Shown here: positions 1 to 64,000 of the stretch, one piece after another
Layout: every line of letters starts with the position of its first letter
Position numbering within the stretch: the first letter of the stretch is position 1
Made by a program: the position numbers and the translations under genes
NCBI GenBank assembly: GCA_018819105.1
Contig: JAHJQV010000065.1
Coordinates: forward strand, 1-64,000
Direction: 5' to 3'
DNA: 64,000 nt
DNA from: Gammaproteobacteria bacterium
GTDB taxonomy: Bacteria; Pseudomonadota; Gammaproteobacteria; Xanthomonadales; Wenzhouxiangellaceae
The notes under the pieces: model-generated
The model's input: only the letters and a program-made list of their open reading frames with translations
Told to the model about the DNA's origin: nothing
Database searches by the model: none

Positions 1-209
1 AAGGCATGGCTCGCAGGTCATGGCCATTCCATGGCCAAGAGCCATAACACAGCGGATGAGTGCTTTCCGGCTCGCCCTGCGGGAGCGCCCCTGAGGCTGC
101 ATTACGGCGTTGCAATCCTTGTCAAGGGCTTGCCATTCACTACGGATTGCGTCTTGTACTGCAGCCTCAGGACGCGCTCTGAATGTCACAGTATTTCCGG
201 CGGGGTACA

Positions 210-210
<1 letters not shown>
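1..210 (-). mobile_element. Family-1 MITE-like element, copy A (cut by window edge)
   Basis: This stretch is close to the reverse complement of the element at 59502-59779. It ends with the shared terminal repeat, read outward as TGTCACAGTATTTCCGGCGG then GGTACAC, followed by a TA dinucleotide at 211-212. It carries no gene; the short open frames are not convincing. Its end touches the radA stop codon. No transposase is present in the window, so it is best seen as a non-autonomous element with TA target duplication, as in Tc1/mariner-IS630-like transposition. The family assignment is inference; the repetition is direct observation. Confidence 0.75.
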
Positions 211-1589
<1,379 letters not shown>

Positions 1590-1656
1590 GTGCGCATTTT
1601 GGCATATCCTATGCGACATCGCCTGCAACGCAGACCAGCGCCCGGTTATCACCGCC

Positions 1657-2661
1657 ATGTCCCGACCGAAACAGGAAATCATCGGCTCCTCACCCGCCTT
1701 TCTCGGTGTGCTGGAACAGGCCTCGCGGCTGGCGGCACTGCACCGGCCGGTGCTGATCGCTGGTGAGCGCGGCACCGGCAAGGAGCTGATCGCCGACCGC
1801 CTGCACTTCCTGTCGCCGCGCTGGTCGCAGGCATTCATCAAGCTTGATTGCGCCAGCCTGCCGGAAAGCCTGCTGGAATCGGAGCTGTTCGGACACGAAG
1901 CCGGTTCCTTCACTGGTGCCGACCGCAAGCGGCGCGGTCGCTTCGAACTGGCCGACGATGGCACGTTGTTTCTGGACGAACTCGCCAACACCCCAACCCA
2001 GGTGCAGGAAAAACTGCTGCGGGTGATCGAATACGGCCAGTTCGAACGCGTTGGCGGCAGCCAGACCGTGCGCGTCAACGTGCGCCTGATTGCCGCCACC
2101 AACCGCGATCTGCCGGGCATGGCCGCGCGCGGCGAGTTCCGTGCCGACCTGCTGGATCGGCTGGCGTTTGAAGTCATCACGCTGCCGCCGCTGCGCGAGC
2201 GGCAAGCCGACATTCCGGAGCTGGCCGAGCATTTCGCCGTGCGCATGACCAGCGAGCTGGGGCGCGAGCTGTTTGCCGGCTTCAGTGACAGCGTCAGCCA
2301 GCAACTGCAGGACTATGCCTGGCCTGGCAACATTCGCGAACTGAAAAACGTCATCGAACGCGCCGTGGCCCGACAGGAGGATTCGGCCCGGCCGATCAGC
2401 AGCATCGTGCTGGATCCTTTCGACTCACCCTGGCGTCTGCGCGAAGCCAGCCCGCACGACAGCGCCGAGAGCGACATCATGCTGCCCACCGATCTTGCCG
2501 AGCGCACGCGATCACTGGAAATCCGTCTGCTGCAGGCAGCGCTGGAACAAAGTCAGTTCCATCAACAGAAAGCCGCCGACCTGCTGGGTCTTAGCTATCA
2601 CCAGTTTCGCGGCCTGCTGCGCAAATATGAGTTGAGCGGAAAACAGCAGCGCGATGCTTAG
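1657..2661 (+). CDS. pspF: PspF-like sigma-54 enhancer-binding activator
   Basis: A sigma-54 activator lacking a receiver domain, as in PspF, the activator of the phage-shock (envelope stress) operon. The 334-residue product consists of an AAA+ domain with Walker A GERGTGKE near residue 36, a Walker B region GTLFLDELAN, the arginine-finger stretch FRADLLDRLAFEV, and a C-terminal Fis-type helix-turn-helix (AADLLGLSYHQFRGLLRKY). The start at MSRPKQEIIG is chosen over a longer frame because PspF proteins begin there. Oddity: the sigma-54 contact loop reads GSFTGA at about residue 83 instead of the common GAFTGA. The pspABC genes that normally lie divergently next to it are absent; radA occupies that side. 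Confidence 0.9.
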   Translation: MSRPKQEIIGSSPAFLGVLEQASRLAALHRPVLIAGERGTGKELIADRLHFLSPRWSQAFIKLDCASLPESLLESELFGHEAGSFTGADRKRRGRFELADDGTLFLDELANTPTQVQEKLLRVIEYGQFERVGGSQTVRVNVRLIAATNRDLPGMAARGEFRADLLDRLAFEVITLPPLRERQADIPELAEHFAVRMTSELGRELFAGFSDSVSQQLQDYAWPGNIRELKNVIERAVARQEDSARPISSIVLDPFDSPWRLREASPHDSAESDIMLPTDLAERTRSLEIRLLQAALEQSQFHQQKAADLLGLSYHQFRGLLRKYELSGKQQRDA

Positions 2662-2751
2662 TCGAATCCACGGGATGAACCTGTCACCAGGGCTTCAATA
2701 TGGCATTCTGGCGTACCGGACCCGGGAACAGATCTGCACGAACACTTTGCC

Positions 2752-3597
2752 TCAGTTCAGCGCAATTCTGGTGCAGCCCTCCCCGGCCCGGCTCTGCTGT
2801 ATTGGTCGCTCGAGGAAGTCATAGTCAATCCGGGTTTCAATCATCCCGTCACCATCTTCGTCAAGCTCAGCACAAACCAGTTTGTTCAATCGATAATACA
2901 TGTGTTTGATCGTCGCTGACCCCGGCATATTCTGTATGGTTGCCCGACTCAGCTCGCCATGCTGATATTGCATCAGCAAATCGACACTGCCGTTGTTGTC
3001 GGTATCGCTTTCGATTTGCCTGATCTGATCATAACGGTAGCGATAGATGGTCTCGAAGCTGCCATCAAAGTCAGTGTCCCCACGGCTGCTTTTTACCATC
3101 CCGTTGGCGCGGAAATTGTCGATCATGTCAATCCTGCCATCCAGATTGCGATCGTATTCAGCACGACTCAGGAAACCACCAAGGTACAACAGCCTGACAT
3201 CCATTTCACCATCACCGTCATAGTCCACACCATCACGCGTGATCGGTGTCTTGTGCCAGAGAAACATCATGCCTGCGCCCAGCAACACGCCCAGCAAGAG
3301 CATGACAACGCCTGACTGGCGAGCTTTTGCCGGCGCTGTCATTTTGTCTCCAACCGCAGCATCAACATCGCTGCTGACATCGCGTTGATCAGACTCCCAA
3401 TCAGCAATAATCTGTCTCGCCATGACCAGATCCTGGTCAGCGACCACCACGCGCACCAGGTTGATTGCCTGTAATAAACCGACTCCACCTTGAAGGTACT
3501 CGCCTTCGACCCGGGCGCTCTGGATACCACGCTGATGCAACAGCTCACTGACCATGTGTGCTTCGACTGCAGTCGCAGCCTGAAAGACTGTTTTCAT
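2752..3597 (-). CDS. DUF2007-like N-terminus, one TM segment and EF-hand-like repeats
   Basis: Function unknown. Residues 1-70 resemble the DUF2007 putative signal-transducing domain (start KTVFQAATAVEAHMVSELL). A transmembrane helix follows at about residues 95-115 (VVMLLLGVLLGAGMMFLW). The remaining half contains calcium-binding-like acidic loops: YDGDGEMD, RNLDGRID, TDFDGSFE, TDNNGSVD and DEDGDGMIE. The predicted layout is a cytosolic N-terminus with an extracytoplasmic acidic-repeat region, or the reverse. The ATG at 3597 follows a GGGAGG site by 7 bases; the in-frame GTG just upstream is less well spaced. It lies alone between pspF (convergent) and alr (same strand). Confidence 0.75.
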   Translation of the reverse strand: MKTVFQAATAVEAHMVSELLHQRGIQSARVEGEYLQGGVGLLQAINLVRVVVADQDLVMARQIIADWESDQRDVSSDVDAAVGDKMTAPAKARQSGVVMLLLGVLLGAGMMFLWHKTPITRDGVDYDGDGEMDVRLLYLGGFLSRAEYDRNLDGRIDMIDNFRANGMVKSSRGDTDFDGSFETIYRYRYDQIRQIESDTDNNGSVDLLMQYQHGELSRATIQNMPGSATIKHMYYRLNKLVCAELDEDGDGMIETRIDYDFLERPIQQSRAGEGCTRIALN

Positions 3598-3667
3598 CAC
3601 CCGCCTCCCTTGTACTTGATTGAAGTCAGATTAGAGGATCGTGCGGTGGTTTGACAAGCGCTGCAAT

Positions 3668-4729
3668 CTACTGCGTGAGTATCGACACCCTGGCGGTCAA
3701 CTGACAGAGCAGTTCGTAAGGGATGGTAGCGGCGTGGCGGGCCACCGTTTCCACCGCCACCCCATCCCCCCACAATTCCACCACCGCTCCGACCTGCGCC
3801 TTGCTGTCTGGCCCCAGATCCACCGTCAGCATGTCCATCGACGGCATGCCCGCCAGCGTTGCCGGAGCGCCATCGACCAGCACCGGTGTGCCATCGGCGG
3901 CATGGCGTGGATAGCCATCGCCATAACCGATGGCGACCACGCCGATGCGTGTGTCCCGCGCACACACGAAGCGCTGGCCATAGCCGACCCGGTCACCGCG
4001 GCGGCAGTGCTGAATGGCGATCAGCTCGCTGTGCAGTTGCATCACCGGGCGCAGACCCAGTTGTACACCGCTTTGCTGCGGGAATGGCGAGACGCCGTAG
4101 AGCATGATGCCGGGACGCACCCAGTCACGCCGGGTTTCCGGCAGCGACCACATGGCTGCGGAGTTGGCCAGACTGTGGCTGCCGGCCAGGCCGGCACAGA
4201 CGGCATCAAAGCATTCTATCTGGGCGTTCGTGACGCTGCTGTCGGACTCTTCGGCGCAGGCAAAATGGGTCATCAGCACCAGCTCATCGGCCTGCTGGCC
4301 AAGGCCGGCATGGGCAACGCTGAATGCTTCTGCCGCCAGCCCCAGCCGATGCATGCCGGTCTGCAGCTTCAGCCAGATCTGCGGCAGACGCATGCCGCTT
4401 TGCCGCAGCAGCTCGACCTGATGGCTGGCGTGCACCACCGGGATCAGTTGCTGGCTGCCGATCTGCAGCAACTCCTGCGCACTCTTGAAACCCTGCAGCA
4501 CCAGCAGCGGCAAGCGACAGCCGGCCTGACGCAGCTGCAGCCCCTCGTCGATGGTGGCCACCGCCAGCATGTCGGCTTCGGTAAGCGTGCGTGCGAGCGT
4601 GTGCATACCATGACCATAGGCATCGGCCTTGATCACCGCCACCAGCTTCGCCGCGCCGGCGCGCGCGCGCAACAGCCTGAAATTGTGCTGCAGCGCAGCG
4701 GTATCAATCAGCGCCCGGCAGCTGCGCAC
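3668..4729 (-). CDS. alr: Alanine racemase
   Basis: PLP-dependent racemase that makes D-alanine for peptidoglycan in the cytosol. The 353-residue product is of normal length. The PLP-binding lysine K34 is in AVIKADAYGHG, the TIM-barrel follows, and the C-terminal beta domain contains RVGYGQRFV with the catalytic tyrosine and GMPSMDMLTVDL. The start is a GTG; the nearby ATG at 4743 is out of frame and the ribosome binding site is weak, so the exact start is uncertain. It follows dnaB by 39 bases on the same strand, the classic dnaB-alr pairing, and is probably co-transcribed with it. Confidence 0.96.
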   Translation of the reverse strand: MRSCRALIDTAALQHNFRLLRARAGAAKLVAVIKADAYGHGMHTLARTLTEADMLAVATIDEGLQLRQAGCRLPLLVLQGFKSAQELLQIGSQQLIPVVHASHQVELLRQSGMRLPQIWLKLQTGMHRLGLAAEAFSVAHAGLGQQADELVLMTHFACAEESDSSVTNAQIECFDAVCAGLAGSHSLANSAAMWSLPETRRDWVRPGIMLYGVSPFPQQSGVQLGLRPVMQLHSELIAIQHCRRGDRVGYGQRFVCARDTRIGVVAIGYGDGYPRHAADGTPVLVDGAPATLAGMPSMDMLTVDLGPDSKAQVGAVVELWGDGVAVETVARHAATIPYELLCQLTARVSILTQ

Positions 4730-4768
4730 TGCTGAACGCTCATGTTGACGGCAACCACGGCGCTGGGC

Positions 4769-6145
4769 TCAGTTTGGCTGAAAATCATCTTGCACGCGGG
4801 CGTAATTGCGAAAACGCAGATACTCACCCTCGAACAGCAATTCCACAGTGCCGGTGGCACCATTGCGGTGCTTGCCGATGATCACTTCCGCCATGTTCTT
4901 CGCCGGGGTGTCGGGGTTGTAGACCTCGTCACGGTAGATGAACAGGATCAGATCGGCATCCTGCTCGATGGAGCCGGATTCGCGCAGATCGGCCATCGCC
5001 GGGCGCTTGTTGGGGCGCTGCTCCAGCGCGCGATTGAGCTGAGACAGGGCGATGACTGGAATGTCCAGCTCTTTGGCCAGCGCTTTCAGGCCACGCGAGA
5101 TCTCGGCGATTTCGGTGGCGCGGTTTTCGCGGGTGTCCGGCACCTGCATCAATTGCAGGTAGTCGATCACGATCAGGCCGATGTTGTGCTCACGTTTCAT
5201 TCTGCGCGCGCGCGCTCGCACCTGCGCTGGCGACAGCGCCGGGGTGTCGTCGATGTAGATCGGTGCGGACTTGAGCAGGCTCATGGCCGAGGTCAGCCCG
5301 CCCCATTCTTCTGTGTTGAGTTTGCCGGTACGCAAACGCCCCTGGTTGATCGCCCCCAGCGAGGAGAACAGTCTGAAAACCAGCTGGTTTTTGGACATTT
5401 CCATGCTGAACACCGCCACCGGCACCTGCGACTGAATGGCGGCATTCTGGGCGATGTTCATGGCCAGACTGGTTTTGCCCATGGCCGGGCGGCCAGCGAG
5501 AATGATCAGATCCGACTTCTGCAGGCCGGCGGTATGGCGATCCAGATCGGTCAGCTGCGTGGGCACCCCGGTGATGTCGGTCTTTTTCTTGCTCAACTCG
5601 GCGATCTGGTCATACGCCGGTTTCAGCAGATCGGTGATCGAGGTGTAACCGGACATCGCCTGCAGGCCTTTCTCGGCGATGGCAAACACCTGCCGCTCGG
5701 CCTGCTCCAGCAGCTGCTGCGCCGATTTGCCTTCGGATTTGTAGGCACTGGCTGCGATCTCATTGCCGATGTCGATGAGCTGGCGCAGGATGGATTTCTC
5801 ACGTACGATCTCGGCGTAGGCGACGACATTGGCAGCACTGACGACATTGTTCGCCAGCGAGGTCAGATAGGCCCCGCCCTCCAGACCATCGGTGGCATTG
5901 CGCGACTCGAAATATTCATACACCGTGACCACATCGGCGCTGGTGTTGCGATGATTCAGATCGACAATCGCCTGGAATATTTCGGCGTGGTCATGACGGT
6001 AAAAATCACCGCTGCCGACCTTGTCCTCGATGTTGGCAAAGCTGGTCGGGGTGAGCAACAGGCTGCCGAGCAGGGCCTGCTCGGCCTCGATCGAATGGGG
6101 CGGCGTGACCTTGCTGCGAATCAGTTCATGGGCTGCTTCGATCAT
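4769..6145 (-). CDS. dnaB: Replicative DNA helicase DnaB
   Basis: Hexameric 5'-3' helicase of the replication fork. The 458-residue product has the N-terminal helical collar domain (PPHSIEAEQALLGSLL, YRHDHAEIFQAIVDL), Walker A AGRPAMGKTS near residue 210, Walker B IGLIVIDYLQLM, and the C-terminal RecA-fold motif SQLNRALEQRPNKRP. No intein or insertion is present. It lies downstream of the S6-S18-L9 operon on the same strand but behind a strong terminator (6306-6330), so it probably has its own promoter in 6146-6305, a stretch in which no clear -35/-10 pair was seen. Confidence 0.98.
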   Translation of the reverse strand: MIEAAHELIRSKVTPPHSIEAEQALLGSLLLTPTSFANIEDKVGSGDFYRHDHAEIFQAIVDLNHRNTSADVVTVYEYFESRNATDGLEGGAYLTSLANNVVSAANVVAYAEIVREKSILRQLIDIGNEIAASAYKSEGKSAQQLLEQAERQVFAIAEKGLQAMSGYTSITDLLKPAYDQIAELSKKKTDITGVPTQLTDLDRHTAGLQKSDLIILAGRPAMGKTSLAMNIAQNAAIQSQVPVAVFSMEMSKNQLVFRLFSSLGAINQGRLRTGKLNTEEWGGLTSAMSLLKSAPIYIDDTPALSPAQVRARARRMKREHNIGLIVIDYLQLMQVPDTRENRATEIAEISRGLKALAKELDIPVIALSQLNRALEQRPNKRPAMADLRESGSIEQDADLILFIYRDEVYNPDTPAKNMAEVIIGKHRNGATGTVELLFEGEYLRFRNYARVQDDFQPN

Positions 6146-6305
6146 GGTGTGGCAGTAGCTGTGTGCGGGTCAACCGGATAGACCGGAAAGGTTAGCACAG
6201 ATCGCCCCGACCCGCGCCAGCGCATCTGCGGCGAGGCTGATGCCTGCGACAATACGCGCTGCCCGGGTCACGCGCGAAGCGCTCGTGATGCTGGCTGTGA
6301 CAACG

Positions 6306-6330
6306 AAAAAGGCCGCCATGAAGGCGGCCG
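6306..6330 (-). terminator. Rho-independent terminator of rpsF-rpsR-rplI
   Basis: On the minus strand, a 7-bp perfect stem GGCCGCC/GGCGGCC with a 5-base loop is followed by TTTTT. It lies about 20 bases after the rplI stop and points in the direction of the ribosomal operon. Confidence 0.9.
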
Positions 6331-6351
6331 TATGCGGATCAATCTATTGAC

Positions 6352-6804
6352 TCAGGTCTCTTCGCCGATCACCGTCACCTTCACTTCGGTGGCGACATCG
6401 GCATGCAGCTGAATGGTGATCTCGTATTCACCGGGTGTACGGATGGCACCCTCGGACATGATCAGCTCACTTTTCTCCACGCTGAAGCCCAGCCCGGTCA
6501 TGTGATCGGCAATCTCGCGGCTACCAATGGAGCCGTACAGACGGCCTTCTGGACTGACGTTGGCGGTCATTTCGACCACTGCCGTTTCCAGATGCGCCTT
6601 GCGTGCCTCGGCGGTGTTCAGTTTTTCCGCCTCAGCCTTGAGCAGCTCGGCCTTGCGCTCTTCAAACTGCTCCATGTTCTGCTGGGTCGCCGGCACTGCC
6701 TTGCCCTGCGGCAGCAGATAGTTGCGACCATAGCCCGGCTTCACCTTGACCTTGTCACCCAGGTTGCCGAGATTCTGAATCTTTTCAAGTAAAATCAGTT
6801 CCAT
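6352..6804 (-). CDS. rplI: 50S ribosomal protein L9
   Basis: L9 is a two-domain protein that binds 23S rRNA at the base of the L1 stalk. The 150-residue product is of standard length. The N-terminal RNA-binding domain starts MELILLEKIQNLGNLGDKV with the family signature GYGRNYLLPQGKA, followed by a long charged connecting helix and a C-terminal domain. It is the last gene of the rpsF-rpsR-rplI operon, 11 bases after rpsR, and is followed directly by a terminator. Confidence 0.98.
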   Translation of the reverse strand: MELILLEKIQNLGNLGDKVKVKPGYGRNYLLPQGKAVPATQQNMEQFEERKAELLKAEAEKLNTAEARKAHLETAVVEMTANVSPEGRLYGSIGSREIADHMTGLGFSVEKSELIMSEGAIRTPGEYEITIQLHADVATEVKVTVIGEET

Positions 6805-6815
6805 GACGGCAGACC

Positions 6816-7040
6816 TCAGTGATTATCGGTGTATGGCAGCAGGGCCAGGAACCGGGCACGCTTGATTTCGGTGGCCAACTGGCGCTGGTAGCGCATTTTG
6901 GTACCGGAAATGCGGCTGGGCATGATTTTGCCGGTCTCGCCCACGTACTGGCGCAGCATCTTCAGATCCTTGTAATCGATCTTGTCAATGCCTTCGGCGG
7001 TGAAACGGCAGTATTTGCGTCGGCGCATGTGTCTGGCCAT
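6816..7040 (-). CDS. rpsR: 30S ribosomal protein S18
   Basis: S18 pairs with S6 in the 30S platform. The 74-residue product reads [13 protein letters not shown] and ends in [15 protein letters not shown], both family hallmarks. The ATG at 7040 is preferred to the ATG two codons upstream because a GGAGGA site lies 7 bases before it. That site is built from the glutamate codons that end rpsF, so translation of the two genes is likely coupled; the gap is two bases. Confidence 0.97.
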
Positions 7041-7042
7041 GA

Positions 7043-7477
7043 TCATTCCTCCTCAGCTGAATCATCACCGTCGTCATCGGTGTCATCTTCAGCATGGTTG
7101 TCGTCACTGGTGGCAACCGGTGCCGGGGCGCGCTTGCGTGTGCGCTGGTCTTCTTCCTCGGTTTCGGTCAGTATCGGCGACTTCGCCGTGAGTGCCTCTT
7201 CGCGGCGCAGCGTCATGTGCCGCAGCACGGCATCATTGAAGCGGAAGATGCCTTCCAGTTCCTCAATCACGTCGGCACCGCACTCAATGTTCATCAGCAC
7301 GTAGTGTGCCTTGGCCACTTTCTGGATGGGATAGGCCAGCAGACGACGACCCCAGTCTTCCAGACGGTGGATGTGGCCCTGGCTGTTTTCGATCAGGGTC
7401 TTGTAGCGATCAATCATCGCCGGCACCTGATCGCTCTGATCCGGATGGACCAGAAACACGATTTCATAGTGTCGCAT
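7043..7477 (-). CDS. rpsF: 30S ribosomal protein S6 with acidic C-terminal tail
   Basis: S6 forms a heterodimer with S18 on the 30S platform. The core begins [15 protein letters not shown] and contains [20 protein letters not shown]. The start at 7477 follows an AAAGGAC site. The 144-residue product is longer than the roughly 100-residue core because of a low-complexity tail rich in Asp and Glu ([20 protein letters not shown]). E. coli S6 also ends in Glu and is further glutamylated by RimK; here a long acidic tail is genetically encoded. First gene of the operon, with a candidate S6:S18 autoregulatory hairpin in its leader. Confidence 0.97.
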
Positions 7478-7494
7478 GGTTTTGTCCTTTCGGT

Positions 7495-7521
7495 TTCCTG
7501 GTGGCAGTCCTGCTGCCGGAA
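7495..7521 (-). promoter_or_regulatory. Candidate S6:S18-binding leader hairpin
   Basis: In the rpsF leader, minus strand, 18 bases before the start codon, TTCC-GGCAG pairs with CTGCC and GGAA, leaving an ACCA bulge on the 3' side and a CAGGA loop. The known S6:S18 autoregulatory element of bacterial rpsF leaders is a short hairpin of this sort with a CCG-containing bulge. The stem and bulge are visible in the sequence; the assignment to that RNA family is inference from position and shape. Confidence 0.4.
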
Positions 7522-7628
7522 GCCTCCCGCCGCGACAGCGGTGAGGCAAGGTTGTCTGATCTTTTCGATCAGCCGGACATTATCTCAACTTTCACCACTT
7601 TTTACAACATTCACGGAAATCTGCCCAG

Positions 7629-8885
7629 TTATCCCGCCGCCTGCTGATCGCGCCAGGGCGCCACCCATAGCAGCAACAGCATACCCGGCAGCGCCAAAGC
7701 GAAGCACAGCAGATAGAAATGGAAGTAGCCCATGGCCTCGATGATGAAGCCGGTGCTGGCATTCGCCAGCGTGCGCGGCACGGCAGTCAGGCTGGACAAC
7801 AGTGCAAACTGGGTGGCAGCAAACTTCAGACTGGTCTGTCTGGCGATGAACGCGGTCAGCCCGACCGTACCCAGCCCAACGCCGAAATATTCGAAGCTGA
7901 CGGCAACAAACAGCATCAGCAAGTCGTCGCCAGCCAGTGCCAGCGCGGCGTAGCCGAGAATGGAGAGGATCTGCACCACGCCGAACAGCCACAGGGCGCG
8001 GTTGATGCTCAGCTTGAGCATGACCACGCCACCGACGATGGAACCGGCAATCGAGGCCCACAGCGCAGAGAGCTTTTTCACCGAACCGATTTCGGTCAGA
8101 CTGAACCCCTGGTCGATGAAAAACGGTGTTTCCAGTGCCACCGCCATGTTGTCACCCAGCTTGTACAGCAGCATGAACAACAACACCAGCATGGCGCGCG
8201 TCAGCCCGTTGCGCAACAGAAACTCGCGGAATGGCTCGACCACCGCCTCGCGCAGCGTATGCGGCGCGATGGCATCATCGCTGACCTCGCGGATCACCAG
8301 GGTCATGCCGATCCCCACCAGCATGAATGCCGCAGTCACCCAGAACACCTGCTGCCAGGCCATGTGATCGGCCAGGATCAGCGCCAGCGAGCCCGGCACC
8401 AGCGAGGAGATGCGGTAGGCATTGACATGGATGGCATTGCCGGTGCCCAGTTCGTCGTCGGCCAGCAGTTCGCGCCGATATGCATCGATGGCGATGTCCT
8501 GACTGGCACTGGAGACAGTGATGGCGATCACCACATAGATGATCATCTGCAGCGACTGTTCCGGGTTGAAACTGCCCAGCGCGGCAATGCTGCACAGCAA
8601 TACGATCTGCGTCAACAGCATCCAGCCGCGGCGGCGCCCCAGTCCAGGCAAGGCAAAGCGATCCAGCAGCGGCGACCAGGCAAACTTCCAGGTGTATGGC
8701 AGCGCAATCAGGCTGAACAGACCAATGGTGGACAGATCCACGCCTGTGGTGCGCAACCAGGCCGGAATCAGCTGAATCAGCACATACAGCGGCAGCCCGG
8801 AAGTAAAGCCAAGGAACACACAGGTCAGCATGCGCCGATTGAACAGGATCTGTTCCCAGTCGCGCGGCTGATCAGTCAAAGGCAT
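7629..8885 (-). CDS. ampG: AmpG-type muropeptide permease (MFS)
   Basis: AmpG imports anhydro-muropeptides from the periplasm for cell-wall recycling and, where present, AmpC induction. The 418-residue product is nearly all membrane helices (about 12). It shows AmpG-specific stretches: FTSGLPLYVLIQLIPAWLR at the N-terminus, LPYTWKFAWSPLLDRF, and SSASQDIAIDAYRRELL. The start ATG lies two bases after the xthA stop (TGATCATG), so the two are translationally coupled. No peptidoglycan-recycling genes adjoin it, so the substrate rests on family resemblance. Confidence 0.92.
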   Translation of the reverse strand: MPLTDQPRDWEQILFNRRMLTCVFLGFTSGLPLYVLIQLIPAWLRTTGVDLSTIGLFSLIALPYTWKFAWSPLLDRFALPGLGRRRGWMLLTQIVLLCSIAALGSFNPEQSLQMIIYVVIAITVSSASQDIAIDAYRRELLADDELGTGNAIHVNAYRISSLVPGSLALILADHMAWQQVFWVTAAFMLVGIGMTLVIREVSDDAIAPHTLREAVVEPFREFLLRNGLTRAMLVLLFMLLYKLGDNMAVALETPFFIDQGFSLTEIGSVKKLSALWASIAGSIVGGVVMLKLSINRALWLFGVVQILSILGYAALALAGDDLLMLFVAVSFEYFGVGLGTVGLTAFIARQTSLKFAATQFALLSSLTAVPRTLANASTGFIIEAMGYFHFYLLCFALALPGMLLLLWVAPWRDQQAAG

Positions 8886-8887
8886 GA

Positions 8888-9667
8888 TCAGGCTTTGAGT
8901 TCAAAGTCGTAGTCGATGATCAGGGGGGCGTGATCGGAAAAGCGCTGCGCCTTGTAAATCTGCGCTGCGCGTACCCTGTCGGCCAGGCCCGGGGTGATGA
9001 TCTGGTAGTCGATGCGCCAGCCCACATTGTTGGTCCAGGCCTGACCGCGATTGGACCACCAGGTGTACTGACCGGCGCGCTGATCGACCTGGCGGAATGC
9101 ATCCACCAGACCGAACTCGGCAAACAGGCGCTGCAGCCAGGCTCGCTCCTCTGGCAGACAACCCGAGTTCTTCTGGTTGGCCTTCCAGTTGGTGATGTCT
9201 TTTTCGGTGTGCACGATGTTCCAGTCACCGCAGACGATCCACTCACGATCATCGCTGGCCATGCGCTGCAGCAATGGGGTGAGATAGTCCATGACCTGGT
9301 ATTTGACCGTCTGTCGCGCGTCCTTTGCGCTGCCCGACGGCAGATACAGCGAGACCACCGACAGACCGGGAAAGTCGTACTGCAGCCAGCGCCCCTCCAG
9401 ATCGATCTGCGGCCAGCCCAGCGCGCCGATGATCTGCGCGGGCTGATGTCTGCTGTAAATGGCCACGCCACTGTAGCCTTTTTTCTCCGCCGAGATGAAA
9501 TTTACGTGAAAATCTTGCGGAAAGTATACATTGGTAGTAAGCTGTTCCACGTGGGCTTTGGTTTCCTGTATGCACACGATATCCGGATTGATGTCGGCCA
9601 TCCAGTCAAACAAACCCTTGCGCGCCGCGGCACGGATCCCATTGGCATTAAGCGTAACGACTCGCAT
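8888..9667 (-). CDS. xthA: Exodeoxyribonuclease III
   Basis: AP endonuclease and 3'-5' exonuclease of base-excision repair. The 259-residue product begins MRVVTLNANGIRAAARKGL. It has the metal-binding glutamate in CIQETKAHVEQL, the catalytic CGDWNIVHTEKDI, and the terminal SDHAPLIIDYDF. The start at 9667 is chosen because the family begins there; the longer upstream frame has no resemblance. Divergent from pyrE; followed by ampG with a two-base gap. Confidence 0.96.
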   Translation of the reverse strand: MRVVTLNANGIRAAARKGLFDWMADINPDIVCIQETKAHVEQLTTNVYFPQDFHVNFISAEKKGYSGVAIYSRHQPAQIIGALGWPQIDLEGRWLQYDFPGLSVVSLYLPSGSAKDARQTVKYQVMDYLTPLLQRMASDDREWIVCGDWNIVHTEKDITNWKANQKNSGCLPEERAWLQRLFAEFGLVDAFRQVDQRAGQYTWWSNRGQAWTNNVGWRIDYQIITPGLADRVRAAQIYKAQRFSDHAPLIIDYDFELKA

Positions 9668-9756
9668 GGAAGCAGCATAGCGGGTCTTTTGTCGTTTGAC
9701 CATCCCGGTCGGGATCAGCGACACAGGGCCGATGTTCAACTTTCACTGGTCAACCG

Positions 9757-10419
9757 ATGATGCAGGCCTGGTCACAGCAATTCATAGAAGAAGCGATTCG
9801 CTGTGAAGCCCTGCGCTTTGGTGATTTCACCCTCAAATCCGGTCGCCAAAGCCCGTATTTCTTCAATGCCGGGCAGTTCAGCAGTGGCCGCTCACTGCAT
9901 ATTCTGAGTCATTGCTACCGCCAGGCCCTGCACGCCAGCGGCATCGATTACGACATGCTGTTCGGCCCTGCCTACAAGGGCATCCCGCTGGCCGCCGCTC
10001 TGGCCTGTGCCATGCATGAACACGATCAGCGCGACATTGCCTATGCCTACGACCGCAAGGAAGCCAAGCAGCACGGCGAAGGCGGTCGTCTGGTCGGCGC
10101 GCCGATCGGTGGCAGAGTGGTCATTGTCGATGATGTGGTCTCGGCCGGTACCTCGGCGCACTACAGCGCCGGGCTGATCCGGCAGGCGGGCGGTCATGTC
10201 GCTGCCCTGCTGGTAGCACTGGATCGCCAGGAACGCGGTCAGACGGCAAACATCACTGCCAGCGCCGAGCTGGCGCAGGCCGGCATCCCCGTCATTGCCA
10301 TCGCCACGCTGGCTGATGTGATTGCCTATCTGGATACACATCAGGGTGAGAGTAAACAGCTCAACAGCGCACTGCATAAGGCAGTAGCGCAGTATCAACA
10401 ATGCTGGGGAGCAATATGA
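9757..10419 (+). CDS. pyrE: Orotate phosphoribosyltransferase
   Basis: Converts orotate and PRPP to orotidine monophosphate in pyrimidine synthesis. The 220-residue product contains GDFTLKSGRQSPYFFNAG, FGPAYKGIPLA, YDRKEAKQHGEGG and the PRPP-binding motif VVIVDDVVSAGTSAHYS. Two ATGs stand in tandem at the start (9757 and 9760). The xthA-pyrE divergent pair is common in gammaproteobacteria. Its stop overlaps the next gene's start as ATGA. Confidence 0.97.
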   Translation: MMQAWSQQFIEEAIRCEALRFGDFTLKSGRQSPYFFNAGQFSSGRSLHILSHCYRQALHASGIDYDMLFGPAYKGIPLAAALACAMHEHDQRDIAYAYDRKEAKQHGEGGRLVGAPIGGRVVIVDDVVSAGTSAHYSAGLIRQAGGHVAALLVALDRQERGQTANITASAELAQAGIPVIAIATLADVIAYLDTHQGESKQLNSALHKAVAQYQQCWGAI

Positions 10420-11066
10420 TCATTTGCCGCAACAAACTGATGCAAGCCGTCATGCTGATGCTTTTGCTGGCATTCTCTGCCAGCGCAGCGCATGCCACTT
10501 CAATCTACAAATGGCTGGATGACGACGGCCACATCCACTACAGCCACACTGTGCCACCGGAAGTGGTGCGCAAGGAACACCAGCGTCTCAACAATCAGGC
10601 GGTGGTCATGGAGCATGTTGAAAGTGCCGATGTGCCCAACATGCTGGCCGAACTGGAACTGACGCAGTCACAAAAAGCCAGACGCATCGAGAAGCGACTG
10701 CTGCTGGCCACCTACAACAGCGTTGCCGACATTGCCGAAGAGCGCGACAAATCGCTGGCGTGGCTGGACAAGGAGCAGCAGATTACCGAGCGCTACCTCA
10801 ATCTGCTCACCGAGCGCCTGCGCGAAGCGCGTTACTTCTACAGTCGCCTGTCTGATGGCGAGGGACTGGCCATCTCCACCATGCAGTCGACCATCGATTC
10901 ACTCAATCAATCGATCCGGCAGCAAAAGCAGCGTCAATTTTCCATCGAAAAGAAGCGCCAGCTGGTCAACAACCAGTATGCCATTGAGGTGTCGCGCTAC
11001 AACGAAGCGCTGGCGTTGAGTGAAAGCAACCAGCTCGATCTGAAACTGCCGGCGCTGGACTACTGA
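10416..11066 (+). CDS. DUF4124-type secreted protein with coiled coil
   Basis: Exported protein of unknown function. After a signal sequence (LMQAVMLMLLLAFSASAAHA) comes a DUF4124-like motif SIYKWLDDDGHIHYSHTVPP, then about 130 residues of charged helix rich in Gln, Glu, Arg and Lys, likely a coiled coil. The start at 10416 is preferred because it overlaps the pyrE stop (ATGA) and follows a GGGGAGC site inside pyrE. Likely translated together with pyrE, though no functional link is apparent. 216 residues. Confidence 0.85.
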   Translation: MIICRNKLMQAVMLMLLLAFSASAAHATSIYKWLDDDGHIHYSHTVPPEVVRKEHQRLNNQAVVMEHVESADVPNMLAELELTQSQKARRIEKRLLLATYNSVADIAEERDKSLAWLDKEQQITERYLNLLTERLREARYFYSRLSDGEGLAISTMQSTIDSLNQSIRQQKQRQFSIEKKRQLVNNQYAIEVSRYNEALALSESNQLDLKLPALDY

Positions 11067-11187
11067 TCGCCGCACTGCCGGTCAGGGTCTGGCCGACGGT
11101 TGTAACAATGATCAAAACTCCATGACTTCGTCATCGCGGCAGGTAGTATGCTTGTCACCATGATCTTTACTGCACATCACTGAAATC

Positions 11188-11442
11188 GTGTCCAGGCAAC
11201 GCCAAGCCAGCAGTCTGGCTAAGCACTGCGCGTGCAAGACGCGACAATTCCTGCAGGACCTGGATGGCTGCGACTACACCGATCTGTACAAATCAGTGAT
11301 GTGCGAGGCCGAACTGGGCCTGTTGCAGGCGGTGATGGAACACACCGGCGGCAACCAGTCCAGCGCTGCCAGGCTGCTTGGCATCACCCGCACCACACTG
11401 CGGCAGAAACTGCGCCAGCACCAGCTGCTGGTCAATCAGTAA
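11188..11442 (+). CDS. fis: Nucleoid protein Fis
   Basis: Small DNA-bending protein active in growth-phase control, recombination and rRNA transcription. The 84-residue product ends in the Fis helix-turn-helix (GNQSSAARLLGITRTTLRQKL) and contains YKSVMCEAELGLLQAVMEHT, which matches the dimer core. The start is a GTG, the N-terminus is shorter and more basic than in E. coli Fis (98 residues) and has two cysteines (CAC), so the start is uncertain. The order fis-purH-purD is the one found in Pseudomonas and relatives; the usual upstream dusB is absent. Confidence 0.88.
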   Translation: MSRQRQASSLAKHCACKTRQFLQDLDGCDYTDLYKSVMCEAELGLLQAVMEHTGGNQSSAARLLGITRTTLRQKLRQHQLLVNQ

Positions 11443-11523
11443 GCACTGCCAGCGCGCAGTACTGCACCTAAGTCCGGTGCGGTAAAATCCACGTTTATCC
11501 GCGACCGGCATCAGGCCTGATTC

Positions 11524-13143
11524 ATGCACAGCCAGCAACCAATCACGATCAAAACCGCCTTGCTCAGCGTATCCGACAAACGTGGCATCGTCGAGCTCGG
11601 ACGCGCGCTGCAGCAGCACGGCATACGCATACTCAGCACGGGCGGCACGGCTGCCGCGCTGGCTGCGGCGGACATTGCCGTCACCCCGGTCAGCGCCGTC
11701 ACTGGTCAGGCCGAGATCATGGATGGCCGGGTCAAGACGCTGCATCCGAAAATCCATGGCGGCCTGCTGGCACGGCGTGACGTCGATGCAGCGGTCATGC
11801 AAGCGCAGGGCATCACCGGCATTGACCTGCTGGTGGTCAATCTGTACCCGTTCACGCAAACCGTGGCCACGCCAGGCTGCAGCCTGGACAATGCCATTGA
11901 GCAGATTGACGTCGGCGGGCCAGCCATGCTGCGCGCGGCCTGCAAAAACCACGCCTGGGTGACCACACTGACAGACCCTGACGATTACCCCAGCCTGCTG
12001 CAGACGCTGCCGCAGGCACCGCCGCTGGCTGTCCGGCAGCGACTGGCGCAGCAGGGCTTTGCCATGACCACCGCCTACGATGCCGCCATCAGCGCCTATC
12101 TGCAGCAGCAGTTCGCCGCCGCACAGCCGACTGCAGAAGAATCTGCGATGCCTGCACCCAGCTGGCCACAGCATCTGCAGCTGAACCTGCGGCGCAGCGA
12201 ACCGCCACTGCGCTATGGCGAAAACCCGCATCAACAGGCCGCGCTGTACGTGCCGGCACAGGCCAGCGGCAAACAGGGCCTGGTTGGCGCACGCCAGTGG
12301 CAGGGCAAAACGCTGTCCTACAACAACTGGATGGACGCCGATGCCGCCTGGCAGACTCTGCAGGCAATCAGCACATGCCGCCCGGAGCAGGCCGGCTGCG
12401 TCATCGTCAAACATGCCAATCCCTGCGGCGCCGCTCTGGCCGATGACATCGGACACGCCTACCAGCTTGCCTTTCAGTGCGACAGCACCTCGGCGTTCGG
12501 CGGCGTCATCGCCATCAACCGCTGCATCAGCGCGGACTTCGCCAGCGCGCTCATACAGCGCCAGTTTGCCGAACTGCTGCTGGCACCCGACTGTGATGAG
12601 CATGCCCTGGCGGTGCTGGCAGAAAAGCCCAATCTGCGCGTGCTGACGCTGGCCGATGTCAGCACAGCCGAGGCTGCACTGCCTGATCTGCGCCGCATCA
12701 GTGGTGGCTATCTGGTACAGCAGCCGGACCTGGCCACGGTTGCGCGCGATGCCATGCAGGTGGTCAGCCAGCGCCAGCCGGATGCGCAGCAATGGCAGGA
12801 TCTGCTGTTTGCCTGGCAACTGGTGCGTCAGGTGAAATCCAATGCCGTGGTGTATGCCCGCGACGGCCACAGCCTGGGCATCGGTGCCGGCCAGATGTCG
12901 CGCATCGACAGCGCCCGCATCGCCGTGGACAAGGCCAGCCAGGCCGGCTGGGACATGCAGCAGGCGGCCATGGCCTCCGAGGCGTTTTTCCCCTTTCGCG
13001 ACAGCATTGATGCAGCCCACGCCGCCGGTGTGCGTTGCGTGATCCAGCCGGGTGGATCCATGCGCGATCAGGAAGTGATCACCGCCGTGGACGAACACGA
13101 CATGTGCATGGTGTTCACCGGCCGGCGCCACTTTCGCCACTGA
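11524..13143 (+). CDS. purH: Bifunctional AICAR formyltransferase / IMP cyclohydrolase
   Basis: Catalyses the last two steps of IMP synthesis. The 539-residue product has the N-terminal MGS-like cyclohydrolase domain (ALLSVSDKRGIVELGRAL, MDGRVKTLHPKIHGGLLA) and the C-terminal formyltransferase domain with the catalytic motif VKHANPCGAAL, NAVVYARDGHSLGIGAGQMS and RDSIDAAHAAGVRCVIQPGG. Length matches the family. It is separated from purD by 528 bases that hold hairpins and a tandem array, an unusually long gap for this pair. Confidence 0.98.
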   Translation: MHSQQPITIKTALLSVSDKRGIVELGRALQQHGIRILSTGGTAAALAAADIAVTPVSAVTGQAEIMDGRVKTLHPKIHGGLLARRDVDAAVMQAQGITGIDLLVVNLYPFTQTVATPGCSLDNAIEQIDVGGPAMLRAACKNHAWVTTLTDPDDYPSLLQTLPQAPPLAVRQRLAQQGFAMTTAYDAAISAYLQQQFAAAQPTAEESAMPAPSWPQHLQLNLRRSEPPLRYGENPHQQAALYVPAQASGKQGLVGARQWQGKTLSYNNWMDADAAWQTLQAISTCRPEQAGCVIVKHANPCGAALADDIGHAYQLAFQCDSTSAFGGVIAINRCISADFASALIQRQFAELLLAPDCDEHALAVLAEKPNLRVLTLADVSTAEAALPDLRRISGGYLVQQPDLATVARDAMQVVSQRQPDAQQWQDLLFAWQLVRQVKSNAVVYARDGHSLGIGAGQMSRIDSARIAVDKASQAGWDMQQAAMASEAFFPFRDSIDAAHAAGVRCVIQPGGSMRDQEVITAVDEHDMCMVFTGRRHFRH

Positions 13144-13159
13144 CTTCCCCCATCCCGAC

Positions 13160-13181
13160 CTTCCCCCGCGCACGGGGGAAG
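13160..13181. repeat. GC-rich palindrome after purH
   Basis: CTTCCCCCG pairs with CGGGGGAAG across a 4-base loop, 17 bases after the purH stop. There is no T run, so it is not a clear terminator. It resembles the palindrome at 13567-13590 at the far end of the same gap. Confidence 0.7.
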
Positions 13182-13192
13182 TGGCGCGCTGT

Positions 13193-13234
13193 TTTGGCAC
13201 TGTCACATCCTGCAAGCTTGCGCACAGTGCCAAA
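13193..13234. repeat. Perfect 11-bp inverted repeat
   Basis: TTTGGCACTGT (13193-13203) and ACAGTGCCAAA (13224-13234) are exact reverse complements separated by 20 bases. It could form a long hairpin in purH-purD read-through RNA; role unknown. Confidence 0.7.
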
Positions 13235-13240
13235 TTGCGC

Positions 13241-13508
13241 TGAACACATTCAATCCCGAAGCGAAAGGCGTGTACTCAATCCCACACCGCAAGGAGCACA
13301 CTCAAACCCCACCGCAAACAACAGACGCAAACCCGCTCCGCAAGGGGTGCAATCAATCCCAACCCACAAACAGCACACTCAATCCCCACCGCAAAGGGAG
13401 CAATCAATCCTGACCCACAAACAGCACACTCAAACCCCATCGCAAGCGGTGCAGCAAAACCGCGCCACAAAGAGCACACTCAAGCCCGTACCTCAATGAA
13501 TGTGCTCA
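13241..13508. repeat. Tandem array with 51-bp period between purH and purD
   Basis: Three head-to-tail copies start at 13349, 13400 and 13451, each exactly 51 bases. Each copy is built from two related halves, one like GCAATCAATCCYRACCCACA and one like GCACACTCAAACCCCACCGC. More degenerate 24-28-base half-units run back to about 13241. The period is a multiple of three and the minus strand stays open over 13276-13479, giving a Cys/Leu/Ala-rich repeated peptide, but it has no start context or family resemblance. Copies are diverged and contiguous without unique spacers, so this is not a CRISPR array. Confidence 0.8.
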
Positions 13509-13566
13509 GCAAAGGCCGACGCTCTCGCCAGCCTGCCCACGCTACTCATCAACGCCCGGTGCTGCC

Positions 13567-13590
13567 CCCTCCCCCGCACGCGGGGGAGGG
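13567..13590. repeat. GC-rich palindrome before purD
   Basis: CCCTCCCCCG pairs with CGGGGGAGGG across a CACG loop and is followed by a CTGGGGTGGGGGC tail. Palindromes of this form recur between genes in many high-GC proteobacteria. Only the stem is directly visible here. Confidence 0.7.
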
Positions 13591-13671
13591 CTGGGGTGGG
13601 GGCACAACATCAACCCAACACAAGAGCAATAATCATTTACAATAAATCCTCGCTGTAATGTTTCGCAAATC

Positions 13672-14949
13672 ATGAAAGTTTTGATCGTGGGCAGCGGTGG
13701 ACGCGAACACGCGCTGGCCTGGAAAGTGGCGCAGTCCGGACGCGTGGAACAGGTGATTGTCGCTCCCGGCAATGGCGGCACCGCAACCATGCGCAAGTGC
13801 CGCAACGCCGAGGTCGAGGTCGATGACATTTATGGTCTGCTGCAACTGGCAGAACGTGAGGACGTCGATTTCACCCTGATCGGCCCGGAAGCGCCACTGG
13901 TGGCCGGTATCGTCGACCGCTTCGCCGCCGCCGACATGCGCTGCTTCGGCCCCAGCGCGGAAGCGGCGCAGCTGGAAGGCTCCAAGGCCTTTGCCAAACA
14001 GTTCATGGATCGCCATGGCATCCCCACCGCCGCCTGGGCCGAATTCGATCAGGTCGAACCGGCCCTGAGCCATCTGGAAAAACAATCCTACCCGCTGGTG
14101 ATCAAGGCCAGCGGTCTGGCCGCCGGCAAGGGTGTGATCATTGCCGAAGATCGGGCTCAGGCCGAGTCGGCCATCCGCAACATGCTGGAGATGCAGCAGT
14201 TCGGCAGCGCCGGTGCCGCCATTGTCATCGAGGAGTTTCTGCATGGCGAGGAAGCCAGCTTCATCGTCATGGCCGATGGCACCGACTTCATCGAGTTCGC
14301 CACCTCGCAGGATCACAAGCGCGTCCATGACGGCGATCAGGGCCCGAACACAGGCGGCATGGGGGCGTATTCTCCGGCTCCAGTGGTGACGCCACAATTG
14401 CGCCAGCAGGTGCTGGATCAGGTCATCCGGCCCACGCTGGAAGGCATGCGTGCCGACGGCATCAGCTACACCGGGTTTCTCTACGCCGGACTGATGATCG
14501 GCAGCGACGGCAACATCCGCGTGCTGGAATACAATTGTCGCCTCGGTGATCCGGAAACCCAGCCATTGATGTTGCGCTTGCAATCGGATCTGGTGGACCT
14601 GGTGCAGGCTGCGCTGCAGCACCGTCTGGCCGACACCAAACCACACTGGCACAGCAAACCGGCACTGGGGGTGGTCATGGCGGCACAGGGTTACCCCGGC
14701 GAGTATGCACAGGACCTGGCCATCGGCGGCAAGCTGCACAGCACACCCGAGTGCGCCGTGTTTCATGCTGGCACCAGTCTGCGTGATGGCCAGCTGGTCA
14801 GCAGTGGCGGGCGCGTGCTGTGCGTCACGGCGCTGGGTGATGATCTGCAGCAGGCGCGCGATCGCGCCTACCAGCGCATCGATGAAATCTCCATGGATCA
14901 GGCGCATTATCGCCAGGACATCGGCCACCGGGCTCTGGGCAAGCTCTGA
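13672..14949 (+). CDS. purD: Phosphoribosylamine-glycine ligase
   Basis: ATP-grasp enzyme that joins glycine to phosphoribosylamine in purine synthesis. The 425-residue product starts MKVLIVGSGGREHALAWKVA, has FAKQFMDRHGIPTA, the ATP-grasp stretch YPLVIKASGLAAGKGVIIA, SQDHKRVHDGDQGPNTGGMG, and the metal-binding VLEYNCRLGDPETQ. All hallmark motifs are intact, so this is the genuine PurD. A distant PurD-like relative lies at 62044-63339. Confidence 0.98.
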   Translation: MKVLIVGSGGREHALAWKVAQSGRVEQVIVAPGNGGTATMRKCRNAEVEVDDIYGLLQLAEREDVDFTLIGPEAPLVAGIVDRFAAADMRCFGPSAEAAQLEGSKAFAKQFMDRHGIPTAAWAEFDQVEPALSHLEKQSYPLVIKASGLAAGKGVIIAEDRAQAESAIRNMLEMQQFGSAGAAIVIEEFLHGEEASFIVMADGTDFIEFATSQDHKRVHDGDQGPNTGGMGAYSPAPVVTPQLRQQVLDQVIRPTLEGMRADGISYTGFLYAGLMIGSDGNIRVLEYNCRLGDPETQPLMLRLQSDLVDLVQAALQHRLADTKPHWHSKPALGVVMAAQGYPGEYAQDLAIGGKLHSTPECAVFHAGTSLRDGQLVSSGGRVLCVTALGDDLQQARDRAYQRIDEISMDQAHYRQDIGHRALGKL

Positions 14950-15011
14950 TAACCCCGGCAGCGGTACCGACTGTGCCGCACTGTCCTGCCACAGTTGGGT
15001 AGAATACTGCC

Positions 15012-17183
15012 ATGGATGTCTCTCACCTGCTGGATCCCCTCAACGACGCCCAGCGCGAAGCCGTTTCCGCCCCGCCCGGCAACCAGATGATTCTGGCTGG
15101 TGCCGGCAGCGGCAAGACGCGCGTGCTGGTGTACCGCATTGCCTGGCTGATCCAGGTCGAGCATGTCTCACCTTTGAGCATCATGGCGGTGACCTTCACC
15201 AATAAAGCGGCCAGCGAAATGCGCCACCGGGTGCAGGATCTGTTGCAGATTCCGGTGCGCGGCATGTGGGTGGGCACGTTTCACGGACTGGCTCATCGAC
15301 TGCTGCGCAGTCATCATGAGCTGGCCGGACTGCCGGAAGGTTTTCAGATCATCGACAGCGATGACCAGTACCGGCTATTGCGGCGGCTCATCCGCGAACG
15401 CGGCATCGATGAAAACCAGTGGCCAGCGCGGCAGGCGCAGTGGTGGATCAACGCGCGCAAGGACGAAGGCCAGCGCGCACACGCTGTCAACGGTTTCGGC
15501 AATCCGGCCATCGACGGCTGGCAGCAGATCTATCAGGCCTATGAGGAACAGTGCCGGCTGGCCGGGGTGGTCGATTTTGCCGAGTTGCTGCTGCGCGCAC
15601 ACGAGCTGTTGCGCGACAACGAGGCGCTGCTGCAGCAATACCGCCAGCGCTTCCCGCACCTGCTGATTGACGAATTCCAGGACACCAACGCCATTCAGTA
15701 TGGCTGGATCCGCATGCTGGCAGGCCCCCAGGGTCATGTGTTTGCCGTCGGCGACGACGATCAGTCGATCTATGGCTGGCGCGGCGCGCGGGTGGAAAAC
15801 GTGCAGTTTTTCGTCAATGACTTCAAACCGCACACCATCCGGCTGGAGCAGAACTACCGCTCCAGCGGCAACATCCTCGCAGCCGCCAACGCCATCATCG
15901 CCAACAACGATGACCGCCTCGGCAAGAAGCTGTGGACCGATGCCGCCGATGGCGAACTGGTGCAGGTCTACAGCGCCTACAACGAAGAGGACGAAGCCGA
16001 GTTTGTCATTGGCCAGATCCAGTTGTGGATCGACGGCGGCCGGCGCGCCGACGAGGCGGCCATCCTGTACCGCTCCAATGCGCAGTCGCGGCTGTTCGAG
16101 CAGGTGCTGATGCGCGAGGGCATTCCCTATCGCGTCTATGGCGGCCTGCGCTTTTTCGAGCGCGCCGAAATCAAGGACGCGCTGGCCTATCTGCACCTGC
16201 TCAGCAACCCGGACAATGACAGCGCCTTCGAGCGCGTCGTCAACACGCCCAACCGCGGCATCGGCGAGCGCACCATCAGCCAGTTGCGCACGCTGGCCGC
16301 CGATGCCGGTGTGTCGCTGTGGCAGGCAGCAACCGAGGTGTGCAGCCGTGGTGACAGCCAGCGCATGCAGGTATCGCTGCGACGGTTTGTCGATCTCATC
16401 GCCGAGCTGCGTGAGACCCTTAACAGCGAGGAGATCGGCCTGCAGTTGCGCAAACTGCTCGACTGCACCGACCTGCCCAGCCACTATGACAAGGAAGGCC
16501 AGGAAAAAGCCGAGACCCGACGCGAGAACCTCAACGAACTGCTGCGAGCGGCCGACAGCTTTCGCCTCAGCTACGAGGACGAACAGGCTGGTCTGAGTCC
16601 GCTGGCCGCGTTTCTGGCCCAGGCCGCGCTGGAGGCCGGGGAAGCCCAGGGCGAGGAATGGGATGACTGCGTGCAGCTGATGACCATGCATTCGGCCAAG
16701 GGCCTGGAGTTTCCACTGGTGTTCGTCGCCGGCATGGAAGAAGGCCTGTTCCCGCACCAGCGTTCGGTGGAGGAAAGCGGCGATCTGCAGGAGGAGCGCC
16801 GCCTGTGCTACGTCGCCATGACCCGTGCGCGCGAGCGGCTGGTGCTTTGCCATGCCGAGATGCGGCGCATTTATGGCGGCCAGAACCTGTGCCGGCCATC
16901 GCGCTTTCTGCGCGAGTTACCCGGCGAACTGAAACACGAAGTGCGTCCCGGACTGGCTGCAGCCGGCCAGAATACGCAAGCCGATGCCAGCAGCCACAGC
17001 GGCGGCAATGCCGGCTCTGGCCAGTTTGAACTGGGCCAGCGCGTCAGCCACCAGAAATTCGGCGAGGGTGTCATTCTCAACATCGAGGGCCGCGATGCGC
17101 ATGCGCGGGTGCAGGTCAACTTCGAACAGGCCGGCTGCAAATGGCTGGTGCTGTCCTACGCCAATCTGCACCCGGTGCGTTGA
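15012..17183 (+). CDS. uvrD: DNA helicase II UvrD
   Basis: Superfamily 1 3'-5' helicase of nucleotide excision and mismatch repair. The 723-residue product begins MDVSHLLDPLNDAQREAV, with Walker A AGAGSGKTR near residue 30, motif Ia AVTFTNKAASEM, motif II LLIDEFQDTN, motif III VGDDDQSIYGWRGA, motif IV LEQNYRSSGNIL, motif V TMHSAKGLEFPLVF and motif VI YVAMTRARERL. The C-terminus has the UvrD-type GQRVSHQKFGEGVILN segment. Opening and length favour UvrD over Rep. Its TGA overlaps the next ATG (TGATG). Confidence 0.96.
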   Translation: MDVSHLLDPLNDAQREAVSAPPGNQMILAGAGSGKTRVLVYRIAWLIQVEHVSPLSIMAVTFTNKAASEMRHRVQDLLQIPVRGMWVGTFHGLAHRLLRSHHELAGLPEGFQIIDSDDQYRLLRRLIRERGIDENQWPARQAQWWINARKDEGQRAHAVNGFGNPAIDGWQQIYQAYEEQCRLAGVVDFAELLLRAHELLRDNEALLQQYRQRFPHLLIDEFQDTNAIQYGWIRMLAGPQGHVFAVGDDDQSIYGWRGARVENVQFFVNDFKPHTIRLEQNYRSSGNILAAANAIIANNDDRLGKKLWTDAADGELVQVYSAYNEEDEAEFVIGQIQLWIDGGRRADEAAILYRSNAQSRLFEQVLMREGIPYRVYGGLRFFERAEIKDALAYLHLLSNPDNDSAFERVVNTPNRGIGERTISQLRTLAADAGVSLWQAATEVCSRGDSQRMQVSLRRFVDLIAELRETLNSEEIGLQLRKLLDCTDLPSHYDKEGQEKAETRRENLNELLRAADSFRLSYEDEQAGLSPLAAFLAQAALEAGEAQGEEWDDCVQLMTMHSAKGLEFPLVFVAGMEEGLFPHQRSVEESGDLQEERRLCYVAMTRARERLVLCHAEMRRIYGGQNLCRPSRFLRELPGELKHEVRPGLAAAGQNTQADASSHSGGNAGSGQFELGQRVSHQKFGEGVILNIEGRDAHARVQVNFEQAGCKWLVLSYANLHPVR

Positions 17184-18058
17184 TGCCCATCGCAGAGGAC
17201 TTTGCCTGCCGGCTGGACAGCGGCATCACCCTGCGCGGCCTGCGCTGGCAGGCAGGTGCCCCGGTCAGGGTGCTTGCGCTGCACGGCTGGCTGGACAACG
17301 CCAACTCATTCGCGCCCATGGCCGAGCATCTGCCGGCCGACATTGATCTGCTGGCGCTGGACCTGTGTGGTCATGGCCACTCCGATCATCGACCGCCCGG
17401 CCAGTGGTATCACCTGGTCGATTTTGCCTGGGAGGCCGCCGCCGTGGCACGTGCACTGGGCTGGCCGCGCCATCATCTGCTCGGACATTCGCTGGGCGGT
17501 GCCACCTGCTGTCTGATGGCCGCCGCCGCACCGGCCGGGTGCATCAGTCTGGGCCTGATCGAAGGGCTGGGACCGCTGGCCGGCAAGGCCAGTGACAGCG
17601 CGCTGCGCCTGCGCCAGGCCTGGCAGGGGCTGCAGCGCAGCGGCAGGGACAATCGCCGTCGTCACGACTCACCGGAATCCGCCATGCGTGCGCGACTGTC
17701 ACAGAACCGCATGCTGGAACACAGTGTACGACTCCTCAACGCGCGCAGCCTGCAGCAGGTCGGTGATGGCTGGCACTGGCGCAGTGATCCGCGCCTGCGC
17801 CTGGCCAGCCCGGTGCGCCTGACCGAAACCGAAATCCTCAACATCCTGCAGGCAATCGAATGTCCGATTCTGCAGTGGCTGCCTGAACCGGTCACGGCGC
17901 TGATGCCACAGCCGGTGATGCAGCGCCGGCTGGCAGTGCTGCGCAACTATCAGGAACAGCGCCTGCCCGGCCACCATCATCTGCACATGGACAGCCCGGC
18001 CGAATGCGCCGCCAGCCTGTTTGCCTTCTTTCAACAGCACGAGCCTGCGTCATCATGA
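17183..18058 (+). CDS. Alpha/beta hydrolase, serine-hydrolase-like
   Basis: A 291-residue soluble alpha/beta hydrolase of unknown substrate. It shows the oxyanion-region HGWLDNANSF, the nucleophile elbow GHSLGGA and a C-terminal GHHHLHMDSP that supplies the catalytic histidine, the pattern of the SERHL-like group. The ATG at 17183 overlaps the uvrD stop and is preferred to a start 42 bases upstream inside uvrD. The stop overlaps the pyrF start (ATGA), so uvrD, this gene and pyrF are probably one translation-coupled unit. Confidence 0.87.
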   Translation: MPIAEDFACRLDSGITLRGLRWQAGAPVRVLALHGWLDNANSFAPMAEHLPADIDLLALDLCGHGHSDHRPPGQWYHLVDFAWEAAAVARALGWPRHHLLGHSLGGATCCLMAAAAPAGCISLGLIEGLGPLAGKASDSALRLRQAWQGLQRSGRDNRRRHDSPESAMRARLSQNRMLEHSVRLLNARSLQQVGDGWHWRSDPRLRLASPVRLTETEILNILQAIECPILQWLPEPVTALMPQPVMQRRLAVLRNYQEQRLPGHHHLHMDSPAECAASLFAFFQQHEPASS

Positions 18059-18771
18059 ACCCTGAACAGCACGCCATTGACCCTCGCGACCGCCTGATCT
18101 TTGCCCTCGATGTGGCCGACATGCAGCAGGCCCTTAAGCTGGTGGATGAGCTTGGCGATGAAGTGCGCTTTTACAAACTGGGCCTGGAAATATTCCTGTC
18201 CGGGTCGTACTACCCGCTGGTGGAGGCCTTACAGCAGCGCGAGAAGAAAATTTTTGCCGATCTGAAGCTGTTCGACGTGCCGGCCACGGTCGCCGCTGCG
18301 GTGCGGCAACTTGCAGGTCGCGGCATCCAGTTCTGCACCGTGCACGGTCAGGATGCCATGCTGGCCGCCGCCGCCGCTGCCGCCGGCAACATGCAGATAC
18401 TGGCGGTCACCGCACTGACCAGTCTGGATCAGGGCGATCTGGACAGTCTGGGATTTCACTGTGATGTGCATGATCTGGTGCTGTCGCGCGCACGCCGGGC
18501 CTTGCAGCTGGGCTGCGCCGGTGTGATTTCGTCCGGTCTGGAGGCACCTGCCCTGCGCGCTGGCTGCGATCCGGCGCTGGTGATCGTGTGTCCCGGCATT
18601 CGGCCAGTGCACAACGACGGTGGCGACGATCAGAAACGCACGGTCGACGTCGTCCATGCGTTTCGCAATGGGGCCGATTACATCGTCGTCGGTCGGCCGA
18701 TTCGCCAGGCGGCATCGCCACTGGCCGCCGCTGCAGCGATCCAGCAGCAGATTTTGGATCACTTTAGTTAA
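18055..18771 (+). CDS. pyrF: Orotidine 5'-phosphate decarboxylase
   Basis: Makes UMP from OMP in pyrimidine synthesis. The 238-residue product contains RLIFALDVADMQQAL, the catalytic stretch FADLKLFDVPATV, VICSSGLE-like GVISSGLEA, VCPGIRP and the phosphate-binding YIVVGRPIRQA. The ATG at 18055 overlaps the preceding stop as ATGA and fits family N-termini; the longer frame from 18004 lies within the hydrolase gene. Confidence 0.97.
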   Translation: MNPEQHAIDPRDRLIFALDVADMQQALKLVDELGDEVRFYKLGLEIFLSGSYYPLVEALQQREKKIFADLKLFDVPATVAAAVRQLAGRGIQFCTVHGQDAMLAAAAAAAGNMQILAVTALTSLDQGDLDSLGFHCDVHDLVLSRARRALQLGCAGVISSGLEAPALRAGCDPALVIVCPGIRPVHNDGGDDQKRTVDVVHAFRNGADYIVVGRPIRQAASPLAAAAAIQQQILDHFS

Positions 18772-18806
18772 TAAATATCAATAAGTTATAGCCACTTACA
18801 AAAGTA

Positions 18807-18836
18807 TTGCATTATTTATTAAATATAAGTTATTAT
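18807..18836 (+). promoter_or_regulatory. Candidate promoter for a small RNA
   Basis: In a markedly AT-rich patch after pyrF, TTGCAT (18807-18812) and TATTAT (18831-18836) are separated by 18 bases. Initiation would fall near 18843, with a strong terminator about 115 bases on. Based on sequence match only. Confidence 0.45.
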
Positions 18837-18842
18837 ATTACC

Positions 18843-18961
18843 TGAGTTGCATCGGAAACAGTGCGCCCGCTGACTCCCCCAATGGAGACCGATGACAACC
18901 CCATTTCCTTCCCGGCCTGGCCGGAACTGTGAGCGGATCAGTCTCTGATCCGCTTTTTTTT
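18843..18961 (+). ncRNA. Candidate small RNA downstream of pyrF
   Basis: About 119 bases lie between a good promoter match and a strong intrinsic terminator, with no convincing open frame. The stretch has four GGA triplets, three of them in single-stranded or hairpin settings, CATCGG/CCGATG arms that could pair, and a small CCGG-CCGG stem. GGA-rich short RNAs can sequester CsrA/RsmA. That role, and even transcription, is inference; the alternative is that this is only the 3' end of the pyrF transcript. Confidence 0.35.
18932..18961 (+). terminator. Strong Rho-independent terminator
   Basis: A perfect 10-bp stem AGCGGATCAG/CTGATCCGCT with a TCT loop is followed by eight T residues. It ends either the candidate small RNA or the pyrF transcript; vapC on the other strand begins its 3' end about 150 bases further. 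Confidence 0.92.
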
Positions 18962-19108
18962 GCCCCAGTTGTCTGCTTGCGTCACGATTGATTTTCGTTG
19001 CACCCGGTTCAGCAGGCAGTGCATGGACCTGCGTGGCTTTCATGACTGGGAGCGCACGGCATACTGTGACGTCCGGGGCGCACCGAAAAGCGCTGCGCAC
19101 AGAGGTGT

Positions 19109-19501
19109 TCAGAGATTCCCCAATCGATACGGAATCAATACCTCAGGATCTCCTCCGGGCTGAAAATCACGTGTATTTCGAGTCACCAGCGTCAATCCGT
19201 GGGCGCGGGCGATTGCAGCCTGGATTGCATCCGGCAGCTTCCAGGACGAAACGCGACGCAGGCGCGCTGCATCGTCTGCTATCTCAGTGGTCATCGGCAA
19301 GGTCGGGAATGTATCCAGCAGCTTACGCGCAAGCAGCACCGAGCCCGCGTCGAATCCGACCAGCACTTCGGCGCGGGTGATCACCGACAGTGCCGACTCC
19401 GAGCCATGCGAGCTGATGAAGGCCGTTGCCAACTTGATGCCATTAAAGTGATCAATCAGAATGACCGAATCGAGCAGATAGATCACTCGCGCCGATCCCA
19501 T
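19109..19501 (-). CDS. vapC: PIN-domain toxin, VapC type
   Basis: Metal-dependent ribonuclease toxin. The PIN-domain acidic residues are visible in YLLDSVILIDHF, TRAEVLVGF and LPDAIQAAIARAHGLTLVTRN, ending TRDF. Two starts are possible: ATG at 19501 (130 residues, overlapping the antitoxin by 19 bases) or GTG at 19486, which overlaps the antitoxin stop as GTGA and gives YLLDS at the very N-terminus, as in most VapC proteins. The second is attractive. Target RNA unknown. Confidence 0.88.
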   Translation of the reverse strand: MGSARVIYLLDSVILIDHFNGIKLATAFISSHGSESALSVITRAEVLVGFDAGSVLLARKLLDTFPTLPMTTEIADDAARLRRVSSWKLPDAIQAAIARAHGLTLVTRNTRDFQPGGDPEVLIPYRLGNL

Positions 19502-19728
19502 TCTTCACGCAGACGTTGCTGCCACGCCAGACCGTCGCCCTGACGCCAGATGCCGGCGGTATCGTTTAGCGCGCGCTGCAACGTCGGCCGGTCGGCCGCC
19601 TGTTCGCGCACCCGGTACTCGTGCACCGCCTCGCGCACCAGCCGGGCCATGGAAACACCCCGCGCGCGGGATTCGGCGTCCAGCCACTGCTTGTCCTCCG
19701 GGTCAAGATTGATCAGCGTTCTTGGCAT
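19483..19728 (-). CDS. vapB: Ribbon-helix-helix antitoxin, VapB type
   Basis: An 81-residue partner of the PIN toxin. The N-terminus (MPRTLINLDPEDKQWLDAE, ARGVSMARLVREAVHEY) is a CopG-like ribbon-helix-helix DNA-binding domain. The C-terminal part, rich in Trp, Arg and Gln, would contact the toxin. It precedes and overlaps the toxin gene. Repeats at 19742-19772 upstream are likely autoregulatory sites. Confidence 0.87.
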   Translation of the reverse strand: MPRTLINLDPEDKQWLDAESRARGVSMARLVREAVHEYRVREQAADRPTLQRALNDTAGIWRQGDGLAWQQRLREEWDRRE

Positions 19729-19741
19729 GGCTGCAGATATG

Positions 19742-19772
19742 ATGATATCGTTATAAAAAACAAATGATATCG
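19742..19772. promoter_or_regulatory. Candidate operator of the vapBC pair
   Basis: ATGATATCG occurs at 19742-19750 and again at 19764-19772, a 22-bp spacing or about two helical turns; each holds the palindrome GATATC. On the minus strand TATAAC between them could be a -10 element. Spacing and position fit ribbon-helix-helix autoregulation. Confidence 0.55.
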
Positions 19773-19968
19773 CTGCTGCTCGACCCAGTCAATATTACTC
19801 TACCCACACACATCAAACGGGATGTCATGAGGCAGCCATGAGGCAGCTGAATCAAATCAACTCAATTTACACTGCCACCGACCGTGACACAGAACCCGTC
19901 ATCACCCGGATTGTCAGCCACCACCAGACGTGCGATCATGCACGGCCCTGAGTTGAATCAACCGCTGT

Positions 19969-22584
19969 ATGGACAAACTCAATGCAAGCTGGGCCAGCTG
20001 GCGGCAACCGTATCTGTGGTGGCTGCAGCTGTTGCGCAAGATCATGCATCTGTGGGTGAAGACCACGGTGCTGCCGCAGCCGCTGTCGGATCTGCACATC
20101 GATCCCGAGCTGCCGGTTTGCTATGTGCTGGAAAACCATGCCCTGTCCTCACTGCTGATCCTGGAGCAGGTGTGCCGGCAACAGCAGCTGCCGTCGCCAT
20201 TGCAGCCGCTGCAGTTGCACAACCATCAGTTGCCGCGCAGCCATGGCTCGCTGAGCCGTTTTCGTGGTGTGCTGATCCGCCACAAGGAACTCCGCCGCAG
20301 CTCGCGCATGCTCAGTGCCCTGGTCACCGGCAGTGTGGTCGGCGACGCTGAGGATGTGCAGATTGTTCCGGTCACCGTGCTGGTGGGCCGGGCACCGGAT
20401 CAGGAAGTCAGTCTGACCAAGGTGCTGTTCAGCGAAAACTGGGACGTGGGCGGGCGCATCCGTCGCTTCTTCAGCCTGATCATCAACGGCCGCGCCACCA
20501 TGCTGCAGTTCGCCGAACCGATCCTGCTCAGCGAATTGCGCAGTGAAGGGCTGGATGATCAGCGCATCCTGCGCAAGCTCACCCGCATCCTGCGCGGCCA
20601 CTTCCGCAATACCCGCGCGGCCGCCATTGGTCCCGACCGCTCGCACCGGCGCACGCTGATCGACAGCATCGTGGCCCGCGATGTGGTGCAGCAGGCCATC
20701 GCGACCTATGCACAAAAACATGACGTGACAATAGAACAGGCGGAAAAGGAGGCGCTGGATTACGCCCGCGAGATCGCCGCCAACTATTCCTACACCATGA
20801 TACGTGCCAGCGAGCTGGCACTGCGCTGGTTCTGGAATCGCATTTATCGCGGCATTGATGTGCATCATTTTCGCGAGTTTCAGGACATCGCCAGCAGCCA
20901 TGAGATCATCTATGTGCCCTGCCATCGCAGCCACATCGATTACCTGCTGCTGTCATTCATACTCTACGAGCGCGGTTTCGTGCCGCCGCACATCGCCGCC
21001 GGCATCAATCTGAACCTGCCGGTGCTGGGCTCGTTTCTGCGCCGCGGCGGCGCCTTCTTTCTGCGCCGCAGTTTTCGCAGTCAGGCCCTGTATACCACGG
21101 TGTTCAACGAATACGTCAGCACCCTGCTGGCCAAGGGTGTACACATCGAATACTTCATCGAGGGCACGCGCAGCCGCACCGGCCGGCTGCTGCCGCCCAA
21201 GGTGGGCATGCTGGCCATGACTGTGCGCGCCTACCTGCAGAACCCGGAACGCCCGGTCATGTTCCAGCCGGTACACATCGGCTACGAGGCGCTGGTGGAA
21301 GGCAAAAGCTACGATCATGAACTGCGCGGGGCCGGCAAGCGCAAGGAGTCCTGGCGCGATCTGATCATGAGCGTGATCAGCATCCTGCGGCGCAACTATG
21401 GCCAGGTCAATGTCAGTTTCGGCGAGCCCATCCTGCTTACACGCATGCTGGAAAAACATCACGAGGACTGGAACCAGGAACCGCTGGAACAGCAGCTGAA
21501 ACAGCAATGGCTGAACCCGGTGATCGACGACATCGCCTGGAATATCATGGCCAACATCAACGCCGCCACGCACGTCAACCCGGTCAATCTGCTGGCCATA
21601 TGCCTGCTGGCGTCGCGCCAGAATGCACTGGATGAACAGGATCTGCGCCAGCTGCTGGCGGTGTATCAGCGACTGCTGCCGCAAATGCCCTATGGCGAGC
21701 GGGTCACCATGACCGAACGCACGCCGGATGAGATCATCGCCTACGGCATCGAGCTTGGCATCATCGAGCGGCGCGAGCACTCGCTGGGCAACATCATCAA
21801 GGTGCAGAAAAGCCAGCGCGTGCTGATCAGCTATTTCCGCAACAACCTGGCCCATCTGATCGCCGTGCCATCACTGATCGCCTCGTGCTTCCTGCACACA
21901 CAGAAAGTCAGCATTGCCCGCCTGCACCAGATCTGCCGGCTGGTCTACCCATTGCTGCGGCGCGAGCTGTTTCTGCCCTGGCCGGAAGCACAGCTGGAAA
22001 AAATCATCAATCATCACCTGCTGATCTTCCAGCGTCTGGGTCTGTTGCGCAAGGTGCAGCACGAACAACTCTACCAGCGCGCCAGCGGCGGCTCCAAGGA
22101 AGCCTGGCTGCTGCGCCTGATCGCACATGCCCTGCTGCAGACTCTGGAGCGCATCTACATCACCTTTGCCGTGCTGGGCAAGAACGGCAGCGGCAAACTG
22201 AACCGGGTGGAACTGGAGAAACTGTGTCAACAGTCGGCCGAGCGACTGAGCATTCTGCATCAGTTTGAATCGCCGGAATTTTATGACCGCACGCTGTTCA
22301 AGCAGCTGATCGACCAGATGCTGGAAATGGGGCTACTGCAGCGGGACGAGGAAAACCGGTTTGTTTTCGGCGACCAGCTCGACCAGCTCAACACCGATGC
22401 CAAGCTCATCCTGAGCAAGGAAATCCGCCACAGCATCCTGCAATTGGCCCCCAACAAGCAGCTGCTGGAAGCGCTCGCAGACAACAACACGCAGGCGACG
22501 GCCATCCCGGCTTCGTCCAGCAAATCCTCCCCACCGGGATCAGATCGCCCGCAACAGGCAGAAGCGGTCAACGACCGCCAATGA
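19969..22584 (+). CDS. plsB: Glycerol-3-phosphate acyltransferase PlsB
   Basis: Inner-membrane enzyme that places the first acyl chain on glycerol-3-phosphate. The 871-residue product is in the range of the long PlsB family. Acyltransferase motifs are intact: CHRSHIDYLLLSF (HX4D block), GGAFFLRRSF, YFIEGTRSRTGRLLPPK and VFQPVHIGYEALVEGKSY in slightly varied form. A hydrophobic N-terminal stretch (YLWWLQLLRKIMHLW) precedes them. A disordered Ser/Pro/Gln-rich tail ends the protein. Transcribed alone; no psd or other lipid gene adjoins. Confidence 0.96.
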   Translation: MDKLNASWASWRQPYLWWLQLLRKIMHLWVKTTVLPQPLSDLHIDPELPVCYVLENHALSSLLILEQVCRQQQLPSPLQPLQLHNHQLPRSHGSLSRFRGVLIRHKELRRSSRMLSALVTGSVVGDAEDVQIVPVTVLVGRAPDQEVSLTKVLFSENWDVGGRIRRFFSLIINGRATMLQFAEPILLSELRSEGLDDQRILRKLTRILRGHFRNTRAAAIGPDRSHRRTLIDSIVARDVVQQAIATYAQKHDVTIEQAEKEALDYAREIAANYSYTMIRASELALRWFWNRIYRGIDVHHFREFQDIASSHEIIYVPCHRSHIDYLLLSFILYERGFVPPHIAAGINLNLPVLGSFLRRGGAFFLRRSFRSQALYTTVFNEYVSTLLAKGVHIEYFIEGTRSRTGRLLPPKVGMLAMTVRAYLQNPERPVMFQPVHIGYEALVEGKSYDHELRGAGKRKESWRDLIMSVISILRRNYGQVNVSFGEPILLTRMLEKHHEDWNQEPLEQQLKQQWLNPVIDDIAWNIMANINAATHVNPVNLLAICLLASRQNALDEQDLRQLLAVYQRLLPQMPYGERVTMTERTPDEIIAYGIELGIIERREHSLGNIIKVQKSQRVLISYFRNNLAHLIAVPSLIASCFLHTQKVSIARLHQICRLVYPLLRRELFLPWPEAQLEKIINHHLLIFQRLGLLRKVQHEQLYQRASGGSKEAWLLRLIAHALLQTLERIYITFAVLGKNGSGKLNRVELEKLCQQSAERLSILHQFESPEFYDRTLFKQLIDQMLEMGLLQRDEENRFVFGDQLDQLNTDAKLILSKEIRHSILQLAPNKQLLEALADNNTQATAIPASSSKSSPPGSDRPQQAEAVNDRQ

Positions 22585-22753
22585 TTCAGCCATGCAGTGC
22601 CCGGGTGCCGCGTGCTGGAACAGCACAGGATGCCGATACTGTTGGCATCGACACGTTCACTGCACTGATCAGATTAATCTGGTTGGGGTAAACCAATCTG
22701 TGCAAGGCTGTAATCTGTGACCAGTTCAATTGGCACAGGCTGCGGCGTACCGC

Positions 22754-22951
22754 TCAGGCGTCCAGGTCGGGGATGGACTTGGACTGCCAGTAGCGGATGC
22801 GGTCTTTCAAGCGCAGCTTCTGCATTTTCAGCCGCTTCAGGGTGAGCTGATCCATGCTGGGCTGCGCCGCCAGCGCGGCGATTGCCTGATCCAGATCACG
22901 ATGCTGCTGGCGCAGCTCGTAGAGGGTTTCTGCTATGGTCTGTTCGGTCAC
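22754..22951 (-). CDS. YdcH/DUF465 family small protein
   Basis: A 65-residue all-helical protein. The pattern of a first charged helix ([15 protein letters not shown]) and a second one, [17 protein letters not shown], is that of the DUF465 (YdcH) family, short two-helix proteins of unknown function. Its start lies 52 bases from the divergent ttcA start, so they share a regulatory region. Confidence 0.85.
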
Positions 22952-23003
22952 CGGGCAAGGCTCACTGGCAGCGATCGGTCAATTGCATTACGATACCCCT
23001 GCC

Positions 23004-23912
23004 ATGAGCGCGATACAAGCACGCAAGCAGCAATACGGTGACAACAAGCTGGTGCAGCGACTGCAGCGCCAGGTTGGCCGTGCCATTGCCGATTTCAGCA
23101 TGATCGAAGCCGGCGATCGCGTCATGGTGTGCCTGTCCGGCGGCAAGGACTCCTATGCGCTGCTGGACATTCTGCTGGCACTGCAGGCGCGGGCGCCGAT
23201 TGATTTCAGTCTGCTCGCGGTCAATCTGGACCAGAAACAACCCGGCTTTCCGGCGCATGTACTGCCCGGCTATCTGCGCCGGCAAAAGGTGGATTTTCAT
23301 ATCATCGAGCAGGACACCTACAGCGTGGTCCAGCGCGTGGTGCCAGCGGGCAAGACCACCTGCGGCCTGTGTTCGCGGCTGCGGCGCGGTGCCCTGTACC
23401 AGTTTGCTGCAGAGCACGGCATCAGCAAAATTGCGCTGGGCCATCATCTGGATGACATTGTCGAAACGCTGTTTCTGAATCTGTTTTACGGTGGCAAGCT
23501 CAAGGCCATGCCACCCAAGCTGCGCAGCGACGATGGCCGCAATGTGGTCATCCGGCCGCTGGCCTACTGTCGGGAACGTGATCTGCAGCGGCTGGCTGAG
23601 CTGCGCGACTTTCCGCTGATCCCCTGCGATCTGTGCGGCAGCCAGCCCAACCTGCAGCGACAGGCGATCAAGCAGCAGTTGCAGCAGTGGGACCGGCAGT
23701 ATCCCGGTCGCGTCGAGAACATCTTCCGCGCCATCGGCAATGTGCAGCCTTCGCAACTGGCCGACCCCAGCCTGTTTGACTTCGCCAGCCTGCAGGCCAC
23801 CGCCAACGTTAATGTCGACGCCAGCATGCCGTGCAGTTCCGCGCCGCTGCCGTGGGCACTGCAGGACCAACCAGAAACAACCTCAGAATTGCACAACACC
23901 AGCAGCGGATAA
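23004..23912 (+). CDS. ttcA: tRNA 2-thiocytidine synthetase TtcA
   Basis: ATP- and iron-sulfur-dependent enzyme that thiolates cytidine 32 of certain tRNAs. The 302-residue product has the PP-loop [16 protein letters not shown] near residue 40, the cluster cysteines in [12 protein letters not shown] and later in CDLCGSQPN, and [20 protein letters not shown]. The start [16 protein letters not shown] is chosen; the longer frame adds 23 residues without family match. The next gene starts 7 bases downstream, so the two may be co-transcribed. Confidence 0.96.
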
Positions 23913-23919
23913 GCACAGC

Positions 23920-25101
23920 ATGCAGCATAAGCCACCAGCACAGCCTGATCCCGGGCTGAGCGCAGATTCCAGCCACAGCCCGGACCAGCGTATAGGCCCC
24001 AACATCAGCACGCGCCGCCGCCAGCTGCTGCAGGGGGCCGGTGCCATGGCCGGTGCCGCCGTACTTGCCGCCTGTGGCCAGCAAGCCGAACGCGGCAGCG
24101 ACAGCGCTGAGCAGCCGCGCCGGCGCTGGAAAATGGTCACCACCTGGCCGCGTGATCTGCCCGGGGTGGGCAGCGGCGCGCAGCGGCTGGCCGATCGCAT
24201 CGGCGAGTTGAGCAACGGCCGCCTGCAGATTGAACTGTACGGTGCCGGTGAACTGGTACCAGCGTTCGAGGTGTTTGACACGGTCAGTTCAGGCACCGCC
24301 GAGATGGGGCATGGTGCCGCCTATTACTGGAAAGGCAAGATTCCGGCCAGCCAGTTCTTCGGCAGCGTGCCGTTTGGCATGACTGCCGCCGAGACCACTT
24401 CCTGGCTCTACTACGGTGGCGGTCTGGAGCTGTGGCAGGGCATTTACCGCCCCCACGGTGTACAGGTGTTCGCCGCCGGCAACACCGGCGTGCAGATGGG
24501 CGGCTGGTACAACCGGCCGATCGACAGCAGCGCGGATCTGCGCGGCCTGAAAATCCGCATCCCCGGACTCGGTGGCGAAGTGATGCGCCGGCTGGGTGCC
24601 AACGTGATCAATCTGCCCGGCTCAGAGATCTTTACCGCCCTGTCCACCGGTGTGATTGATGCCACCGAATGGATTGGCCCGTGGAACGATCTGACCTTCG
24701 GCCTGCACCAGGCGGCACAGTATTACTACTACCCCGGCTGGCAGGAACCCGGCTCGACGCTGGAATGCCTGATCAACGCCAAGGCCTGGAATGAGCTGCC
24801 GGCCAATCTGCAGGCCATTGTGCGCATCGCCTGCCAGTCGATCACGCTGGACATCCATGCCGAGTACACCTCGCGCAATCAGCAGGCACTGCAGACGCTG
24901 GTCGGTGAGCACGGCGTCGAGCTGCGCCAGTTCCCGGAACAGGTGCTCGCCGAGCTGCGCAAAACCTCAGCACAGGTGTTGCAGGAGCTCAGCGAATCCG
25001 ATCCGGACAGCGCCGAAATTTATGCTTCCTATCAGGCTTTCCTGCGCAATGTGCGCGAGTGGACAGCAAAATCCGAGCAGGTATATCTGCAGCATCGTTG
25101 A
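23920..25101 (+). CDS. TRAP-type solute-binding protein (DctP/TakP family)
   Basis: Extracytoplasmic binding protein of a TRAP transporter. The 393-residue product has a twin-arginine signal (STRRRQLLQGAGAMAG) ending in LAAC, so it may be a Tat-exported lipoprotein. The mature part carries WKMVTTWPRDLPGVGSGA, GAGELVPAFEVFD, NTGVQMGGWYNRPI, LRGLKIRIPGLGGEVM and IDATEWIGPWNDL, which match the TakP-like group that binds 2-oxo acids as dimers. The membrane subunits DctQ and DctM are not in the window, so the partner transporter is elsewhere or missing. Confidence 0.9.
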   Translation: MQHKPPAQPDPGLSADSSHSPDQRIGPNISTRRRQLLQGAGAMAGAAVLAACGQQAERGSDSAEQPRRRWKMVTTWPRDLPGVGSGAQRLADRIGELSNGRLQIELYGAGELVPAFEVFDTVSSGTAEMGHGAAYYWKGKIPASQFFGSVPFGMTAAETTSWLYYGGGLELWQGIYRPHGVQVFAAGNTGVQMGGWYNRPIDSSADLRGLKIRIPGLGGEVMRRLGANVINLPGSEIFTALSTGVIDATEWIGPWNDLTFGLHQAAQYYYYPGWQEPGSTLECLINAKAWNELPANLQAIVRIACQSITLDIHAEYTSRNQQALQTLVGEHGVELRQFPEQVLAELRKTSAQVLQELSESDPDSAEIYASYQAFLRNVREWTAKSEQVYLQHR

Positions 25102-25120
25102 TGTATATGCAATGGCCTGT

Positions 25121-25141
25121 TTATCCACAGATTTATCCACA
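25121..25141 (+). repeat. Two DnaA-box-like 9-mers
   Basis: TTATCCACA occurs at 25121-25129 and 25133-25141, matching the DnaA box consensus exactly, spaced 12 bases start to start. The second overlaps the left arm of the long inverted repeat that follows. No origin-type context (AT-rich unwinding element, dnaA or dnaN) is present, so function as DnaA sites is doubtful. Confidence 0.5.
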
Positions 25142-25460
25142 GATTACACCGATTACACAGACTTAAATCCCCGCATTTTTTTGGTCACTATCGGCCACGA
25201 GCAGATATTTATTAACCACGAATGAAGTAGAATTCTCGAATGAAGTACAATTTTGGATAGCCTCCACAACCCTGCGCAAAACCACTCACAATTTTGCAGC
25301 CTGCGGCTGAGTAGCCACCCTGCAGGGGCATGCTTGCAAGCGAACCATCCGAACCCCTGATATCAGTCCCGATGCGCTTGTGGGCAATCTCCAGTGCTGG
25401 ATGCCTTACAAAAACCATCCCTTACAATAACCATCTGTGTAATCGGTGTAATCTGTGGAT
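25135..25460. repeat. Perfect 27-bp inverted repeat enclosing 272 bp
   Basis: The arm at 25135-25161 (ATCCACAGATTACACCGATT then ACACAGA) is the exact reverse complement of 25434-25460. The 272 bases between them hold no convincing gene. Near-repeats such as GATTACAC lie within each arm. This could be a non-autonomous mobile element or a repeat-flanked insertion between the TRAP gene and the CHAT gene. It fills the 378-base gap 25102-25479. Confidence 0.8.
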
Positions 25461-25479
25461 CCCTCTTAGCAGATTATCT

Positions 25480-28400
25480 TTAACCAGTCTGCACCGCCGA
25501 GCTGAGCACAAAACCGGCCCAGAAATAGGGGTGCGCGGTGGCCGGCTGCGAGCGCATCCAGGCCTGGGTCTGTTGCAGTGCATGGGCGCTGTCCAGCCGA
25601 TCCACCAGCAGGTACTGGTAGAAGCGCTGCATGAACATGGCGGTGCGATGATCGTCCACCTTCCACAATGACGACAGCACCTGCTCGGCACCGGCAATCA
25701 GAAACGGTCGCGCCAGACTCATCGCGCCGTCGCCGGCGATGATGCGTCCCTGCCCGGTTTCACAGCCACTGAGCACCACCAGCCGGGCCTGCAGATCCAG
25801 CCCCAGAATGTCATGCGGTCGCAACAGCGCCGGTCCATTGCCGTGCTCGTTGGCCAGCAGCAGCGATGACAGCATCGGATACTGCAGATCAACCAGACCG
25901 TGCGAGGCAATGTGCACCAGCTGATAGTCGGCCAGCCCACCGCCGGTAATGAATTCACTGCTGGCAACCCGCCCCAGGCGCAGATCAACCCTGGTCGACG
26001 ACTGCAGAGCGGCAATGGCTTCGGCCTCGCGGCGCGTGCCGGGCAGGCGCGCACTGCCGGTATCGCGCAGCAGGCGGCCGACCAGACTGTTGCGCGGATA
26101 CAACGGGCTGGGTTCATCCGCCCCCTCCCAGTCGGGGTCGGCCAGCACCAGCATGGTTTGCTGTCCGCTGCCGGCCGCGGTTGAGGCCGTGGGATTCGAC
26201 GCGTCGCCATGGTCGTGCTCAGCGGACCCGGCCAGATCCTGCGCGGACGCTGGCTGCAGCTGCCCAGATTGCGCCAGCAGCGCAGCCGATGGCACCGACA
26301 GCAGTGGTTTGTCGGCCAGAGCATGCACTGTGTCCTGCGCATCGGCATAGGTGAGCAGCGCAAAGGGCAGCGAGTTGAGCACCGCATCGGCCTGCACCAG
26401 CACCTCGCTGGCAGCGGCCAGCTGTGCGGCGGCCGGAGCCAGCAGACTCTGCCCCAGTTCGGCGGCCAGTTGTTCGATACGACCGCGCGCATTGCGCGGA
26501 TGCTGCGCCTGCTGCAGCAGCGAGCGCACCTGCATGGCGATGGTCTCGGTGGCACCCAGTTTGTGATCACGCACGCTGGTCTGATCGATGACCCAGACCA
26601 GCAGCTCATCGCCGCGCAGATAGTAACTGAGCAGCAACTGATCGGGGTGCAGCAGCGACTGCAGCTTTTCCAGCGACAACTGTGCGGTGACCGAATTGTT
26701 CAACAGGCCACTGTCATCACTGCGCAGCAGTGTTTCGATGCGATCGATCTCGCGGCGTGCGGCCAGCACCGCGCTGGCGTGGTTGGCACCCTGCTCGGCA
26801 CCGGGCGTCAGCGTCATCTGATGCAATTGCGTCACCGCCCGGGCGCGCTGATCCAGCAGTGGCTGCTGCTGCGCACGCTGCTGTGCACCGACGCGTTCCA
26901 GACGCAGTTCCTGCAGACTGCGCGCACGCGCCTGCTCGGCCACGCGCCAGGCTTCACGTGGCTGGCCATCGTCAAGCAGCGCCGCCACCTGGCGATCGTA
27001 CAGCGAGCGCCGCGCGGCGAGAAACTCGGCCTGACGCAACGCTGGCAACTGGCCCGAGCGCAGCGTCTCGGCCAGCGCGATGGCGCGCGCATTGATGCGC
27101 AGGGCGGCCTGGCGATCACCGGCGCTCTGCTCCAGTTGTGCCAGGCGATCCAGTGTCTCGAATTCGGCCAGCACATCGGCAGACTGATCCAGTTGCTGCA
27201 GGGCCAGCTGCAGGCTTTGCCGTGCTGCCGCAAGATCGCCGCTTGCCAGCTGGGCCTGACCAAGTCTGGACAAGGTGATCGCCGCCTCCGGCTGGGCGTC
27301 CAGATCACTCAGTTCCTGCTGCGTGGTGCGCAGCAGCGGCAGTGCACGCGCGGCGTCGCCCTGCAGCAGCAGCAGGTAAGCCAGTTCGGCGCGCACGCTG
27401 AGCATCTCAATGCGCATGTCGGCCTGCTGGTACTGACCGGCTGCCTGCTCGAATTCGTTTTTCGCCGCCGCAAAGCTGCCCTGCTGGCGCAAATACTCAC
27501 CCTGGTTCAGCAACAGCTTGCCGCGCGTGCTGGCGTCGTCCACGTTCAATGCCAGCGCCTGCTGCAGGTGCTGGCTGGCCGCTGCCTGATCGCCGAGCAG
27601 GGCATACAATCGACTCAGATTGAGCAGCGTCTCGGCCTGCCACAGCGCTGCATCAGTGGTTTCGAAATAATCAAGCGCTGCGGTCAGCAGCAGCAGCGCT
27701 TCATCCAGCCGTCCCTGGCGCTGCAACATCTGCGCCAGATTGCGCCGCGCCTGCTCCACCACCTGCTGTTGATCCACCAGTCCGTCAAACGCCAGCACAT
27801 TGCGCCAGTAGCGCTCAGCCAGCAGTCCTTGGCCATTGCCGTCCAGCAACAGCGCCATGTTGTTCAGCGTGTTCAGTGCGTTGGAGGGGACATTGCTGTC
27901 TTCGCGTTGCAGCATTACCATGGCCTGCTGATTATCGATCTCGCGACGCAGATCCAGCTCTCCCTGGAACACGGTCAGCGCCAGCTCATACTGGCGCAGG
28001 GCCTCGACGCGGTCACCGCGCTGCATCGCCAGCAACCCCAGGTTGTTCGCCAAACCTGCCAGAGACAATTGATCTTGTAACTGCTCGCGCAGTTGCATGG
28101 CGCGGCGGTAATGCTGCTCGGCCTGCTGCAAATGGCCCAGTCGCCAGCGGGTCAGGCCGAGCAGGTTCTCGGTGGCGGCCACGCCGCGCTGGTCTGCCAG
28201 CGTCTGGTATTGCTGCAGTAGCTGTTGATAGTGTTGCAGCGCGGCCTCCAGCTGGCCGAGATTCAGCAGATGTGCTGCCAATTCATTCCGTGCCGCAACC
28301 TGCCAGGCCAGCAAGCCGGCCTGGTCAAAACCGTTCATTGCCTGCTGCAGCAACTGCTGGATCCGGGCACTGTCCACGGCCTGGCCAAAATAGCGCTGCA

Positions 28401-28773
28401 GCTTGAGATCAACCGCATCGGCCAGTGCCTGGGCTGCGGCCATCGGCAACTGCGGCGGGCAGCTGCGCAGGCTGATCTGTTCGCTCAGAGCCGGTGCTTC
28501 CAGCGGCCGCAGTCGCACGCTGTGCGCGCGGCTGTCCGCCAGTAACAGATAGCTGCCCTCACGACCGCGCCAGGTGCCGGCATAGCGGATGATTTCGTCA
28601 TTGCTGTCGCGGTACTCGGCAATGCTGTCGACGCCGTGATTGGCAACAATCTGACACGGCAGCATTGCGCTGGCGGGCAACACCATGCTGTCGCTGGCCG
28701 ACCACACCAGAGGTGCAATCAGCGCAAGCAACGCTGCCGCCAGCCACACTTCAGGCAGCCGGCGCGGACACAC
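25480..28773 (-). CDS. Large TPR-CHAT protein (caspase-like peptidase), probably exported
   Basis: A 1097-residue protein. After a hydrophobic segment near residues 9-25 (VWLAAALLALIAPLVW) that looks like a signal peptide or anchor, it has many tetratricopeptide repeats over about residues 130-600 (for example AALQHYQQLLQQYQTLADQR and QAEQHYRRAMQLREQL), a long helical region, and a C-terminal CHAT domain. The CHAT dyad is intact: His958 in HIASHGLVD and Cys1004 in VVLSGCETGQG, with AGAEQVLSSLWKVDD after it. CHAT domains are caspase-clan peptidases. The start is a GTG with a weak ribosome site, 36 bases after the upstream lipoprotein gene. It ends a same-strand row behind an ECF sigma and an anti-sigma-like gene. 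Substrate unknown. Confidence 0.9.
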   Translation of the reverse strand: MCPRRLPEVWLAAALLALIAPLVWSASDSMVLPASAMLPCQIVANHGVDSIAEYRDSNDEIIRYAGTWRGREGSYLLLADSRAHSVRLRPLEAPALSEQISLRSCPPQLPMAAAQALADAVDLKLQRYFGQAVDSARIQQLLQQAMNGFDQAGLLAWQVAARNELAAHLLNLGQLEAALQHYQQLLQQYQTLADQRGVAATENLLGLTRWRLGHLQQAEQHYRRAMQLREQLQDQLSLAGLANNLGLLAMQRGDRVEALRQYELALTVFQGELDLRREIDNQQAMVMLQREDSNVPSNALNTLNNMALLLDGNGQGLLAERYWRNVLAFDGLVDQQQVVEQARRNLAQMLQRQGRLDEALLLLTAALDYFETTDAALWQAETLLNLSRLYALLGDQAAASQHLQQALALNVDDASTRGKLLLNQGEYLRQQGSFAAAKNEFEQAAGQYQQADMRIEMLSVRAELAYLLLLQGDAARALPLLRTTQQELSDLDAQPEAAITLSRLGQAQLASGDLAAARQSLQLALQQLDQSADVLAEFETLDRLAQLEQSAGDRQAALRINARAIALAETLRSGQLPALRQAEFLAARRSLYDRQVAALLDDGQPREAWRVAEQARARSLQELRLERVGAQQRAQQQPLLDQRARAVTQLHQMTLTPGAEQGANHASAVLAARREIDRIETLLRSDDSGLLNNSVTAQLSLEKLQSLLHPDQLLLSYYLRGDELLVWVIDQTSVRDHKLGATETIAMQVRSLLQQAQHPRNARGRIEQLAAELGQSLLAPAAAQLAAASEVLVQADAVLNSLPFALLTYADAQDTVHALADKPLLSVPSAALLAQSGQLQPASAQDLAGSAEHDHGDASNPTASTAAGSGQQTMLVLADPDWEGADEPSPLYPRNSLVGRLLRDTGSARLPGTRREAEAIAALQSSTRVDLRLGRVASSEFITGGGLADYQLVHIASHGLVDLQYPMLSSLLLANEHGNGPALLRPHDILGLDLQARLVVLSGCETGQGRIIAGDGAMSLARPFLIAGAEQVLSSLWKVDDHRTAMFMQRFYQYLLVDRLDSAHALQQTQAWMRSQPATAHPYFWAGFVLSSAVQTG

Positions 28774-28809
28774 GGATAGTAACAGTCACTGCGAGCGATT
28801 AAAGCGAAT

Positions 28810-29499
28810 TCAGTTTCTGCCCGTGCCCGTGCCAGTACCCGGATCAGGCGGCGACATGGCATGAAATCCGCGAAATTCGCTGCTGGCGGTCAGGCAGTTG
28901 GGCGGGGTGGCCCCGGTGCTGACAATGCTCCAGTTCATCAAATCGTCATGGGCACAGTTGGCGGCCAGCTGTTTTTCTGACATTTTCAAACCGGCGTCCT
29001 TGAGTTGCTCGGTACAGCTCTTGCCCGGGTTGCGGTTCTGGCCATGTTCCTTGATCAGGTTCACGGTCAGTTGCTTGCAGCTGTTTTCCTGCAGTGTCTT
29101 GTCATCGAAGTTAAGCACCAGTTGGTTGTCGTTCAGGCTCTTGATGGCGGCCTTGAATTCATAGCGATCCAGCGTGCTGTGCTTGACCAGTATCAATGTG
29201 GCATCCTTGCTGCCGGAGACGTTGCGCACCTGAAACTCATCGCCCGGTTCCATGTTGCGATAACTGCTGCATTCTTTTTGCGCAGGATCCTGGCAGTACT
29301 GCACGGTCCAGGTGAAGTTGGTGAGTTCCTGTATTTCTGCAACTGCTTCGGGGGCAACTGCTTCGGGGGCAACTGCTTCGGGGGCAACTGCTTTGGCGCT
29401 GTCGTCTTGTGCGTTAACGCTGATCGGACTGGCGCTGCAGCCCAGCGCCAGGGCGCTGATGACCAGGGTGGCGAACAATGAAGGTTGCTTGCTATCCAT
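28810..29499 (-). CDS. Putative lipoprotein with VAPEA tandem repeats
   Basis: No recognised family. The 229-residue product begins with a short N-region and a hydrophobic stretch ending in a lipobox (LALGCSAS), so it is probably lipidated. A linker of three VAPEA repeats follows (residues 38-53), then a mixed domain with six cysteines (CQDPAQKECSSY, ENSCKQL, GKSCTEQL, AANCAHDD, PPNCLTA), then a PGTGTGTG tail. ATG at 29499 follows AGGAG by 8 bases. It lies directly upstream of the TPR-CHAT gene, so it may be a partner or substrate of that protein; this is inference. Confidence 0.75.
   Translation of the reverse strand: MDSKQPSLFATLVISALALGCSASPISVNAQDDSAKAVAPEAVAPEAVAPEAVAEIQELTNFTWTVQYCQDPAQKECSSYRNMEPGDEFQVRNVSGSKDATLILVKHSTLDRYEFKAAIKSLNDNQLVLNFDDKTLQENSCKQLTVNLIKEHGQNRNPGKSCTEQLKDAGLKMSEKQLAANCAHDDLMNWSIVSTGATPPNCLTASSEFRGFHAMSPPDPGTGTGTGRN
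29341..29400 (-). repeat. 15-bp tandem repeat inside the lipoprotein gene
   Basis: AACTGCTTCGGGGGC occurs three times in a row (29341-29385), followed by a diverged fourth unit to 29400. Each unit encodes one pentapeptide of the VAPEA type. The three copies are identical, which suggests recent expansion or slippage; changes in copy number would stay in frame. Confidence 0.9.
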
Positions 29500-29669
29500 G
29501 ATGGTTCTCCTGATGTTGTTGTGGTTCCAAGTTTGATATTGCTATCATGCAGGCACAAAAAACGCCGTAACGCTGATGGCAGCGCTGCGGCGGTGGTTCG
29601 TGCATCGATGTCATCACGTTACAACCCGGCGGACAACGATCACGGTAAATTGGCCTTGAGCAGGCGTTA

Positions 29670-29850
29670 GCCCGGATTATTCATGACCCGACCGTCGCGA
29701 GACGGATCCATACCTTGTAGCCGCGGCGTTTCGCGACCGAGCGCACCACAGGCGTACTCGCCTGTACGGTGAGGATGGGCGACCGAACTAAACGGCGCGG
29801 ATGCTGGGCTTGGGGCCGTCGCAGCAGGTTTGGTCATGAATAATCCGGGC
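29670..29850. mobile_element. Family-2 MITE-like element, copy 1
   Basis: A 181-bp element bounded by perfect 19-bp inverted repeats GCCCGGATTATTCATGACC (29670-29688 and 29832-29850). A related copy lies at 35010-35189. It has no gene. It sits 6 bases past the anti-sigma stop and about 170 bases before the lipoprotein start, within the sigma/CHAT row. The left flank is TA; the right flank begins AT. It largely fills the gap 29500-29856; the remaining bases carry no clear feature. Confidence 0.8.
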
Positions 29851-29856
29851 ATAGTG

Positions 29857-30471
29857 TCAGTTCAATCGATAGGTCTTGTTGAAACTGCCATCGGCGCTGC
29901 TGACCTGCAGTTCAACGTCCTCATGCAGCGCTGGCACAAACACGGTCAGATAGCCGCGCTGATCAGCCTTCAGGCCATGCCATGTGTTGCTGCCGGCACT
30001 GTCCTGCAGAGTGACATCAAAGCTCTGCGTCATGTAGGCAGAGACATCCACCTCCAGTATCGCCTGCTGCAGGTCTGCGGCAGCAGGCTGCGCCGAATCT
30101 GCCAGCGCGCGCTGTTCCATCAGGGTGATGACCGGCACCTGCACCTGCGGGCCTGACAGTCGGTCGATCTGCTGTGTCAGCGTGTGCATGCGGATGCCCA
30201 TCGCCACCACGGCCAGTGTAAAGAGCCCGATGACCGCTTGCAGCGGCCATCGGGTGGGTACGCCCAGCATTCCCCATATGCTGCCTGCGGTCGATTCTAT
30301 CTTCGTCGTAACGAGACCCTCGCGAATCATGTCGTCAATCTGAACTTGCGCAAACAGTTCATCATCGTCGAGCATCTCGATTTCCAGGCGCTCCGAATCG
30401 GCCGACTCCCCGGCGCTCAGGAGATATCGCTGTATACGTTCCTGCTGTCGTTGATCATCATGCTGGTTCAT
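29857..30471 (-). CDS. Anti-sigma-like single-pass membrane protein
   Basis: The 204-residue product has a cytosolic N-terminal part (residues 1-72) with the stretch ERIQRYLLSAGESADSERLE and MLDDDELFAQVQIDDMIREG, a layout common in sigma-binding N-termini of anti-sigma factors. One transmembrane helix follows at about residues 75-95 (WPLQAVIGLFTLAVVAMGIRM in part). A 110-residue extracytoplasmic C-terminus looks beta-rich. There is no zinc-binding HxxxCxxC motif. It is 98 bases downstream of an ECF sigma gene on the same strand. ATG at 30471 follows GAGGG. Role as anti-sigma is inferred from context and topology. Confidence 0.72.
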   Translation of the reverse strand: MNQHDDQRQQERIQRYLLSAGESADSERLEIEMLDDDELFAQVQIDDMIREGLVTTKIESTAGSIWGMLGVPTRWPLQAVIGLFTLAVVAMGIRMHTLTQQIDRLSGPQVQVPVITLMEQRALADSAQPAAADLQQAILEVDVSAYMTQSFDVTLQDSAGSNTWHGLKADQRGYLTVFVPALHEDVELQVSSADGSFNKTYRLN

Positions 30472-30569
30472 CAACCATACCCTCGAACATAAGCCATATT
30501 TCCTGCTCCCTGTATGCCTACTGTCAGCATGCCGGCAGTTCTCTCACCTGGTGTGAAAAAAGATGGTTT

Positions 30570-31205
30570 TCACAGCTCAACGTGTTTCTCCAGCAACTTG
30601 CGGAAGCGGGCGCGGGCGCGGAATATGACGCGGTCGAAATGCTCGGCACTGACTTCCAGTGCCGCGCAGATGCTTTCTTTCGGCTCCTCAGTGAGGTAGA
30701 AGCGGCGCAGTATCTGCCGGTCGCGCGGCTGGCGCAGTGCCTTGAGCGTGTTGCGGATCAGCTCGGCACGCTCCTCCTGCTCGATCTGATCACTGAGCAG
30801 CGGTTGCTGGTCGGCAGCACTGGCGATGACATCCCAGTCCGGGTGAGTGTTGCGACGATGGTAGGTGCGTGCCTCACCGATGGCGAGATTGATCGCCGTC
30901 TGATAAATGAATGCGGCCAGGCGTTCGGGATCGTCAATGCCGCGTTCACGCAGGCGCTGCAGCACCACGATGAAGGTCTCCTGGCGCAGGTCAGCGGCCA
31001 TGGAGGCATCACGGCAGCGACGCCTGAGGATGAACTCGATCTTGGTGCTGTAACGGCGCACCAGTTCGACTTCGGCCATGGCATCGCCGGCGGCAATGCG
31101 GGTGGCCAGGTCTGCGGGTCTCAGCACCGCGGCCGAGTTTGTCTCTGGATCGTCGCGCATCAGTACAGCAATGCCGGGCTCGGGGCCTGCACGGCCGGGT
31201 GGCAT
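30570..31205 (-). CDS. ECF-family RNA polymerase sigma factor
   Basis: A 211-residue sigma factor with region 2 (AEVELVRRYSTKIEFILRR, DLRQETFIVVLQRLRER, AFIYQTAINLAIGEARTYHR) and region 4 (LRQPRDRQILRRFYLTEE, EVSAEHFDRVIFRARARFRK). Region 1 and 3 are absent as in ECF sigmas. An alternative start at the Met in VLMRDDPE (31160) would shorten it by 15 residues; neither start has a good ribosome site. It heads the minus-strand row sigma / anti-sigma-like / lipoprotein / TPR-CHAT. On the minus strand TATACT at 31355-31360 could be a -10 element, without a good -35. Confidence 0.9.
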   Translation of the reverse strand: MPPGRAGPEPGIAVLMRDDPETNSAAVLRPADLATRIAAGDAMAEVELVRRYSTKIEFILRRRCRDASMAADLRQETFIVVLQRLRERGIDDPERLAAFIYQTAINLAIGEARTYHRRNTHPDWDVIASAADQQPLLSDQIEQEERAELIRNTLKALRQPRDRQILRRFYLTEEPKESICAALEVSAEHFDRVIFRARARFRKLLEKHVEL

Positions 31206-31419
31206 CCGGCTGCCTGCTGGTGAACATGCCGGTGGCGGTCTTGCCGAGGTCGCCGGAAACGGCTGCGGGCAATTCCAATTCGGCTTAATCCACCGTCATC
31301 AGGTTGCAGGATCACGCGTAACTCCGTGTAGCTGTTGGACACTCCCGACAAACTAGTATAGCGTGTGAACGCGCCGTTTAGGCGGCGATGCTCACGGCAG
31401 AAAAAATGCCAGAGCGGGC

Positions 31420-31459
31420 TTGCATTCTGGTGACATGGTGTTATACTGACATACAACAC
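31420..31459 (+). promoter_or_regulatory. Promoter and YtrA-type operator of the ABC operon
   Basis: TTGCAT (31420-31425) and TATACT (31442-31447) are 16 bases apart. Overlapping the -10 is an inverted repeat GTGTTATA...TACAACAC (31438-31459). Regulators of the YtrA subgroup bind GTGT-N-ACAC type palindromes at their own promoters, and such a regulator is the second gene of this operon, so autoregulation is likely. Confidence 0.65.
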
Positions 31460-31488
31460 TAGTCAACAGAACCACTGTGGAGACCGTC

Positions 31489-31728
31489 ATGCTCATCTGC
31501 CATCGTCGCTATCGCATTGTTACCGATCGCGCTGCCATTGTCGCCGCCATCGTGCTGCTTGCCGCGCAGTGGTTTGCGCCGGCACCGTTCAGCAGCGAGC
31601 CCGAGGCAGCGCCAATGACCACCGCCAGCATTGAGGCGGTGCCAATGCAGCCCGGCGATCAGGCCAGCGGGCTCAGCTTTTCCGATCTGATGCTGGATCT
31701 GGGTCTGCTGCTGTTCCTCAACCGATGA
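31489..31728 (+). CDS. Small membrane protein heading the ABC operon
   Basis: A 79-residue product with no recognised family: basic N-terminus (MLICHRRYRIVTDR), a hydrophobic helix (AAIVAAIVLLAAQWFA), a Pro/Ala/Glu-rich middle and a hydrophobic end (FSDLMLDLGLLLFLNR). The ATG at 31489 follows GGAG by 6 bases. It lies just after a convincing promoter and 31 bases before the GntR gene, which supports it being real. It may be an accessory subunit or modulator of the transporter. Confidence 0.6.
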   Translation: MLICHRRYRIVTDRAAIVAAIVLLAAQWFAPAPFSSEPEAAPMTTASIEAVPMQPGDQASGLSFSDLMLDLGLLLFLNR

Positions 31729-31759
31729 GTACTGTTCAGCACCAGCATGGTGACAAGCC

Positions 31760-32155
31760 ATGAGCAAGCTATGGGACGACAGCCAGCCGATTTATCAGCA
31801 ATTGCGTGAACGCACCATTGCCAGGATCCTGTCGGGCGAACTGGCCGAAGGTGAACCGTTACCCTCGGTACGGCAGATTGCGCTGGAGATGCAGATCAAC
31901 CCGATTACCGTGTCCAAGGCCTACCAGATGCTGGTCGATGATGAACTGGTGGAAAAGCGCCGTGGACTGGGCATGTTTGTCGTGGACGGCGCGCGCCAGC
32001 GCCTGCTGGCCAGTGAACGGGAACACTTTCTGCAACAGGAATGGCCACAGCTGATGCAGCGCATTCACAATCTCGGCATTGATCTGCAGCAGCTGCAAAC
32101 GCTGCTGCAACAGGCCGCAAACGCCGAGCAAAACCAGCAGGAGGAACCGTCATGA
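31760..32155 (+). CDS. GntR-family regulator, YtrA subgroup
   Basis: Transcription regulator of 131 residues. The winged helix is the GntR type (QPIYQQLRERTIARILSG, LPSVRQIALEMQINPITVSK, KRRGLGMFV), followed by only a short two-helix C-terminus rather than a ligand-binding domain, the hallmark of the YtrA subgroup. These usually repress a linked ABC transporter operon. Its stop overlaps the ATPase start as ATGA. Confidence 0.92.
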   Translation: MSKLWDDSQPIYQQLRERTIARILSGELAEGEPLPSVRQIALEMQINPITVSKAYQMLVDDELVEKRRGLGMFVVDGARQRLLASEREHFLQQEWPQLMQRIHNLGIDLQQLQTLLQQAANAEQNQQEEPS

Positions 32156-33078
32156 ACACAGCACAAGTCGGCAGCATGGCAGAGGGCAGCGTGATCCATG
32201 CGCGCAATCTGCGCAAGCAGTATGGCCGCACGGTTGCCGTGCGCGACATCAGCTTTGACATTCCCAAGGGTCGCATCGTCGGCCTGGTCGGCCCCAACGG
32301 CGCCGGCAAGACCTCGGTGCTGAAGGCGCTGCTGGGTCTGGCCGGTTTCTCCGGCGAGCTCAGCGTGCTGGGACTGCATCCGCTGCACGATCGCGATGAA
32401 CTGATGAAAAACATCGCCTTTATCGCCGACGTGGCAACCCTGCCGAAGTGGATCCGCGTGCGCGAACTGGTGCGGCTGATGGCGGCGGTGCACCCGATGT
32501 TTTCGGTCAGCGAGTGCCAGCAGTATCTGGCCGAAACCAAAATCGGCCCCGACGACAAGGTCAAGTCACTGTCCAAGGGCATGATCGTACAGCTGCATCT
32601 GGCGCTGGTCATGGCCATCGATGCCAAAGTACTGGTGCTGGACGAGCCCACGCTGGGACTGGACATCATGTTCCGCAAGCGTTTCTATCAGCATCTGCTG
32701 GAAGAATATTTTGACGGCGAGCGCACCATCATCATCACCACCCACCAGATCGAGGAAGTCGAGCACATTCTCAGCGACCTGATCTTCATCCGCGACGGTG
32801 AAATCGTGCTGCACAGCGACATGGACAGCGTGCAGCAGCGCTATGCCGAAGTCATGGTCAGCGCCGAGCAGCTGGCAGCGGCTCGCGCACTGGGCCCACT
32901 GCATGAGCGCAAGGTGTTCGGCCGTCACGTGCTGCTGTTCGAAAATGTCGAGCGGGAGCGGCTGGCACAGCTGGGTGAGCTGCACACACCCTCGGTGGCA
33001 GATCTGTTTGTGGCAGTGATGACCAACGGCAACAACGCTGCAGCTGCAGCCTCAGCCCAGACTGGAGCGACGGCATGA
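32152..33078 (+). CDS. ABC transporter ATP-binding protein
   Basis: A 308-residue ATPase. Walker A is VGPNGAGKTS near residue 46, the signature is VKSLSKGMIVQLHLALVMA, Walker B is VLVLDEPTLGLD, and the H-loop is IITTHQIEE. The C-terminal 80 residues form the extra domain seen in ATPases of the multidrug or bacitracin/lantibiotic export type. The true start could be the internal MAEGSVIHARNL. It overlaps both neighbours by 4 bases. Substrate not predictable. Confidence 0.92.
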   Translation: MNTAQVGSMAEGSVIHARNLRKQYGRTVAVRDISFDIPKGRIVGLVGPNGAGKTSVLKALLGLAGFSGELSVLGLHPLHDRDELMKNIAFIADVATLPKWIRVRELVRLMAAVHPMFSVSECQQYLAETKIGPDDKVKSLSKGMIVQLHLALVMAIDAKVLVLDEPTLGLDIMFRKRFYQHLLEEYFDGERTIIITTHQIEEVEHILSDLIFIRDGEIVLHSDMDSVQQRYAEVMVSAEQLAAARALGPLHERKVFGRHVLLFENVERERLAQLGELHTPSVADLFVAVMTNGNNAAAAASAQTGATA

Positions 33079-34022
33079 TCAATCTGACGCAACTGCCAAT
33101 TCTGATCCGACGCGAGTTCTGGGAGCATCGCTGGGCGTTCATCTATGCACCGCTGATCATTGCCGGACTGGTGCTGGTGTTGCTGATCATGGGCATGTTT
33201 TTTGCCATGGAAATCGACAACACCAGACTGTTCACCGAATCGGCCATGCGCGAGTTTGCCGCCAACAGCACCAGCGACAAGCACACGCTGATGCGCATTC
33301 CGCTGCTGGGCCTGGTGGTCAATTTCACCGGCATCATGCAGATCGTGCTGTTCTTCTACCTGGTCGGGGCGCTGTACGACGAGCGCAAGGACCGCAGCAT
33401 CCTGTTCTGGAAATCGCTGCCGGTGTCCGACACCACCACCATCGCCAGCAAGCTGGCCACCGCCGGCATCGCCGTGCCGCTGGTGTACATGCTCACCGCC
33501 GCTGCCCTGCAGCTGATCTTCCTGCTGGTCGGTTCAGGCTATGCGCTGGCCGCCGAGGTGCCCCTGTGGTCAACCATCTGGGCCCCGGCCGGCCTGCCCG
33601 AGCTGTGGGCCAGCGTGCTGGTGGCGATCCCGGTGCAGATGCTCTGGGCACTGCCGCTGTTCGGCTGGTTTTTGCTGGTGTCGGCGTTTGCGCCGCGACT
33701 GCCATGGATGATCGCGCTGGCGATCCCCGGCCTGATCGGCCTGTTCCAGAACTATTTCAGCCTGCTGGATCGCTTCAAGCTGGCCGACCACAACCTGTGG
33801 ATCATCTTTATCCAGCGCTTCGGCGAGGGGGTGTTGCCGATGAGTTTCTCCTTTGATGGCGACATCAACGATGAGGTCATCCTCAGCGGTGTGCTGGATG
33901 CCTTCAGCTTAGGCAACAATCTGGCGCGGCTGGGTAGGCTGGATCTGTGGCTGGGCGTGCTGGTCGGGCTGGCGCTGCTGTATGCGGCGATCCGCATCCG
34001 CGCCCGCGCCACCGACAGCTGA
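33075..34022 (+). CDS. ABC transporter permease
   Basis: A 315-residue membrane protein with about six helices, for example FIYAPLIIAGLVLVLLIMGM and IPVQMLWALPLFGWFLLVS. The cytosolic loop YDERKDRSILFWKSLPVSDT is the conserved segment of ABC-2 type permeases that contacts the ATPase. It overlaps the ATPase gene as ATGA and ends the operon. Together they form a complete two-component exporter regulated by the YtrA-type protein. Confidence 0.9.
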   Translation: MINLTQLPILIRREFWEHRWAFIYAPLIIAGLVLVLLIMGMFFAMEIDNTRLFTESAMREFAANSTSDKHTLMRIPLLGLVVNFTGIMQIVLFFYLVGALYDERKDRSILFWKSLPVSDTTTIASKLATAGIAVPLVYMLTAAALQLIFLLVGSGYALAAEVPLWSTIWAPAGLPELWASVLVAIPVQMLWALPLFGWFLLVSAFAPRLPWMIALAIPGLIGLFQNYFSLLDRFKLADHNLWIIFIQRFGEGVLPMSFSFDGDINDEVILSGVLDAFSLGNNLARLGRLDLWLGVLVGLALLYAAIRIRARATDS

Positions 34023-34099
34023 ATGCAGCACCAACTCGCCGCCGATCGGACCTTGCAATGACTGACATCATTGATCATATAGCCACTTTGAACTATTTA

Positions 34100-34142
34100 T
34101 GTGGCCACAAGAATCGCCATTTCACGGCATCATGTGGCCACA
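34100..34142. promoter_or_regulatory. Twin palindromes before the second toxin-antitoxin pair
   Basis: TGTGGCCACA occurs at 34100-34109 and at 34133-34142, each a perfect 10-bp palindrome, 33 bp apart or about three helical turns. They lie 40-80 bases upstream of the Phd-like antitoxin start. Such paired sites suit binding of an antitoxin dimer pair. A TATGAT hexamer at 34148-34153 may be the -10. Confidence 0.65.
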
Positions 34143-34182
34143 AATGCTATGATGTACATACTTTTCGTTGGAGTGCAGCGGC

Positions 34183-34443
34183 ATGACGACTTCCGTATCA
34201 ATTCGTGAACTCAAGGATCAACTGTCCAGCTATGTGCGCCGGGTTCGTGCCGGTGAACATGTGCTGCTCACATCAAGACAGCGCCCGGTGGCGCGCATTC
34301 TTCCCATTGAGGAAACGGACGAATCCGGGCGATCGACGCTGCCACTGGTGCACTGGTCGGGAGAGCGGCCACAGGGAGGAGGTGAGCGTCCACAGCTTGA
34401 AGATGCCAGCGTTGCCGCTGTGGTGCTTGCGGATCGACGTTGA
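34183..34443 (+). CDS. Phd/YefM-family antitoxin
   Basis: The 86-residue product starts MTTSVSIRELKDQLSSYVRR, followed by AGEHVLLTSRQRPVARILP, the standard Phd/YefM fold. The C-terminal half is rich in Gly, Arg, Glu and Pro and probably unfolded until it meets the toxin. The start at 34183 is preferred to 34168 from family alignment. It overlaps the toxin gene by 4 bases. Confidence 0.88.
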   Translation: MTTSVSIRELKDQLSSYVRRVRAGEHVLLTSRQRPVARILPIEETDESGRSTLPLVHWSGERPQGGGERPQLEDASVAAVVLADRR

Positions 34444-34877
34444 TTCTGTATCTGGACACCTCGGCACTGGTCAAGGCATACATTGATGAGCCAGGCACCG
34501 AACAGGTGCTGGAACAGCTGCGCCTTGCCGACATGGCTGCCACGCATGAGATCGCCTATGTTGAAGCGCGTGCAGCCTACGCCCGTCTCGCTCGCCAGGA
34601 GCAATTGACGCAATCAGAACTTGACCACGTCAAGGCAGAATTCGAGAAGGACTGGCCGCGTTATGCCAGCATCGGATCCGATGCCGCATTGCTGGGACGC
34701 GCGGCCGAAATGGCCGAGGCATTTTCACTTCGCGCGTATGACAGCGTTCATCTTGCCGCCGCAGAATACCTGGCGAGCGGTGTGAACGAAGCGGTCAGAT
34801 TTCTCTGTTACGATCGCAAGCTTTGTCAGGCTGCTGCAGTACTGAGGTTGGTGTTGATGGACGATCCGCCAACATGA
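34440..34877 (+). CDS. PIN-domain toxin, VapC type
   Basis: A 145-residue ribonuclease toxin. PIN acidic positions are seen in LYLDTSALVKAY, EIAYVEARAAYAR, YDSVHLAAAEYL and FLCYDRKLCQAA. The start is a TTG overlapping the antitoxin stop (TTGA), consistent with translational coupling that keeps toxin output low. A PIN toxin paired with a Phd-type rather than ribbon-helix-helix antitoxin distinguishes it from the pair at 19.1-19.7 kb. Confidence 0.9.
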   Translation: MILYLDTSALVKAYIDEPGTEQVLEQLRLADMAATHEIAYVEARAAYARLARQEQLTQSELDHVKAEFEKDWPRYASIGSDAALLGRAAEMAEAFSLRAYDSVHLAAAEYLASGVNEAVRFLCYDRKLCQAAAVLRLVLMDDPPT

Positions 34878-35009
34878 GTCAGACCTTAGTGTCGAGATGT
34901 GTGCATACACAGTCACCCATTCAACGCAGATAACTGCAGACACAGCAGCGTTTGTGTAATGGTGCTGTCAGCACCCCAGCCAGCCAACGGTCATTTCAGT
35001 CAGGGACTA

Positions 35010-35189
35010 GCCCGCAATATTCATGAGTCGACGTCGCGAGATGCTGCCAGTGCCTGTAGCTGTGGTGTTTCACGACCGAACGAACCGCAGGCGTACTTGA
35101 CAGTACGTTGAGGATTCGTAACCGATCGAAACGCCGCAGATGCGGGTACTGGAGGCATCGCAGTAGTCGGTTTCATGAATAATGCGGGC
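35010..35189. mobile_element. Family-2 MITE-like element, copy 2
   Basis: A 180-bp element related to the one at 29670-29850. Ends GCCCGCAATATTCATGA (35010) and TCATGAATAATGCGGGC (ending 35189) are inverted with one mismatch, and a TA stands at each side (35008-35009 and 35190-35191). The right TA is shared with the family-1 end that starts at 35192. No gene inside. It lies in the 461-base gap after the toxin gene; the part at 34878-35007 shows nothing clear. Confidence 0.8.
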
Positions 35190-35191
35190 TA

Positions 35192-35233
35192 GTGTACCCC
35201 GCCGGAAATACTGTAACATTCAGCGAGTCGGAA
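35192..35233. mobile_element. Family-1 element, solo end (copy D)
   Basis: About 42 bases starting GTGTACCCCGCCGGAAATAC match the right-hand end of the family-1 elements through CAGCGAGTCGGAA, then diverge. The rest of the element is missing. The family-2 element abuts it across one shared TA, so the older element was probably hit or truncated by the younger one. Downstream, 35234-35338 holds no further feature apart from the leader of the next gene. Confidence 0.7.
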
Positions 35234-35338
35234 TGCCTGTGAACACAGAACAGGTCACCTGTGTCACAGCTTTGTCATGCAGGAACACTAGACTGCCACT
35301 AAAATGTCATACAGGTTGCACTTGAGGTAGACCGGTCA

Positions 35339-37135
35339 ATGTCAATGGATGCTCAGCACGAACATCAGGATCGCCACCGCCCTGCCGTCCATCTGAATCT
35401 TGAAACCACGCTGGAAAAACAGTTTCCGGACTGGTTTCGCGGCAGTAAAAACAAGTTTGCCCGCCCCATCACGCGCGGCATGAGCCGCTGGCTGGGTATG
35501 GATGTCGCCAACCAGATTCTGCGCGACTACAATCACCTGCAAGGTCTTTCCTTCATCGAGGCGGTGCTGCGACAGTTTGATTTCCGCTATCTGGTCGATG
35601 ACATCGAGGTGGCGCAGATCCCGCCGCGCGGACGCGTCATCATTGCCGCCAACCATCCGCTCGGCGGGCTGGATTCCTTCGTGCTGCTGAAACTGATCGG
35701 CGACATCCGGCCCGACGTGAAGATTCTCGCCAACGACATCCTGCTTGGCATCGAGCCGATCAGGGATCTGCTGCTGGGGGTGAAGATCATGGGCGGCAAG
35801 CCCAGCGCCAGCACCTACCGCAACATCATCGATGCGTTGGAGCAGGATCAGGCGGTGATCGTGTTCCCTGCCGGTGAAGTGTCCCGGCTGGGTCCGCGCG
35901 GCATCCGCGACCGGCAATGGGAAACCGGCTTTCTGCGTTTCGCCTCGCACACCGGCGCACCGGTGCTGCCGGTACATCTTAAAGCCTACAACTCACCGTG
36001 GTTTTATGTCGTCGCCATGCTGGCCCGACCTCTGGGCACACTGATGCTGCCGCGCCAGCTGTTCCTGCGCAAACAGCACACGCGCATGCCGATCCGTATC
36101 GGCACCCCGATCTGTGCCCCCGAGGACAGCTCGCGGGAAGCCTTGCGCAAACACTCCCGCACCATTCGCAACAAGGTCTACAGCCTGAGCAGAAAACGCC
36201 GCAGCGGTGAACGCATGCAGGTGATACCGCGCGCAGAAAACCCGCGTCTGCTGCATGCCGAGTTGCAACAGTGCGAGCGCATCGGCCAGACCCAGGATGG
36301 CAAGGCCATCTATTTGGCACGGCCGGACACTGGCAGTGTGCTGATGCGCGAAATCGGTCGTCTGCGCGAATACACCTTCCGCGCCGTGGGTGAAGGCACC
36401 GGCCTGCATCGGGATCTGGACCGCTACGACCGCTACTACGAGCATCTGGTGCTGTGGGACGACGACAATCTGGAAATTGCCGGTGCCTACCGCATGGTGC
36501 GCACCGCGCCGCTGGTCAAGCAACACGGACTCAGTGCGCTGTACACCGCCGAGCTGTTCAATTACTCACCGGCCATGCAGACCTACCTGCAGCACGGCCT
36601 GGAGCTGGGCCGCAGTTTTGTCCAGCCGCATTACTGGGGCTCACGCAGCCTGGATTACCTGTGGCATGGCATCGGTGCCTATCTGCGCAAATACCCGGAG
36701 GTGCAATATCTGCTGGGTCCGGTAACCATCTCGGCACAGGAACCGGCCGCCGCGCGCGACTGGCTGGTGGCCTACTATGACCGCTTTTTCGGCAGCGAGC
36801 AGACCCTGGCCGAAGCCAGGCAGCCGTTCAGCTTCAACGGCGTGGCACCGAGCTTCGAAGGCCTGGATGCCGACACCAGTTTCCAGATTCTGAAACAGAA
36901 CCTGCGTCAGATGGGCTCACGCATCCCCACACTGTACAAGCAGTACACCGAATTGTGCGAGCCCGGCGGAGCGAGATTCCTTGCCTTCGGTGTGGATCCG
37001 GATTTCAACAACAGCGTTGACGGCCTGATCCTGCTGGATCTGCACCGGTTGCTGCCGAACAAGAAATCGCGCTACATTCTGGGTGCACTGAAGAACCCGC
37101 TGGACGACAAGGCGAACAAATCCGCCAGCAGCTGA
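35339..37135 (+). CDS. Two-domain acyltransferase, OlsF-like (ornithine lipid synthesis)
   Basis: A 598-residue fusion. The N-terminal part (about 20-290) is a lysophospholipid-acyltransferase domain with IIAANHPLGGLDSF and VFPAGEVSRLGPRGIRD. The C-terminal part (about 310-580) is a GNAT-like OlsB domain (YLARPDTGSVLMREIGRLRE, AGAYRMVRT, PALQTYL-like AMQTYLQHGLELGRSFV). In OlsF the C-terminal domain acylates ornithine and the N-terminal domain adds the second chain. The same two-domain layout is visible here; the amino acid substrate is inferred. No hydroxylase gene adjoins. Confidence 0.75.
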   Translation: MSMDAQHEHQDRHRPAVHLNLETTLEKQFPDWFRGSKNKFARPITRGMSRWLGMDVANQILRDYNHLQGLSFIEAVLRQFDFRYLVDDIEVAQIPPRGRVIIAANHPLGGLDSFVLLKLIGDIRPDVKILANDILLGIEPIRDLLLGVKIMGGKPSASTYRNIIDALEQDQAVIVFPAGEVSRLGPRGIRDRQWETGFLRFASHTGAPVLPVHLKAYNSPWFYVVAMLARPLGTLMLPRQLFLRKQHTRMPIRIGTPICAPEDSSREALRKHSRTIRNKVYSLSRKRRSGERMQVIPRAENPRLLHAELQQCERIGQTQDGKAIYLARPDTGSVLMREIGRLREYTFRAVGEGTGLHRDLDRYDRYYEHLVLWDDDNLEIAGAYRMVRTAPLVKQHGLSALYTAELFNYSPAMQTYLQHGLELGRSFVQPHYWGSRSLDYLWHGIGAYLRKYPEVQYLLGPVTISAQEPAAARDWLVAYYDRFFGSEQTLAEARQPFSFNGVAPSFEGLDADTSFQILKQNLRQMGSRIPTLYKQYTELCEPGGARFLAFGVDPDFNNSVDGLILLDLHRLLPNKKSRYILGALKNPLDDKANKSASS

Positions 37136-37217
37136 TGCCCGTGATCAGCGCCTGCACGCCGGACTGAATCCCGGCCTGCGCATGTGCCCGGTCATCCTGG
37201 GCCCTTGCCCTGACCCC

Positions 37218-37877
37218 TTACCCGGCTTGATACAAACCCTGTTCACGGATGTACGCCAGCACGCTGGCCGGCAGCAGAAATGCCGGATCGCGGCCAGCGG
37301 CAATCTGGGCGCGGATGTCGGTGGAGGAAATGGCCAACTCGGTGATCGGCAAATGCAGCACCAGACCTGCCGGCAGCGACCACAGCTGCTCGCTGTCAGC
37401 GATGCAGCGCGGCTGCAGTACGGCGGCCAGTTCGCCCTGATAAGCCGGCGGATTGTCCGGACGCGTCATGATCGCCAGATGCGCAAGCTGCGGCAACTCC
37501 TGCCAGCGATGCCAGCGCGCCAGCTGGTTGGCGGCGTCCTGTCCCAGCGCCAGCAGCAACGGGCGCCTGGCACCGATGGCAGCACGCAACTGGCGCAATG
37601 TGTCGATCATGTAAGACGGCCCTTCACGGCGGATTTCGCAATCATCCAGACGAATGCCTGGATGCGCCCGCAAGGCCAGCTTAAGCATGTGCAGGCGGTC
37701 TGAGGCGCTGGCCTGGGTACGACCGCGATGAGGTGGCTGGCCTGCCGGCAGCATTCTGAAGTCGTCCACCTGCAGCTGCTCGTAAAGCTCGGCCGCTGCC
37801 CGCAGATGACCAAAATGCACCGGATCGAAGGTGCCGCCGAGAATCAGCGTGGCGGGGTGTAAGCCCGGTGTATTCAT
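37218..37877 (-). CDS. nadD: Nicotinate-nucleotide adenylyltransferase
   Basis: Makes deamido-NAD from nicotinate mononucleotide and ATP. The 219-residue product has the nucleotidyltransferase motif GGTFDPVHFGHLR, the family PPHRGRTQASASDRL, LALGQDAANQLARWHRW and the terminal ISSTDIRAQIAAGRD. It sits directly after holA with a two-base gap, the common lptE-holA-nadD order. Confidence 0.96.
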   Translation of the reverse strand: MNTPGLHPATLILGGTFDPVHFGHLRAAAELYEQLQVDDFRMLPAGQPPHRGRTQASASDRLHMLKLALRAHPGIRLDDCEIRREGPSYMIDTLRQLRAAIGARRPLLLALGQDAANQLARWHRWQELPQLAHLAIMTRPDNPPAYQGELAAVLQPRCIADSEQLWSLPAGLVLHLPITELAISSTDIRAQIAAGRDPAFLLPASVLAYIREQGLYQAG

Positions 37878-37879
37878 GC

Positions 37880-38902
37880 TCAGGCGGCGCGATGCGTCGT
37901 CGGTGTTGCCGCCAGGCGCAGCAGCAAGCGCTCCAGTTGCAGCCAGAAATCACCGTATTGCTGTCCTTTGGCGATGCGATCCAGCATGGCCAGTTCGATC
38001 ATGGCCGCCTCCACCTGCATCAGTGACAGGCGTTTGCTGGCACGTATGATGATCGGCTGCTTGCTGTCCCAGACGCGCAATTGCCGGCACACTTCTGCGA
38101 CACCGGTCGTGCGCGTCAGGCGCATAAAGCTGGCCAGCGTCTGTAGCTCGTTCTGCAGAGTGGCCACCAGCACCGGTGGCACCGCACCCTGGGTCTGCAG
38201 TCTGGCGGCAATGCGCATGCTCAGGCCCAGGTTACCAATCCACACCGCCGCACACAGCTTGAAGGCATCGTATTCGCTGCTGTCACTGACCGCCTCGCGT
38301 ACCTGCTCCAGCGTCACCGGGCCGGTGCCATTGGCCAGCAGCAGCTTGTCGATCTCCTGCGCCGCCGCCAGCAGACTGCCATCCACGCGCGCCGCCAGCC
38401 AGGGCAGCACTTCTCTTTCTGGCTGCAGCCCGCGCGCGTGCATGCGGCGTTCGATCCAGGCAGGCAATTGGGCCGACTTGATGTTCCACACCGGCACATA
38501 GATGCCGGCCTGCTCGACCCTTTTGACCCAGGCGGTTTTCTCGTTGGCAATGGCCCACTGTTCGGCGATCAGCAGCAGCACATCGGCATCCGGCTGCGCC
38601 TGCTGCAACCACTGACCAATGGCCTTGGCACCGGCGACACCGGGCTTGCCGGTGGGCAGGCGCAATTCCAGCAGGCGGCGTTCGGCAAACAGTGACATCG
38701 TGGTGCCGCTGGAGGACAGCTGATCCCAGCTGAAGCTGCGATCGGCGGTCATCAGTTCGCGCTGGCCGATACCCTGTTTGCGCAGCGCGGCGCGAATGCA
38801 GTCAACCGCCTCTTCGCGCAGCAGGATTTCCGGCCCGGCCACCAGATACACCGGCCTGGCTTGCTGCAGTGCTGCCTGCAGGCGATCGGGATAAAGCTTC
38901 AT
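37880..38902 (-). CDS. holA: DNA polymerase III delta subunit
   Basis: Clamp-loader subunit that opens the beta clamp. The 340-residue product begins MKLYPDRLQAALQQARPVYL with LVAGPEILLREEAVDCIRAA, the delta-type degenerate AAA+ core, the FAERRLLELRLPTGKPG stretch that contacts the clamp, and a helical C-terminus. It lies between lptE and nadD on the same strand. Confidence 0.95.
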   Translation of the reverse strand: MKLYPDRLQAALQQARPVYLVAGPEILLREEAVDCIRAALRKQGIGQRELMTADRSFSWDQLSSSGTTMSLFAERRLLELRLPTGKPGVAGAKAIGQWLQQAQPDADVLLLIAEQWAIANEKTAWVKRVEQAGIYVPVWNIKSAQLPAWIERRMHARGLQPEREVLPWLAARVDGSLLAAAQEIDKLLLANGTGPVTLEQVREAVSDSSEYDAFKLCAAVWIGNLGLSMRIAARLQTQGAVPPVLVATLQNELQTLASFMRLTRTTGVAEVCRQLRVWDSKQPIIIRASKRLSLMQVEAAMIELAMLDRIAKGQQYGDFWLQLERLLLRLAATPTTHRAA

Positions 38903-38977
38903 GCCAGCGTTTGACTGCCGAGCTGCATGGCGGCAATGTCATCGCTGGTGGGTGCTACCGGCTGCATCGGCGACGGC

Positions 38978-39508
38978 TCAGGAACGTTCCAGTTCCAGCG
39001 CCTCAAGACGGATGATGACCTCAGTGGACATGCTGGACTCCAGATCCTCGCGCAGAAACTCCTCTTCGCTCTGGCTGGCCAGTACGGCGCTGCTGTCAAA
39101 GCTGTAATCGCGAAACAGCACCACTTCGTTGCGCCCCGACAGCGGCTTGCCATCGACATCAAGCAGGCGAAATGCCACCCGGTAAGTCAGGCGCAGCTCG
39201 CTGATCAGCGCGTCACCGGAGAACGACGCTGCCTCGCGCACAAAGCGTGCCTCCATGATGTCGAGGATGGCGCTGGCCTGCTGCGGCTCGCTCACCACCT
39301 GCACATTGTTGGCGCGCAGCTTGCGCTCCAGGCCGCGCCCGAACTCGCTGTAGCGATCGGCGATCTGCACATAGGTGCGCGCCATCACCGGTGGCAGATC
39401 GGCCACCCCGCGCAACTGGAAACCGCAGGCGCCCAGCAGCAGGCAGCAGCCCAGCAGCAGAGCGGATCGGGTACGACGATGACTGAGCATGCTGTCCATG
39501 CCGAGCAT
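38978..39508 (-). CDS. lptE: LPS assembly lipoprotein LptE
   Basis: Outer-membrane lipoprotein that plugs the LptD barrel for lipopolysaccharide delivery. The 176-residue product has a signal ending LLLGACGFQLRG (lipobox and the LptE-typical CGFQLRG), SELRLTYRVAFRLLD and a charged C-terminus. Three in-frame ATGs (39508, 39499, 39490) are possible starts; a TTG overlapping the leuS stop would be longer. It sits between leuS and holA as in other gammaproteobacteria. Confidence 0.92.
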   Translation of the reverse strand: MLGMDSMLSHRRTRSALLLGCCLLLGACGFQLRGVADLPPVMARTYVQIADRYSEFGRGLERKLRANNVQVVSEPQQASAILDIMEARFVREAASFSGDALISELRLTYRVAFRLLDVDGKPLSGRNEVVLFRDYSFDSSAVLASQSEEEFLREDLESSMSTEVIIRLEALELERS

Positions 39509-39534
39509 TATGCCATCGTGCCGGCGCGCATGGC

Positions 39535-42114
39535 TCAACCCACCACCAGATTCAGCAGCTTGTCCGGCACATGAATGATTTTGCGGATGCTGACACCCTG
39601 CAGGTGACGCTGCACATTCTGATCGGCCTGGGCCGCTGCCAGCGTCGCCGCCTGATCCAGTCCCGGCGCCAGCTCCAGCTTGCCGCGTACCTTGCCGTTG
39701 ACCTGCACCACGACAGTGATGGCATCGCGCACGCGCGCCTGCTCGTCCACCTGCGGCCAGCCGGCGTGCTCAATGTCACCATGACCACCCAGTTGCGGCC
39801 ACAGATGGGTACACAGATGGGGGGTCACCGGATGCAGCATCTGCACCAGTGCGGACCAGGCTTCTCGCGCCACCGCCAGACCCTGCGGGCTGGCGTCGTC
39901 AAACCGCTGCAGCTGGTTGGACAGCTCCATCAGCGCGGCAATCGCGGTGTTGAAGGTGTAGCGGCGCTCGATGTCGTCGCTGACCTTGGCAATGGTGTCG
40001 TGCAGCTTGCGGCGCAGATCACGCTGTGCCGGGGTCAGCGCACTGTGTTCCAGCGCTGCCGGCGCACCGACCTGCAGGTGCTGGTGAATGCCCGACCAGA
40101 TGCGACGCAGAAAACGCCAGGCCCCTTCAACCCCGCTGTCCGACCATTCCAGCGACTGATCCGGAGGCGCCGCGAACAAGACAAACAGGCGCACCGTGTC
40201 GGCGCCATAGCGCTCGACCAGATCCTGCGGATTGACGCCGTTGTTGCGCGACTTGGACATTTTCTCGGTGGCACCGATCTGCACCGGCGCGCCGTCGGCC
40301 AGCAGCACCGCAACGCGATCACCGGCGCTGTTGCTGCTGACCTCGACTTCGGTCGGCCCGAACCAGACGGTGCTGCCATCGGGCTGCTTGCGGAAATAGG
40401 TCTCGGCCACCACCATGCCCTGGCACAGCAGGCGCGTGGCCGGCTCATCGCTGTGCACCATGCCGAAATCGCGCAGCAGCTTGTGATAGAAGCGGAAATA
40501 CAGCAGATGCATGATGGCATGCTCGATGCCACCGATGTACTGGTTCACCGGCAGCCAGTAATCGGCCCGCTCGTCGACCATGTCTTGCGCCCCGGGACAG
40601 CAGTAGCGGGCGTAATACCAGGACGACTCCATAAAGGTGTCGAAGGTGTCGGTTTCACGCTCGGCCGGTTTGCCGCACTGCGGACACTGCGTCTGCCGCC
40701 AGGCGGGGTCGGACTTCAGCGGCGAGGTGACACCACTGAAGGCGACATCCTCCGGCAACAGCACCGGCAGCTGATCTTCCGGCACCGGCACCGCGCCGCA
40801 GTGCTGGCAGTAGATCACCGGTATCGGACAGCCCCAGTAGCGCTGTCGCGACACGCCCCAGTCGCGCAGGCGATATTGTGTACTGGCCTGGCCAAGACCC
40901 TGCTCGGCCAATCGCTGCACCATGGCCAGTTTGGCCTGATCGCTGCTGAGGCCGTCAAATTCGGCCGAGTTGATCAGTGTGCCGCTGCCGGTATAAGCCA
41001 CGTCAGCAGGCAGTTCGAGCTCAGCCGGTGGCTGAATCACCGGCACGATCGGCAGGCCGTATTTGCTGGCAAAGGCATGATCGCGTTCGTCGTGAGCCGG
41101 CACCGACATGACCGCGCCGGTGCCATAGCTCATGAGCACGAAATTGGCGATCCAGATTGGTATCGGCTTGCCGGTCAGCGGATGTACGGCCTTAAAGCCG
41201 CTGTCGATGCCGAGTTTTTCCGCCCGATCCAGATCCGCCTGGGCGGTTCCGCTGCGCTGGCACTGCTCGATAAAAGCAGCGATGTCGGCATTGTCTGCCG
41301 CCGCCTGCACGGCCAGCGGATGCTGCGCTGCCACCGCCATGTAAGTGGCGCCATAGAGGGTGTCCGGACGCGTGCTGTAGACCTCCAGCATGGTGTCGCT
41401 GTCGGCCACCTGGAAACGGATCTCGGCCCCGTGCGAGCGGCCGATCCAGTTGCGTTGCATGATTTTTACCGCGTCCGGCCAGTCCGGCAGGTCGTCCAGG
41501 CCGTCCAGCAGTTCGTCGGCGTAGGCGGTGATCTTCAGAAACCACTGCGGAATCTCGCGCCGTTCCACCAGCGCGCCCGAGCGCCAGCCGCGCCCTTCCA
41601 CCACCTGCTCGTTGGCGAGCACGGTCTGATCCACCGGATCCCAGTTCACCTCAGCCAGTTTGTTGTAGACCAGGCCTTGTTTCATCAGCCGCGTGAACAT
41701 CAGCTGTTCCCAGCGGTAATAATCCGGATCGCAGGTGGCAAACTCTCGCGACCAGTCCAGCGCAAAGCCCAGCTGCTGCAGCTGTGCGCGCATCTGGGCG
41801 ATGTTCTCACGGGTCCATTTGGCCGGCGGCACACCATGTTTGATGGCGGCATTCTCGGCCGGCAGACCAAACGCATCCCAACCCATCGGCTGCAGCACGT
41901 TTTTGCCCTGCATGCGCTGGTAGCGGCTGATGACGTCACCGATGGAATAGTTGCGCACATGACCGATGTGCAGCGCGCCACTGGGATACGGCAGCATCGA
42001 CAGGCAGTAGTACTTTTCCTGTCCGGCCAGTTCACTGGCCTGAAACTGCCGGGTTTGCGTCCAGCGCTGCTGGACTTCGGCTTCGATCAGTTTGGGATTG
42101 TAGGTGGCTTGCAT
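39535..42114 (-). CDS. leuS: Leucyl-tRNA synthetase
   Basis: Class I synthetase charging tRNA-Leu. Starting at [14 protein letters not shown] the product is 860 residues, the same as in E. coli. It carries [15 protein letters not shown] (HIGH motif), the CP1 editing domain, zinc-type CPQCGK, and KMSKSRNNG (KMSKS). The ten-residue longer frame from 42144 is less likely. First gene of the leuS-lptE-holA-nadD row. Confidence 0.98.
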
Positions 42115-42447
42115 AGGTTTGGCACTAAGCTGTGTGCGTATCAATTGGCGTTTGCTGCAACAATATGCATGGCATGGAGCATGGTTGTTGGTTTTGATCG
42201 GTGATCCTGTTGTCTGCTCACGGCAGCCGCACCGGCGGCAAGCGGCAGACGGAGATTAAACAGGGGCGACAGGCAGACTGGTCTGCGTGCAGGCAACTGC
42301 AGCACCGAACCGGCCACAGCGCAGTCACCATTCTAATCAATCAGACCGGGCTATTGCTCGGGAAACACGCCGCCTGCAGCCTAAACCGCTGCCGGCAGCA
42401 CCCGGGCTGAGGTCACTCACCCGTCTGATCCAATGGTCTGGGCCAGG
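42115..42447. other. Intergenic region without recognised gene
   Basis: The 333 bases between the leuS start and the DUF937 stop contain no convincing open frame, terminator or repeat shared with other parts of the window. A promoter for leuS on the minus strand is expected here, but no clear -35/-10 pair was picked out. Confidence 0.5.
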
Positions 42448-43050
42448 TCAGCGCTTGCCAAACAGTTTGCCCAACAGCCCCCCGCCACGGCGCACCACCT
42501 CATCCATGCCGACCTGGCCGTCGCCATCTTCATCCAGCAGCATGTTGAGCAGACCGCCGGTCTGCGGCTGCTGGCGCAGCTGCTGCCGCTCCTGTTGCAG
42601 CATGGACTGCAGTTGCTGCTGATCGCCGATCTTCCGCTCATCCTGCAGCTTGCCCATCATGCCCATGACCATGGGAGCCAGCGCTGCCAGCATGGTGCCG
42701 GCTTTGTTTGCATCCAGACCGGCAACCCCGGCCAGCGCCTGCTCCGCCTGCGGCTGGCGAGCACCCAGCACATGTTTCAGGATCGCCTGACCCTGCTGCG
42801 GCGCAGACTGCGAGCCGAGAAACCCGCTAAGGTTGTCGAGCAGTCCGCCATCGTGGTCTTTGGCCAGCGCTGACCACAAACCCTGGGCACCTTCCGGCTG
42901 GCTGGCATTGCTGGCCAGCGCGCCCAATAGCATCGGCAGCGCCGCCTGCACGGCAATCTGCACCTGGGCACTGTCGGCGCCGGTCTGCTGCTGCAAGGCA
43001 CCCAGCGCCTTGTCGTCAAGCTGCTGTTGTAAAATCTGTAACAATGACAC
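42448..43050 (-). CDS. DUF937 protein with C-terminal EF-hand loop
   Basis: A 200-residue protein of the DUF937 family (MSLLQILQQQLDDKALGAL, AALPMLLGALASNA, AILKHVLGARQPQAEQAL, APMVMGMMGKL). The C-terminus has one canonical calcium-binding loop, DEDGDGQVGMDE, with acidic residues at positions 1, 3, 5 and 12, followed by a Gly-rich end. Such single EF-hand tails occur in some DUF937 proteins. Function unknown; a role in binding calcium is inferred from the loop. Confidence 0.82.
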   Translation of the reverse strand: MSLLQILQQQLDDKALGALQQQTGADSAQVQIAVQAALPMLLGALASNASQPEGAQGLWSALAKDHDGGLLDNLSGFLGSQSAPQQGQAILKHVLGARQPQAEQALAGVAGLDANKAGTMLAALAPMVMGMMGKLQDERKIGDQQQLQSMLQQERQQLRQQPQTGGLLNMLLDEDGDGQVGMDEVVRRGGGLLGKLFGKR

Positions 43051-43143
43051 CTGGGTAACTCCTGAGCATGAATGTGTGAGTTAGTATAGCGGCAATCAAA
43101 CCACCGCCATGCGCGTAAATCCTATCTACCTGAGTTTTGTAAC

Positions 43144-44628
43144 ATGAATGAAACCACCAGCCAGAATCTGCTCATCGGCGGCGGCACTGAACAGGTCATG
43201 CTGCAGTCGCGCTATGCCAATCGCCACGGCCTCATCACCGGCGCCACCGGTACCGGGAAAACGGTGACGCTGCAGATTCTGGCGGAAGCCTTTTCACGCA
43301 TCGGTGTGCCGGTGTTTCTGTCCGACATCAAAGGCGATGTGTCCGGCATGTGCCAGTCCATCACACCGCATCCAAAAATCGATGAGCGGCTGCAGATCAT
43401 CGGCATCAGCGACCACCAGCCGCAACCGTACCCATGCATCTTCTGGGATCTGTTCGGCCAGCAGGGGCATCCGATCCGCGCCACCATCTCCGAGATCGGC
43501 CCGCTGCTGCTGGCCAATCTGCTGGAACTCAACGACACCCAGGAAGGTGTGCTCAACATCGCCTTCAAGGTCGCCGACGAGCAGGGTCTGCTGCTGCTGG
43601 ATCTGGCCGATCTGCGCACGCTGCTGAATTTTGTCGCCGAGCAGCGCGATGAGCTGTCGCGGTTGTACGGCAACGTCAGCAGTGCGTCGGTGGCGGCCAT
43701 CCAGCGTCGCCTGCTGGTGCTGGAACAGCAGGGTGCCGACCACTTTTTCGGCGAACCGGCGCTCAAGCTGTCCGACCTCATGCGCAGCGACCTGTCCGGG
43801 CGCGGCATCATCAACATCCTCGCCGCTGACCGGCTCATGCAAAGCCCGCGCCTGTACAACACACTGCTGCTGTGGCTGCTGTCGGAACTGTTCGAGGAGT
43901 TGCCGGAAGTCGGCGATCCGGACAAACCGAAACTGGTGTTTTTCTTTGACGAGGCGCATCTGCTGTTCGATCAGGCCCCCAGGGCGCTGCTGGAAAAAGT
44001 CGAGCAGGTGGTGCGGCTGATCCGTTCCAAGGGCGTCGGTGTGTATTTCATCACGCAAAATCCGCTGGATGTGCCTGACAGCGTGCTGGGCCAGTTGGGC
44101 AACCGCATCCAGCACGCCCTGCGCGCCTACACCCCGCGTGATCAGAAAGCCGTGCGCGCGGCGGCCACCACGTTCCGGCAGAACCCGGACATTGACACCG
44201 AAACCGCCATCACCGAACTCGGCGTCGGCGAAGCGCTGGTGTCGACCCTGCAGGACAAGGGGGTGCCGGGCATGGTGCAGCGGGTGCTGATCAGACCACC
44301 GGAATCACGCATCGGCCCGGCCACAGCGGAGGAGCGTGCCGCCGCCATCGGGCGCAGTCCGGTGGGCAGCCAGTACGACGATGCCGTGGACCGCGAATCG
44401 GCGCATGAAATCCTCACCCGACGCGCCGAGCAGGCCACCGCTCAGGCCGAGGCGGCAGCGGCCCAGGCCGCAGAACAGAAGGCCGCACAGAAACAGGAAA
44501 AAAGCCGCAGCGGCAGCCGACGTCAATCCACCTGGGAGGCATTCAGCAAGACCGTGGTTCGCACCATCGGCTCCAACCTCGGCCGCCAGATCGTACGCGG
44601 CGTGCTTGGCAGCATCAGCCGGCGCTGA
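43144..44628 (+). CDS. yjgR: HerA-like ATPase of the DUF853/YjgR family
   Basis: A 494-residue P-loop ATPase. Walker [15 protein letters not shown] lies near residue 33, [12 protein letters not shown] follows, Walker B is [17 protein letters not shown], and [19 protein letters not shown] is the family signature. The C-terminal 80 residues are an Ala/Glu/Gln-rich coiled coil and a basic tail. The family is related to HerA/FtsK motors but its cellular role is not settled. Monocistronic by appearance. Confidence 0.9.
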
Positions 44629-44810
44629 CTTGCTATGAGTGACACCGTTTGCTTGTCAACACATCGCAAGACAACCAGGCATGAAGTGACGCTGAACGCT
44701 TCGTCTCTACGCATTGGCAAAAGGATGTCAAATGAGCAATACCAAGAGTATTCAGGGTACAGCTTCTGGTCATAGCAATCCAGGCACATGGGTGTAGCTA
44801 GTGACTTGAT

Positions 44811-44848
44811 AATTCATCAATTATGAATTATAGTTCATCAAATATGAA
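44811..44848. promoter_or_regulatory. Two operator palindromes of the HEPN/MNT pair
   Basis: AATTCATCAATTATGAATT (44811-44829) and TTCATCAAATATGAA (44834-44848) are two near-identical palindromes with centres 21 bp apart, or two helical turns. They lie 16 bases before the TTG start of the winged-helix nucleotidyltransferase, which is the likely binder. Confidence 0.7.
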
Positions 44849-44863
44849 TTATCGGACAAGCTC

Positions 44864-45445
44864 TTGAACCAACTCAGCGATGCCCTGTTTACCGAGACCC
44901 AGCAAAAGGTGCTGGGTCTGTTGTACGGCCAGCCGCAGCGGAGTTTCTACACCAATGAGATCCTGCGCCTGACCGGGATGGGTGTGGCAACCATCAAGCG
45001 CGAGTTGGACCGCATGCTGGCGGCGGGGATATTGAGCATGACCAGAATCGGCAATCAGCACCACTATCAGGCCAACCCGCAGTGCCCGATTTATGCAGAA
45101 CTGTTGAGCCTGGTGAAAAAAACATTTGGCATCGCCGGGGTCATTCGTTTGGCGTTACAACCGCTGGCGGATAAGATCGAGCGAGCCTTTGTCTTCGGTT
45201 CCATGGCCAGCGGCAAGGAGACTGCGGCCAGCGATATTGACCTGCTGATCATTGGTGAAGCCGGTTTTGCTGAGGTGGTCGGCGCGCTTTATCATGCTCA
45301 GACCACACTGGGTCGGGAAGTGAACCCAAAAATTTATCACCGGAAGGAATGGATGCAAATGCAGAGTGCCAAGGATGCTTTTGTCACTGATGTGATGACA
45401 AAGCCACGCATGGATGTGATCGGGGGTGAGGATGAGTCTGAATAA
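44864..45445 (+). CDS. Winged-helix plus minimal nucleotidyltransferase (MNT) antitoxin-like protein
   Basis: A 193-residue fusion. Residues 1-75 form a winged helix (TQQKVLGLLYGQPQRSFYTN, GVATIKRELDRMLAAGI). Residues 95-180 form a nucleotidyltransferase with FVFGSMASGKETAASDIDLL, the full GSx10DxD motif of MNT enzymes. In HEPN/MNT modules the MNT protein neutralises the HEPN toxin, in some cases by adding AMP to it. The start is a TTG. It overlaps the HEPN gene by 14 bases. Confidence 0.85.
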   Translation: MNQLSDALFTETQQKVLGLLYGQPQRSFYTNEILRLTGMGVATIKRELDRMLAAGILSMTRIGNQHHYQANPQCPIYAELLSLVKKTFGIAGVIRLALQPLADKIERAFVFGSMASGKETAASDIDLLIIGEAGFAEVVGALYHAQTTLGREVNPKIYHRKEWMQMQSAKDAFVTDVMTKPRMDVIGGEDESE

Positions 45446-45872
45446 CCTGGTCGGGATCAGTCTGCAGCGGATCCAGCCGGACACCGCTGTGATCAAACGA
45501 ATGTTGTCGGCAGCCCGTCGTAACATCGCTGATGCACATGTGCGGGAAATCAGCGCCGAAAACCGCTTTGACGCCGCCTATAAGGCTATCATGCAGCTGG
45601 CTAATGTCGCATTGCAGGCCAACGGTTACAGAACACTGACCAGCAAGCCGGGCCATCACATGACCATGCTGCAGACTCTTGACCAGACCATCGGGATTGA
45701 TAAGCAGACCGTGATCGTGCTCGATGCGCTGCGCAAACAGCGTAACGTGGCGGACTACTCCGGCGATAGCGTGCCGATGAGCGCGGTCAATGAATGCCTG
45801 TCCAATGCAGAGAGCTTAATGAAGAGGGTTGTTGACTGGTTGAACATAAACCATCCCGAATCAGTTGAGTGA
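45432..45872 (+). CDS. HEPN-domain protein, partner of the MNT
   Basis: A 146-residue all-helical HEPN protein. Family-like stretches are FDAAYKAIMQLANVALQANGY and KPGHHMTMLQTL. The motif that is RX4-6H in active HEPN ribonucleases reads RNVADYSG here, with no histidine at the usual place. The start ATG at 45432 follows GGGTGAGG; a GTG two codons upstream is less likely. Whether it still cuts RNA is uncertain. Confidence 0.8.
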   Translation: MSLNNLVGISLQRIQPDTAVIKRMLSAARRNIADAHVREISAENRFDAAYKAIMQLANVALQANGYRTLTSKPGHHMTMLQTLDQTIGIDKQTVIVLDALRKQRNVADYSGDSVPMSAVNECLSNAESLMKRVVDWLNINHPESVE

Positions 45873-45878
45873 TCGGGG

Positions 45879-47714
45879 TCAGCATTGCTGTTTGACTTTA
45901 TTTTGCCAGGCCAGCGGCAGCAACATGGCCAGCAACAACAGCAATTTGCCCCAGCCGCTGAGTACCGGCACCGCCAGCGCGGGCGGAACCGGCGGTGGCA
46001 CGACACTGTCGGCTTGTCCATACACCACATAGCTGGAACCGGCATAGGCCAGACCACCGGGGGCGGCACCATCGGCACCGATGATGATGTCGTCGATGCC
46101 GTCGCCGTTGATGTCACCGGCAGCGCTGACCTGACGGCCGGCGCGTTCGGCGAAGGCAGCACCATCGATGCGTATGCCGCTGTCACCATTGAGTCCGCTG
46201 AGTGAGTTGACGGCGGCAAAACCGGCACTGGTGCCAAACAACACATAGACTTTGCCGGCATCGATATCGCTGCCGACATCGCCGCCGATGGCGCTGACCA
46301 GCAGATCATCAAAACCGTCGCCGTTGACATCACCGGCGTTGCTCACCGACCAGCCGGAACCATCCAGTGCGGCGGCACCATCCAGGCGGAAGCCGTCGCT
46401 GCCATCGAGCGCACCAAGTCGCAGCAGCGGCGGGAACGCGCTGGTGCGGCCAAACACGACGTAACTTGAGCCGGCCAGACTGATGCCTGCGGGATCGGCG
46501 CGGTAGGCGCCGATGATGACATCATCCAGTCCATCGCCGTTGATGTCGCCGGCACAGCTGACCGAGAAGCCGGAAAATTCGTCAAAGTTCTCACCGTCCA
46601 GGCGCACGCCATTGCTGCCATCCAGATCGGCCAGTTCCAGACTGGCCGGGAAGTCGCCGCTGATCGCGCTATCACGACCGAACACGATGAAGCTGCTGCC
46701 GGCCAGAGGCAAGCCGTCGGGGGCAGCGGCGAAGGCACCGATGAGGATGTCGTCGATGCCATCACCGTTGACATCGCCAGCAGCGCTGACCGAACGGCCG
46801 GACTGGTCGCCTTCGGCCACGCCGTTGATACGCAGGCCATTGCTGCCGTCCAGGGTGGCCAATGAGAGCGTGGCGGGAAAATCGCCCACAGCAGCGGTGT
46901 TGCGGCCAAACAGCACAAAGCTGCTGCCGGCATAGGGGCGCTTGCCGGGATCGGCCAGATCGGCTCCGATGATCAGATCGTCGACGCCGTCGGCATTGAC
47001 ATCACCCAGCGCACTGACTGCAATGCCGGCATAGCCATCGTATTGAGCGCCGTCGATACGCAGACCATTGCTGCCATCCAGCGATGACAGACTCAGCTGC
47101 GCGCCAAAATCGCCCGACACGGCGGTATCGCGACCAAACAGCACATACGCGCTGCCGGCGTTCTGCAGTTTGCCGATGTCGGCTGTCGCCGCGCCGATGA
47201 TGAGGTCATCGATGCCATCACCGTTGATGTCACCGGCAGCGCTTACCGCGCGGCCACTGCGATCGTTGCCGGCCTCGCCATCGATGCGGAAACCATTGCT
47301 GCCATCCAGTCCGGCAAGGCTGAAACTGGCGGGAAATCCGCCTGCGCTCTGATCTCGACCAAACACCACATAGCTGGAACCGGCGCTGATCTGGCCAGCA
47401 GGATCGGCACGCGACGCACCCACCACCAGATCATCGATGCCGTCACCATTGATGTCGCCGATGCCGGCAACCGAGATGCCGCTGAAATCGCCAGCGGCCA
47501 CGCCGTCCATGCGAAAGCCATTGCTGCCGTCGAGACTGGCCAGCGGCAGCACCGCTGGCAGCGCCTGGGCACGCAGCGTCTCTGCCGCACCAGCGCCGAC
47601 ACACAGCAAAGCCACCGCCACGGCGCGCGCGAGACGGTCGCGCGCAAGCGGTGGCACTGCTGCCACTGCGTGGTCATGCCCACGACCAGGCCCGTATGCA
47701 GCAGCCCGGGTCAC
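45879..47714 (-). CDS. Secreted seven-repeat FG-GAP propeller protein with IPTL-CTERM-like tail
   Basis: A 611-residue exported protein. After a basic N-region and hydrophobic signal (ARAVAVALLCVGAGA) come seven repeats of about 65-75 residues. Each ends in a calcium-binding loop such as DINGDGIDDLVVGA, DVNADGVDDLIIGA or DVNGDGFDDLLVSA and has YVVFGR. This is the integrin-alpha type FG-GAP propeller. The C-terminus reads VPVLSGWGKLLLLLAMLLPL and then a basic end, like IPTL-CTERM sorting signals. The GTG start overlaps the reductase stop (GTGA) and could lie further in. Confidence 0.82.
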   Translation of the reverse strand: MTRAAAYGPGRGHDHAVAAVPPLARDRLARAVAVALLCVGAGAAETLRAQALPAVLPLASLDGSNGFRMDGVAAGDFSGISVAGIGDINGDGIDDLVVGASRADPAGQISAGSSYVVFGRDQSAGGFPASFSLAGLDGSNGFRIDGEAGNDRSGRAVSAAGDINGDGIDDLIIGAATADIGKLQNAGSAYVLFGRDTAVSGDFGAQLSLSSLDGSNGLRIDGAQYDGYAGIAVSALGDVNADGVDDLIIGADLADPGKRPYAGSSFVLFGRNTAAVGDFPATLSLATLDGSNGLRINGVAEGDQSGRSVSAAGDVNGDGIDDILIGAFAAAPDGLPLAGSSFIVFGRDSAISGDFPASLELADLDGSNGVRLDGENFDEFSGFSVSCAGDINGDGLDDVIIGAYRADPAGISLAGSSYVVFGRTSAFPPLLRLGALDGSDGFRLDGAAALDGSGWSVSNAGDVNGDGFDDLLVSAIGGDVGSDIDAGKVYVLFGTSAGFAAVNSLSGLNGDSGIRIDGAAFAERAGRQVSAAGDINGDGIDDIIIGADGAAPGGLAYAGSSYVVYGQADSVVPPPVPPALAVPVLSGWGKLLLLLAMLLPLAWQNKVKQQC

Positions 47715-48262
47715 GAACGGCTGTAACCGGCAAAGTCAATGAAACCGGCCAGCCAGCGATCCAGCGCCGAGGCCAGTCGCTGGTCAGGGCTGCCGCTGGC
47801 GTCCAGTTGCTGATGCGCGGACGACACGCGCAGATGCTCGGGGTAAAGCTGCACCTTGAACTGCCGCAGCACCTGCAGGCTGCCGGCCTGGGCCAGCGTG
47901 GTGCCAAGACCACCCGGGGTGGCGCCGCACAGCGCCAGCGGTTTGTGGGCAAAGGTCGGTGCCATCAGTTCAGGCGGACGGCTGAGCCAGTCCAGCGCAT
48001 TCTTCAGTACCCCGGGCATGCCGGCGTTGTACTCAGGTGTGGCCAGAATGAGCGCATCGGCGGCGACCATGCGCTCACGCAGTTTGCTCACCGCTGCGGG
48101 GATGCCGTCACGCTCCTCATCATCACCGTTGTACAGCGGGATGTCATGCAGGGTGGCCATTGCGATACTGCAATCAGCTGCTGCGCGTTGCTGCAGAGCG
48201 ACGATGAGACGAGTATTCAGTGACTGCTGGCGCAGGCTGCCGCTGATGGCCAGAATGTTCAA
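47711..48262 (-). CDS. NADPH-dependent FMN reductase family protein
   Basis: A 183-residue flavodoxin-fold enzyme. NILAISGSLRQQSLNTRL is the FMN phosphate-binding loop, and ILATPEYNAGMPGVLKNALDW is the family signature. Proteins of this type reduce FMN, quinones or chromate; the substrate cannot be told from sequence. The TTG at 48262 is chosen because it lies 2 bases past the fdxA stop and gives the family N-terminus. Confidence 0.88.
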   Translation of the reverse strand: MNILAISGSLRQQSLNTRLIVALQQRAAADCSIAMATLHDIPLYNGDDEERDGIPAAVSKLRERMVAADALILATPEYNAGMPGVLKNALDWLSRPPELMAPTFAHKPLALCGATPGGLGTTLAQAGSLQVLRQFKVQLYPEHLRVSSAHQQLDASGSPDQRLASALDRWLAGFIDFAGYSRS

Positions 48263-48264
48263 GC

Positions 48265-48588
48265 TCAGCGTTCCAGGTACTTCAGTTTGTCTTCCACGTC
48301 GGCCCATTCATCGGCGTCTTCCGGCGCCTCCTTCATCGCTGAGATCACCGGCCACAGCGGCGACAGCTCGGCGTTGAGCTCGATAAAATGCTGCTGGTCG
48401 GCCGGCACATCGTCATCGGCGTAGATGGCGTCCACCGGGCACTCCGGTTCACACAGGGTACAGTCGATGCATTCCTCGGGATCAATGACGAGAAAATTGG
48501 GACCTTCATGAAAGCAGTCCACCGGACAGACTTCCACACAATCGGTGTATTTGCATTTGATGCAGGCTTCGGTCACTACGAATGTCAT
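48265..48588 (-). CDS. fdxA: Seven-iron ferredoxin
   Basis: Electron carrier with one 3Fe-4S and one 4Fe-4S cluster. The 107-residue product reads [20 protein letters not shown] with [14 protein letters not shown], then [17 protein letters not shown], the cysteine pattern of FdxA, and a C-terminal extension typical of this subgroup ([16 protein letters not shown]). The reductase gene follows with a two-base gap, so the pair is probably co-expressed. Confidence 0.96.
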
Positions 48589-48641
48589 GTTTAAGTGTCA
48601 GTCAGTTGGGGGTGGTGCTATGATAATCGCTTTGCAAGTTT

Positions 48642-49943
48642 ATGGTCGAGTCTGATTCCAAAGTTTCCATGCCCGTCGCCGATGCCGATCGCGACGAGCC
48701 TTTAGGTGCTGCCAGCGCCATGGTCAGTGTCGGCAAAGACCATGGTATCGACACCAACAACATCAGCCATGCCGCGCTGGATGTCATCCGCGATCTGCAG
48801 CAGGCCGGTTTCACCGCCTACCTGGTCGGCGGCGCGGTGCGCGATCTGCTGCTGGAAGGCGTGCCCAAGGATTACGACATCGCCACCGACGCCACGCCGG
48901 AGCAGGTGCGTGGCGTGTTCCGCCGATGTCGTCTGATCGGTCGCCGCTTTCGTCTCGCACATGTGTTCATGCACGGCCAGCTGATCGAGGTGGCGACGTT
49001 TCGGGGTGACGCCGGCGATGATGATCAGCTGATCGGCAAACAGGGGCGCATCCTGCGTGACAACACCTACGGCAACGAGCAGGAAGACGCACTGCGCCGC
49101 GACTTCACCGCCAATGCGCTGTTTTATGACCCGCTCAGTGACAACATCATCGACTATGCCGGCGGCCTGGACGACATCGAGCATCGGCGTCTGCGCCTGA
49201 TCGGTGATGTCAGCACCCGCTACCGCGAGGATCCGGTGCGCATGCTGCGCGCGGTGCGCTTTGCGGTCAGCAAGAAGCTGGATCTGCACCCGAAAACCGC
49301 CGCCGAAATCCCCGTGCTGGCGCACCTGTTGCAGCACATCCCACCGGCCCGGCTGTTTGATGAGTTCACCAAGCTGATGCTCACCGGGCATGCCTTCAAC
49401 ACCACCTGCATGCTGGTCAAGACCGGGCTGTGGGAGCAGTTGTTTCCCGATGTGCCGCTGGAGCTGGAAAAAGACCACAAGCTCAAGGCCAGCGCGGTGC
49501 TGACCCAGGCGCTGAAAAACTCCGACGCGCGCGTGGCCATGGGGCTGCCGGTGACCTCCGGATTTCTGCTCGCGGCCATGCTCTGGCAGCCACTGCAGAA
49601 ACGTCTGATGCAAATGTCTGGCAACGACGACAATGAACTGCTCAATATGCAGCAGGCCAGTGACGAGATCCTGTTCCTCAAGCCGCGTCCGGTGGGCATG
49701 CCCAAGCGGGTGACCGCCATGTGTCGCGAAATCTGGCTGCTGCAACACCGCTTTCAGCGTACCCGCGGCAAACGTCCGCGCCGGCTGATGGAGGAGCAGC
49801 GCTTCCGTGCTGCCTACGACTTTCTGCTGCTGCGCACCATCGACGAACCCGAACTGAAACCCCTGGCAGACTGGTGGACTTACGTGCAGACGCTGGGTGA
49901 GAAGAAACTCAATGCTGCCTTGCGGGAGGGGTTCAATCCATGA
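48642..49943 (+). CDS. pcnB: Poly(A) polymerase I
   Basis: Adds 3' poly(A) tails that speed RNA decay. The 433-residue product has the nucleotidyltransferase core AYLVGGAVRDLLLEGVPKDYD with DYDIATDATPEQV, EDALRRDFTANALFYDP, REDPVRMLRAVRFAVSKK and a basic C-terminus. The PcnB subgroup rather than CCA-adding enzyme is supported by length and by pairing with folK. Its stop overlaps the folK start (ATGA). Confidence 0.95.
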   Translation: MVESDSKVSMPVADADRDEPLGAASAMVSVGKDHGIDTNNISHAALDVIRDLQQAGFTAYLVGGAVRDLLLEGVPKDYDIATDATPEQVRGVFRRCRLIGRRFRLAHVFMHGQLIEVATFRGDAGDDDQLIGKQGRILRDNTYGNEQEDALRRDFTANALFYDPLSDNIIDYAGGLDDIEHRRLRLIGDVSTRYREDPVRMLRAVRFAVSKKLDLHPKTAAEIPVLAHLLQHIPPARLFDEFTKLMLTGHAFNTTCMLVKTGLWEQLFPDVPLELEKDHKLKASAVLTQALKNSDARVAMGLPVTSGFLLAAMLWQPLQKRLMQMSGNDDNELLNMQQASDEILFLKPRPVGMPKRVTAMCREIWLLQHRFQRTRGKRPRRLMEEQRFRAAYDFLLLRTIDEPELKPLADWWTYVQTLGEKKLNAALREGFNP

Positions 49944-50503
49944 TCTGCCTGCTGGGCCTGGGTGCCAGCATTGGAGATCATCTGCTGGGGAATCGGCTGC
50001 AACCGGCGCAACAGCGGCTGGCCAGGGTGACCTGGCGGCTGCAGCAAATGCCCAAATGCAGCCTGCTGGCGCAATCGCCGCTGTACCTCAGCCGCGCCTG
50101 GGGCAATCTGCGCGCTGGTGCATACCTCAATGCCGTGGCCCTGCTGGATACGCTGCTGCCACCAGCCACGCTGTTGCAGCGACTGCTGCAGATCGAGCAA
50201 GCCTGCGGCCGACGTCGCCATCGCAAGCGCTGGGGCAAGCGTGCCGTGGACATTGATATCCTGCTGCTGGGCAATCATCAATTGCATTCTCATTGCCTGC
50301 AGGTGCCGCACCCGTGGCTGTGGCAGCGCGAGTTTGCACTGCGACCGGCCTGCGATCTGTTGCAGACCGTTGCCAGCGCAACGAACACCCGTGACCACGT
50401 CGAGCTGCCCAGAACCTGGGCCGTGAACATCGCCCGGCATCTGCGGCGACAACATGGATACCATCTGAGCAGGCCACTGCGTATACTGTCAGTCATCACC
50501 TGA
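49940..50503 (+). CDS. folK: HPPK, folate pathway pyrophosphokinase
   Basis: Transfers pyrophosphate from ATP to hydroxymethyl-dihydropterin. The 187-residue product has LGLGASIGDHL, the catalytic RHRKRWGKRAVDIDILLLGN and VPHPWLWQREFALRPACDLL, all family motifs, though the N-terminus is more divergent than average. Position between pcnB and panB is the classic gammaproteobacterial order. Confidence 0.93.
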   Translation: MICLLGLGASIGDHLLGNRLQPAQQRLARVTWRLQQMPKCSLLAQSPLYLSRAWGNLRAGAYLNAVALLDTLLPPATLLQRLLQIEQACGRRRHRKRWGKRAVDIDILLLGNHQLHSHCLQVPHPWLWQREFALRPACDLLQTVASATNTRDHVELPRTWAVNIARHLRRQHGYHLSRPLRILSVIT

Positions 50504-50525
50504 ACTGCAGCGATTGCACCCCAGT

Positions 50526-51344
50526 ATGTCATCCGTCAGCCAACGCAAAACCGTGACCATTCGTGATCTGTTGGCCAAAAAGCAGGCCGGACAGCCGATC
50601 AGCATGCTCACCGCCTACGATGCCAGCTTTGCTGCGCGCATCGACGCCACCGGCATCGACTGCGTGCTGGTCGGTGACTCCCTGGGCAATGTCATACTGG
50701 GTCACGACACCACGCTGCCGGTGACCATCGCCGACATGGTGCACCACACTGCTGCCGTACGCCGCGGGCTGGAACATGCGCTGCTGATCGCCGACCTGCC
50801 CTTTCTCAGCTACAGCAGCGCCGAACAGGCACTGCGCAGCGCCCATCGCCTGCTCGCCGAAGGCGGTGCCAGCATGGTCAAACTGGAAGGCGGCGGGCCC
50901 ATGGTGGATGTGGTGGCTGCCCTGTGTGCCAACGGTGTTGCTGTGTGCGGCCATCTCGGGCTGACACCACAACACGTGCATCAGCTTGGCGGGTTCCGCT
51001 ATCAGGGCAAGAACGATGCCGCCCAGCAACTGATGCGCAGCGAGGCGCTGGCACTGCAGGACGCCGGTGCCAGCCTGCTGGTGCTGGAATGCGTGCCCGA
51101 GGCTTTTGCCGGCAGCCTCACAGCCGAACTGCACATTCCCGTGATCGGCATCGGTGCCGGTCGCCAGGTTGATGGCCAGGTGCTGGTGCTGTATGACATG
51201 CTCGGCATCACCACCGGCAAGCGGCCCGGATTCAGCCAGGATTTTCTCGCCGGGCATGGCAGTATCCAGGCCGCCCTGCAGGCATACGTGGACGCTGTTC
51301 ACGGCGGTGTATTCCCCACCGAGCAGCATGTGCTGGCGCGCTGA
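50526..51344 (+). CDS. panB: Ketopantoate hydroxymethyltransferase
   Basis: First step of pantothenate synthesis. The 272-residue product includes ISMLTAYDASFAARID, LVGDSLGNVILGHDTTLPVT, MVKLEGGGPMVD, CGHLGLTPQHVHQLGGF and the terminal VIGIGAGRQVDGQVLV. The ATG at 50526 is preferred to a TTG four codons upstream. panC follows after 29 bases. Confidence 0.97.
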   Translation: MSSVSQRKTVTIRDLLAKKQAGQPISMLTAYDASFAARIDATGIDCVLVGDSLGNVILGHDTTLPVTIADMVHHTAAVRRGLEHALLIADLPFLSYSSAEQALRSAHRLLAEGGASMVKLEGGGPMVDVVAALCANGVAVCGHLGLTPQHVHQLGGFRYQGKNDAAQQLMRSEALALQDAGASLLVLECVPEAFAGSLTAELHIPVIGIGAGRQVDGQVLVLYDMLGITTGKRPGFSQDFLAGHGSIQAALQAYVDAVHGGVFPTEQHVLAR

Positions 51345-51373
51345 CGCAGCACACCAGTGTGCCTTGTCGGAAC

Positions 51374-52228
51374 ATGATCGAAGCTCATTCCCGTGGCGAC
51401 CTGCAACAGGCGCTGGCACCACATCGTCAGGCGGGCCGGCGCATCGCCCTGGTACCGACCATGGGCAATCTGCATGCCGGCCATCTGAGTCTGGTTGAAC
51501 TGGCCGCGCAGCACGCCGATGTCGTCGTCACCAGTGTGTTCGTCAACCCTACGCAGTTTGCCCCGGGCGAGGACTTTAACCGTTATCCGCGCACGCTGAG
51601 CGATGATCGCACGGCGCTGGAATCCAGCCCCTGTGACGTGCTGTTTGCACCCGGCGTCGCTGACATGTATCCGGCCGGCATCGACAACACTGTCATCATC
51701 AAGCCACCGCCGAAGCTGGCCAACCGGCTCTGCGGGGCCAGTCGTCCAGGTCACTTTGACGGTGTGCTCACGGTGGTGGCAAGGCTGCTGCTGATCAGTC
51801 TGGCCGATGTGGCCGTGTTCGGTGAAAAGGATTACCAGCAGCTGCTGCTGATCGAGCACATGTGCCACGAGCTCGGACTGGGTGCGCGCATCGTGCGTGC
51901 TCCGGTGGTGCGCGAAAGCAGTGGCCTGGCCATGAGTTCGCGCAATCAGTACCTGCAGCCAGCGCAACGGCAACTGGCATCCGCGTTGTACGCCACCCTG
52001 CTGTCGCTGCAGGCGCGCATCAGGCAGGGAGAGCGCGATCTTGCGGGGCTGGAAGCCGACGGTCGCAGGCAGCTGCGAGACCGCAACATCGGAGTCGAAT
52101 ACCTGCAGATCGTCGCTGCAGAAACCCTGCAGCAGCCCATCGACTCGGATCGTCAATTGCGCATTCTGGTGGCCGCCATACTGCCAGGCGCGCGCCTGAT
52201 CGACAATCTGGCTGTCGATTTGATCTGA
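51374..52228 (+). CDS. panC: Pantothenate synthetase
   Basis: Joins pantoate and beta-alanine with ATP. The 284-residue product has the HIGH-type motif PTMGNLHAGHLSLVELA, VFVNPTQFAPGEDFNRYPR, GHFDGVLTVVARLL, VFGEKDYQQLLLI and RESSGLAMSSRNQYL. ATG at 51374 follows CGGAA. panD, which supplies beta-alanine, lies 362 bases downstream across a structured gap. Confidence 0.97.
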   Translation: MIEAHSRGDLQQALAPHRQAGRRIALVPTMGNLHAGHLSLVELAAQHADVVVTSVFVNPTQFAPGEDFNRYPRTLSDDRTALESSPCDVLFAPGVADMYPAGIDNTVIIKPPPKLANRLCGASRPGHFDGVLTVVARLLLISLADVAVFGEKDYQQLLLIEHMCHELGLGARIVRAPVVRESSGLAMSSRNQYLQPAQRQLASALYATLLSLQARIRQGERDLAGLEADGRRQLRDRNIGVEYLQIVAAETLQQPIDSDRQLRILVAAILPGARLIDNLAVDLI

Positions 52229-52235
52229 GTGTTGT

Positions 52236-52391
52236 TTTTTTGCAACAACGCTTCAGCCAAGCATTAATCATCTATATTATTGATTTATAGATATTTTATT
52301 GAATACTTGATGCGCTACACTGCAACTCGTGTACATCGAAAAGTTGGCCTGTTAACTTTTTTGCAATAATCCTTGGCTTTTTTGCAACAAC
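52236..52391 (+). repeat. Three direct repeats TTTTTTGCAAYAAY
   Basis: TTTTTTGCAACAAC at 52236-52249, TTTTTTGCAATAAT at 52357-52370 and TTTTTTGCAACAAC at 52378-52391. The last two are 21 bases apart start to start (two helical turns) and lie over the -35 side of the candidate promoter. They may be binding sites for a regulator; between the first and second is an AT-rich stretch. Confidence 0.65.
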
Positions 52392-52408
52392 AGTGGTAAG
52401 ATTACCAC
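52373..52408 (+). promoter_or_regulatory. Candidate promoter with perfect operator palindrome
   Basis: TTGGCT (52373-52378) and TAAGAT (52397-52402) are 18 bases apart. The -10 lies inside the perfect palindrome GTGGTAAGATTACCAC (52393-52408), so binding of a dimeric regulator would block it. Observed from sequence only; the regulator is unknown. Confidence 0.55.
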
Positions 52409-52509
52409 CAGTTAGATAGCACTCCATAAACACTGTCTAGCGGGCGCAACGGGCAATACAAGCAAGAAAACACCAAAACAACCCCTCCTGCATCAGGAGG
52501 GGTTTTTTT
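52409..52509 (+). ncRNA. Candidate small RNA or leader between panC and panD
   Basis: About 100 bases run from the candidate promoter to a strong terminator 80 bases before panD, without an open frame. The 3' half is A/C-rich (AAGAAAACACCAAAACAACC) and the terminator stem begins with CCCCTCCT, which could pair with Shine-Dalgarno sequences. It may be a trans-acting small RNA or a terminated panD leader. No known RNA family was recognised. Confidence 0.4.
52482..52509 (+). terminator. Strong Rho-independent terminator upstream of panD
   Basis: CCCCTCCTG pairs with CAGGAGGGG around a CAT loop, followed by seven T residues. It ends any transcript entering from panC or from the candidate promoter at 52373, so panD likely needs its own promoter or read-through. 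Confidence 0.92.
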
Positions 52510-52590
52510 GTATCATGTGCGTCCGCATTTAATTGACTCAGGTTTGTCATAAGCATTGCCTGAACCCGGTAACAACGGATGGAGACCACC

Positions 52591-52971
52591 ATGCACCTGA
52601 CCATGCTCAAAGCCAAGCTGCACCGCGTGAGCGTGACCCACGCCGAGCTGGACTATGAGGGCTCATGCGCCATTGACACGAATCTGCTGGATGCTTCAGG
52701 CATTCGCGAGTTCGAACAGATCCACATCTACAATATCGCCAATGGTCAGCGTTTTGTCACCTATGCCATCAACGCGGAAGCCGGCAGCGGCATCATCTCC
52801 GTCAATGGTGCCGCAGCGCATCTGGCCAATCCGGGTGACCTGGTCATCATCTGCGCCTACTCGCAGTTGCAGGAGAACGAGGCCGTGCTGCATCGCCCGG
52901 CACTGATTTACGTCGATGCCGACAATCGCATCACCCACACCGCCGGCACCATTCCAGCCCAGGCTGCCTGA
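52591..52971 (+). CDS. panD: Aspartate 1-decarboxylase
   Basis: Makes beta-alanine from aspartate with a self-generated pyruvoyl group. The 126-residue product has the same length as in E. coli. The self-cleavage site is Gly24-Ser25 in [36 protein letters not shown] follows. The ATG at 52591 is chosen ([13 protein letters not shown]); an in-frame ATG 12 bases upstream adds four residues. Maturation by PanM/PanZ cannot be judged from this window. Confidence 0.97.
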
Positions 52972-53004
52972 ACCCTCTTTGCCCCCCTGAGCGGACCAGC
53001 CGGG

Positions 53005-54504
53005 ATGACTGCTCCGCAAACCATTGCAACCTTGCGCAGCCAGGCCCTGACTCAGGCCTGGCGCGACGACCCCTGCCCCGACATCTGCATTGACGGCTTC
53101 CGTCTGTTGCGCCGTCACAATCAATTGCCGCACAGCGCCCTGACCCTGATGCAGGACATGGCCGATCAGATTGTCCCGGCGGCACGCAGCGCGCTGTATG
53201 CCGGGGCGCCGGTCAATTGCAGCGAGCAGCAAGCGGCCTTGCACATGGCGCTGCGTGCTGCAGAGCCGGCCAGGTATCTGCCGGATACCACTGCTGACGA
53301 CGTGCTCGCCGCGCGCCAGCGCATGCTGCACATCGCCGATTGCCTGCACCACGGTCGCAGCACAGATGACCGCAAAATTACCGACGTTGTCCACATCGGC
53401 ATCGGTGGCTCTGAGCTAGGTCCGCGCCTGCTGATCAATGCGCTGGCGGCACAACAGCCTGGCGGCGAGCATGTCCCTGCGGTGCATTTCATGTCCGGCC
53501 CCGATCTGCACTGGCCTATGCTGCGCGCACGACTGGATCCGGCCACCACCCAGGTGATCGTCGTGTCCAAAAGTCTGGGCACCAGCGAAACCCTGTTCAA
53601 CTGGCAACAATTGCGCGACTGGCAGCAATGCCCCGAACTGGTGGTCACCGCCGCCCCGCAACGGGCACAGGCTCTGGGCATTCAAGCGCAGCATATTCTG
53701 CCGTTGTGGCCATGGGTCGGTGGCCGCTACAGTTTTGCCTCAACGGTCAGCCTGAGCACTGCGGCAGTCATCGGCAGTGCGCAGTTTCTAAGCCTGCTGC
53801 AAGCTGCCGAGGCCATGGATCGGCACTTTCTGCAGCAGCCCATGGCAGAGAATCTGCCGGTACAGCTGGCGCTGCTGGATTTCTGGAACCATTGCATTCG
53901 TCGCTTTCCGGCGCGCGGAGTGTTCACCTATCATCCCGGCCTGCAGCTGTTCAGCAACTGGCTGCAGCAGCTGGAAATGGAGAGCAATGGCAAGTGCGTG
54001 GATCCCACAGGCCAGCGCCTGCAACTGCCTTCGGCGGCGCTGGTTTTTGGGGGTGATGGACCAGGCTCGCAGCATGCCATGTTTCAACTGCTGCACCAGG
54101 GTGAGCGCGACTGGCCAGTGGAACTGGTGGGGGTGCTGCCGCACTCAGGCGATGCCGGCATGCAGTTGCTGCTGGCGCAGCTGCTGGGCCAGTGGGAAAC
54201 TCTGGCAGGTGGTGATCAGCAAGCCGATCCGGTGCGCGCGCTGCCAGGGCAAAGGCCGGTCACGGCACTGCTGTTGCCAGCGCTGGACGCGGCCACTGTG
54301 GGTGCACTGCTGGCCTGTCATGAGCACAAGACCTTCACCCTGGCCAGCCTGATCGGCTGCAATCCGTTTGATCAATGGGGAGTGGAAGCGGGCAAACAGG
54401 CCACCGCGCGCATTGCCGCCGCATTGTCCGCCAGCGGCACAGATTCTGCTGCCGTCAGCGACTCCATGCAGGCCGTGCTGAACTGGCTGCATGACTGTGA
54501 CTGA
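53005..54504 (+). CDS. pgi: Glucose-6-phosphate isomerase
   Basis: Interconverts glucose-6-phosphate and fructose-6-phosphate. The 499-residue product is about 50 shorter than E. coli Pgi and divergent, but active-site segments are present: VHIGIGGSELGPRLL, WVGGRYSF with the arginine, LEMESNGKCVD with the catalytic glutamate, SQHAMFQLLHQG with the histidine, and NPFDQWGVEAGK with the lysine. Deviations include VSKSLGTSETL where SKTFTTxET is usual and GGDGPGSQH where GxPGTNxQH is usual. Confidence 0.9.
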   Translation: MTAPQTIATLRSQALTQAWRDDPCPDICIDGFRLLRRHNQLPHSALTLMQDMADQIVPAARSALYAGAPVNCSEQQAALHMALRAAEPARYLPDTTADDVLAARQRMLHIADCLHHGRSTDDRKITDVVHIGIGGSELGPRLLINALAAQQPGGEHVPAVHFMSGPDLHWPMLRARLDPATTQVIVVSKSLGTSETLFNWQQLRDWQQCPELVVTAAPQRAQALGIQAQHILPLWPWVGGRYSFASTVSLSTAAVIGSAQFLSLLQAAEAMDRHFLQQPMAENLPVQLALLDFWNHCIRRFPARGVFTYHPGLQLFSNWLQQLEMESNGKCVDPTGQRLQLPSAALVFGGDGPGSQHAMFQLLHQGERDWPVELVGVLPHSGDAGMQLLLAQLLGQWETLAGGDQQADPVRALPGQRPVTALLLPALDAATVGALLACHEHKTFTLASLIGCNPFDQWGVEAGKQATARIAAALSASGTDSAAVSDSMQAVLNWLHDCD

Positions 54505-54570
54505 ACCACGGCCTTACTGAAAAACCTCTGCCCAATCCTGCATGGAACGCCCTTTGATCGTGCGCTTTGC

Positions 54571-55209
54571 TCAGCCGAGCCGTTCCTGCAGGTGGGTGAA
54601 AATCATGTCGGCGCGGTCAGAGTCTGCCGGCCGGTCTTCCTCGTCATACAGGTACACGCGTGTGTGTGCCGGATTGTTGGTGTCGGGCTGAATGCTGACC
54701 CGATAGTTGCCGCTGTAATCGATCTCCTCGTCACTGCTCCAGAATGTCATGACATCCCAGAGGCCGCCGAAAAAGCCCTGTTTGGGTTTGCTCTCCTCCG
54801 GCTGGCGATAGAAAAATTCGTAAGCCAGCCCCGGCGGCTGCTGCTCACGCAGTCGCATGGGGCCGCGATTGAGGGCAAAACCCAGGCGCCGGTGCACGCT
54901 GGCCGGGGAGTCCTCAATCAGCATGTACAGGGCACCATCGCCATAGCCGATGCTGATGCCGGATGCGCTAGCCTCTTCGCTGCTGAGCACCAGCGGTGGC
55001 TTGGCCGCGTCTCGCAGACCAGCCAGTTCCGGTGCCGACACACCGGGGACATAGAGCGCTGTGCCGGTGGCGGGCCGATCCAGATTTTCCGGTACCCGCA
55101 GGGGTTCCACCTCATCGCTGTCGATGTAGATGCCCTGGCGTCCCGCGCCACAGGCCGTCAACAGAAAGCCGGTCAGCAGCATGAGCGTGAAGCGGATGGT
55201 TACAGTCAT
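54571..55209 (-). CDS. bamC: BamC-like outer-membrane lipoprotein
   Basis: Accessory lipoprotein of the beta-barrel assembly machine. The product (about 212 residues) has a signal with lipobox (LLTGFLLTACGAG), VPENLDRP, and a C-terminal domain with helix-grip pattern (YRVSIQPDTNNPAHTRVYLY). It is shorter than E. coli BamC (344), which has two such domains. Adjacency to dapA is the strongest support, as dapA-bamC is conserved. A start at 55227 overlapping dapA is also possible. Confidence 0.78.
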   Translation of the reverse strand: MTVTIRFTLMLLTGFLLTACGAGRQGIYIDSDEVEPLRVPENLDRPATGTALYVPGVSAPELAGLRDAAKPPLVLSSEEASASGISIGYGDGALYMLIEDSPASVHRRLGFALNRGPMRLREQQPPGLAYEFFYRQPEESKPKQGFFGGLWDVMTFWSSDEEIDYSGNYRVSIQPDTNNPAHTRVYLYDEEDRPADSDRADMIFTHLQERLG

Positions 55210-55213
55210 TGGG

Positions 55214-56143
55214 TCAACCTGAGTCATTGAGTGTTGCCAGCAGCGCCTGGTCGCGTTCCCAGGCTGTCTGGATCACTGGCAGGTGCTGATGTTGCAAATC
55301 AGCGGGCATCCATATCAGCGGTAAACGAATGCCGGAATCGATCTGGCCAACACTGGCCAGCGCCCATTTTATCGCAATGGGGTTGCTGATGGCGTTAAGC
55401 GTGGCAAACAGTGGCTGTAATGACTGCTGCAGACTGTTGGCACCGGCCTGATCCCCGGCCCGAGCCAGCGCAACCAGACGGGCAAATTGCGCCGGAACCA
55501 GATTGGCAGCCACCGAAATCACGCCATGGGCACCACTGAGCATGCTCTCTGTGCAACTGTTGTCGTCGCCGCTGAGCAGTATGAAATCGTCTTCCAGCAG
55601 CGCTTGCAGCGCCTGCAGACGACCGGCTTCAGCATTGGCCTCCTTGAGTCCAACGATGCGCTCATGTGCAGCCAGTGCGGACACCGTATCCGGCAGCAGA
55701 TCCACCCCTGTGCGTGTGGGCACGTTGTAGAGCAGCAGTGGCACCCTGGCGGCATCGGCGACGCGGCGGTAATGCGCCAGCAGGCCCTGCTGCGGCGGTT
55801 TGTTGTAATAAGGTGTAACCGCCAGCACCGCATCCGCACCAGCGGTCTGTGCCAGCGCCAGTCGTTGCAGACTGTCGGCAGTGGCGGCACTGCCGATGCC
55901 GGCAATCACCTTGCCGTGTGGGCCAAACACCGTGACCGCAGCCTGCACCAGTGCGGTAATCTCATCGCTGTACAGAGCTGCGCCCTCGCCGGTGGTGCCG
56001 GCCACCACCACCGCATCGGTACCGGCTCTGGCCTGAAGTTGCAGCAGCCGCGCCCAGGCGTCGAGGTCGATGCTGCCGTCGGCATGCATCGGCGTCACCA
56101 GAGCGACCATGCTGCCGTCCAGCGCTGCATCAGGCATGTGCAT
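55214..56143 (-). CDS. dapA: 4-hydroxy-tetrahydrodipicolinate synthase
   Basis: First committed step of lysine and diaminopimelate synthesis. The product from MHMPDAALDG is 309 residues, with GSMVALVTPMHADGSIDL, the substrate-binding GTTGEGAAL, AVTPYYNKPPQQGLLAHY, LYNVPTRTGVDL and the Schiff-base lysine in IVGLKEANAEAGR. ATG at 56143 and the ATG two codons later are the likeliest starts; 56173 adds a hydrophobic extension not typical of the family. Confidence 0.95.
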   Translation of the reverse strand: MHMPDAALDGSMVALVTPMHADGSIDLDAWARLLQLQARAGTDAVVVAGTTGEGAALYSDEITALVQAAVTVFGPHGKVIAGIGSAATADSLQRLALAQTAGADAVLAVTPYYNKPPQQGLLAHYRRVADAARVPLLLYNVPTRTGVDLLPDTVSALAAHERIVGLKEANAEAGRLQALQALLEDDFILLSGDDNSCTESMLSGAHGVISVAANLVPAQFARLVALARAGDQAGANSLQQSLQPLFATLNAISNPIAIKWALASVGQIDSGIRLPLIWMPADLQHQHLPVIQTAWERDQALLATLNDSG

Positions 56144-56259
56144 ACACCCCACCAGCAGCAACACCCGTTGCATGAATCATCAAATCTACTTGCGGGTTAT
56201 CGCGCATATCAGTATTCTGACCACTGGTCTCATGATGCTATCCACAAAGGCGCTATTCT

Positions 56260-56748
56260 ATGAGCAAAAGCAAGGTCCCGGCAATCAACGATGCCGTTGA
56301 CAACATCCCTTTACCCGCCACCGGCGACCAGCAGCTTGGCAGCGGCGATTTTCTCGGCCAACAGCTGGTGATCTATTTCTATCCAAAAGACAACACCCCA
56401 GGCTGCACCACCGAAAGCCAGGGTTTCGCCGAGCATTACCAGGCATTCCGTGACTGCAACACCGCCATCGTCGGGGTGTCACGTGACAGCCTGAAAAGCC
56501 ATGACAACTTCCGTGCCAAGTTTGATCTGCCCTTTGATCTGCTGTCCGACAGCGAGGAAGTGTTGTGCCGTTACTTTGATGTGATCAAGGAAAAAAACAT
56601 GTACGGGCGCAAGGTCATGGGCATTGAGCGCAGTACTTTTCTGCTCGACAGCAAGGGCGTACTGCGCCATGCATGGCGCAAGGTCAAGGTCCCAGGCCAT
56701 GTCGAAGAGGTGCTGGCCGCAGCGCAACAGCTGCATGCCAGTCACTGA
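56260..56748 (+). CDS. bcp: Peroxiredoxin, Bcp/PrxQ family
   Basis: Thiol peroxidase. The 162-residue product has VIYFYPKDNTPGCTTESQGF with the peroxidatic cysteine at about residue 49. E. coli Bcp has a resolving cysteine five residues later (CTTEACSF-like); here that position is not Cys. One further Cys lies in FRDCNTAIVG, so resolution may use it or an external thiol. Divergent from dapA, as is common. Confidence 0.93.
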   Translation: MSKSKVPAINDAVDNIPLPATGDQQLGSGDFLGQQLVIYFYPKDNTPGCTTESQGFAEHYQAFRDCNTAIVGVSRDSLKSHDNFRAKFDLPFDLLSDSEEVLCRYFDVIKEKNMYGRKVMGIERSTFLLDSKGVLRHAWRKVKVPGHVEEVLAAAQQLHASH

Positions 56749-56857
56749 CATCGCTCCCCACATCTCAGCGCCATGATGCCGAACCCGGACTGGCGCTCCC
56801 GGCACCAGCGGGGCGGCGCTCCGGGCTGCTGCCAACCCCTGCACAGATGAGTCCAGC

Positions 56858-58261
56858 ATGACCGACAACAAGCGACTGTACGTACTCGATACCAATGTGC
56901 TGATGCATGATCCCACCGCCCTGTTCCGCTTTGAAGAGCACGATGTCTACATCCCCATGGTCGTGCTGGAGGAGCTGGATGCGGCCAAGAAGGGACTGTC
57001 AGAGGTCTCACGCAATGTGCGCCAGGTCAGTCGCTTTATCAGCGATCTGATGCAGGCCGCAGGCGATCTCGGCTCACTGGGGGACGGTCTGCCGCTGCAA
57101 CATCCCAGCGCCGTCGAGTTGCCGAAAACCAGCGGTCGTCTGTTTTTCCACAACAACCCGGACGCCAGTGACGAGCACCTGCGCAGCAATGGCACGCTGG
57201 CTGACAACCGGATCCTGCATGCGGTCATTGAACTGCGCACCCAGTATCAGCAATCACATGAAGTGGTGCTGGTGTCCAAGGACATCAATCTGCGCATCAA
57301 GGCACGCATTCTCAATCTGCCTGCCGAAGACTATGAGAACGACAAGGCGCTGGACGATCTGAGCCTGCTTTACCATGGCTACAAGACACTGGATGAAGGC
57401 TTCTGGGATCAGTATGAAAACCTGGAATCATGGACCACAGAAACCGGTCAGACCTGGTATCGCTGCCAGCGCCAGCCCGGCGACCAGTGGTACCCCAACC
57501 AGTGTTTGAAGATCGGTAGCCGACACGGGCTGGAAGCCATCGTCAAGGATGTCAGTGACAGTCAGTTCAGTTTTCGTGTCGCTGACGACCTGCGCCAGGA
57601 AAGTCACGCCGTGTGGAGCATCCAGGCACGCAACACCGAACAGAACTTCGCCCTTAACCTGCTGCTGGACCCGGATGTGGATTTCATCACCCTGATGGGC
57701 ACCGCCGGCACCGGCAAAACGCTGCTGACGCTGGCGGCAGGGCTGGCCCAGGTCATGGACATGAAACGCTACAGCGAGATCATCATGACCCGCGCCACCG
57801 TGTCTGTGGGCGATGAGATCGGCTACCTGCCGGGCACCGAAGAAGAAAAGATGAACCCGTGGATGGGTGCCCTGCACGACAACCTTGAAGTGCTCACCAA
57901 CCCGCTGGAAGGCGGTGACTGGGCACGTCAGGCGACCCAGGACCTGATCAACAGCAAGATCAAGGTGCGCTCCATGAGTTTCATGCGCGGGCGCACTTTT
58001 CTGCACCGGTTTGTCATCATCGACGAGGCACAGAACCTCACGCCGAAACAGATGAAAACCCTGCTCACACGCGCCGGCCCCGGCACCAAGATGATCTGCA
58101 TCGGCAATGTCGAGCAGATCGACACCCCGTATCTGACCGAAACCACCTCCGGTCTGACCTTTGCCGTGGAGCGCTTCCAGCACTGGGATTACAGCGGCCA
58201 CATCACCTTGCAGCGCGGTGAGCGATCAAGACTGGCCGATTTCGCCTCGAAAGTGCTGTGA
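56858..58261 (+). CDS. PhoH-like protein with N-terminal PIN domain (PhoH2)
   Basis: A 467-residue fusion of a PIN ribonuclease domain (1-150; YVLDTNVLMHDP, VVLEELDAAKKG, ADNRILHAVIEL, LVSKDINLRIKA) and a PhoH ATPase (220-467; MGTAGTGKTLLTLAAGLAQ as Walker A, FVIIDEAQNLTPKQMKTLLT as Walker B). PhoH2 proteins are RNA helicase/ribonucleases. It is frequent next to bcp in gammaproteobacteria. Walker and PIN acidic residues are intact. Confidence 0.93.
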   Translation: MTDNKRLYVLDTNVLMHDPTALFRFEEHDVYIPMVVLEELDAAKKGLSEVSRNVRQVSRFISDLMQAAGDLGSLGDGLPLQHPSAVELPKTSGRLFFHNNPDASDEHLRSNGTLADNRILHAVIELRTQYQQSHEVVLVSKDINLRIKARILNLPAEDYENDKALDDLSLLYHGYKTLDEGFWDQYENLESWTTETGQTWYRCQRQPGDQWYPNQCLKIGSRHGLEAIVKDVSDSQFSFRVADDLRQESHAVWSIQARNTEQNFALNLLLDPDVDFITLMGTAGTGKTLLTLAAGLAQVMDMKRYSEIIMTRATVSVGDEIGYLPGTEEEKMNPWMGALHDNLEVLTNPLEGGDWARQATQDLINSKIKVRSMSFMRGRTFLHRFVIIDEAQNLTPKQMKTLLTRAGPGTKMICIGNVEQIDTPYLTETTSGLTFAVERFQHWDYSGHITLQRGERSRLADFASKVL

Positions 58262-58263
58262 GC

Positions 58264-59346
58264 TCAAGCCTGCTCTGACGGTGCCTCAAGCTGCCCGCCA
58301 GGATGCGGCCAGGCCCGCAACACCGCGTTGACCACGGTGGCCAGCGGGATGGCAAAGAAGATCCCCCAGAAACCCCACAGACTGCCGAAAAACAACACCG
58401 AGACAATGATCGCCACCGGGTGCAGATCGTTGACCTCGGAAAACAGGATAGGCACCAGAACATTGCCATCCAGCGCCTGGATGATGCCATAGGCCATCAC
58501 CACCCAGAAAAACTCCGAGCCCCAGCCAAACTGGAAAAACCCGACCAGCGCGACCGGCAGTGTCACCACGGCGGCACCGATAAACGGAATCAGTACCGAA
58601 AAGCCGGTGATGGTTGCCAACAGTGCCGAGTACTGCAGCCCCAGGGCGCTGAACACAGCCCAACTGACCGCCCCAACGATAAGAATCTCGAGCACCTTGC
58701 CACGCACATAATTGCCGATCTGCAGGTCCACCTCTTTCCATACCGATCTGACCAGTTCCCGATCCCTGGGCAGATAGCGGGTGAACCAGTTCAGCAACAC
58801 CACCTTGTCCTTGAGCAGAAACAGCACCATCATCGGCACCAGCACCAGAAACACCACCAGACTGATCAGCCCCAGCACCGACGACCAGAACCAGGCCAGC
58901 ACGCGATTACCATAGCTGGTGATGTCGGTGGAGTTCATGCGCCCGATGATCTCCTCGACCTGCGCCATGGAAATGAATTGCGGATACAACTCAGGCAGGC
59001 GCAGCAACAGCTCCTGGCCCTGCTTGACGTAATTGGGAATCTGCTGCAGAAACTGGGCAATCTGCGATGACAGCAGCGGTGCCAGCAACAGCAGCAGCAT
59101 GATCAGCAGTGCCAGAAACAGCACGAAAACACAGATAACAGCCAGCAGTCGCGGTACCCGGAACTGCTCCAGCCGACTCACCGGCCCTTCCAGCAGATAG
59201 GCGATGATGATGGCGGCAAACACCGGGGCCAATGGCTTGCCCAACAGCATGATGAGCAGCACCATGCCCACCAGCGCCATGCCCAGAATCACCACCTGCG
59301 GATTGGTGAAGGTGCGCTGATACCAGTTGCGGATCATGTCAAACAT
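58264..59346 (-). CDS. perM: AI-2E family transporter (PerM/YhhQ-like permease)
   Basis: A 360-residue membrane protein with about eight helices. Family stretches are LGKPLAPVFAAIIIAYLLEG at the N-terminus, FLLKDKVVLLNWFTRYLP, ATITGFSVLIPFIGAAVVTL and AYGIIQALDGNVLVPILFSE. The AI-2E family includes exporters of quorum signals and sodium/proton antiporters; the substrate here is unknown. It converges on phoH, with stops 2 bases apart. Confidence 0.87.
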   Translation of the reverse strand: MFDMIRNWYQRTFTNPQVVILGMALVGMVLLIMLLGKPLAPVFAAIIIAYLLEGPVSRLEQFRVPRLLAVICVFVLFLALLIMLLLLLAPLLSSQIAQFLQQIPNYVKQGQELLLRLPELYPQFISMAQVEEIIGRMNSTDITSYGNRVLAWFWSSVLGLISLVVFLVLVPMMVLFLLKDKVVLLNWFTRYLPRDRELVRSVWKEVDLQIGNYVRGKVLEILIVGAVSWAVFSALGLQYSALLATITGFSVLIPFIGAAVVTLPVALVGFFQFGWGSEFFWVVMAYGIIQALDGNVLVPILFSEVNDLHPVAIIVSVLFFGSLWGFWGIFFAIPLATVVNAVLRAWPHPGGQLEAPSEQA

Positions 59347-59501
59347 GGACTGGATTCTGAATTTGAGCGTGGAAATGGCACAGCATACGGCAACAGCATG
59401 GGCAATGAAATCTGCGCGGACAATCTGGCATTGTACACCTGCATGAATGACAGCATGGTGTCAGTGGCGGAGGCTGCAGCGCAGCTGCATGTCAGATGGA
59501 A

Positions 59502-59779
59502 GTGTACCCCGTCGGAAATACTGTGACATTCAGAGCGCGTCCTGAGGCTGCATTATAAAGGCGCGAACAACACTGTCTGGGGCAGTAAATGGCAAGCCCT
59601 TGTCAAGGATTGCAACGCCGTAATGTAGCCTCAGGGGCGCTCCCGCAGGGCGAGCCGGAAAGCACTCATCCGCAGTGTTATGGCTCTTGGCCATGGAATG
59701 ACCATGACCTGCGAGCCATGCCTTGCGGCTAAGCGCTTTCCGACTCGCTGAACGTTACAGTATTTCCGGCGGGGTACAC
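59502..59779 (+). mobile_element. Family-1 MITE-like element, copy B (complete)
   Basis: A 278-bp element. The left end GTGTACCCCGTCGGAAATAC continues TGTGACATTCAG, and the right end is its near inverted copy, giving terminal repeats of about 33 bp. Inside, CGAGCCGGAAAGC and GCTTTCCGACTCG form a nested inverted repeat. TA follows the right end; the left flank is AA. No gene inside. It lies in the gap between perM and the outer-membrane protein gene; the bases at 59347-59501 show nothing clear. Confidence 0.82.
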
Positions 59780-59822
59780 TAGTTGGCACTGGCAGCCAAT
59801 GGCCAGATGAGTGAAGAGCTGA

Positions 59823-61028
59823 TCAGTAACTGAAGTTCAGACGCAGATCAAATTCCAGATTATTGCTGAGGTCATCGCTGATGATGCCCAGGGCACTGCC
59901 GCCGAAACTGATGTCGACCGGTGCATAGGTGACGCCCAGCGTCAGGTTGCTCAGCGGGCTGAGCTGTTTGCTGGCAAACATGGCATAGGCATTGTTGGAC
60001 AGCGACGAACGCAGCGCATCAGACAGCAGCTGATCCTGCGGCAAAGGCTGGGTGCGGGTGGAGTACTGCAGTCCCAGATTCCAGCTGTCGGCAGGCTGAT
60101 AGTTCCAGCTGGCGGTGACGATGTTCAGATCGCTCCAGATAAAACTGGGGCTGTTGGAATCACCCAGCAGCGACAGCAGGTTGGACGGCAGCAGACCGCT
60201 GATGAAGCTGTCAACCTGAGAGTACTGAACCCTCTCGACGCCCAATCGCAGCGTGTGCTGATCGCTCACCGCAAAGTTGAGCGATGCCCCGATGCGGGCC
60301 GGCAGATCAAGCTCGGCGGGATCGGCATACAGCCCGATGATCTGATACGCAGATTCGGTGTCGATGCGCGAGCGATAGCTGGTCTGCAATTCAACCTGCG
60401 GCAGCAGATTGTAGGAATAGCCGAAGGCGAAACCGATGCCTTTGGAGCTAAGCAGCTGATTGTTGGTGAACGGGCTGGCCAGCACTTCATTGATGCTGTT
60501 CAGGCGCTCATAGTAGCCACGCTGATAGTTGCTGGCCATGCTGGAGCGCTGATCCAGCAGTGCATTGCCGTACTGCTGTTCGGCAAACACCATGCCAATG
60601 CTGAACAGACCGTCGCGGCTCAGGCGTCCGGCAAAACCGGGCTGATAGAAATGCTGCTGCAAGCCGGCGAGCTGTGAGGACGGACGGCTGAAACCGCTGC
60701 TCGACCATACATTGAGTGCCGCCGAGCGACTGTTAAGATTGTAGCTGGTGAGAGCGGGTTGCTTCTGATCAAGCAGACTGCGGGCAAAATCGGGCAGCAG
60801 ACGCGAGCGTGCAGCATCTTTCCAGTCGAATGCGTTGCCAGCAACCGGGTGCTGTTTGAGATTGACCGCAGACAGCCCAGGATCCAGTTGATCGGCCAGA
60901 TACTGACGCCATCCCGACATGTCGAAATGGGCATTGCGATCGGCCGCCGAAGCCACTGTGGACAGGCACAGCAAGACGATCAATACCAGCGTATTGATGC
61001 GTGACTTGTCTGTAGCCAGATTCCGCAT
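59823..61028 (-). CDS. Outer-membrane beta-barrel protein, OmpP1/FadL-like
   Basis: A 401-residue exported protein. A signal peptide (INTLVLIVLLCLSTVASAA) is followed by a region with many alternating strands, for example FGYSYNLLPQVELQTSYRSR and TLRLGVERVQYSQVDSFI. It ends in NLEFDLRLNFSY with the terminal aromatic residue needed for BAM recognition. Similarity to FadL-type barrels is only general, so the transported substrate is unknown. The start MRNLATDKSR at 61028 is favoured over 61079. Confidence 0.7.
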   Translation of the reverse strand: MRNLATDKSRINTLVLIVLLCLSTVASAADRNAHFDMSGWRQYLADQLDPGLSAVNLKQHPVAGNAFDWKDAARSRLLPDFARSLLDQKQPALTSYNLNSRSAALNVWSSSGFSRPSSQLAGLQQHFYQPGFAGRLSRDGLFSIGMVFAEQQYGNALLDQRSSMASNYQRGYYERLNSINEVLASPFTNNQLLSSKGIGFAFGYSYNLLPQVELQTSYRSRIDTESAYQIIGLYADPAELDLPARIGASLNFAVSDQHTLRLGVERVQYSQVDSFISGLLPSNLLSLLGDSNSPSFIWSDLNIVTASWNYQPADSWNLGLQYSTRTQPLPQDQLLSDALRSSLSNNAYAMFASKQLSPLSNLTLGVTYAPVDISFGGSALGIISDDLSNNLEFDLRLNFSY

Positions 61029-61132
61029 GGCGCGACTTCCCTGATTAAATTGCAGATTGCCCGCTATTATGGCGGCCATGCAGCGCTGTTGTCAATCTGC
61101 AACGCAGTGTTGCGAATCTGCCACAAGCCAGA

Positions 61133-61684
61133 TTATCTCCGCTGCAGATGTGGACCGATCAGCTGCTGCCAGGTGATAAGCTTCTGCGCCAGTGGCATCG
61201 CCGCATAGGCCGGGCTGGTCGATGGCATGCGCTGCAGCACCATGTCGTGCAGGCGTGGCGCGAGCTGAGCATGCTGCCGCAATGTCGGCAGTGCCAGGCG
61301 CTGAAACAGCTGCGCTGCCTTGCCACCATTGAAACAGATGCACTCCAGGCTGGGACATTGCTGCAACAGCGCGGCAAAATCGTTGACCTGCAGATCCTGA
61401 TGGCGGATGTTGCTGTCCAGACTGCCTCGGCGGCGGCACTGCTGCAGCACATCCCACAGCGCAATGCCGCCGTCGCGCAAGCATTGCAGACGTTGCGCGT
61501 AAGGCATGCCAGGCCCGGCACCACACAACTCATCCATGATCAACCAGAATGCATTGCGCGGGTGCGCATAATACCGGCCGGCCTGCAGCGATGCGATGCC
61601 AGGCATGCTGCCAAGTACCAGCACCCCGGCATCTGCTCGGTAAACCGGGGCAAACCCTGTGTGGATGGGTTCAGTGCTGCGCAT
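61133..61684 (-). CDS. DNA-deoxyinosine glycosylase, uracil-DNA glycosylase superfamily
   Basis: A 183-residue base-excision enzyme. GFAPVYRADAGVLVLGSMPG and SLQAGRYYAHPRNAFWLIMDEL match the hypoxanthine-DNA glycosylase branch of the uracil-DNA glycosylase superfamily, and LPSTSPAY-like RMPSTSPAYAAM is the second conserved motif. The start at 61684 lies 13 bases from a family-1 element, and the frame stays open into the element, so the original promoter and ribosome site may have been displaced. Confidence 0.87.
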   Translation of the reverse strand: MRSTEPIHTGFAPVYRADAGVLVLGSMPGIASLQAGRYYAHPRNAFWLIMDELCGAGPGMPYAQRLQCLRDGGIALWDVLQQCRRRGSLDSNIRHQDLQVNDFAALLQQCPSLECICFNGGKAAQLFQRLALPTLRQHAQLAPRLHDMVLQRMPSTSPAYAAMPLAQKLITWQQLIGPHLQRR

Positions 61685-61697
61685 GCTGGCTAGTTTA

Positions 61698-61960
61698 GTG
61701 TACCCCGTCGGAAATACTGTGACATTCAAAGCGCGTCCTGAGACTGCAGTAGCAGGCGCAATCCAAAGTGAATGGGTACTTCTTGACCAGTATTGCAACG
61801 CCATAATTCAGCCTCAAAGCACTCCCGCAGGCGAGTCGGAAAGCACTCATCCGCTGAGTTATGACTCATAGCCATGCCTTGGCCATGAGTGACAAGCCAT
61901 GTCATGCGGCGAGGCGCTTTCCGGCTCGCTGAAATTGCATGTATTTCTGCCGGGGTTCAC
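61698..61960 (+). mobile_element. Family-1 MITE-like element, copy C
   Basis: A 263-bp diverged copy of the element at 59502-59779. The left end GTGTACCCCGTCGGAAATAC is identical; the right end is worn (GCATGTATTTCTGCCGGGGT). TA stands on both sides (61696-61697 and 61961-61962), the best case in the window for a TA target duplication. It lies between the DNA glycosylase start and the PurD-like gene. Confidence 0.8.
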
Positions 61961-62043
61961 TACTCTAACCCGATTGCACGCGTCTGCCACGGGGTATATA
62001 GTTGCGCAGATCGGCCCTCCCCAAACTGCCCACATCTGAACAA

Positions 62044-63339
62044 ATGCCACGACCCCATCCCCGAAAACTGCGCTTTCTGTTTGTCTCCCGCTGGGGTGAA
62101 ATCCTGGACATTGCACATGCCGTGCAGCAGGAGGGCAATGCCGTCAAGCTGTTCAACGAGTACCGTCCCTGGCACGAGATCGGCGACGGCTTTGTGCCCA
62201 AAGCACGGCACTGGGAAAAACACGTCGACTGGGCCGATCTCATCGTGTTTGACTACACCGGCTACGGCAAGCAGGCCGCTGCATTGCGCGCTGCCGGCAA
62301 GCTGGTCATCGGCGGCACCGAGTACACTGACCGGCTGGAACTGGATCGCAGCTTCGGTCAGAACGAGTTGCGTCGCCACAAGGTCGGCATTCTCGGCTAC
62401 AAGGAATTCAGTTCGTTTCAGACCGCCATCGAACACGTCAGCAGCCACCCGAACCGCTATGTGATCAAGCCCTCCGGCGAAGTTCAGGACTTCAAGCAAC
62501 TGCTGTTCGTCGGCCAGGAGGACAACGGCAGCGACATCATCCGCATGCTCAAGGCGTATGAAAAAACCTGGGGTGACCAGATCGGTCATTTCCAGCTGCA
62601 GCGACGCGTTACCGGTGTTGAGGTGGCGGTGTCAGCGCTGTTTAACGGCAAACGCTTCCTGCGACCGGTGAACGTCAATTTTGAACACAAAAAACTGTTT
62701 CCCAAGGAACTCGGCGTGGCCACCGGCGAAATGGGCACCAGCATGTTCTGGACAGATGACAGTCCGATCTTCAATGCCACACTGGCGCGCATGGAGGCGA
62801 CGCTGGCGCGGGAAGGCTTTGTCGGCGTGCTGGACATCAACTGCATCGTCAACGGCAGCGGCATCTATCCGCTGGAATTTACCACCAGGTTCGGATTTCC
62901 CACCATTTTCATTCAGCGTGCCGGCATCACCGAACCGCTCGGCCAGATGTTGCTTAAGCTGGCCCGCGGTGAGGATTTTCAGCTGCAGACCCGTCGCGGT
63001 TTCCAGATCGGCGCGCTCATTGTGGTGCCACCGTTTCCCTACGAGGATGCCAAAACTTTCAACACCTTTTCCCGTGATTCTGTCGTTGTGGTGCGCAAAA
63101 ACATGCGCGAAGGCCTGCATCTGATGCATCTCAAGCAGGTTGAGGGCGAGTGGCTGATCACCGGCGATGCCGGCGTGGCGCTGGTCGTCACCGGTACCGG
63201 CACGTCCATGAAGGATGCCCAGAGGCAGATGTACAACCGCATCGGTAACGTGCTCATCAACAACGCCTATTACCGCACCGACATCGGCGACCGCTGGGCA
63301 GAAGACCATGACCGGCTGTGGTCGTGGAACCTGTTGTGA
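62044..63339 (+). CDS. PurD-like ATP-grasp protein of unknown role
   Basis: A 431-residue relative of phosphoribosylamine-glycine ligase. ATP-grasp features are NRYVIKPSGEVQDFKQLLFV, the acidic GFVGVLDINCIV and LEFTTRFGFPTIFIQ, where true PurD has LEYNCRxGDPETQ. The N-terminal domain lacks the PurD signature GSGGREHAL and starts KLRFLFVSRWGEILDIAHAV. A full purD lies at 13.7 kb, so a different carboxylate-amine ligation is likely. It overlaps the GNAT gene by 4 bases. Confidence 0.82.
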   Translation: MPRPHPRKLRFLFVSRWGEILDIAHAVQQEGNAVKLFNEYRPWHEIGDGFVPKARHWEKHVDWADLIVFDYTGYGKQAAALRAAGKLVIGGTEYTDRLELDRSFGQNELRRHKVGILGYKEFSSFQTAIEHVSSHPNRYVIKPSGEVQDFKQLLFVGQEDNGSDIIRMLKAYEKTWGDQIGHFQLQRRVTGVEVAVSALFNGKRFLRPVNVNFEHKKLFPKELGVATGEMGTSMFWTDDSPIFNATLARMEATLAREGFVGVLDINCIVNGSGIYPLEFTTRFGFPTIFIQRAGITEPLGQMLLKLARGEDFQLQTRRGFQIGALIVVPPFPYEDAKTFNTFSRDSVVVVRKNMREGLHLMHLKQVEGEWLITGDAGVALVVTGTGTSMKDAQRQMYNRIGNVLINNAYYRTDIGDRWAEDHDRLWSWNLL

Positions 63340-63809
63340 GCACTGCCGCTGCGCTGCGCCTGATCGATCTCAGTGCCGATCCCCGGCCATTTCTGGATCT
63401 GCTCCCAGCCGACTGGCGCGAGGAACTGGTGGCACTGTGGCCGGCATACGCCAGCACCAGTACCGTGCTGGGACTGCAGCTGGATGCCAGCCTGATTGGC
63501 GGTGGCGTGCTGTTTCGACAACCCACCCCGGACACGCTGGGCTATGCTGATCTGGCCCGGTCGCTTTTTGCACGGGGTCTACTTTACATCGGCTATCTGT
63601 GGATTGCACCGGCGCAGCGTGGCCATGATTACGGCGGAGCCTGGCTGGATGCCGTTCGCCAGCGCTTTCCCGGCTGTGGCTTCTGGCTCGCCATCGAAGA
63701 CGCTGGCCTGCGCCGGTTTTATCAACTGCACGGCTTTGATGTCATGCAGGCATACACCAGCAACGACCACACCGAATGGATCATGACCGACAACATTCGC
63801 ACAGCATGA
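63336..63809 (+). CDS. GNAT-like acetyltransferase
   Basis: A 157-residue protein. IGYLWIAPAQRGHDYGGAWLDAV fits the GNAT acetyl-CoA-binding motif A (here written in two parts: LWIAPAQRGHDYGG and AWLDAVRQRF), and FYQLHGFDVMQAY fits motif B. The start is taken as the GTG that overlaps the preceding stop (GTGA); a GTG 18 bases upstream is also open. Probably acts on the product or substrate of the ATP-grasp protein; the acceptor is unknown. Confidence 0.78.
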   Translation: MSTAAALRLIDLSADPRPFLDLLPADWREELVALWPAYASTSTVLGLQLDASLIGGGVLFRQPTPDTLGYADLARSLFARGLLYIGYLWIAPAQRGHDYGGAWLDAVRQRFPGCGFWLAIEDAGLRRFYQLHGFDVMQAYTSNDHTEWIMTDNIRTA

Positions 63810-63840
63810 ACCTGTCGCCGTGTCGGTACGTCCTGTAAGC

Positions 63841-64000
63841 ATGGCAAACAAACAACAAGCCGATCCCACTCTGGCAGAACAGGACCTTCTGGTGCTGGCA
63901 GCCCAGTCCGGCAACCGTCGTGCGTTTGCCGCCCTGTTCAAGCTGCATCACCGCTCGCTGCTGCGCTTTGCCACCAAGTTTTCCAGAGACCCGGAGCTGG
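63841..64000 (+). CDS. ECF-type sigma factor, N-terminal part (cut by window edge)
   Basis: An open frame starts with ATG at 63841 and runs off the end. The 53 residues seen include AEQDLLVLAAQSGNRRAFAA and FKLHHRSLLRFATKFSRDPEL, which match the start of sigma-70 region 2 in ECF factors. It lies 31 bases after the GNAT gene. Any partner anti-sigma gene would be outside the window. Confidence 0.75.
   Translation, partial: MANKQQADPTLAEQDLLVLAAQSGNRRAFAALFKLHHRSLLRFATKFSRDPEL

Follow-up and report, generated by a model that had tools for sequence, protein, structure and literature searches.

Control of ECF sigma factors by proteolysis has been described or proposed for several bacterial systems, some of which involve proteins with a CHAT domain. 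In Craspase (Cas7-11, Csx29, Csx30 and CASP-sigma) the protease Csx29 cleaves Csx30 between residues 427 and 429 (PMC10028731). In the CalpL-CalpT-CalpS system of type III CRISPR a protease cuts the anti-sigma CalpT and frees an ECF sigma factor, and a CHAT domain is found in SAVED-CHAT (PMC11417357). For the ECF54 group of Actinobacteria, CHAT, subtilase or carboxypeptidase neighbours are reported in PMC8999054 with reference to Huang 2015 and Casas-Pastor 2021. The RpoE-RseA-DegS-RseP envelope stress pathway, a case of regulated intramembrane proteolysis, combines an ECF sigma factor with a single-pass anti-sigma factor, a site-1 protease on the periplasmic side and RseP. In this work we have analysed a row of four genes that brings together an ECF sigma factor, an anti-sigma-like protein, a small secreted protein and a TPR-CHAT peptidase, and have compared it with these systems.

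All four open reading frames, with the features within them, are located on the minus strand of the window, the whole stretch of 64,000 nucleotides that was analysed. They encode the ECF sigma factor (211 aa, 30570..31205), a single-pass anti-sigma-like protein (205 aa, 29857..30474), a small secreted protein, possibly a lipoprotein (229 aa, 28810..29499), and an exported TPR-CHAT peptidase (1097 aa, 25480..28773); the ORFs and profile matches confirmed this row as given in the initial annotation. A MITE-like element of 181 bp with 24 nt terminal inverted repeats (29670..29850), whose repeat arm occurs in 73 copies in the genome against 0 for a control pattern, separates the anti-sigma gene from the small-protein gene, so that the row may not be a single transcript here. 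Many marine and soil bacteria carry the same four-gene set, with no CRISPR genes. The window had earlier been described as free of Cas genes; PF03787 (RAMP) found no match anywhere in the 3.1 Mb genome, which is 98.7% complete, and there is no other ORF of the size of Cas7-11 nearby. The matches to defence-system profiles (PADLOC) were weak, and a defence-system reading of the row was dropped.

The sigma factor scored above the cut-offs of both TIGR02937 (63.8 bits, cut-off 42.9) and Sigma70_r2 (31.3 bits, cut-off 24). Its homologues are present in 39 of 41 related genomes, and the close sigma group in 17. A CHAT gene was found in all 17 of the latter, as opposed to 4 of the 24 others (one match below the cut-off being counted). 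An ECF sigma gene lies within 6 kb at 35 of the 53 CHAT loci of the 41 genomes, where about 9-16% would be expected by chance from ECF density. At 80 loci collected by sigma similarity alone, a full-length CHAT gene was present within ~10 kb in 60, several of the remaining 20 loci being cut by contig ends. The anti-sigma gene adjoins the sigma gene in nearly all rows. The co-occurrence check suggested in the initial annotation therefore upholds the linkage, CHAT genes being not mostly sigma-free, and the row is no chance neighbourhood.

The peptidase belongs to the CHAT family (PF12770, 178.4 bits, cut-off 24), with the CHAT domain at 25501..26469, and contains TPR repeats (TPR_12, 98 bits). 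The His/Cys dyad, described earlier as intact, is indeed so: H958 (25900-25902) and C1004 (25762-25764) are each present in 70 of 70 row CHATs, and E916 in 67 of them. D1041 (25651-25653), likewise found in 70/70, aligns with the Asp of separase LWDVTD and is the putative S1 residue; two Csx29 chains have P or S at this position. Cleavage after Arg has been described for separase, metacaspase, clostripain and gingipain R (PMC4357240), with D/ExxR as the separase site (PMC4626109). The N-terminus of the protein is a signal peptide, MCPRRLPEVWLAAALLALIAPLVWSA (approximately residues 1-25, 28699..28773), with the predicted cut between MCPRRLPEVWLAAALLALIAPLVWSA and S, so the peptidase is predicted to be exported; nearly all CHATs from rows in other genomes likewise have a signal peptide at their N-terminus. 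Judged by these N-termini, the row would constitute an envelope system, in contrast to the cytosolic Csx29.

The anti-sigma-like protein had no family match in the profile search and no convincing match among PDB sequences. Its AF2 model (pLDDT 84.6; helices 4-62 and 76-106, strands 137-204) suggests a helical N-terminal domain, a transmembrane helix (residues 76-106, 30157..30249, also indicated by hydropathy) and a periplasmic beta-sandwich, for which fold matches were weak (E 6e-3 or worse). Arg122 (codon 30109..30111) is kept in 86 of 86 diverse homologues, forming 65 clusters at 40% identity, and is followed mostly by Ser, Gly or Ala; elsewhere Y17 is conserved in 85/86 and E31 in 84/86. 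The model places Arg122 in a loop of low pLDDT that connects strand 115-118 to the beta-sandwich and is predicted to be flexible and periplasmic, and a site-1 cut is proposed directly after this residue, between R and A. The presence of Arg122 also in anti-sigmas without a neighbouring CHAT counts against its reading as a CHAT site; in 9 of 9 checked genomes with the sigma and no adjoining CHAT, a CHAT gene was found elsewhere in the genome.

A second, zinc type of anti-sigma occurs in other CHAT rows. A hydrophobic-R[GSAN] motif is present just past the transmembrane helix in 11/11 of these proteins (7/7 in the discovery set and 4/4 in loci fetched afterwards), and in 6 of 30 control anti-sigmas encoded away from CHAT. 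Since an invariant Arg with a small P1′ residue in a periplasmic loop is common to both types, cutting of the anti-sigma by CHAT gains support. Both types may share a periplasmic domain, in which case the Arg motif would be inherited structure and not convergence. In rows where a Ser/Thr kinase replaces the anti-sigma, the Arg motif was inconsistent.

We propose that the row is an envelope cassette in which CHAT serves as the periplasmic site-1 protease, a model to which we give nearly an even chance. The anti-sigma, a single-pass protein, would use its cytoplasmic domain to keep the sigma factor at the inner membrane. TPR-CHAT would reach the periplasm by export and there respond to a signal through its TPR and N-terminal domains, perhaps together with the small protein, so that its caspase-like domain becomes active. 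The active enzyme would then make the site-1 cut behind Arg122 of the anti-sigma, within the loop that lies immediately outside the membrane, and RseP and a cytoplasmic protease would complete its degradation and free the sigma factor; one RseP-type M50 protease is encoded in the genome (PF02163, 236 bits). CHAT export, the membrane topology and the flexible loop are predicted, while we infer sigma binding, Arg specificity, the cleavage and the RseP step; the small protein would be a regulator or co-substrate. The wider proposal, that exported Arg-specific TPR-CHATs are a widespread class of site-1 proteases for two diverged ECF anti-sigma types, each with an Arg plus small-residue site just past the membrane, stands in our judgement a little short of even. 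Among the open-access papers searched, which did not include the main ECF classification paper, none was found to describe an exported CHAT alongside an ECF sigma/anti-sigma pair.

Alternatively, the sigma factor may control the cassette, with CHAT and the small protein as its outputs (an envelope effector pair), another protease cutting the anti-sigma and Arg122 being kept for folding, membrane placement or that protease. ECF sigma factors often transcribe their own neighbourhood, and the retention of Arg122 in anti-sigmas lacking an adjoining CHAT fits such an arrangement, as does the variable position of CHAT downstream, upstream or convergent to sigma. Solitary pairs of small-protein and CHAT genes also exist in the same clade, some with no anti-sigma gene and two that lie behind the decayed remains of one (local alignment scores of 106 and 89 versus shuffled means of ~25), so CHAT can be retained for another job and the pair may have an output of its own. 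The enrichment of Arg plus a small residue in CHAT-linked over control anti-sigmas is, however, left unexplained, and so is the occurrence of CHAT in every sampled genome with this sigma. A two-block Gibbs search of 79 upstream regions (774-786 versus 739-757 for one shuffled set) revealed no convincing common promoter motif, which tells against the site-1 model and this alternative alike. We consider this explanation somewhat unlikely.

The small protein could also be the true substrate of CHAT, its Gly-Thr-rich tail being processed or released, with sigma and anti-sigma controlling expression only. It was initially annotated as a lipoprotein; this identity is uncertain, LALGC being a weak lipobox and the signal peptides of its relatives ordinary. 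It had no family match, and its AF2 model (pLDDT 63) gave no significant PDB matches, the best being nitrophorin and lipocalin-like. A conserved Cys pair, a Trp and the C-terminal tail (GTGTG) characterize the protein, and GTGTGG-like tails end several unrelated small proteins next to CHATs. Its relatives are the usual CHAT partners in the clade, located beside most CHATs including all four of this genome and kept in the solitary pairs, and Craspase encodes protease and substrate in one locus (PMC10028731). On the other hand, inspection of the protein revealed no conserved residue suggestive of cleavage, the Arg before the tail being followed by Pro in several members; in Alteromonadaceae rows it lacks a signal peptide and is seemingly not exported while CHAT has one; and in some rows (L043/L103) it is missing between anti-sigma and CHAT. 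The substrate role is decidedly unlikely.

A CRISPR-free Craspase, with a cytosolic CHAT cleaving a cytosolic anti-sigma, would consist of the same types of parts, Csx29 and Csx30 acting on CASP-sigma (PMC10028731), and a close analogy to Craspase had been drawn initially. That analogy is not supported, in view of the CHAT signal peptides, the membrane anti-sigma, the score of 30.6 bits with the Csx29 model NF041237 (cut-off 300), the separase-type Asp missing from two Csx29 chains and the lack of a RAMP gene, and we regard this reading as very improbable. That the genes are unrelated chance neighbours has a negligible probability, for although ECF sigma genes are common, the linkage is far above chance, in both directions and in many families.

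Should the site-1 model be correct, Gram-negative bacteria would have envelope sensors among their caspase-like enzymes, and a new enzyme family would join the site-1 proteases of bacteria. Arg122 and the H958/C1004 dyad are defined mutation targets, which makes the question directly testable.

Compared with the described systems, the row resembles ECF54 in gene context: an ECF sigma and CHAT stand in a conserved neighbourhood with proteolytic control proposed, but ECF54, as presented in PMC8999054, belongs to another phylum and is described without an anti-sigma, which is nearly always present here. The CalpL-CalpT-CalpS and SAVED-CHAT systems differ in being cytosolic, cyclic-oligoadenylate activated and CRISPR-linked, CalpL being a Lon-type protease (PMC11417357). 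Craspase likewise has TPR-CHAT, an anti-sigma and an ECF sigma encoded at a single locus (PMC10028731), whereas here CRISPR is absent, CHAT is predicted to be exported and the anti-sigma to be membrane-bound, and CHAT carries the separase-type Asp; its protease/anti-sigma/sigma logic would thus have, if the model holds, a CRISPR-free counterpart in another compartment. With RpoE-RseA-DegS-RseP the row has in common an ECF sigma beside a single-pass anti-sigma with a predicted cytoplasmic N-domain, a proposed periplasmic site-1 protease and an encoded RseP. It differs in that the predicted site-1 enzyme is TPR-CHAT and not an HtrA serine protease, and that the anti-sigma has a beta-sandwich and an invariant Arg; nor was an RseB-like gene noticed in the row. 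On our best reading of these comparisons, the row is probably closer to DegS/RseA in its mode of action, a caspase-like enzyme taking the place of DegS.

The row of neighbouring ECF sigma factor, anti-sigma-like membrane protein, lipoprotein and TPR-CHAT genes reported in the initial annotation was confirmed as four minus-strand genes. They encode the sigma factor (30570-31205), a membrane protein of 205 amino acids (29857-30474), a secreted protein of 229 amino acids (28810-29499) and a TPR-CHAT protein of 1097 amino acids (25480-28773); family searches support the first and the last, and the two middle products have no family match. The window genome (3.1 Mb, 98.7% complete) carries four TPR-CHAT genes, two of them in full rows (window and contig C56) and two (contigs C7 and C28) with the small protein as sole row partner. 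The window row is interrupted by one copy of a 181 bp element (29670-29850) with 24 nt inverted terminal repeats (GCCCGGATTATTCATGA...), which looks like a member of a high-copy MITE family: the repeat arm has 73 matches in the genome at ≤1 mismatch, and a control pattern has none. Within the small-protein gene a perfect 15 bp tandem repeat (3.7 copies, 29339-29393) encodes VAPEA repeats behind the signal peptide. Elsewhere in the window, VapBC-type toxin-antitoxin look-alikes (a PIN-like protein with a small partner) were recognized by eye at 19109-19728 and 34168-34877.

All CHAT loci were located in 41 related genomes, and nearly all were taken with their flanks and profile-scanned. An ECF sigma gene lies ≤6 kb from CHAT in 35 of 53 loci, 18 of which also contain the window-type anti-sigma, against a chance expectation of about 9-16% for the sigma gene (from ECF counts of six genomes). 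In the reverse direction, 80 loci from named genomes were chosen by sigma similarity alone; their bearers are Wenzhouxiangella, Lysobacterales, Tahibacter, many Alteromonadaceae, Marinicella and Steroidobacter, with a few bins labelled Thermoanaerobaculia, Acidobacteria and Myxococcaceae. Full-length CHAT was found in 60 of these loci, several of the other 20 being close to contig ends, and nine sampled genomes whose sigma gene has no adjoining CHAT each encode one elsewhere. CHAT is present in 17/17 genomes with the close sigma group versus 4/24 others (one match below the cut-off). These are raw counts over kindred genomes, with kinship ignored. The neighbourhood of CHAT, sigma and anti-sigma is not a matter of chance. 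At locus L112 a sigma gene of the window group has neither CHAT nor anti-sigma beside it and is followed (10846-11928) by a gene that by eye resembles those of DUF4062 proteins, which have recently been described as antiphage NADases (PMC13174449).

The composition of the row varies between lineages. In rows of the Alteromonadaceae (L124, L134, L143, L155, L165 and further loci) and in allied rows, genes for a haem peroxidase of the animal type (PF03098) and for a small protein separate anti-sigma from CHAT; in Alteromonadaceae these two have no obvious signal peptide, and the CHAT of the same rows has one. The row at L058 includes a trypsin-like gene, and at L062, L076, L077, L203, L205 and L211 a Ser/Thr-kinase-like membrane protein replaces the anti-sigma between ECF sigma and CHAT.

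In the window clade CHAT usually adjoins the gene of a small secreted protein that has a pair of Cys residues, a Trp late in the sequence and a tail rich in Gly and Thr. GTGTGG-like tails end the window protein (28810-28840) and likewise otherwise dissimilar CHAT-side small proteins at L100, L101, L151, L159, L161 and L178. In two relatives (L064, L065) intact small-protein and CHAT pairs stand behind a decayed anti-sigma gene: the upstream DNA can be aligned in collinear order to the 3′ portion of an anti-sigma gene, the frame not being open. The alignment scores are 106 and 89, whereas shuffled sequences averaged about 25 (sd about 3.5) and 0/200 reached them. Upstream of the window genome's own solitary pairs, alignment gave a weak anti-sigma trace at L005 and none at L006. 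Since solitary pairs are nested among full rows in the CHAT tree, sigma and anti-sigma were probably lost and the pair kept, which argues that the pair either is useful by itself or works on the anti-sigma of a different row.

The earlier interpretation, in which CHAT cuts the anti-sigma or the lipoprotein and frees the sigma factor, is supported in part; the predicted signal peptide on CHAT moves the system from the cytosol to the envelope. The N-terminus of the window CHAT is a typical signal peptide by hydropathy, and hydropathy rules, used rather than a trained predictor, called signal peptides in 42 of 60 row CHATs; the other 18 mostly look by eye as if a signal peptide had been missed through the choice of start. 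The anti-sigma has a single membrane helix. In its AF2 model (pLDDT 84.6) residues 4-62 form a helical N-domain and residues 76-106 the membrane helix; beyond the membrane, a strand (115-118) leads through a loop into a beta-sandwich (137-204).

Arg122, after which CHAT is proposed to cut, sits in this loop, where pLDDT drops to about 55. Among 86 aligned, non-identical anti-sigmas, which form 65 clusters at 40% identity (mean identity between clusters 19%), it is the only fully invariant residue, and is followed mostly by Ser, Gly or Ala. Many CHAT rows without the window-type anti-sigma encode another single-pass protein in the same position, often with a zinc-type N-domain. An EVLR|G, TLR|S or YR|S-like motif occurs soon after the membrane helix in seven discovery loci of this second type, and in 4/4 clear further cases from the same lineages in a later set of 40 CHAT loci. 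Controls were 30 usable single-pass proteins among the neighbours of 40 ECF genes distant from CHAT. The motif is present in 11/11 CHAT-row proteins of the second type versus 6/30 controls (Fisher p 4e-6, a value that overstates the evidence because the sequences are related), and R[GSAN] in 84/87 window-type anti-sigmas versus 11/30 controls. An ancient periplasmic domain may be common to the two types. The invariant arginine is the strongest new evidence, at the level of sequence, that CHAT may act on the anti-sigma.

The catalytic dyad residues H958 and C1004 and the aspartate D1041 are each conserved in 70/70 row CHATs, and E916 in 67/70. In the alignment D1041 matches the Asp of LWDVTD, a separase motif, whereas two Csx29 chains have Pro or Ser there. 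Acidic S1-pocket residues are found in Arg-cutting clan CD enzymes (gingipain R, MALT1, modelled separase; PMC4357240, PMC4626109), and we infer that D1041 and E916 would play this part in row CHATs. Separase prefers D/ExxR (PMC4626109), and an Asp or Glu occupies P4 in several zinc-type anti-sigma motifs.

In the literature searched, which excluded the main ECF classification (Casas-Pastor 2021), an exported CHAT paired with a membrane anti-sigma is not described; the CHAT/ECF gene neighbourhood may therefore have been noticed earlier. CHAT and other peptidases adjoin the actinobacterial ECF54 group, for which proteolytic control without an anti-sigma has been proposed (review, PMC8999054). 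Circuits of protease, anti-sigma and ECF sigma are described in CRISPR systems, namely Craspase (PMC10028731) and CalpL/T/S (PMC11417357). The Craspase TPR-CHAT protein, Csx29, is a partner of Cas7-11 (PMC10028731), and the window system is set apart from it by the predicted signal peptide of its CHAT.
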